Shown one piece after another: positions 1-12,860 of a DNA stretch of 12,860 nt (positions are counted from its first letter, which is position 1; the number at the start of each line of letters is the position of its first letter). Both the position numbers and the translations under genes were made by a program. Below the pieces are notes generated by a model, which was not told the origin of the DNA, did no database searches, and saw only the letters and a program-made list of their open reading frames with translations. Source of the stretch: Actinomycetota bacterium (lineage in GTDB: Bacteria; Actinomycetota; Actinomycetes; Actinomycetales; Angustibacteraceae); NCBI GenBank assembly GCA_014377795.1, contig JACMOY010000142.1:1-12860 (forward strand). Direction: 5' to 3'.

Positions 1-1090
1 GCTCGGGCGTCCCGTCGGGGCGCAGGACCCGCACCCGGGCCTCGATCCGTCCGGAGCCGAGCAGCAGGGTGAGGACGTCGCGACTCGCGGCGCCGCGCTC
101 CCAGAGCCGGGCAGAGGGCCCTGTCACGCAGCGCAGCAGCTCGGCGGCGTCCGGCGCGTCCGCCCCGCGGCACGACAGGTCGTCCCGAAGGGCCGCGGCG
201 AGGGCCGCGTCGGCGCCGGCCACGCGCCGGGCGAGGTCGGCCCGGGCCTGCTCGCGCTCGCGACGACCGCGGGTGCGCTCGGACACGGTGGTGCCCAGGA
301 TCATCACCGGGCTCATCAGGGCGAACAGCAGGAACATCGGCTGACGGGTGAGGATGGCCGCCGGCACCGCCACGGCCAGCGGCAGCACCATGGCCAGCCA
401 CGGGACGCCCTGCCGCCGCTCGGTCGCGTTCGCGCCCGGCCGGTGCAGGTCGACCGGTGGTCGTGCCGGCCGCGGCCGTGGCCCGGGGTTGACCTCGATG
501 GCGCCCTCGCGGCTGATCCGCGTGGCCGCTGGCGGCACCGCCGGCGAGCGCATCACCAGCGTGCTGTGACCGGCGCTGATGCGTTGGCCGGGCTGAAGCG
601 GGTGCGGTCCGTCACCGATGCGGGTGCCCTCGACCGTCGTCCCGTTCACCGACCCCAGGTCGCGCACGGTGACGCCGTCCGGCGCGACCCGCACCGCCAG
701 GTGCCACCGCGACGCGTCGGCGTCCTCGACCCGGATCTCGGCGCGCGGCGAGCGGCCGACCCGGTGCTCGCCAGGGGGCAGCGCATGCACCCGGCCGCTG
801 TCCGGGCCGCCCACGACGTGCAGCTGGAGCAGGCCGCGGGCGCGGGGCACCAGGTCGGGTGCGCCGGCGACGAGCAGGACGCCGTCCACCAGCGGCGGCC
901 GACCGAGGACGGCGTCTGCGTCGACGGGCGCGCTGTCGCTGATCAGGGGGGTGCCCGACGCCATCGCGCAGGCGTCCAGGACCTGGTCGCGGACCTGGCA
1001 CCACGTCGTGCCGGCCGGTGCCGAGAGCTCGATGTCGATGGGGAGGGCGTCCCGGACGGGGTCGAGGACGGAGCAGCGCAGGGTCACCAC
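1..1090 (-). CDS. FHA-domain FtsK/SpoIIIE (EssC/EccC-like) ATPase, N-terminal part, cut by the window edge
   Basis: The reading frame runs from a GTG at 1090-1088 (a second GTG follows directly) to the left edge without a stop, giving the first 363 residues. Residues about 1-85 resemble the N-terminal ubiquitin-like region of EssC-type proteins. An FHA domain spans about 90-180, with the phosphopeptide-binding signature G112-R-S, S127-R-W-H130 and D144-L-G-S-V-N-G. A Pro/Arg-rich linker is followed by two membrane helices (about 229-266), a charged coiled segment, and the motif L-W330-E-R seen just before the ATPase modules of type VII secretion EssC/EccC proteins. The P-loop modules lie outside the window. 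Known family role: membrane-bound DNA or protein translocase, in type VII systems the secretion motor. It diverges from a tadA-like start, so a link to the Tad pilus is suggested by context only. The start is supported by a homologous GTG start in the decayed copy at 1761. Confidence 0.85.
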   Translation of the reverse strand, partial: MVTLRCSVLDPVRDALPIDIELSAPAGTTWCQVRDQVLDACAMASGTPLISDSAPVDADAVLGRPPLVDGVLLVAGAPDLVPRARGLLQLHVVGGPDSGRVHALPPGEHRVGRSPRAEIRVEDADASRWHLAVRVAPDGVTVRDLGSVNGTTVEGTRIGDGPHPLQPGQRISAGHSTLVMRSPAVPPAATRISREGAIEVNPGPRPRPARPPVDLHRPGANATERRQGVPWLAMVLPLAVAVPAAILTRQPMFLLFALMSPVMILGTTVSERTRGRREREQARADLARRVAGADAALAAALRDDLSCRGADAPDAAELLRCVTGPSARLWERGAASRDVLTLLLGSGRIEARVRVLRPDGTPE

Positions 1091-1243
1091 CCGAGCAGTC
1101 TGGCCGGGGCGCGCACGCCGCAGCCGCCGTCGTCCACAGGGGCGCCCGCAGACCTACCGCCCACGTGCCCGTGGCCATATCGTGACATCCACGGGGATGG
1201 TTCGGCGTCGTGACCGAGTGGGTGCACCGGCCGGGTGGGGGTG
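1091..1243. promoter_or_regulatory. Divergent intergenic region between FHA-ftsK and tadA (copy A)
   Basis: This spacer separates the minus-strand FHA-ftsK start from the plus-strand tadA-like start. It holds GTCCACA at 1132-1138 and a -10-like TATCGT at 1178-1183, 39 bases apart. The same pair with the same 39-base gap occurs ahead of the intact tadA (8169-8175 and 8215-8220), so it is a conserved leader. No convincing -35 box is visible. Calling it a promoter is inference; its conservation between copies is seen directly. Confidence 0.5.
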
Positions 1244-1459
1244 GTGGACGCGTTGGCGCAGGTCGAGCGCGAGGTGCGCGGGCTGGTCGCGGACGTCGTC
1301 GCGGACTACGACGAGCGGTCGATGTCCGGCAGCCTGCCGACCCTGCTCGACCCGGCCGGGGCGGTGCAGCGGGTGTGGGACGCTGTGGCCGGTTTCGGTG
1401 CGCTGCAACCGTTCCTGGACGACCCGCGGGTCGAGGAGATCTGGATCAAGACCGTCTGA
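1244..1459 (+). pseudogene. Truncated 5' end of tadA (copy A)
   Basis: A GTG at 1244 opens a frame matching the N-terminus of the intact TadA at 8259. It begins VDALAQVE, lacks about 17 codons present in the intact gene (the RRSGVDPVREG region) without losing frame, then matches almost perfectly from LPTLLDP through RVEEIW. Homology stops at about 1448 and TGA follows at 1457-1459. Over the roughly 106 bases from about 1340 to 1445 I count five differences from the intact copy, all at third codon positions and silent. The ATPase core (Walker A and B) is absent, so no functional motor can be made. In-frame GTGs at 1235 and 1241 are alternative starts. From 1460 to about 1569 I see no gene, only a short hairpin (CCCCG-CTT-CGGGG, 1532-1544). 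Confidence 0.85.
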
Positions 1460-1569
1460 CCGTGAGGTAAGTCCCCTGGCCGCCCTCGTTGTTCGTGTGC
1501 AGCTGAGCTGGGCCTCGACGACATACGCAAGCCCCGCTTCGGGGGACCCGCTGCGAGGAGGAGCGAGGA

Positions 1570-1761
1570 GCGCCGGCGTCGGCGACGAGCAGCGCACCGT
1601 ACGGCAGCGGTGGCTGGCCCAGGACGGCGTCCGGCGACAGCGGCTGCCCGCTCACCTGCGCAGACCCCGGACCAGGGCGTGCCGGCGGGACCGGACACCT
1701 CGAGGTCGACGGGCGCGGTCGGGTGCCTTGCGTCGACCACGGTGCAGCGCAGGGAGGGCAC
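1570..1761 (-). pseudogene. Decayed 5' end of a second FHA-ftsK gene (copy B)
   Basis: From a GTG at 1761 the minus strand reads VPSLRCTVVDARHP and, further on, LEVSGPAGTPW, which aligns with VVTLRCSVLDPVRD and IELSAPAGTTW at the start of the intact gene at 1090. After W-S-G-V-C-A the match shifts to another frame, where PDAVLGQPPLPYGALLVA aligns with ADAVLGRPPLVDGVLLVA of the intact gene. About ten to twenty codons and the original frame are lost between the two blocks. Homology fades near 1570, before the FHA domain. It is a broken fragment of only the extreme N-terminus and is more diverged than the adjacent tadA fragment, which suggests a different age or donor. Confidence 0.75.
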
Positions 1762-1802
1762 GGCACGAGGGTGCCTCAGCGGCGCGGTTCCTCGCCACCG
1801 TC

Positions 1803-1831
1803 GTCCACAGGGGTGCAGGGGCGCCTATCTT
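1803..1831 (+). promoter_or_regulatory. Candidate dld promoter derived from a Tad leader (copy B)
   Basis: GTCCACA (1803-1809) is followed after 16 bases by TATCTT (1826-1831). These are the same two elements that lie 39 bases apart in the other two tadA leaders, so this copy seems to have lost 23 bases. The -10-like box matches TANNNT, but the -35 region is poor. It lies 67 bases before the dehydrogenase ATG and is the only promoter-like element I see there. No TNGTNNNACNA operator is visible between it and the gene. Confidence 0.35.
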
Positions 1832-1897
1832 GAGTGGAGCCACGGCCGTCGACGGCGCGGACGTGCGGGCGCGAACGCTTCCACGAGACGGGGACTC

Positions 1898-4732
1898 ATG
1901 ACGGCGACGGATCAGGCAGTGGGGCAGGGATCGCAGCCGACCGGGACGCTGGGTGAGCGGTTGTCCTCGGCGCTGCCCGGGGCGGTCAGCCTGGGTATGA
2001 CTGACCGGCTGCGCATGGCGCACGACGCGTCGCACTACCTGCTGACCCCGCAGGCCGTGGTGGCCCCGGCCGACGCGGCCCAGGTGGCGACCGTGATGAG
2101 GGTCTGCGCCGAGCTGGGCGCACCCCTGACCTTCCGCGCCGGCGGCACCAGCCTGAGCGGGCAGTCCGTCACCGACAGCGTGCTGGTCGACGTGCGCCGG
2201 CACTTCGGCGCCATCGAGGTGCTCGACGCGGGCCGCCGGGTGCGGGTGGGCCCCGGGGCAGTCCTGCGCCAGGCCAACCTGCGGCTGGCCCGCTACGGGC
2301 GGCGGTTGGGGCCCGACCCGGCCAGCGAGTCCGCGTGCACCATGGGCGGGGTCATCGCCAACAACTCCAGCGGCATGACCTGTGGCACCGAGCAGAACAC
2401 CTACCGGACCCTCGAGTCAGTCGTCGCGGTGCTGCCGTCGGGCACCACGATCGACACCGGCGCAGCGGACGCCGACGCGCGGCTGCGTGCGCTGCAGCCC
2501 GAGCTGCACGCGGGCCTGCTGCGGCTGCGCGACCGGGTGCGGTCCGACGCGGCCTCGGTGCTGACCATCCAGCACCAGTTTTCGATGAAGAACACGATGG
2601 GGTACGGGCTGAACTCGTTCCTGGACCACGACCGGGCCGTCGACATCCTGATGCACCTGCTGGTGGGCAGCGAGGGCACGTTGGCGTTCGTGGCCGAGGC
2701 GACCTTCGCCACTGTGCCGGTGCGGCCCCATGCCGCCACCGCGCTGCTGACGTTCGCCGACCTGCACCGCGCCACCTCCGCGCTGCCGGAGCTCATCGCG
2801 TCGGGCCCCGCGGCCATCGAGCTGTTCGACGCCACGTCGCTGCGCGTGGCGCAGGTGGACCCGCTCGCCGACGCCGCGCTGCGCGGGATGCAGATCGACG
2901 CCCACGCCGCCCTGCTGGTCGAGTGGCAGTCGGCCGAGCTCGACGAGCTCGTCGAGCAAGAGGTGGTCGCCCGCGCGATGCTGGCCGGCCTGCCCCTGGT
3001 CGGCGCCACCACGCCCAGCCGCGACGCGGGTGCCCGCAAGGCGCTATGGACGCTGCGCAAGAATCTGTACCCCGCAGTGGCCGGTGCCCGGCCGAGCGGC
3101 ACCACCGCGCTGCTGGAGGACATCGCCGTCCCGCCGGCCGACCTGGCCGTCACCTGCGACGGCCTGGCGACCCTGTTCGCCCGCCACGGCTACCGAGACA
3201 ACGTCATCTTCGGCCATGCCAAGGACGGCAACATCCACTTCATGCTCACCGAGCGCTTCCACGCAGGTGAGGCACCCGACCGCTTCGAGGCCTTCACCGA
3301 GGAGATGGTCGACCTCGTCCTCGGCCACGGCGGCACGCTCAAGGCCGAGCACGGCACTGGCCGGGTGATGGCCCCGTACGTCGCGCGCCAGTACGGCGCC
3401 GAGCTGTACGACGTGATGTGCGAGGTCAAGCGGCTGTTCGACCCCACCTCGGTGCTCAACCCGGGGATCGTCGTGGGCGCCTCGCCCACGGCGCACCTGG
3501 AGCACCTGAAGGTGCTGCCCACCGTCGACGCGGAGGTCGACCGGTGCACCGAGTGCGGCTACTGCGAGCCGGTCTGCCCCAGCCGTGAGCTGACCACGAC
3601 GCCGCGCCAGCGGATCGTGCTGCGCCGAGAGCAGGCCGCGGCCGAGGCGGCGGGCGACACCGAGCTGCTGGCCCAGCTGCGCGCGGACTACGACTACGAC
3701 GCGGTGCAGACCTGTGCCGTGGACGGCATGTGCGCCACCGCCTGTCCCGTGGCCATCAACACCGGCGACCTGGTCAAGCGGCTGCGGGCCGAGGGGCAGG
3801 GCCGGCTCACCGACGGCGGCTGGAAGGCCGCGGCGAACCACTGGGGCGCGGCGCTGAAGGGGGCGGCCACCGGCCTGAACAGCGCGGCCCTCATGCCGCC
3901 CGTCGTGCCGGAGCAGGTCAGTCGCGCGGCGCGCGTCGTCGCTGGCGACGATCGGGTTCCCCGCTGGGACCGCTCGCTGCCGGCGGGTGGGAGCACCCGC
4001 CGTCCGCGCCAGCACGCGCACCCCGCGGCCGTGTACCTCCCGTCCTGCCAGAGCAGCATGTTCGCCCCTGAGCGCGGTGCCGACGGCGCCCATGCGGGAG
4101 TGACCCCCGCGGTGCTCGCGCTGGCCGAGCGGGCGGGGGTGGCGCTGGTGGTGCCCGAGGGCATCGCCGACCACTGCTGCGGCACGCCGTGGTCGTCCAA
4201 GGGTCTGACCCAAGGCCACGCAGCCATGGGCGCGAAGGTGCGCCCGTGGCTGGCCGCGGCCACCGAGGGCGGCAGGCTGCCAGTGGTGTCGGACTCCGCC
4301 ACCTGCAGCGAGGGCTGGACCCGGACCGTGGACGGTACCGGAATCCACGTCGTGGACGCCGTGGCCTGGGTCGCCACCGAGGTGCTGCCAACGCTGCCCG
4401 AGGGCACGAGGCTCGATTCGCTCGCGCTGCACCCGACCTGCTCGTCGGTGCGGGCCGGGCTGGACGTGCCGCTGCGGGCGGTGGCCGCCCGGGTGGCGCA
4501 CGAGGTGGTGGTGCCCGACGCGTGGGGGTGCTGCGGGTTCGCCGGCGACCGAGGCATGCTGCACCCCGAGCTGACCGCCTCCGCGACGCGGGAGCAGGCC
4601 GCGCAGATCACCGCCCGCGAGTTCGACGCCTACGCGTCGGTCAACCGCACCTGCGAGATCGGCATGTCCCGGGCCACCGGCCGGCCGTACGTGCCGCTGC
4701 TGGAGCTGCTGGAGCGGGTCACCCGCGGCTGA
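1898..4732 (+). CDS. D-lactate dehydrogenase-type FAD-binding and (Fe-S)-binding oxidoreductase
   Basis: The product is 944 residues, the usual size of the fused FAD/Fe-S D-lactate dehydrogenase (Dld-II/YdiJ-like) family. The N-terminal FAD-binding PCMH domain contains G82-G-T-S-L-S-G-Q. The FAD-oxidase C-terminal domain has GHAKDGNIH (439-447) and LKAEHGTG (481-488). Next come two cysteine clusters for 4Fe-4S centres, C550-x2-C-x2-C-x3-C-P and C606-x5-C-x3-C-P, and then two CCG domains (C760-C-G and C878-C-G) as in GlcF and LutA. The expected reaction is oxidation of D-lactate to pyruvate with electrons passed to the quinone pool at the membrane. Glycolate or D-2-hydroxyglutarate are alternative substrates; the neighbouring lactate permease and regulator favour lactate. 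The ATG at 1898 starts just before the conserved part; the frame is open further upstream only by chance. The ribosome site (GAGACGGGG) is weak. The 3' end faces the remnants and lldP. Confidence 0.9.
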   Translation: MTATDQAVGQGSQPTGTLGERLSSALPGAVSLGMTDRLRMAHDASHYLLTPQAVVAPADAAQVATVMRVCAELGAPLTFRAGGTSLSGQSVTDSVLVDVRRHFGAIEVLDAGRRVRVGPGAVLRQANLRLARYGRRLGPDPASESACTMGGVIANNSSGMTCGTEQNTYRTLESVVAVLPSGTTIDTGAADADARLRALQPELHAGLLRLRDRVRSDAASVLTIQHQFSMKNTMGYGLNSFLDHDRAVDILMHLLVGSEGTLAFVAEATFATVPVRPHAATALLTFADLHRATSALPELIASGPAAIELFDATSLRVAQVDPLADAALRGMQIDAHAALLVEWQSAELDELVEQEVVARAMLAGLPLVGATTPSRDAGARKALWTLRKNLYPAVAGARPSGTTALLEDIAVPPADLAVTCDGLATLFARHGYRDNVIFGHAKDGNIHFMLTERFHAGEAPDRFEAFTEEMVDLVLGHGGTLKAEHGTGRVMAPYVARQYGAELYDVMCEVKRLFDPTSVLNPGIVVGASPTAHLEHLKVLPTVDAEVDRCTECGYCEPVCPSRELTTTPRQRIVLRREQAAAEAAGDTELLAQLRADYDYDAVQTCAVDGMCATACPVAINTGDLVKRLRAEGQGRLTDGGWKAAANHWGAALKGAATGLNSAALMPPVVPEQVSRAARVVAGDDRVPRWDRSLPAGGSTRRPRQHAHPAAVYLPSCQSSMFAPERGADGAHAGVTPAVLALAERAGVALVVPEGIADHCCGTPWSSKGLTQGHAAMGAKVRPWLAAATEGGRLPVVSDSATCSEGWTRTVDGTGIHVVDAVAWVATEVLPTLPEGTRLDSLALHPTCSSVRAGLDVPLRAVAARVAHEVVVPDAWGCCGFAGDRGMLHPELTASATREQAAQITAREFDAYASVNRTCEIGMSRATGRPYVPLLELLERVTRG

Positions 4733-4740
4733 GGCCAGGG

Positions 4741-4772
4741 GGGCGGCGCCGATCGATGTCCCGGCGCCGCCC
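4741..4772. terminator. GC-rich hairpin after the dehydrogenase gene
   Basis: An 11-bp perfect stem (4741-4751 pairing with 4762-4772, core GGCGGCGCCG) with a 10-base loop starts 9 bases after the dehydrogenase stop and lies just before the end of the convergent remnant. There is no T-tract, which is common for actinobacterial terminators. It could act on both strands. Confidence 0.6.
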
Positions 4773-4784
4773 GGCGCGGACGGC

Positions 4785-5000
4785 TCAGCGAGCGCGGGCC
4801 GACAGTCGCAGCCAGGTGTCGACGACCGTGTCGGGGTTGAGCGACTTCGACTCGATGCCGCTGGCCCGCTTCATGATCGGCTCCCAGTCGGGGTCGGTCA
4901 TGTCGGCGACCAGCACCTCGTTGGGGACGAACTCGTGCATGGACGCGACATCGGTGAGCACCCGCACGGCCCCGGCGCCGATCTTCTGGCCGATCGCGCG
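4785..5000 (-). pseudogene. Internally deleted remnant of phosphoenolpyruvate synthase (ppsA)
   Basis: The minus strand reads [14 protein letters not shown], then [20 protein letters not shown], the segment at the start of the phosphohistidine (swivelling) domain of PEP synthase. It then jumps straight to [14 protein letters not shown], the extreme C-terminus of the same enzyme, and ends at TGA 4787-4785. By comparison with E. coli PpsA as I remember it, roughly 340 residues are missing between the two blocks and roughly 360 before them, so the catalytic histidine and the PEP-binding domain are gone. The seam lies near 4850-4862, at a Gly-Ile present around both parental positions, which would suit a short-homology deletion. 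PEP synthase converts pyruvate to PEP, a sensible former neighbour of lactate genes. A TAG (5003-5001) separates it in the same frame from the lutA remnant. Confidence 0.8.
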
Positions 5001-5084
5001 CTACTGCGGCCACATCGTGTCGTTGAAGCACGTCGCGAACAGCGCGACCCGCCGGCCGGCCGCCGGACGGGCTCCAAAGGTCAC
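5001..5084 (-). pseudogene. Remnant of the lutA/lldE 5' end
   Basis: A GTG at 5084-5082 overlaps the ancestral lldP stop (TGA 5083-5081) as GTGA, the usual coupled arrangement. The frame reads RVALFATCFNDTMWP, the conserved first strand and cysteine of the CCG-domain protein LutA/LldE of the LutABC L-lactate oxidase, and then meets TAG after 27 codons, where the ppsA remnant begins. This implies an earlier lldP-lutA operon whose distal genes (normally lutB and lutC) were deleted. The piece is too short to work. Because of the lldP frameshift it is now read as the tail of the lldP frame. Confidence 0.7.
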
Positions 5085-6851
5085 GGCAGCATGCCCGACA
5101 GGACGGTCGACTGCAGGCCGACGATCAGGCACATGGCGATGATCAGGCCGAGGCTGCCACGGCAGCACCTTGCGCACAATGTCGGCCTCACGCCCGATCA
5201 GCCCGACCGCGGTGGCGGCGATGGTCAGGTTCTGTGGGCTGATCATCTTGCCGACAACCCCGCCGGAGGTGTTGGCGGCGACCAGCAGCGTCGGGTCGAT
5301 GCCCGCGGTCTTGCCGGCGCTCTGCTGCAGCGTGGCGAACAGGGCGTTCGCGCTGGTGTCGGAGCCGGTCACCGCCGTACCGATCCAGCCCAGGGTCGGG
5401 CTGAGGAAGGCGAAGGCCGCGCCGGTGCCGGCGATCCAGGTGCCAATGGTTATCGTCTGGCCCGAGAGGTTCATGACGTAGGCGAGAGCCAGCATCGACG
5501 CGACGGTGACGAACGCGAACCGCATCCGGTGCGCCGTCGCACCCACCTCCGCGCCCCAGCCGGACACGCCGATGCGGTAGACGAGCGCGACGACCAGCGA
5601 GCAGATCAGCAGCAGCGTGCCGGGTGAGCTCAGCCAACCGAGGGCGTAGGTGGTCGACGCGTTGGGTTTGCCGGCCACGGTCAGGACCTCCCCGGACAGG
5701 CCCGGCCAGGGGATCTTGACGTCGGTGCCGGTGAGCCACGCCTTGACCGGGGCCACGAGCTTGGCGGTGCTGAAGACGACGATGACCAGCAGGTAGGGGA
5801 ACAGCGCCATCACGATGCGGCGGGGAGTCATCTCGCTGGCGCGCACCCGCAGGGCCTCGGCCGAGACGCGGTGGTCGGAGACCGGCCCTGGACCGGCCGA
5901 GCCTGAGCCGGCCGAGCCTGACCCGGCCGAGCCGGCGACCCCCCGGGCCCCACCGGCCATGGCGAGGTCCCGCTCACGTTCGGTGGCGAGGGTCTCGAGC
6001 GCGTCGTCTCGGCCACTGGGCTGCCACACCTTGAGGAAGAGGACGGCGGCCGTCAGGCCGGCCAGCGCGGCGATGATGTCGGTCAGCTCCACCGAGATCC
6101 AGGTGGCCGCGACCCACTGGGAGATGGCGAACGTCAGGCCGACGACGACGGCGACCGGCCAGGTCTGACGCACGCCGCGGCGCCCGTCGGCCATCAGCAC
6201 GAGCAGCAGGGGCACGAAGGCCGCCAGGATCGGGGTCTGGTGGCCGACGTACGCGCCGATCTCCGTGTAGGGGATGCCGGTGAGGTTGCCCGCGGTGATG
6301 ATCGGCGTGCCGACCGCCCCGAACGCCACCGGGGCGGTGTTGGCGAGCAGGACGACGGCGGCGGCCCGAAGCGGTGAGAAACCCAGCGCCATCAGCATCA
6401 CGCCGGTGATCGCGACCGGTGCGCCGAACCCGGCCAGGGCCTCGAGCAGACCGCCGAAGCAGAACGCGATGATGATCGCCTGCACCCGCGGGTCGTCGGA
6501 GATGAGGTGGAACGTCGCGCGCAGGTCCTCGAAGTGGCCCGATCGCACTGTGACCTGGAAGAGCAGGATCGCCGTGAACACGATCCACATGATCGGGAAG
6601 ACCCCGAACGCCGCTCCCTCGGTCGCCGCGAGGACGGCCAGGTGCACCGGCATCCCGAAGCACAGCCAGGCCACGACGACCGCCACGGCGACCGCGCTGA
6701 GGCCGGCCCAATGCGCCTTCCACCGCAGCACGCCGAGGGTGACGAACACCGTCACCAGCGGCAGCACCGCCACCAGGGCGGAGAGGGCGAGGCTGCCAGC
6801 GACCGGTGCGATGTCCGGGCGGAAGGCGGTGGGCAGGGCAAGGGCGGTCAT
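5081..6851 (-). CDS. lldP: Lactate permease LldP, with a one-base frameshift near the C-terminus
   Basis: This is a member of the LctP lactate permease family, a proton-coupled importer of L- and D-lactate and glycolate with 12 or more membrane helices. Conserved stretches include GGLLEALAGFGAP (133-145), ANTAPVAFGAVGTP (170-183), TGSDTSANALF (495-505) and GGVVGKMISPQN (530-541). The ATG at 6851 is preceded by GGAGGA at a good distance and is preferred to a GTG six codons earlier. After W565 the frame shifts: an extra C on the minus strand (about 5156) separates it from codons reading SLGLIIAMCLIVGLQSTVL and the expected TGA at 5083-5081. Without the extra base the protein would be 589 residues. 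As written, translation continues to 5001 (616 residues) and replaces the last helix with a polar tail fused to the lutA remnant. A sequencing error and a true mutation are both possible. A Gly/Ser/Ala repeat lies in the cytoplasmic loop at about 301-323. Confidence 0.88.
5893..5937. repeat. Three 15-bp tandem repeats inside lldP
   Basis: Three consecutive 15-base units begin CCGGCCGAGCC (5893, 5908, 5923); the first two differ at one base and the third diverges in its last four. On the coding strand they specify repeated Gly-Ser-Ala linker residues in a loop between membrane helices. The length is a multiple of three, so copy-number change keeps frame. Confidence 0.8.
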
Positions 6852-6890
6852 TAGTCCTCCGAGTCGCACGGCACCGGGCGGGAGCTGCAG

Positions 6891-6901
6891 TGGTCAGACC
6901 A
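6891..6901. promoter_or_regulatory. LldR-type operator O1, downstream of the lldP start of transcription
   Basis: TGGTCAGACCA is an 11-bp palindrome (central base excluded) that fits TNGTNNNACNA, the LldR operator consensus I recall from Corynebacterium. It lies about 11-21 bases downstream of the predicted lldP transcription start, where a repressor would block elongation or initiation. It is about 57 bp centre to centre from O2. Confidence 0.75.
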
Positions 6902-6918
6902 ATCGGGCTTGCGGGTAG

Positions 6919-6947
6919 ACCGTAGGGGTGGGCACCAGCACTGTCAA
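6919..6947 (-). promoter_or_regulatory. lldP promoter (TTGACA, 17-bp spacer, TACGGT)
   Basis: On the minus strand TTGACA (6947-6942) is a perfect -35 box, followed by a 17-base spacer and TACGGT (6924-6919), which fits TANNNT. The predicted start near 6912 gives a leader of about 60 bases to the lldP ATG. The O2 operator abuts the -35 box and O1 lies just after the start point, so repression by LldR is strongly suggested. Confidence 0.75.
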
Positions 6948-6958
6948 TGGTCTGACCA
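6948..6958. promoter_or_regulatory. LldR-type operator O2, next to the lldP -35 box
   Basis: TGGTCTGACCA is an 11-bp palindrome fitting TNGTNNNACNA, with the same arms as O1. It directly abuts the lldP -35 box and lies about 39 bases before the lldR start, so one bound dimer could affect both divergent genes. Paired sites around a promoter resemble the looping arrangement of E. coli lldPRD. Confidence 0.75.
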
Positions 6959-6996
6959 CCGTGGCTCGGCAGCCTCGGAGGTGCGATGCTGCGCCT

Positions 6997-7740
6997 GTGA
7001 CACCAGGGGGCGCAGCGACGACGGCCCGCAGCGGCGAGGGGCTGAAGGCCTTCGAGGTCGTGCTGCGGTGGGTCGACGACCGCATCCTGGGTGGTCAGCT
7101 CGCCGTGGGCGACCAGCTGCCGGCGGAGCGCGAGCTCGCACGCATGCTCGACGTCAGCCGCGCCGCCGTGCGCGAGGCGGTACGCACCCTGCAGGCCCAG
7201 GGCATCGTGCGCTCGTCGGTCGGGGGCGGCGGGGCCGGCGGGACGACGATCACCGGAGGTTCCACCAACGCGCTCAGCCTGCTGCTGCGCCGACACGTGG
7301 CCCTGTCGATCTTCCCTGCTCCCGACGTCGTCGAGGTGCGCGTCTCACTGGAACGCCTCAGCGTCCGCCTCGCCGCGGCCAACGCGACCCCGGAGCACCT
7401 CGCGCCGATGCGGGCCCTGCTCGACGTCATGGCCGACCCCGGCATCGACCGGTCGCAGTTCAACGACTGCGACACCGCCTTCCACGTGGCCATGGCCGAC
7501 GCGGCGGGTAATCTTCTGGTCAGGGACCTGACCGCCGCGATCCGTGAGTCGCTGCGCCTGCCGATCCTCGACCGCTTCCACGCCCTGCAGTCCTGGAGCG
7601 AGGTCGCCGAGACGCTGCGCGGCGACCACCAGTCGATCTTCGCGGCGGTCGCCCGCGGCGACGGCGAGGCGGCGGCAGCACTTGTCGAGGACCACATCAG
7701 AAGTGCGTGGCGCATCCTGGAGGGCGCGGTCCAGCGCTGA
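6997..7740 (+). CDS. lldR: FadR/GntR-family regulator with FCD domain, probable lactate-responsive LldR
   Basis: The 247-residue protein has an N-terminal winged helix-turn-helix (LPAERELARMLDVSRAAVRE, 41-60) and a C-terminal FCD ligand-binding domain. The FCD metal ligands D159, H163, H211 and H233 are all present, the pattern of FadR-type proteins that bind small organic acids. Divergence from lldP and the two operators beside the shared promoter region support a lactate-responsive repressor of the permease and probably of itself. I chose the GTG at 6997 because it sits close to the first conserved helix. GTGs at 6928 and 6961 are in frame, but the first would place O2 inside the coding region. 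The GGAGGTG at 6976-6982 is 14 bases before the chosen start, rather far, so the start is uncertain. It ends without an obvious T-rich terminator. Confidence 0.85.
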   Translation: MTPGGAATTARSGEGLKAFEVVLRWVDDRILGGQLAVGDQLPAERELARMLDVSRAAVREAVRTLQAQGIVRSSVGGGGAGGTTITGGSTNALSLLLRRHVALSIFPAPDVVEVRVSLERLSVRLAAANATPEHLAPMRALLDVMADPGIDRSQFNDCDTAFHVAMADAAGNLLVRDLTAAIRESLRLPILDRFHALQSWSEVAETLRGDHQSIFAAVARGDGEAAAALVEDHIRSAWRILEGAVQR

Positions 7741-7959
7741 CGGCGCGGGCACGCTGGCCCCGCCTCAGCCGCCCGCCGTCCTCCGCCGCCGTTCGGAGCG
7801 GTCACCGACCACCGACCGGTCACCCGGCGTCGACCTGTCGTCACCCAGCCGTTGCCCGTTGTTCGCAGGTCGGGTGCGCGCCAGCAGGGACCTCACAGCG
7901 CCGCCGAGCCTTCGACCCGGGCGGCAGTCGTCGCTCACGACCGGTCGAGGGGTGGTGTC
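7741..7959. other. No gene recognised between lldR and the tadA copy B fragment
   Basis: Neither strand gives a frame that resembles a known protein here, and the open frames look like chance products of high GC. A direct repeat of GGTCACC flanks GACCACCGACC at about 7800-7825 with unknown meaning. This stretch is the right-hand edge of the lactate module. Confidence 0.5.
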
Positions 7960-8060
7960 GTGGACGCGGTGGCGCAGGTCGAGCTTGAGGTCCGCAAGCT
8001 CATCCGAGGGTTGGGCGTCGACCCGGTGCGCGATGGCGACGCCGTCCGCGACGTGGTGCG
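7960..8060 (+). pseudogene. Truncated 5' end of tadA (copy B)
   Basis: From a GTG at 7960 the frame reads VDAVAQVELEVRKLIRG and then GVDPVRDG, matching LDAIAQVELEVRELIRR and GVDPVREG at the intact TadA start at 8259. Unlike copy A it keeps the GVDPVR segment. The match ends around 8060, about 33 codons in, and the frame then runs on through unrelated sequence to a stop at 8563-8565, overlapping the intact gene out of frame. It is a 5' stub without an ATPase domain. Confidence 0.8.
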
Positions 8061-8114
8061 CCATGGTGATCGCACGCTGCCGGTCCGGCGGGCGACGAAC
8101 CGGACGACGACCAT
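8061..8114 (-). pseudogene. Possible third remnant of the FHA-ftsK start
   Basis: Upstream of the GTCCACA element of the intact tadA leader, on the minus strand, an ATG at 8114 opens MVVVRFVARR. It lies at nearly the same distance from GTCCACA as the FHA-ftsK start codons in copies A and B, and bears a weak likeness to VVTLRC. It then runs into the tadA copy B fragment. Position is the main support; the sequence likeness alone would not carry the call. Confidence 0.3.
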
Positions 8115-8168
8115 GGAGGGACGACTGTCGTCGAGCTGGAACAAAGCGCTCGACGGCCCCTCGCGGTT

Positions 8169-8258
8169 GTCCACACGTTGCGGCGCAGCTCTTCTCGGCG
8201 GCGGCGGCGGGCCCTATGGTGCATATGTCGGGGCCGGACCGGGGCAGGGGGTGGACCG
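8169..8258 (+). promoter_or_regulatory. Leader of the Tad operon (copy C)
   Basis: TTGTCCACA (GTCCACA at 8169-8175) and TATGGT (8215-8220) repeat the arrangement seen ahead of tadA copy A, with the same 39-base gap, and lie 44 bases before the tadA TTG. The GC-rich stretch between them carries a run of GGC triplets. The operon promoter is probably here, but I see no good -35 box at 17 bases from TATGGT. Confidence 0.4.
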
Positions 8259-9506
8259 TTGGACGCGATCGCGCAGGTGGAGCTCGAGGTGCGCGAGCTC
8301 ATCCGCCGGTCCGGTGTCGACCCGGTCCGTGAGGGCCGGGTGGTCCGGGCGCTGGTCGAGGAGGTGGTGGCCGACTACGACGACCGGTCCGTATCCGGAA
8401 CCCTACCGACCCTGCTCGACCCGGCCGGCGCGGTGCAGCGGGTCTGGGACGCCGTGGCGGGTTTCGGTGCGCTGCAACCGTTTCTGGACGACCCGCGGGT
8501 CGAGGAGATCTGGGTCAACGAGCCGTCCAAGGTGTTCGTCGCCCGCGACGGCGTCGCCGAGCTGACCACGACGATCCTGGACGACGACACCGTGCGCGAC
8601 CTGGTCGAGCGGATGCTGAAGGCCTCGGGGCGGCGGCTCGACCTCAGCTCGCCGTTCGTGGACGCCACCTTGCCCGACGGGTCGCGCTTGCACGTGGTGA
8701 TCCCGGACGTGACCCGCGAACACTGGGCGTTGAACGTGCGCAAGTTCGTCGTCAAGGCGAGCCACCTCGAGGACCTCGTGCGGCTGGGCAGCCTCACGGC
8801 GCACGCGGCGCAGTTCCTCGATGCGAGCGTGCGCGCCGGGCTCAACATCCTGGTCGCGGGAGGCACGCAGGCCGGGAAGACCACCCTGCTCAACTGTCTC
8901 GCCGGGGCGATCGACTCCCGCGAGCGGATCATCACCTGCGAGGAGGTCTTCGAGCTGCGGATCGCCGCGCGGGACGTCGTCGCGCTGCAGTGCCGGCAGC
9001 CGAGCCTCGAAGGCACCGGCGAGATCCCGTTGCGGCGACTGGTGAAGGAGTCCCTGCGCATGCGCCCCTCGCGCATCATCGTGGGCGAGGTGCGCCAGGA
9101 GGAGAGCCTGGACATGCTGTTGGCTCTGAACAGCGGGCTGCCTGGCATGTGCACCGTCCACGCCAACAGCGCCCGCGAGGCGATCACCAAAATGTGCACA
9201 CTCCCACTGCTGGCGGGCGAGAACGTCGGGTGGCGCTTCGTCGTCCCGACCGTCGCAGCCAGCATCGACCTGGTGGTGCACATGGGTCTGGAACCGAACG
9301 GTGCGCGCCGCGTGCGCGAGGTCGTGGGTGTGCCCGGGCGCGTCGAGGGGGACGTCGTCGAGGTGGCCGACATCTTCACCACCCGCGGTGGTCAGCTGGT
9401 CCGGTCCGCAGGGTTCCCACCGCATCTTGAGCGGTACGAACGGATCGGTGTGGACGTCGCGCAACTGCTGGGGCGAGGCAGCTCCGACGTGCAGGTGACG
9501 TCGTGA
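8259..9506 (+). CDS. tadA: Tad pilus motor ATPase TadA/CpaF
   Basis: The 415-residue protein belongs to the CpaF/TadA branch of secretion ATPases, the hexameric cytoplasmic motor that drives assembly of Flp pili. The N-terminal domain (about 1-170) precedes the RecA-like core, which has Walker A G201-GTQAGKTT, the acidic box around CEEVFEL, Walker B R-x-x-RIIVGEVR (E277) and the His box CTVHANS (298-304). The P-loop reads TQAGK rather than the more usual TGSGK but keeps GxxxxGKT. The start is TTG at 8259; the truncated copies A and B have GTG at the equivalent codon followed by DAxAQVE, which supports this choice over longer frames reaching back to 8178. Its stop overlaps the tadB GTG by four bases (GTGA). 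No tadZ/cpaE gene lies directly upstream, where actinobacterial loci often carry one. Confidence 0.93.
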   Translation: MDAIAQVELEVRELIRRSGVDPVREGRVVRALVEEVVADYDDRSVSGTLPTLLDPAGAVQRVWDAVAGFGALQPFLDDPRVEEIWVNEPSKVFVARDGVAELTTTILDDDTVRDLVERMLKASGRRLDLSSPFVDATLPDGSRLHVVIPDVTREHWALNVRKFVVKASHLEDLVRLGSLTAHAAQFLDASVRAGLNILVAGGTQAGKTTLLNCLAGAIDSRERIITCEEVFELRIAARDVVALQCRQPSLEGTGEIPLRRLVKESLRMRPSRIIVGEVRQEESLDMLLALNSGLPGMCTVHANSAREAITKMCTLPLLAGENVGWRFVVPTVAASIDLVVHMGLEPNGARRVREVVGVPGRVEGDVVEVADIFTTRGGQLVRSAGFPPHLERYERIGVDVAQLLGRGSSDVQVTS

Positions 9507-10366
9507 CGGGCGTGCTGCTCGGGCTCGGGCTGGGCAGCGGGCTGTTCTGCCTGTGGTGGTCGACCTGGCCGCGCTCGCCCCGTGCGCCGCGCCCGCCGTC
9601 CGCCCGCCGCCTCGCGATGCTGGACGACCTGCGACAGGCGGGGCTGGAGGGGCTGAGTCCCGCCCGGCTGCTCGCCGGCAGCGTGGCCCTGGGCGCGGTC
9701 GTCCTGCTGCTGGTGCTGGGCGCCACGTCGGTGACCGCTCTGGCCGTCTGCTTCGCAGCGATGGCGGTCTGCGCGCCGTTGCTGATCGTGCGCTCCCGCG
9801 CCCGCCGTCGCCGCGCGCTGCTGCGCGACCTGTGGCCCGATGTCGTCGACAACCTCGCGTCAGCCGTGCGCGCGGGCCTCTCGCTGCCCGAAGCGCTGTC
9901 GCAGCTGGGATCGCGCGGGCCCGAGTCGCTGCGTCCTTCGTTCGCGGCGTTCGCCGAGGACCACCGCGCCACCGGGCGGTTCCAGGACTGTCTGGACGCG
10001 CTGAAGGATCGGCTCGCCGACCCGGTGGCCGACCGCGTGATCGAGTCGCTGCGCATCGCCCGCGAGGTCGGGGGCAGTGACCTCGGGCGGCTGCTGCGCA
10101 CGCTGTCGGCGTTCCTGCGCCAGGACGCGCGCACGCGCTCCGAGCTCGAGAGCAGGCAGGGGTGGACGGTCAACGCGGCGCGGCTGGCGGTCGCGGCGCC
10201 GTGGATCGTCCTGACCCTGCTGGCGACCAGGCCGGAGTCCATCGCGGCGTACGACCGCCCCGCCGGTGCGGCGGTGCTCGTGGTCGGTGCCGTCACCACG
10301 GTCGTCGCCTACCAGCTCATGCTCCGCATCGCGCGGCTGCCTGACGAGCAGCGGGTCCTGCGGTGA
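9503..10366 (+). CDS. tadB: Tad inner-membrane platform protein TadB (T2SSF family)
   Basis: The 287-residue membrane protein begins at a GTG overlapping the tadA stop (GTGA). One helix lies at about 4-20, two at about 55-97, and two close the protein at about 225-280. Between them the cytoplasmic T2SSF domain carries LWPDVVDNLASAVRAGLSLP and the later EVGGSDLGRLLRTLS, typical of GspF/TadB proteins. TadB and TadC form the membrane platform turned by TadA to push pilin into the fibre. It overlaps tadC by four bases, so the three are translationally coupled. Confidence 0.9.
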   Translation: MTGVLLGLGLGSGLFCLWWSTWPRSPRAPRPPSARRLAMLDDLRQAGLEGLSPARLLAGSVALGAVVLLLVLGATSVTALAVCFAAMAVCAPLLIVRSRARRRRALLRDLWPDVVDNLASAVRAGLSLPEALSQLGSRGPESLRPSFAAFAEDHRATGRFQDCLDALKDRLADPVADRVIESLRIAREVGGSDLGRLLRTLSAFLRQDARTRSELESRQGWTVNAARLAVAAPWIVLTLLATRPESIAAYDRPAGAAVLVVGAVTTVVAYQLMLRIARLPDEQRVLR

Positions 10367-11295
10367 CGCCCTGGGTGCAGGGCGCCCTCGTCGGCCTGGG
10401 TGCGGGCCTGGGGCTGCTGGTGGTCGCGATGCGCACCCAGGCGGTGCGTCGGGTGGATCTGGACGCCAGGTTGGGGCCCTACCTGCGCGACACGACACCC
10501 GCGAGCCGGTTGCTGGGTCGCACCGCGGTGGGGGCCCCGTCGGTGACGGCTCGGTTCTTGGCGCCGCTCGTCGCCGGAGCCGGCCGGCGGGTCGACTCGG
10601 TCCTCGGCGGCAGCGCGTCGGTGCGTCGCCGCCTGGTGCGTGCCGGGCGGGAGCCCGAGGTCGACGCTCTGCGCGCCGAGCAGGTGCTCTGGGGTGCCAC
10701 CGGGCTGGCCGCAGGATCGCTCGTCGCAGCAGCCGCCTGGTGGCGTGGCGCCGGCTCCGCCCCGGCTCTCGCGGTGCTCGCCCTGCTCTGCGGGGCGGCG
10801 GGAGTGGCCGGGCGCGACTGGGTTCTCACGGCGCAGGCGACCCGCCGCGAGCAGCGGTTGCTGATGCAGTTCCCCACCGTGGCCGAGATGCTGGCCCTGG
10901 CCGTGAGCGCGGGTGAGGGGCCCAGCGCGGCGCTCGAGCGGGTGGCCCGGCTCAGCGACGGTGAGCTGGCTGACGAGCTGCGGCGGACCCTCGCCGACAC
11001 CCGGGCTGGGGCCTCGCTGACCACGGCGCTGCAGGCGCTCGCCGACCGCACCGCGCTGGTGCCGCTGGCTCGTTTCGTCGACGGCGTCGTGGTGGCGGTC
11101 GAGCGCGGTACGCCGCTGGCCGACGTCCTGCACGCCCAGGCCCAGGACGTCCGCGAGGTAGGCCAGCGCGCCCTGATGGACGCCGCGGGCAAAAAAGAGA
11201 TTCTGATGATGATCCCGGTGGTGTTCCTGATCCTGCCGGTCACCGTCCTGTTCGCCGTCTACCCCGGGTTCGCGTTCCTGCGGCTCGGCCTGTGA
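10363..11295 (+). CDS. tadC: Tad inner-membrane platform protein TadC (T2SSF family)
   Basis: The 310-residue protein starts at a GTG overlapping the tadB stop. It has an N-terminal helix (about 5-22), a hydrophobic pair around 108-148, the T2SSF core (LMQFPTVAEMLALAVSAGEG, then ERGTPLADVLHAQAQDVRE) and a C-terminal helix with MMIPVVFLILPVTVLFAVYP. The AGKKE-MMIPVVFLILP ending is characteristic of TadC proteins. It pairs with TadB as the platform. A 30-base gap with a strong ribosome site separates it from the pilin gene. Confidence 0.9.
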   Translation: MTPWVQGALVGLGAGLGLLVVAMRTQAVRRVDLDARLGPYLRDTTPASRLLGRTAVGAPSVTARFLAPLVAGAGRRVDSVLGGSASVRRRLVRAGREPEVDALRAEQVLWGATGLAAGSLVAAAAWWRGAGSAPALAVLALLCGAAGVAGRDWVLTAQATRREQRLLMQFPTVAEMLALAVSAGEGPSAALERVARLSDGELADELRRTLADTRAGASLTTALQALADRTALVPLARFVDGVVVAVERGTPLADVLHAQAQDVREVGQRALMDAAGKKEILMMIPVVFLILPVTVLFAVYPGFAFLRLGL

Positions 11296-11325
11296 GGACC
11301 CGTCCACCACCCCGAAGGAGATCTG

Positions 11326-11535
11326 ATGACGTTCATCGAGCAGCGGCTGCACCTGGTGCGATGCATCCTGAGCCCCCGTGCGGACCACCCGGCCGGCGAC
11401 CGCGGCGACGTCCCCGGCTGGGTGCTGGTGACGATCATGACGGCCGGCCTGGTCGCTGCCCTCTGGGCCGTGGCGGGCGGCACCCTCGTCGACGTGTTCC
11501 AGTCGGCGATCGCCGACACCGTCGGCGGCCCTTGA
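11326..11535 (+). CDS. Small Flp-type pilin-like protein
   Basis: This 69-residue protein sits where actinobacterial Tad loci carry the Flp pilin or a DUF4244-type small protein. A basic leader (about 1-26) ends in DRG, followed by DVPGWVLVTIM and one hydrophobic helix (about 31-50), then a short tail. Cleavage after the Gly by a TadV-type prepilin peptidase would give a mature protein of about 42 residues, but the Glu expected at +5 is absent and no tadV is in the window. AAGGAG (11315-11320), five bases before the ATG, is among the best ribosome sites here, as expected for an abundant subunit. Its role as major pilin is inferred from position and shape. Confidence 0.75.
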   Translation: MTFIEQRLHLVRCILSPRADHPAGDRGDVPGWVLVTIMTAGLVAALWAVAGGTLVDVFQSAIADTVGGP

Positions 11536-11536
11536 C

Positions 11537-11935
11537 GTGGCGCCGGCAGCCGGCCGTGATCGAGGCTCGGCGGTCGTCGACTTCGCGCTGGTCGGCTCGC
11601 TGGTGACCCTGTTGTTCGTCGCCGTCGTCCAGGTCGCGCTGGTCGTGCACGTGCGGACGACGCTGGTCGACTGCGCCGCCGAAGGAGCGCGGTGGGGCGC
11701 CCGCGCGGGCCGGACACCGGACGACGGGGCGGCCCGGGCCCGCGACCTGGTGGCCTCCGAGCTCTCGCGCGGCTACGCGGCGCGGCTGGGCGACGGTGTC
11801 AGGGCCCGACGGCTGGACCGCGCCGGTGTCGCCGTCGTCGAGGTGACGATCCGCGCGCCGATCCCGCTGGTCGCCCTGCTCGGGCCGTCCGGCGGGCTCA
11901 CGGTGAGCGGCCACGCCTTCGACGAGAGCCAATGA
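11537..11935 (+). CDS. TadE-like minor pseudopilin
   Basis: The 132-residue protein starts at a GTG one base after the pilin stop. A short basic leader with DRGS is followed by AVVDFALVGSLVTLLFVAVV, a TadE-type helix in which the usual Glu of the VEFALV motif is Asp, and then an extracellular domain with a CAAEGARWGAR segment typical of TadE-family proteins. Such pseudopilins sit in the membrane and are needed for pilus formation. It overlaps the next gene by four bases (ATGA). Confidence 0.8.
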   Translation: MAPAAGRDRGSAVVDFALVGSLVTLLFVAVVQVALVVHVRTTLVDCAAEGARWGARAGRTPDDGAARARDLVASELSRGYAARLGDGVRARRLDRAGVAVVEVTIRAPIPLVALLGPSGGLTVSGHAFDESQ

Positions 11936-12375
11936 GGCCGGGCCGTCCGCAGGGCGACGACGGCAGCGCGCTCGTCGAGTTCTGCTTCCTCGCGGTGCTG
12001 CTGCTGGTGCCCATCGTCTACCTGGTGCTCACGCTGGGCCGGCTGCAGGCTGCCGCGTTCGCGACCGAGGGGGCCGCCCGTGAGGCGGGTCGCGCGTTCG
12101 TCACCGGCACCGACGAGGCGTCCGGTCGCGAGCGGGCCGCGGCGGCGGCGCTGATCGCGTTCTCGGACCAGGGATTCGACGATCAACGGCTCGAGGTGAT
12201 CGACATCGAGTGCTCAGGCGATCCGTGCCTGGCCCCGGACTCTCGCGTCATCGTGCGTGCGACGCTGCAGGTCGTCCTGCCCGCCGTGCCCCGCCTGGTC
12301 GACCGCTTCGTGCCGGCTCGGGTTCAGGTCGACGCGACCCACGTGGCCACCGTCGACCGGTTCGGTGCGCGATGA
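11932..12375 (+). CDS. TadE/TadF-like minor pseudopilin
   Basis: The 147-residue protein begins at the ATG overlapping the upstream stop; frames reaching further back run through the previous gene and are not used. DDGSALVEFCFLAVLLLVPI (9-28) is a TadE/F-type leader and helix with the canonical Val-Glu-Phe. The external domain contains C-SGDP-C, a possible disulphide (CSGDPC), then a region with two hydrophobic strands. It overlaps the next gene by four bases, so pilin-to-TadG genes form one tightly packed block. Confidence 0.82.
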   Translation: MRPGRPQGDDGSALVEFCFLAVLLLVPIVYLVLTLGRLQAAAFATEGAAREAGRAFVTGTDEASGRERAAAAALIAFSDQGFDDQRLEVIDIECSGDPCLAPDSRVIVRATLQVVLPAVPRLVDRFVPARVQVDATHVATVDRFGAR

Positions 12376-12860
12376 CCCCACGGGTCGCCGTCCGGGGTGG
12401 GCCCGAGGACGGGCAGATCAGCCTGCTCATCCTGGTCTACGCCCTGATCGCCCTGTCACTGGTAGCCGTCGTCGTCGACGCGACAGCAGTCCACCTCGCG
12501 CGCACCCAGCTGCTGGATGCGGCCGACGCCGCTGCGCTCGATGCCGCGGACGCGGTCGACGAGAAGGCGGTGTACGCCGGTGGGCTGTCCGACGCCGTGC
12601 CGCTGACCTCGGCGTCGGTGCGCGACCAGGCGACGACGTACCTGTCGTCGTACGCCGTCCCCTCCCACCTGGACGGCGTCGTCCTCGGCGCCCTCGCCCC
12701 GCGGGCGCGCGGGGCACGGGCGCGACCGCGGCGGCCCGCCCGGCGGGGGCGCCGAGGACGACGTCGTCCAGGTGGGGGGGGACGGCGTACGACGACAGGT
12801 ACGCCGTCGCCTGGTCGCGCACCAACGCCGAGGTCAGCGGCACGGCGTCGGCCAGCCCAC
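12372..12860 (+). CDS. TadG-like pilus assembly protein, N-terminal part; 3' end unreliable
   Basis: The ATG at 12372 overlaps the previous stop. EDGQISLLILVYALIALSL and the following VVVDATAVHLART form a TadG-type N-terminal helix, then DAADAAALDAADAV, the alanine-rich segment usual after it. Residues to about 112 (VVLGAL) look genuine. Beyond about 12707 the sequence becomes the inverse of the preceding 128 bases and the frame turns into Arg/Gly/Pro-rich sequence unlike this family, though it stays open to the window edge. The true 3' part is therefore missing or displaced. TadG-family proteins are membrane-anchored and act with the TadE/F pseudopilins. Confidence 0.75.
   Translation, partial: MTPRVAVRGGPEDGQISLLILVYALIALSLVAVVVDATAVHLARTQLLDAADAAALDAADAVDEKAVYAGGLSDAVPLTSASVRDQATTYLSSYAVPSHLDGVVLGALAPRARGARARPRRPARRGRRGRRRPGGGGRRTTTGTPSPGRAPTPRSAARRRPAH
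12580..12860. repeat. Large inverted repeat (foldback) at the right end
   Basis: Bases 12580-12707 match the reverse complement of 12733-12860 around a centre at 12720, with no gaps and six differences in the outer 119 bases. The outer end of the right arm coincides exactly with the last base of the window. The central 25 bases are loop. It may be an assembly or chimera artefact or a true inverted duplication within the TadG-like gene. Confidence 0.9.

Follow-up and report, generated by a model that had tools for sequence, protein, structure and literature searches.

Displaced tadA 5′ ends around a lactate gene block and a probable integration hotspot in the 5′ half of tadA

Anatomy of the locus

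How a block of lactate genes came to lie between repeated beginnings of a pilus motor gene is the question raised by the window, that is, the whole stretch of 12,860 nt that was analyzed. The answer considered probable here is that, in this Actinomycetes order, DNA integrates preferentially into the 5′ half of tadA, a hotspot with two classes of insertion and with arrays of 5′ stubs produced by repeated events; the hotspot part of this reading is firmer than the mechanism. From left to right, the window contains:

2–1090, reverse strand: FHA-ftsK-like gene, N-terminal 363 aa, truncated by the contig start (Pfam FHA and Yop-YscD_cpl); host flank of the putative hotspot
1091–1243, forward: leader A, the tadA promoter region, with a TCCACA box at 1133–1138 (sequence)
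1235–1459, forward: tadA stub A, a displaced 5′ end, codons ~1–88 minus 18 internal codons (ORFs, DNA repeats)
1450–1575, no strand: junction linking stub A to the partial copy that follows, without any match (sequence comparison)
1576–1761, reverse: FHA-ftsK 5′ stub B, frame broken, with internal deletions (ORFs, repeats, protein match)
1762–1897, forward: leader B, TCCACA box at 1804–1809, immediately 5′ of dld (sequence)
1898–4732, forward: dld-like gene, with fused FAD-linked oxidase, Fe-S and CCG domains, D-lactate dehydrogenase type (Pfam)
4785–5072, reverse: short gene remnants, two peptides (ORFs; peptides placed on the window), presumably one like phosphoenolpyruvate synthase and one like the N terminus of LutA
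5001–6869, reverse: lldP, lactate permease (Pfam Lactate_perm, 5.6e-132), its 3′ end overlapping the LutA-like remnant
6928–7740, forward: lldR-like GntR/FCD regulator (Pfam)
7949–8057, forward: tadA stub C, codons ~1–33 (DNA repeats)
8165–8258, forward: leader C, TCCACA box at 8170–8175 (sequence)
8259–9506, forward: intact tadA, T2SSE/VirB11-type ATPase (Pfam, 6.5e-41)
9503–11295, forward: tadB and tadC (T2SSF; Pfam)

Stub A matches the full tadA with 87% identity over 182 nt (1268–1449 versus 8337–8518, E 3.7e-59), and the close match stops at about 1449, in codon 87/88; stub C (7949–8057) is 74% identical over 109 nt to 8248–8356. On the reverse strand, stub B resembles the intact N terminus of the FHA-ftsK product in residues 3–33 (48%) and 55–92 (50%), with an E value of 9e-9, and the DNA repeats agree (861–916/1576–1631, 80%; 988–1042/1659–1713, 75%). 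These matches bear out the three tadA 5′ ends (1244, 7960 and 8259), the two FHA-ftsK 5′ ends (1090 and 1761) and the consistent orientation of the copies proposed in an earlier note on this DNA. A further ftsK 5′ end, suggested at 8114, lacks support: the reverse-strand ORF 7935–8174 is unlike FtsK by eye, and among the 20 largest repeat families none joined that place to the ftsK start. The note had also placed a leader beside each 5′ end. A TCCACA box followed by TATNNT was indeed read from the sequence at 1133, 1804 and 8170, but not immediately 5′ of the stub at 7960, where the lactate block lies instead. As had been described, dld-lldP-lldR lies between leader B and tadA stub C, captured within one partial copy of the junction. 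The insert of about 6.8 kb has a displaced 5′ stub on one side and the intact tadA on the other. In the junction 1450–1575 no recombined half-site was recognized by eye, and the right-hand side is the full tadA. Concerning the leader, TCCACA was found within 250 nt upstream of near full-length tadA in 74 of 108 loci, compared with 3.3% of composition shuffles.

That no transposase, integrase or tRNA is visible, as previously stated, is correct for the window: no transposase was found among the 10 proteins scanned with Pfam or in the ORF list, nor a flanking IS, a tRNA, an Rfam match at the gathering threshold, a match to the large serine integrase (LSI) profile, or integrase or conjugation genes in the main ORFs (Pfam). 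The statement does not extend to other genomes, at least 11 of which have an LSI gene at a break of tadA. In the window's own genome (G000), which is only 73% complete and fragmented, there was no match to PF07508, and the matches to PF00589 were on contigs C427, C260 and C98, not on C417.

The contig ends in a 127-nt inverted repeat, 94% complementary, with arms 27 nt apart, likely an artefact. This repeat and the fragmented genome would suit an assembly or amplification chimera as the origin of the arrangement; on the other hand, the copies in the window differ by 13–26%, and the same architecture was found in the better assemblies of G302 (one contig), G330 (six) and G339 (eight), making a chimera a very unlikely explanation.

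Concerning the cargo, relatives of Dld with 48–61% identity were present in 21 of the 58 other genomes searched, and in none of those 21 (threshold, at least 48% identity) was the lactate block beside tadA. No Dld relative of at least 48% identity was found in the family-mates G001–G003 (G002 being 62% complete).

Displaced tadA 5′ ends in other genomes

The arrangement of FHA-ftsK adjoining tadA without the lactate block, which the earlier note had proposed to look for in relatives, was found in two family-mates, G001 and G003, as well as at many further loci; both genes are divergent neighbours there, and this is taken as the ancestral state. The window's class of insertion comprises at least seven genomes (G000, G011, G302, G330, G339, G381 and L115). 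In genus g11, nine extra tadA 5′ stubs were detected in 4 of 44 genomes, the other 40 having no extra tadA copy, and all nine end at positions 90–93 of a model that itself ends at position 95, so the exact breaks were read from the DNA. The break of stub A (87/88) falls between that of G035 (82/83) and those of the g11 stubs (about 90). Three stubs occur in tandem in each of G330 and G339, and two in L115; the cargo between them differs. A Frankiaceae MAG carries two tadA stubs, both stopping near codon 140. Partial tadA matches were also observed in the g11 genomes G242, G404 and G399, the last with a stub-like match alone in a genome 50% complete.

An end motif common to the stub ends of three g11 genomes gave seven matches in the 44 genomes (up to three mismatches), all at stub ends, and its reversed control gave none; as the motif was derived from those same ends, the test shows only its absence elsewhere. 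Some stubs depart from this pattern. The motif was not recognized by eye at the end of the window insert, and the break of stub C, at codon ~33, is not one of the preferred ones. For the second G011 stub (C5), neither an adjoining tadA in the stretch read nor the end motif was found, and the G004 stub is downstream of tadC. Transposase-like ORFs were seen by eye in the cargo of G381 and G330, with a fragment in G011, in no case at the borders; from these it follows that IS elements have visited the cargo.

The duplicated unit starts at the TCCACA box in a 95%-identical pair of G011 and in several others. Several cargos lie between repeats that are about 330 nt long or longer, and the G011 pair is a mosaic: its members differ at 2 positions between the leader and nt 214 but at 14 in the following 60 nt, as gene conversion would leave. 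No LSI gene was found between stubs and tadA in the seven genomes, and no tyrosine integrase in the intervals of the four tested (G000, G011, G381 and L115). All these features, except the start of the unit, would favour homologous recombination alone, in which RecA would excise cargo lying between two copies of the tadA promoter and 5′ end, re-insert it or swap it between strains, perhaps with DNA supplied by natural transformation; illegitimate recombination would have made the first junction, and a site-specific recombinase would be unnecessary. The ftsK piece in copy B of the window, as from a ragged-ended donor fragment, points in the same direction, and copying of a single junction would likewise give stubs a common end motif. 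By itself, however, this mechanism leaves unexplained the same narrow windows of tadA breakage in unrelated families, and we hold it as a possibility of somewhat less than even weight. Since it overlaps the explanation preferred here on all but the mechanism, the weights given to both are not meant to be complementary.

Large serine integrase genes at breaks of tadA and tadC

An LSI gene was found at the break splitting tadA in at least 11 genomes, at codons ~83, ~130, ~150–165 and ~205, and at a broken tadC in at least three:

LSI at broken tadA: G035, G043, G051, G104, G117, G197, G271, G301, G339, G355, G401
LSI at broken tadC: G045, G302, G367

The cases span eight families of the sampled order, and the four LSI genes scanned encode Resolvase and Recombinase domains. 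In G339, the tadA downstream of the stubs is itself split by an LSI. The crossover of the codon-130 LSIs (G271, G197 and G401) is, by eye, no more than about 2 codons away from where the stubs of G381 and G004 break off; compared by eye, the stub end of G381 did not match the LSI arms of G271 at that codon. At the exact breakpoint of the window (codon 87/88) an LSI was not seen, the nearest being that of G035 at 82/83. Breakpoint codons derive from tblastn ends and reading by eye. The sample consisted of 396 genomes of the order, 11 more of g11 and the named loci, followed up when a short open frame or an extra match occurred, so the counts of LSI cases (11 and 3) and of stub genomes (7) are lower bounds, and the places listed are a part. 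Left out of the 11 was G032, with an LSI about 6 kb from the tadA fragments. Two candidates were rejected as tad-gene cases: G264, where the LSI matches are about 8 kb beyond an intact tadC, and G320, where the tad genes are intact. A broken tadA without LSI in the fetched stretch was seen in G276, G224, G160, G092 and G156.

The stubs in g11 and other genera, together with the LSI genes at broken tadA, indicate that tadA is a recurrent insertion target. The recombination hotspot suspected at ftsK/tadA is in this way supported, with its location amended: the target is the tadA coding sequence and not only the intergenic junction, the stubs being 5′ ends of tadA that break off within narrow ranges of codons.

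According to the preferred reading, inserted DNA would break tadA at preferred codons (~83–93, ~130, ~140, ~150–165 and ~205). In the first class, an LSI gene is at the junction and tadA is split. The second, which includes the window, is without this integrase; the body of tadA is preceded by a promoter box and 5′ coding end that are complete, the older 5′ end being stranded upstream as a stub, and repeated events would give stub arrays with unrelated cargo in between. The window would then record two or more rounds: stub A, next to ftsK, would be the 5′ end lying farthest out; dld-lldP-lldR would sit in a partial copy of later date (ftsK stub B and leader B up to stub C); and leader C with the full tadA would be the working copy. 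It seems reasonable to suppose that insertions of the second class move, or once moved, as single units and that the new 5′ end came from another lineage. Its first junctions may have been made by a site-specific recombinase, since lost or acting in trans.

Differences between copies

Of the 27 differences between window stub A and tadA, 19 are at third codon positions, as are 61 of 74 for the second stub of L115; the bias is weak for window stub C (14/24) and G302 (25/50). In the control pair, the window tadA and that of G002 (87% identical), third positions account for 30 of 50 differences in codons 1–88 and for 135 of 174 in codons 89–400. The earlier note had favoured duplication or homology-driven insertion. 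Its second alternative is a live rival for the window's class, but a tandem duplication in place, by which the ftsK/tadA junction would have doubled in this lineage before an unrelated insertion of lactate genes, fits badly, because differences leaning to third positions, as in stub A, are unlike those of a decaying duplicate. The same orientation of all copies would agree with it; the recurrence of cargo-bearing stubs in g11, G381 and L115 would not, and it is regarded as improbable.

A bias of this kind could also mean that the stubs are retained small genes, each a free TadA N-terminal domain with its own function, e.g., tuning pilus assembly. Many stub frames are open up to the break, and several reach a stop soon after it, as such genes would. 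Against this, extra copies are absent from most relatives examined, as in 40 of the 44 g11 genomes, stub A lacks 18 codons and stub C retains only ~33; there is little likelihood that the stubs persist as genes.

Comparison with known insertion systems

In the SXT/R391 elements, the integrating element supplies the new start of its target gene. According to PMC2786100, these ICEs integrate in the 5′ end of prfC and form tandem arrays. The likeness to the window is in the use of the 5′ part of a conserved gene and in the arrays, the window having a displaced stub and an intact gene. The difference is that SXT has its own integrase and conjugation genes in about 100 kb, while the much shorter window insert, among whose ORFs there are no such genes, bears metabolic cargo. 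Mobile elements in comYC, comK, comFA and comM represent a convergence of independent integrases on DNA-uptake genes (PMC4774983). Here, the target is a Tad/Flp motor ATPase gene (and tadC), in Actinomycetes, and tadA is left intact in the window but broken in the LSI cases. A survey of large serine recombinases reports targets enriched in DNA competence genes, and the main text of that survey makes no mention of tad or pilus (PMC10083194); its landing sites are like the LSI-bearing breaks of tadA and tadC, and unlike the window, which is without LSI. No paper naming a tadA hotspot was found in the open-access literature (PMC), nor a relevant one pairing tadA, tad, Flp pilus or pilus assembly with serine integrase, attB or prophage.

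Tad genes are reported to be required for transformation in Micrococcus luteus, the one species studied. The site of insertion is of interest because at least this relative depends on such pilus genes to take up DNA, and tadA insertions may thus be a further instance of the targeting of competence genes. The idea that DNA uptake is disarmed by mobile elements would become testable in a phylum with a Tad-type uptake pilus, as known from that species. The class without LSI would be a second outcome, with cargo gained and the pilus gene kept, and its stubs could serve as markers for arrays of accessory genes that would escape island finders relying on integrases.

A more speculative proposal, rather unlikely in our estimation, is that the tadA promoter and 5′ end are the exchange unit of an integrase-free cassette array, in which DNA imported by the Tad pilus would swap cargo by homologous recombination, re-making each time a working pilus gene. 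The cargos (lactate use, nucleobase uptake, and secreted RHS or peptidase-like proteins) would each be bounded by copies of the tadA 5′ end. If so, cargo would ride on a DNA-uptake gene, and serine-integrase elements would attack the same gene to stop uptake.

Returning to the first class, the findings suggest that divergent serine integrases have tadA as a common landing site. TadA was not confirmed in any of the 24 stretches of viral contigs that matched a pattern for it. Compared with phages, the LSIs of G271 and G355 showed 32–37% identity among the 24 matches listed, and all records were below 60%.

Structure of the tadA junction in the window

The genome of the window (G000) is 73% complete in 460 contigs, and contig C417 is entirely the window. 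The right part carries a tad locus, with tadA followed by tadB, tadC, a small ORF and a TadE-like gene (ORFs and Pfam); to its left lie the lactate genes (Pfam) and displaced 5′ ends, or stubs, of tadA and FHA-ftsK:

far left, minus strand: FHA-ftsK-like gene, N-terminal 363 codons
1133-1138: TCCACA box
1235-1459: tadA stub A
1576-1761: FHA-ftsK stub B
1804-1809: TCCACA box
1898-4732, plus strand: dld
5001-6869, minus strand: lldP
6928-7740, plus strand: lldR
7949-8057: tadA stub C
8170-8175: TCCACA box
8259-9506, plus strand: tadA

Repeat comparison within the window confirmed the partial copies of the tadA 5′ end claimed in the earlier note, stub A being 87% identical to tadA over 182 nt (E 3.7e-59) and stub C 74% over 109 nt. 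The 5′ end placed at 7960 is a real partial copy, but it has no leader (the tadA promoter region) immediately upstream. Stub B, which matched two stretches of the intact FHA-ftsK N terminus (E 9e-9 each), is also a real repeat, in one copy, while the FHA-ftsK 5′ end suspected at 8114 was unsupported. An inverted repeat at the extreme contig end (12580-12706 and 12734-12860; 127 nt, 94% complementary, 27 nt spacing) is probably an assembly or amplification artefact.

The junction in relatives and the origin of the lactate block

As anticipated, FHA-ftsK adjoins tadA in many relatives, divergently and within a few hundred nt, the gaps between match ends being 142 nt and 166 nt in family-mates G001 (locus L040) and G003 (L043), and 187 nt in Knoellia koreensis (L081). 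Many of the more distant tadA loci showed no match to FHA-ftsK. The TadA most similar to that of the window (87%) belongs to family-mate G002 (L079, Kineosporiaceae MAG clean1242), where the 410 nt of contig upstream of tadA gave no ftsK-start match and, by eye, a different reading frame ends ahead of the leader. In L089 (Janibacter sp. HTCC2649), L108 and L132 the two matches are separated by 6.7, 5.6 and 3.7 kb and no tadA stub was detected, spacings that possibly reflect older insertions at the same junction.

Among 58 other genomes, 21 carry a Dld relative of 48-61% identity, family-mates G001-G003 not being among them, and no TadA lies near these relatives among the matches listed; the lactate block is therefore cargo brought to this site. 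Of 11 loci with such a Dld relative, read together with flanks of about 1.5 kb, that of G025 has both lldP and lldR next to dld and that of G007 has lldP; two further loci have weak regulator matches nearby. Short gene remnants (4785-5072), presumably resembling phosphoenolpyruvate synthase and the LutA N terminus, adjoin and are fused with the lldP end; the block seems to be the reduced form of a larger cluster.

Two classes of altered tadA locus

Two classes, split and stub, were drawn from TadA searches and fetched genome stretches. In the split class, found in at least 11 genomes, tadA is divided in two and a large serine integrase (LSI) stands next to the break.

Approximate break codons of split tadA genes
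codon 83: G035
codon 130: G271, G197, G401
codons 150-165: G301, G051, G117
codon 205: G043, G339, G355, G104

The gap between LSI and tadA is short except in G043 and G104, whose tadA pieces sit on separate contigs, and in G301, where roughly 1.4 kb separates the end of the LSI match from the tadA body. Identity is only 28-30% among the LSIs of G035, G043 and G051. In family f9, the LSIs of G197 and G401 both have 58% identity to the G271 LSI (f6), and all three use the same codon region. An LSI also lies at a tadC break in at least three genomes, G045, G302 (far part of tadC outside the fetched stretch) and G367, at three different places, about codons 300, 247 and 285 (L176:14962-16326, L194 and L197). 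The 14 LSI cases span families f6, f7, f8, f9, f11, f13, f17 and f18, LSI genes being present in 179/396 genomes of the order. In G276 (L167), about 7 kb splits tadA at codon ~110, with no serine integrase found within.

The stub class, to which the window belongs, comprises at least seven genomes in which one or more 5′ stubs and then cargo precede a tadA 5′ end that is complete with its leader: G000, G011, G302, G330, G339, G381 and L115 (Frankiaceae MAG 3_4_m_bin13). The downstream tadA reads through in six of the seven; that of G339 is cut by an LSI at codon ~205, and therefore both classes can strike one locus. Within genus g11 (44 genomes), nine extra TadA N-terminal profile matches, all ending at model positions 90-93 of 95, occur in G011, G302, G330 and G339; the remaining 40 genomes have a single match each, except G321 with none. 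In G367, the full tadA is preceded at about 2.7 kb by a weak match to an internal part of TadA (residues 88-148, 48%; L197, local 143-304 in tadA orientation).

The cargo differs between genomes, as the earlier note had proposed to check. In the window it serves lactate use. G381 has a xanthine/uracil permease, an amidohydrolase, a cytosine/purine permease, a TetR regulator, a deaminase, an ABC transporter and, by eye, IS3-like ORFs; g11 has a C39-like peptidase, a DUF2599 protein and a 2242-aa protein with RHS repeats (no Pfam match for 7 of 10 proteins scanned), a toxin role being only a guess; and L115 has weak peptidase/esterase and DUF4185 matches as well as a separate protein with a cyclase domain. 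Two neighbouring G330 elements (L175:10016-16744 and L164:7268-7660, the second short) have their left end and an RHS-type gene start in common.

Breakpoints cluster in tadA in unrelated families and LSIs lie at the same gene; tadA is thus an integration hotspot, which upholds the earlier suggestion, and the window results from two or more rounds of stub-type events. Mobile elements targeting comYC, comK, comFA and comM have been described (PMC4774983), competence genes are reportedly enriched among the targets of large serine recombinases (PMC10083194), and transformation of M. luteus is reported as abolished by deletion of any tad gene except tadB (PMC4322843). Tandem ICE arrays are known at the prfC 5′ end (PMC2786100). 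In the open-access literature, mostly titles, tadA or tadC was not found named as such a site.

Divergence between copies and mode of exchange

A stub could be a decaying local duplicate of the tadA 5′ end. Differences at third codon positions argue against this: 19/27 (stub A) and 14/24 (stub C) in the window, 39/51 and 61/74 in L115, 22/29 and 17/22 in G330, 46/62 and 48/71 in G339, and 25/50 in G302, with 30/50 (codons 1-88) and 135/174 (codons 89-400) in the window/G002 control. Most pairs thus look like coding sequences diverged under constraint, so the 5′ ends would have worked in different lineages before meeting, or the stubs would be still selected. Across 563 nt the G381 copies share 97.9% identity, which points to a recent event, and the G011 stub/tadA pair is a mosaic, as gene conversion would leave.

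The stubs of G381 and G004 break at codon ~130, by eye no more than about two codons away from an LSI crossover, a point in favour of site-specific integration as the origin. Homologous recombination is favoured as the present mode by three points: no LSI between stubs and tadA in the stub class, repeats flanking the cargo, and gene conversion in G011. Both may hold in sequence, site-specific integration coming first and homologous recombination bringing later repair and exchange.

Ends of the stubs and the TCCACA box

The DNA after the break has a common motif at the stub ends of G302, G330 and G339; all seven of its g11 matches are at stubs, the motif being derived from these same ends. The main G011 stub has a looser version, and in the G011 C5 stub it was not found. 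Both L115 stub ends share AAACCAT[CG]CTG[AG]TAG.

Some pairs, but not all, show a sharp upstream edge to the duplicated unit. The edge lies at, or at most about 10 nt from, the TCCACA box in G011 (stub/full), G330 (s2/s3, s3/full), G339 (s1/s2, s1/s3) and L115 (s1/s2), and extends beyond it by some 30-45 nt in G302 and G330 s1/s2 and by about 300 nt in G339 s3/full. In G381 the edge is about 165 nt before the start, and the L115 stubs match full tadA only from near the start codon. The TCCACA box is conserved among tadA leaders, occurring at most 250 nt upstream in 74/108 mutually related loci versus 3.3% of composition shuffles. In Actinomycete leaders it is often within TTATCCACA, a form that we take to resemble a DnaA box.
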